Below, piece after piece: positions 1 through 5,474 of a DNA stretch of 5,474 nucleotides (position 1 is the stretch's first letter; every line of letters starts with the position of its first letter). The position numbers were made by a program, and so were the translations under genes. Source of the stretch: an uncultured Solobacterium sp. (GTDB taxonomy: Bacteria > Bacillota_I > Bacilli_A > Erysipelotrichales > Erysipelotrichaceae); NCBI GenBank assembly GCA_937910655.1, contig CALEMV010000080.1, positions 1 to 5,474 of the forward strand, in the 5' to 3' direction. The notes below the pieces were generated by a model. The model saw only the letters and a list, made by a program, of their open reading frames with translations. It made no database searches and was not told the origin of the DNA.

Positions 1-1144
1 CATTTACAAATAGTACTGGTAAGATTGCAAAGAGTGATGTTTCTGCACCATCATCGCCCCATGCCGCAAAAGTAATTGCATCAATATGATTTTCGATACA
101 TGCTTGAATTGCAGCTTTACATGCATGAATGCTGTAGCGATTATGTGGAATAAATCCCGTCCACTTCCAAGCCCCTCCTACAAATGAGATGTTCTGTGAT
201 AGCTTTTTATGTAGTTTTAGATTATCCGCATAATGTTGTTTATCTGTTGAGTAATAATCCCAATAAGCTAAATTTACATCTTCTGGAACTTTGATTTTTT
301 GAATTTGTTCCTGACTTAGATTGTAGTAACTACCATTTGCCGCAAGGCGGAAGAACATATCGCTCCACATCTGTAGTTCAAAATTGTATTTACTAGCAAT
401 CTCTCTTACCGTTTGTAAGTGTTGATTCATAATTTCCAAACGGTTTTGATAACCATGTTCACTTAGGTATTTGCCTAGGCCTAACATGAATGCTTCATCC
501 ATTCCAATGTTCACTTTTCGTGAATGGAATGCTTTGTCTAATGTTCTAAATAGATTTTCTAGGTATGTATATGTGCGAGTTGATCCAACAAGTAAGATAT
601 CATCGACATCAATCATCTTCTGATATTCTTCATATCGAACAATTTGATTCAGATGTGCTAATGTCTGCACGTATGGTCGCAAATCGATTCCGTACTGTTG
701 TGCATAAGTATCTAACTCTTGAATGTCTTTTACTGTATACGCTCCTCTTTGATAGCCAATATACGGTTCACCATCAATCTTTAACGTATCCTCCATGTAC
801 AGACCTAGAAATGTGTATCCCATAAAGGATAGATATCGAATAAATTTCTTCAATGTTGATATTTTCGGTACTGCATTTCTAGAACAATCCACCATTACAC
901 CAAGATCTTTTACTACACTTGTTTCTGTTTCATCATACTTTGTCGTTGTTAGTGAAAGTAGTGCACGATTTCTTTGTGGGATGGATGAATAAACAATTTC
1001 AATTTCATCATCACTAAAATAAACTTGATAACCATTAACTGTATCTTGTTTAAAAATGATCTTTTTTTGATTGAAATATGGCTTTAACCAATGATTTTCC
1101 TCTAAGAGGGATTGTAGATTTGTTTTATCTAGCATGTCTTCCAT
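1..1144 (-). CDS. GH20 beta-N-acetylhexosaminidase, GcnA-like (3' end beyond window)
   Basis: I translated the minus strand from ATG 1144 and found 381 codons open to the window edge, with no stop. Seen: the segment LGVMVDCSRNAVPK at residues 81-94, then YLSFMGYTFLGLYMED at 104-119, then GMDEA at 214-218, which holds the Asp216-Glu217 pair. MWSDMFFRL follows at 259-267 and AWKWTGF at 325-331. Known: GH20 enzymes use an Asp-Glu pair in substrate-assisted catalysis to release terminal beta-GlcNAc or beta-GalNAc, and the GcnA-like group is usually about 600 residues and often lacks a signal peptide. No signal peptide is seen here, so it is probably cytoplasmic; about 200 or more C-terminal residues lie outside. 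An in-frame ATG at 1135 is an alternative start. Neither ATG has a good ribosome binding site, unlike the minus-strand genes further right, which fits a damaged or artificial upstream junction. Confidence 0.9.
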   Translation of the reverse strand, partial: MEDMLDKTNLQSLLEENHWLKPYFNQKKIIFKQDTVNGYQVYFSDDEIEIVYSSIPQRNRALLSLTTTKYDETETSVVKDLGVMVDCSRNAVPKISTLKKFIRYLSFMGYTFLGLYMEDTLKIDGEPYIGYQRGAYTVKDIQELDTYAQQYGIDLRPYVQTLAHLNQIVRYEEYQKMIDVDDILLVGSTRTYTYLENLFRTLDKAFHSRKVNIGMDEAFMLGLGKYLSEHGYQNRLEIMNQHLQTVREIASKYNFELQMWSDMFFRLAANGSYYNLSQEQIQKIKVPEDVNLAYWDYYSTDKQHYADNLKLHKKLSQNISFVGGAWKWTGFIPHNRYSIHACKAAIQACIENHIDAITFAAWGDDGAETSLFAILPVLFVN

Positions 1145-1153
1145 AATTTCATT

Positions 1154-1170
1154 ATGTGTATAAGAGACAG
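1154..1170 (+). other. 17-bp exact match to Tn5/Nextera mosaic end
   Basis: ATGTGTATAAGAGACAG equals the last 17 of the 19 bases of the engineered Tn5 mosaic end used in tagmentation libraries; only the first two bases differ (TT instead of AG). The natural Tn5 outer end fits less well. In an adapter, the genomic insert lies on the side of the final CAG, which here is the right-hand side from 1171. This suggests an untrimmed adapter that joined two pieces of sequence. A chance match of this length is very improbable. Confidence 0.8.
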
Positions 1171-1176
1171 GATATA

Positions 1177-1191
1177 TTGAAAGCGCTTTCT
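1177..1191. promoter_or_regulatory. Palindromic operator 1, cre-like (CcpA)
   Basis: The core GAAAGCGCTTTC (1179-1190) is a perfect 12-bp palindrome. With its flanks it satisfies every position of the Bacillus-type catabolite response element WTGNAANCGNWNNCW, including the central CG. It would suit CcpA carbon-catabolite control of the esterase operon and, if the junction to its left is genuine, of the hexosaminidase. A LacI-type or RpiR-type local regulator is the alternative reading. Confidence 0.65.
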
Positions 1192-1206
1192 ATTGTTTTG
1201 AGTTTT

Positions 1207-1221
1207 ATGAAAGTACTTTCT
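1207..1221. promoter_or_regulatory. Palindromic operator 2, sister of the cre-like site
   Basis: GAAAGTACTTTC (1209-1220) is a perfect palindrome that shares both GAAAG/CTTTC arms and the flanking TG...T bases with the site centred 30 bp to the left. Its centre is TA instead of CG, which departs from the cre consensus at the two positions most important to LacI-family proteins. The pair may therefore be bound by one regulator tolerant of the centre, such as the RpiR protein encoded downstream, or by two different proteins. It lies just upstream of the candidate esterase promoter. Confidence 0.55.
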
Positions 1222-1249
1222 AAATAGACTCTCATAAAAATTTTTCGTG

Positions 1250-1255
1250 TAATAT
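1250..1255 (+). promoter_or_regulatory. Candidate -10 of esterase-rpiR operon (possibly leaderless)
   Basis: TAATAT matches 4 of 6 bases of TATAAT and has a TG just before it. Transcription would start about 7 bases downstream, at or next to the A of the ATG at 1262. A weak -35 (TAGACT, 1225-1230) sits 19 bp upstream, with an A5T5 tract (1236-1245) between. No ribosome binding site is seen before 1262, so the first gene may be translated from a leaderless message. The assignment is by eye. Confidence 0.4.
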
Positions 1256-1261
1256 AGTGTT

Positions 1262-2221
1262 ATGAATTTATTGTCTAAACTTACATTTTTACCACCATGC
1301 AATCAGGTAAATCATTCTTATCAATTTAAGTGGTCTGCCTCGGGTTTTCAATTTACATTTATTGGTGAGTGTATTACATTACAGATCACCAGTCACCATA
1401 CACTATATGGTCCTGTGATTTTAGCAATCTTTGTGGATGATGAATTATTTCAGAAAATTGATTTAAAAGAAGGAAGTCATGCATATACCATTACATTCTC
1501 AAAACGGGAAATTATGCATGTTAAAATTATTCAGATTACCGAACTACAATATGGTTACTTTGAATTAGAAGACCTACAAACCGATGGAGAAATTTCTAAG
1601 TGGGATAAGCCATCGAATTCTATCCTTTGGATAGGAGATTCTTTGTCTGCTGGTTATGGTTTGGAAGCAGATACAACACCTCTTGTATTCAATACACATT
1701 ACGAGGATTGTACGCATGCATATCCTTATATGGTTTCGCAATTATTAAATGTTTTGCCTATCATTGTCGCATATAGTGGCAATGGCATCTTATCTCGCTG
1801 GATTCCAGAAACGGAAGATAAGCCAAACGATGAAGATATTTTACCTAGTATATTCCCTTACAACATAAGCGAAAATCCATCTTGGGTGATTATTAACCTA
1901 GGCACTAATGACGCATCCTTCACAAGAGGAATTTCCACACGTGAACAACGTTTCCAGGAACTATATATCAATTTCATTCAAAAACTAAAGATAAAGTTCC
2001 CTAATGCAAAGTTCCTATTATGTTATGGTCTCATGGAAGAGTCGCTCCTTTCTTCCGTTCAAAAAGTTGCCGTAGAAACATCTAGTCTATTTTTAAGATT
2101 TGATACTGCAACTGAAAAAGATGGCTTCTGTTTTGCAAGCCACCCTAATAAAACATCGCATATAAACGCTACACGTACTCTCATCAATTTCATTCGTACA
2201 CACAACGAGGAAAGCCTATGA
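1262..2221 (+). CDS. SGNH-hydrolase carbohydrate esterase, CE2 (acetyl esterase) type
   Basis: The protein has 319 residues. Residues about 1-110 are beta-rich, as in the N-terminal jelly-roll domain of family CE2; the SGNH hydrolase domain runs from about 118 to 312. Seen motifs: block I IGDSLSAGYG with nucleophile Ser127, block II Gly173 in SGNG, block III Asn216 in GTND, and block V His294 in SHPNKTSH. No acidic residue stands two or three positions before His294 (Ala292, Phe291), so it may work as a Ser-His dyad, as reported for Clostridium thermocellum CE2. Known CE2 enzymes remove O-acetyl groups from plant polysaccharides. No signal peptide is seen, so here it probably deacetylates an imported sugar or oligosaccharide; the substrate is unknown. 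An in-frame stop at 1250-1252 with no start between fixes the start at ATG 1262. Its stop overlaps the start of the rpiR-type gene by 4 bp, so the two are probably translationally coupled. Confidence 0.85.
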   Translation: MNLLSKLTFLPPCNQVNHSYQFKWSASGFQFTFIGECITLQITSHHTLYGPVILAIFVDDELFQKIDLKEGSHAYTITFSKREIMHVKIIQITELQYGYFELEDLQTDGEISKWDKPSNSILWIGDSLSAGYGLEADTTPLVFNTHYEDCTHAYPYMVSQLLNVLPIIVAYSGNGILSRWIPETEDKPNDEDILPSIFPYNISENPSWVIINLGTNDASFTRGISTREQRFQELYINFIQKLKIKFPNAKFLLCYGLMEESLLSSVQKVAVETSSLFLRFDTATEKDGFCFASHPNKTSHINATRTLINFIRTHNEESL

Positions 2222-2997
2222 TTCGAAACATCCGATTAAACACAAAAACCAAGCAGATTATCCAAAGTGTCTACCCAACAATGTCCTCTTTACAACAAAG
2301 TATTGCGGATTATTTCCTGGAAAATACTGAGCTTTTAGATTTCTCGTCAAAACGTATTAGTAAGATACTCTATGTCTCTGAACCAACCCTATCAAGATTT
2401 GCACAAAAGTGTAACTTTAAAGGTTATCGTGAGTTCATTTATGAATACAGCAGCGACCTTCAAAACTGCGAAATAGATTCATCCGATGAAAACCAGTATA
2501 TTAAAGAGAATATACAGAATCAGTATTTCGATTCTGTTAAGAAAAAGTGTATAGAGATCGCTGCTCAAGATTTTGATCACCTGCAAGGTATTCTAGACCA
2601 ATCCAGAAAGATATACATCTATGGTGAGGGCTTTGCGGCAACTATTGCAAATACATTTCAATATCGTTTAATCAATCTTGGTTATGATATTTCTATCATT
2701 CCAAATGTAGATTTTCTACAATTACGTTCACATCTCATCCAGCATGACGACTTATTCATCTATATCTCTATGCAGGATGAACCTACAATGGATTCAGTAT
2801 CCTTTACACATCTGCTAACGCATGAACCTTACGCAATTTATATCGGACAATCAAATACAAAACTAGGAAAAAAACCTACATTTACGGAGTTTTATCAAAT
2901 TCCAAACGCAAAAGATACAGTCTGTAGCCCATTAATTCCTTTTATTGTATTCATTGATTTATTGACAAATTATATTCGATTTAAATCCCAAAAATAA
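2218..2997 (+). CDS. RpiR-family transcriptional regulator (HTH + SIS)
   Basis: The protein has 259 residues. An N-terminal RpiR-type helix-turn-helix covers about residues 10-85, with the recognisable core SSKRISKILYVSEPTLSRF (43-61) followed by CNFKGYREF. A SIS domain covers about 118-250. Known: RpiR proteins sense sugar phosphates through SIS and control sugar and amino-sugar catabolism. Odd: the phosphosugar-binding loops are changed. The usual GxGxS is GEGFA (136-140), and the usual SxSGxT loop reads SMQDEP (184-189), so the ligand may be atypical or lost. The start is ATG 2218 with GAGG at 2207-2210, in an ATGA overlap with the esterase stop, which indicates one operon. Likely targets are the two palindromes at 1179-1220 and perhaps the agaS promoter; this is inference. 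The gene ends 4 bp before a strong terminator. Confidence 0.88.
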   Translation: MIRNIRLNTKTKQIIQSVYPTMSSLQQSIADYFLENTELLDFSSKRISKILYVSEPTLSRFAQKCNFKGYREFIYEYSSDLQNCEIDSSDENQYIKENIQNQYFDSVKKKCIEIAAQDFDHLQGILDQSRKIYIYGEGFAATIANTFQYRLINLGYDISIIPNVDFLQLRSHLIQHDDLFIYISMQDEPTMDSVSFTHLLTHEPYAIYIGQSNTKLGKKPTFTEFYQIPNAKDTVCSPLIPFIVFIDLLTNYIRFKSQK

Positions 2998-3001
2998 CAA
3001 T

Positions 3002-3025
3002 CCGCACGTATAACGTGCGGTTTTT
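3002..3025 (+). terminator. Rho-independent terminator after rpiR-type gene
   Basis: An 8-bp GC-rich stem pairs CCGCACGT (3002-3009) with ACGTGCGG (3013-3020) around an ATA loop, followed by five T. It starts 4 bp after the regulator stop codon. Its design closely resembles the hairpin at 3667-3689, so it may also be, or have become, a subterminal hairpin of the neighbouring insertion sequence. Confidence 0.85.
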
Positions 3026-3031
3026 AGGCTA

Positions 3032-3042
3032 CCCTATAAGGG
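3032..3042. repeat. CCCT-ATA-AGGG hairpin, right-end copy c
   Basis: A short palindrome with four-base arms. On the minus strand it reads CCCTTATAGGGTAGCC, closely matching the start and flank of the hairpin at 3113-3127 (CCCTTTTAAAGGGTAGGCC). It is one of three related hairpins downstream of the tnpA stop or across it. Confidence 0.5.
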
Positions 3043-3044
3043 CC

Positions 3045-3080
3045 TTTACCACACTTCGACCCTTAAGGGTCTTGTGTAAA
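3045..3080. repeat. Long hairpin with perfect 14-bp palindrome, right-end copy b
   Basis: The core GACCCTTAAGGGTC (3058-3071) is a perfect palindrome. Outside it, ACAC (3051-3054) pairs with GTGT (3074-3077), and TTTAC pairs further out with one bulge, giving a long cruciform-like hairpin. An alternative smaller hairpin pairs GTCTT (3069-3073) with AAGAC (3080-3084), so two folds compete. It lies just beyond the tnpA stop, where IS200-type elements carry right-end structure. Confidence 0.6.
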
Positions 3081-3093
3081 AGACTGACAACCG
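3080..3093. repeat. Inverted repeat flanking tnpA, distal arm
   Basis: AAGACTGACAACCG pairs with 3604-3617 at 13 of 14 positions, including a perfect 10-bp core (CTGACAACCG). The other arm is in the tnpA leader. The element family does not need terminal inverted repeats, so this pairing may act in the RNA rather than at the DNA ends. Confidence 0.55.
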
Positions 3094-3110
3094 TGTTTGC
3101 ACACTATGGC

Positions 3111-3575
3111 CTACCCTTTAAAAGGGTCTACATATTCTTTTTTACTTAGATTATCCTGTATCATATCTTCTTTTTCTTGATTTCGGATATACTCTTCTAC
3201 TACCTTCGTATTCAGTCCTACCGTACTTACATAGTAGCCCTTCGCCCAAAAGTTTCGATTGCCATATTTATATTTTAAATTTGCATGTTTTTCGAATATC
3301 ATCAATGATGATTTGCCCTTCAAGTATCCCATGAAACTTGATACTGCAATCTTTGGCGGCATCTTTACCAACATATGTATATGGTCTCTCATTGCATGTG
3401 CTTCTATGATTTCTACATCTTTATATGCACATAGCTGTCTCAATATCCCTCCTATATCTGCTCTTAATTTTCCATAAATTGCCTTTCTTCTATACTTTGG
3501 TATAAACACAATATGATACTTACAGTTCCATCTCGTATGTGATAAACTTGAATCGTCATTTGGCTTTGTTGCCAT
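3111..3575 (-). CDS. tnpA: IS200-family Y1 (HUH) transposase TnpA
   Basis: The protein has 154 residues, a normal full length for TnpA of IS200/IS605. Seen: HTRWNCKYHIVFIPKYRRK (13-31), the HUH metal-binding motif His65-Ile-His67 in RDHIHMLV, NFWAKGYYVSTVG (108-120), and the catalytic Tyr129 in EEYIRNQ, with Gln133. Known: such enzymes cut and join single-stranded DNA through a 5'-phosphotyrosine, inserting next to short target sequences without target duplication. All key residues are present, so it may be active. The start is ATG 3575, chosen because AGGAGG (3584-3589) lies 8 bases upstream; a TTG at 3623 in the same frame lacks support. The last codons overlap a hairpin (3113-3127). It lies downstream of agaF in the same direction but behind a terminator, with its own -10. 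Confidence 0.95.
   Translation of the reverse strand: MATKPNDDSSLSHTRWNCKYHIVFIPKYRRKAIYGKLRADIGGILRQLCAYKDVEIIEAHAMRDHIHMLVKMPPKIAVSSFMGYLKGKSSLMIFEKHANLKYKYGNRNFWAKGYYVSTVGLNTKVVEEYIRNQEKEDMIQDNLSKKEYVDPFKG
3113..3127. repeat. ACCCTTT/AAAGGGT hairpin across tnpA stop, copy a
   Basis: Seven-base arms ACCCTTT (3113-3119) and AAAGGGT (3121-3127) surround one base. It codes for the C-terminal residues of TnpA and reaches into the stop codon. It shares the CCCTT...AGGGT core with the hairpins centred near 3037 and 3064. Confidence 0.6.
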
Positions 3576-3583
3576 TGATATCT

Positions 3584-3589
3584 CCTCCT
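3584..3589 (-). promoter_or_regulatory. tnpA ribosome binding site with upstream anti-SD
   Basis: AGGAGG within AAGGAGGAGA sits 8 bases before ATG 3575 and decides that start. On the same strand, GCCTCC (3637-3632) lies about 45 bases upstream and is complementary to it. A transcript reading through from agaF would contain both and could hide the site. A transcript from the tnpA promoter would start after GCCTCC and would not. Structural hiding of the tnpA ribosome binding site is known for IS200; this pairing is inferred. Confidence 0.6.
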
Positions 3590-3603
3590 TATATTTTGAA
3601 TTT

Positions 3604-3617
3604 CGGTTGTCAGCCTT
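3604..3617. repeat. Inverted repeat flanking tnpA, leader arm
   Basis: CGGTTGTCAGCCTT is the partner of 3080-3093 (13 of 14 paired, core of 10 perfect). It falls at the very start of the predicted tnpA leader, so the 5' and 3' ends of a tnpA message could pair. Confidence 0.55.
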
Positions 3618-3622
3618 ATTCA

Positions 3623-3628
3623 ATTATA
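3623..3628 (-). promoter_or_regulatory. -10 element of tnpA
   Basis: A perfect TATAAT on the minus strand predicts a start near 3616, giving a leader of about 40 bases that contains the ribosome binding site. No good -35 is seen 17 bp upstream (AAGCGA), which fits the weak expression typical of IS200 transposases. Confidence 0.45.
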
Positions 3629-3666
3629 TACGGAGGCTTTTTTCATCGCTTAAGCTTTTCTCTTCT

Positions 3667-3689
3667 CATACGCATAGCGTATGGTTTTT
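3667..3689 (+). terminator. Hairpin plus T tract at IS left end (terminator-like)
   Basis: The stem CATACGC (3667-3673) pairs with GCGTATG (3677-3683) around an ATA loop, followed by GTTTTT. It can act as a plus-strand terminator and also matches the design of the hairpin at 3002-3020, as expected for the left and right subterminal hairpins that TnpA recognises. IS200 left-end stem-loops are known to block transcription from outside. Confidence 0.55.
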
Positions 3690-3713
3690 ATAGGAAACTT
3701 CGTTTTCCTATAA
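3688..3713. repeat. 10-bp-stem hairpin, role unclear
   Basis: TTATAGGAAA (3688-3697) pairs perfectly with TTTCCTATAA (3704-3713) around CTTCGT. It stands between the terminator-like hairpin and the agaF terminator and may belong to the insertion sequence left end. Confidence 0.5.
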
Positions 3714-3714
3714 T

Positions 3715-3752
3715 AAAATCGACATAGCATACATAAGCTATATCGATTTTTT
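3715..3752. terminator. Bidirectional terminator after agaF
   Basis: A 14-bp stem (3715-3728 with 3737-3750) has one C-A mismatch on the plus strand, which becomes a G-U pair in minus-strand RNA, so the fold is fully paired in agaF transcripts. T-rich ends follow in both directions (six T at 3747-3752 on plus; TTTT then ATTA on minus). It begins 4 bases beyond the agaF stop codon. Confidence 0.75.
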
Positions 3753-3756
3753 GTTT

Positions 3757-4197
3757 TTAAATACCGTCTTCGGATTCAACTTCTTCGTGCTGAACAAGTT
3801 CAAAGCGCATTACTTGAGTCTTACCTGTCTCAATTGTTTGAGCAGCTAAGGAATCAATATCACTTGCGAATCCTCTTGTTAGATTTGCCTCTACAAGCAT
3901 GCCTAAGTTTGAACCAGATAATACAACAATCTTGTATTGATCTTGTAACTTCATTGCTAGTTCAACAGAAACCTTAAATGGTGAACCACCAACTAAATCA
4001 GTGAATACGAGGATTCCATCTGTGCAATCCTTTAAGGAAGCAAAAGCTGCTTCTAATTTCTTTTCGAGATCATCTGTAGAGTCTTCTTGAACGAAATCTA
4101 CTGCATGATAATGTTCTGGCTTACCACCAATGAGTTCTACTGAGCTTGTTAGGCCACTAGCAAAATGTCCGTGTCCTGTAACAACAATACCAATCAT
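3757..4197 (-). CDS. agaF: PTS EIIA component, mannose/GalNAc family (AgaF-like)
   Basis: The protein has 146 residues, a usual size for a free mannose-family EIIA. Seen: MIGIVVTGHGHFASGL at the N terminus, with His9 in the position of the phosphorylated histidine of ManX and AgaF, and TDLVGGSPF at 66-74, the conserved loop of the family. Its start resembles E. coli AgaF. It receives phosphate from HPr and passes it to EIIB during sugar uptake; it is cytoplasmic and lacks membrane segments. AGGAGG at 4204-4209 overlaps the agaS stop codon, and 11 bp separate the genes, so translation is probably coupled. The acidic tail after about residue 136 (EEVESEDGI) is short. EIIB, EIIC and EIID are not in the window, so the sugar is inferred from agaS: galactosamine or GalNAc is most likely, with another mannose-family sugar possible. 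Confidence 0.9.
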   Translation of the reverse strand: MIGIVVTGHGHFASGLTSSVELIGGKPEHYHAVDFVQEDSTDDLEKKLEAAFASLKDCTDGILVFTDLVGGSPFKVSVELAMKLQDQYKIVVLSGSNLGMLVEANLTRGFASDIDSLAAQTIETGKTQVMRFELVQHEEVESEDGI

Positions 4198-4208
4198 AAC
4201 ATTCCTCC

Positions 4209-5384
4209 TTATTTAGAATATGGATATAAGATTACACCCTTTACAACACGGTTAACCTCGCCTGTTGGACATGGGTTATCCGGTGTAAAGTGATTACGAA
4301 TTGACGCAAATAATGCCATCAATTGTGCAACGATAATAAAGTCTAAACCTACAAAGACATTATCCTTCGCTGGTGTATCAAAACAATAATAATAGTTCGC
4401 AAGAGATTTTGCTAGTTCACATGGCGTATTGCATACAACCATAATGCGATTTTCTTTGCGTTGACCTGACATTTCTTTCAATAAGTCAAGTTCATATTGT
4501 CTTTGATATTCACCATCAGAGAGATATAGAACTGTTAATGTTGTGTTATCGATGATGGACTTAGGACCATGGCGGAAACCTAATGGTGTATCATACATCG
4601 TTACAATCTTACCAGCATTTAATTCCAACATCTTTAGTGCAGATTCCTGGGCGATACCCTTTAATGTATTTGTGCCTAAGTATACGATTCTACCGTAGTC
4701 AAACGCACCATCGAATTCCTTGATAGTAGGCCAATCTTCTTCAACAAGTTGTTTTGCGGCACCAATCACATCGTTTACAGCAGCGACTGTTTCATCAAAG
4801 TGATCTAGGTTAAAGCAGAGTACTGTTGCAAGATACATATTTGTAAAGCTTGATGTCATCGCAAAACTCTTATCCAATGTTTCAGGTGTTAAATTAATTG
4901 CGAGGCAACGATCACCTTCTGTATTTGCACGCTTGCTTAAAGCACCGTCTTTATTACATGTAATGAATAAGTGATATAGATTATCATTCACTGCTTCTAC
5001 AGATTGAATTGCGCCTATAGACTCAGGCGAGTCACCTGAGCGACCATAGCTGATTAATAAAGTTGGCTTATGAGCAGATACATAATTTTCAGGTGTAGCT
5101 GTCAAATCTGTTGTGGCGTAACTCTTTACCTTGTAGTTTAACTTACGATTTAAATAGGAATATAATGCATTTCCCACAAACTCACTTGTGCCAGCACCCG
5201 TCAAAATTACATCATAGTCTTCTTGATGAATAACTTTATTGATAAATGCTTTAATCTCTTCTGCACGTGAGCGTACTTGTTCGATTGTCTTCTCCCAAGT
5301 TGAAGGTTGTTGATGGATTTCTGTAGCTGTAAATGTTGCCTTTAATGATTCTAATTCTTCATTTGTATAATTAAATATGGACAT
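4209..5384 (-). CDS. agaS: Galactosamine-6-phosphate deaminase/isomerase AgaS (tandem SIS)
   Basis: The protein has 391 residues, close to E. coli AgaS. Seen: a first SIS domain with VILTGAGTSEFVG (59-71) and LLISYGRSGDSPES (109-122), AMTSSFTNM (175-183), then a second SIS domain with IVYLGTNTLKGIAQESALKM (233-252), YDTPLGFRHGPKS (264-276) and a C-terminal GEVNRVVKGVILYP. These match AgaS throughout. Known: AgaS converts D-galactosamine-6-phosphate to tagatose-6-phosphate and ammonia in the GalNAc/galactosamine pathway; older annotations call it tagatose-6-phosphate ketose/aldose isomerase. It is cytoplasmic. The start is ATG 5384, with AGGAGG (5390-5395) 5 bases upstream. It is the first gene after its own promoter and is followed by agaF. 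No damage is seen. Confidence 0.93.
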   Translation of the reverse strand: MSIFNYTNEELESLKATFTATEIHQQPSTWEKTIEQVRSRAEEIKAFINKVIHQEDYDVILTGAGTSEFVGNALYSYLNRKLNYKVKSYATTDLTATPENYVSAHKPTLLISYGRSGDSPESIGAIQSVEAVNDNLYHLFITCNKDGALSKRANTEGDRCLAINLTPETLDKSFAMTSSFTNMYLATVLCFNLDHFDETVAAVNDVIGAAKQLVEEDWPTIKEFDGAFDYGRIVYLGTNTLKGIAQESALKMLELNAGKIVTMYDTPLGFRHGPKSIIDNTTLTVLYLSDGEYQRQYELDLLKEMSGQRKENRIMVVCNTPCELAKSLANYYYCFDTPAKDNVFVGLDFIIVAQLMALFASIRNHFTPDNPCPTGEVNRVVKGVILYPYSK

Positions 5385-5420
5385 TGTTTCCTCCTTTTGT
5401 TCTTGTCTTATCTAATTTGT

Positions 5421-5449
5421 ATTATAACAACCAGAATTTATGATTAGAA
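5421..5449 (-). promoter_or_regulatory. Promoter of agaS-agaF
   Basis: On the minus strand, TGTTATAAT (5429-5421) is a perfect extended -10. A weak -35 (TTCTAA, 5449-5444) lies 17 bp upstream. Transcription would begin near 5414, leaving a leader of about 30 bases with AGGAGG. A GAAAG half-site at 5460-5464 resembles one arm of the 1179-1220 palindromes but has no partner. Confidence 0.7.
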
Positions 5450-5474
5450 TAAATTAACTGAAAGATATCAAATC

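Follow-up and report, generated by a model that had tools for sequence, protein, structure and literature searches.

Sequence comparisons show that the 17 bases ATGTGTATAAGAGACAG, at positions 1154–1170 on the plus strand of the window (the whole 5,474-nucleotide stretch of DNA analysed here), match the engineered Tn5 mosaic end exactly over their length, and we are slightly inclined to read them as what is left of a mosaic end from tagmentation (Nextera-type), lying in place between a GH20 hexosaminidase-like gene and an SGNH/GDSL esterase gene, which are likely neighbours. The weights attached to this and to the three other readings considered below are judgements and were not computed. A remnant of this kind would have arisen if trimming left most of the mosaic end on a Tn5-cut fragment beginning at position 1171, without the outer AG and the adapter arm, and the assembler then attached this fragment to the sequence on its left.

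The 17-mer corresponds to bases 3–19 of the 19-base mosaic end (AGATGTGTATAAGAGACAG), with the insert side (the CAG end) facing right. The site agrees with the mosaic end at 17 of 19 positions, with the natural outside end at 15, and with the inside end at 13; the original prediction, that these bases equal the engineered end and that the natural end fits less well, is confirmed on both counts. The 19-base mosaic end is also printed in PMC8269240. The number of copies expected by chance on both strands of the window is 1.3e-6 from base composition and 1.2e-6 from dinucleotides; the window is AT-rich (35% GC), and the 17-mer is likewise AT-rich and is intergenic. Both the insert side and the orientation are as in Nextera/Tn5 mosaic-end contamination, and the first base 3′ of the 17-mer is a G. 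Neither the outer AG nor the Nextera arm is found next to it, TT and native-looking sequence standing there instead. A scan of the window, both ends included, with eight adapter sequences (matches of at least 10 bases) recovered just two hits, the 17-mer itself and a minus-strand 10-mer of P7; there is no second copy of the 17-mer or other Tn5 end in the window, and the bases flanking the 17-mer do not form a 9-base duplication (AATTTCATT versus GATATATTG).

The site was predicted to lie between the hexosaminidase start and a palindromic region, and it does so. The GH20 hexosaminidase-like gene (2–1144, minus strand; PF00728, 38.4 bits) has its ATG from position 1144, with the first 381 residues present and the rest beyond the window end; it is separated from the 17-mer by a spacer of nine bases (1145–1153). 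In an alignment of 12 genus-level relatives the same methionine is the start in seven, a methionine three residues later is used in four, and P0048 is shorter. To the right of the 17-mer are two palindromes, GAAAGCGCTTTC (1179–1190) and GAAAGTACTTTC (1209–1220), which are 30 bp apart between the two genes and may be operators. These are followed by the CE2-like SGNH/GDSL esterase gene (1262–2221, plus strand; 319 residues, PF17996 and PF13472), one of whose relatives (P0149, 82%) is from Solobacterium, a genus of the Erysipelotrichaceae. Another SGNH relative, P0173, has a C-terminus ending in KDRKSVV, which we take to resemble a translated TruSeq adapter and thus presumably to be a library remnant at the contig end of a relative.

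The start of an RpiR-family regulator gene (2218–2997, plus strand; PF01418) overlaps the SGNH stop. The RpiR gene has 94–99% identity to nine full-length clusters, several of them on long contigs, and of the SGNH clusters one stands at 99% with the next at no more than 85%; this contrast in identity, together with the lack of common contigs described below, could reflect a border of recombination or transfer between the overlapping genes. Farther to the right a lone IS200/IS605 transposase gene (3111–3623, minus strand) lies between the RpiR gene and genes for a PTS IIA protein and an AgaS-like isomerase; among plasmids, the nearest relatives of this transposase come from Enterococcus (76% over 94%). 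The IIA gene, on the minus strand beyond the transposase, scores 127.8 bits against NCBIfam AgaF, just below the cut-off of 130, and the AgaS-like gene, on the minus strand beyond IIA, scores 406.6 bits, below its cut-off of 529.2.

As a yardstick for how such sequences occur in assembled DNA we searched IMG/VR for the bare 17-mer, and found it in at least 120 stretches at no fewer than 127 sites. Among the matches listed, 125 of the 127 sites lie within 100 bases of a stretch end and point inwards, and 121 of the 127 have AG in front; the window copy, with neither AG nor arm, is unlike most of these adapter copies, which are terminal and carry both. The two exceptions to the terminal position among the matches listed are L005, where arm and AG are present behind a run of Ns, and L009. 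The commonest base after the 17-mer is a G (44 of the 127 sites among the matches listed), so the G that directly follows it in the window mildly favors a remnant. For comparison, two shuffled 17-mers of identical dinucleotide content have 3 and 0 records in IMG/VR, and the reversed 17-mer has 1.

We also looked at copies that, like that in the window, are not preceded by G, of which there are eight records in the whole of IMG/VR: four are interior remnants, three represent one natural viral gene, and one (L125) is an adapter at a terminus, with an altered base. In the first of the interior remnants, L121, one open reading frame matches the front of a P22-like portal protein and another its back, with about 220 positions of the portal profile between them unmatched. 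In L122 two ends separated by three bases form an inverted pair within one gene, both sides of which are collinear with gp53 of phage Panchino. In L127, two open reading frames correspond to positions 5–135 and 151–261 of one head-tail adaptor family; its flanks gave no match when compared with phages. The site in L126 is between tail chaperone and tape-measure genes, with a Nextera arm at the end of the same contig; a comparison of its flanks with phages matched over 275–432 of a 1101-base query, short of the site, and because no gene is visibly cut there this is the weakest of the four precedents. The phage comparisons of L126 and L127 thus say nothing for or against collinearity. Judged by sequence, the two sides belong together in each of the four, and none of them shows unrelated DNA joined at random through a mosaic end. 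All four are without AG, by choice of a search pattern that called for a non-G base in front, and the shortened, arm-less interior copies in L121, L126 and L127 resemble that in the window.

With an A in front, the 19-base mosaic end has no IMG/VR record, and with a T in front it occurs in 12 stretches, comprising eight with inverted pairs, three terminal copies, and one single interior copy (L142); one of the eight stretches with inverted pairs, L145, has in addition a second copy that is single and interior. These interior copies, at 3330 in L142 and 1373 in L145 (both minus strand), are complete 19-base ends, each standing singly and joined to non-adapter DNA.

The principal alternative is a native 17-mer whose identity to the mosaic end is fortuitous and which forms part of the GH20 core promoter, and to this we give somewhat less than an even chance. 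That the 17-mer can occur naturally is clear from L009 (1051–1067), L123 (3117–3133) and L124 (364–380), where an open frame of one viral gene runs through the site; these share with the window copy the same 17 bases, an interior position, and the lack of AG and arm, although the site in the window is intergenic and in the viral records it is coding. Four of the five independent interior copies with a non-G in front look like remnants and one is natural, and because of this ratio an in-place remnant is preferred to a native match. When the count is restricted to metagenome records, the types of which we assigned from record numbers, the tally becomes one remnant (L121) to one natural copy, which counts against the remnant reading.

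The promoter evidence is similarly divided. A −10-like hexamer, CATAAT, which matches the consensus at five of six positions (a consensus match only), lies six bases before the GH20 ATG (minus strand, 1155–1150), formed by the CAT of the 17-mer and the adjoining spacer bases, and its gain at GH20 argues against a remnant. SGNH has TAATAT (four of six) at the same distance of six bases from its ATG, a resemblance that favors native DNA; against this, the better SGNH hexamer, TATAGT (five of six), is just three bases from the ATG, and a promoter scan requiring both hexamers called neither the GH20 nor the SGNH elements. Placing the mosaic end beside random non-coding 9-mers yields such a −10-like hexamer in 2.8% of trials, a figure that is post hoc, as the feature was picked after inspection.

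A chance match would also accord with the Shine-Dalgarno duplex energies, which are +0.4 kcal/mol for GH20 and +0.6 kcal/mol for SGNH, amounting to no ribosome binding site in either, as compared with −5.9 for RpiR, −11.1 for the transposase, −11.1 for IIA, and −11.8 kcal/mol for AgaS; the median for random 20-mers of the window is −1.1 kcal/mol, and the second GH20 methionine has −3.3 kcal/mol. If the 17-mer is native, the GH20 transcript is predicted to be almost without a leader, as may also hold for SGNH. A fuller version, which we consider unlikely, although far from negligible, is that the 17-mer is the core promoter of a near-leaderless GH20 transcript paired with a near-leaderless SGNH transcript, with both under the control of two GAAAGYRCTTTC sites three helical turns apart, so that a compact divergent amino-sugar switch would contain a laboratory transposon end by accident. 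The missing GH20 ribosome binding site had been tied to an artefact in the original prediction; this does not hold, because the divergent partner SGNH, on the untouched side, is also without one.

In weighing these two readings, we set the exact match to 17 of the 19 bases, in the face of so small a chance expectation, and the four in-place interior copies in IMG/VR, where the altered 17-mers are so rare, in favor of a remnant. On the other side are the missing arm, AG and 9-base duplication, and the lack of any other adapter in the window or at its ends, along with the AT-rich, intergenic setting. The absence of AG and arm weakens assignment to the adapter remnants without excluding it, because the interior remnants in IMG/VR, selected for a non-G base, are without them too. 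We therefore place an in-place remnant somewhat ahead of a native promoter that matches by chance. The earlier reading as a library artefact is sound and slightly preferred, with four of the five interior IMG/VR copies on its side, although a native match retains a substantial share of the probability.

Are the two flanks of the 17-mer neighbours? For each protein cluster we took the length of its longest contig and compared these lengths between genes, and we infer from an identical length that the contig is the same. For the best 50 GH20 clusters (P0001–P0050) and 54 SGNH clusters (P0121–P0174, with P0175–P0183 left out) there are three exact lengths in common, 7490, 13340 and 71893, and at least three matches arise in 2 of 20,000 trials in which the lengths are jittered by as much as 10%. 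Homologues of GH20 and RpiR in other lineages (72 and 105 rows) have the lengths 15053, 28114 and 453169 in common, with three or more matches in 30 of 20,000 trials of the corresponding null. The comparison of SGNH (54 clusters) with the closest RpiR clusters (13, with P0197 and P0198 left out) served as a positive control and failed, with no common length; either the measure misses neighbours, or gene order differs in the relatives. The nearest relatives of GH20 and SGNH, each at 99%, are on different contigs (GH20 P0001, longest contig 3017; SGNH P0121, only contig 5407 bases). Searches for related loci with the SGNH protein and with a 13-row alignment found none in genome contigs or viral contigs, and blastn of 1000–2300 found no match in phages or plasmids. 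On balance, the common lengths indicate that GH20 and SGNH are probably true neighbours.

These observations bear directly on a third reading, in which two unlinked places or organisms were joined at the mosaic end to form a long-range chimera, such that the flanks are strangers. Joins at mosaic ends are a known route to chimeras, and three observations can be taken to point this way: L142 and one site in L145 each have a single full-length end in the interior of a contig, P0001 and P0121 have no contig in common, and within the genus no length is common to the clusters of SGNH and those of RpiR. Against it are the lengths common to GH20 and SGNH and those common to GH20 and RpiR in other lineages, as well as the flanks that belong together in all four interior IMG/VR remnants; a chimera would moreover require a break that fell nine bases ahead of a start codon while leaving a divergent pair. 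We regard it as very improbable, and the suggestion that 1–1153 and 1171 onward might not be adjacent in the genome is not borne out, in view of the three GH20/SGNH lengths and the intact flanks of the IMG/VR remnants. Least credible is the reading as a natural Tn5/IS50-like end, which can be set aside, as a fit of 15 of 19 bases to the outside end (and 13 of 19 to the inside end) is poorer than that to the engineered end, the sole transposase in the window is of the IS200/IS605 type and not the Tn5 type, and there is a single end with no 9-base duplication.

If the 17 bases are a mosaic-end remnant, only the short stretch between 1145 and approximately 1175, the expected place of the GH20 core promoter, would be unreliable. 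For now, some 30 bases ahead of the hexosaminidase start are best not relied upon, and the GH20 promoter in this record should, on the remnant reading, not be read or reused as it is. It had been proposed that both the divergent operon and the hexosaminidase promoter need re-reading; this applies to the promoter stretch, whereas the gene pair stands provisionally. More generally, it is clear from the IMG/VR scan that shortened, arm-less remnants of mosaic ends can occur in the interior of contigs and can split genes while gene order remains intact. For the locus described here the gene layout is usable even if the 17 bases are a remnant, and the divergent pair, the palindromes, and the SGNH promoter may provisionally be read as they stand.
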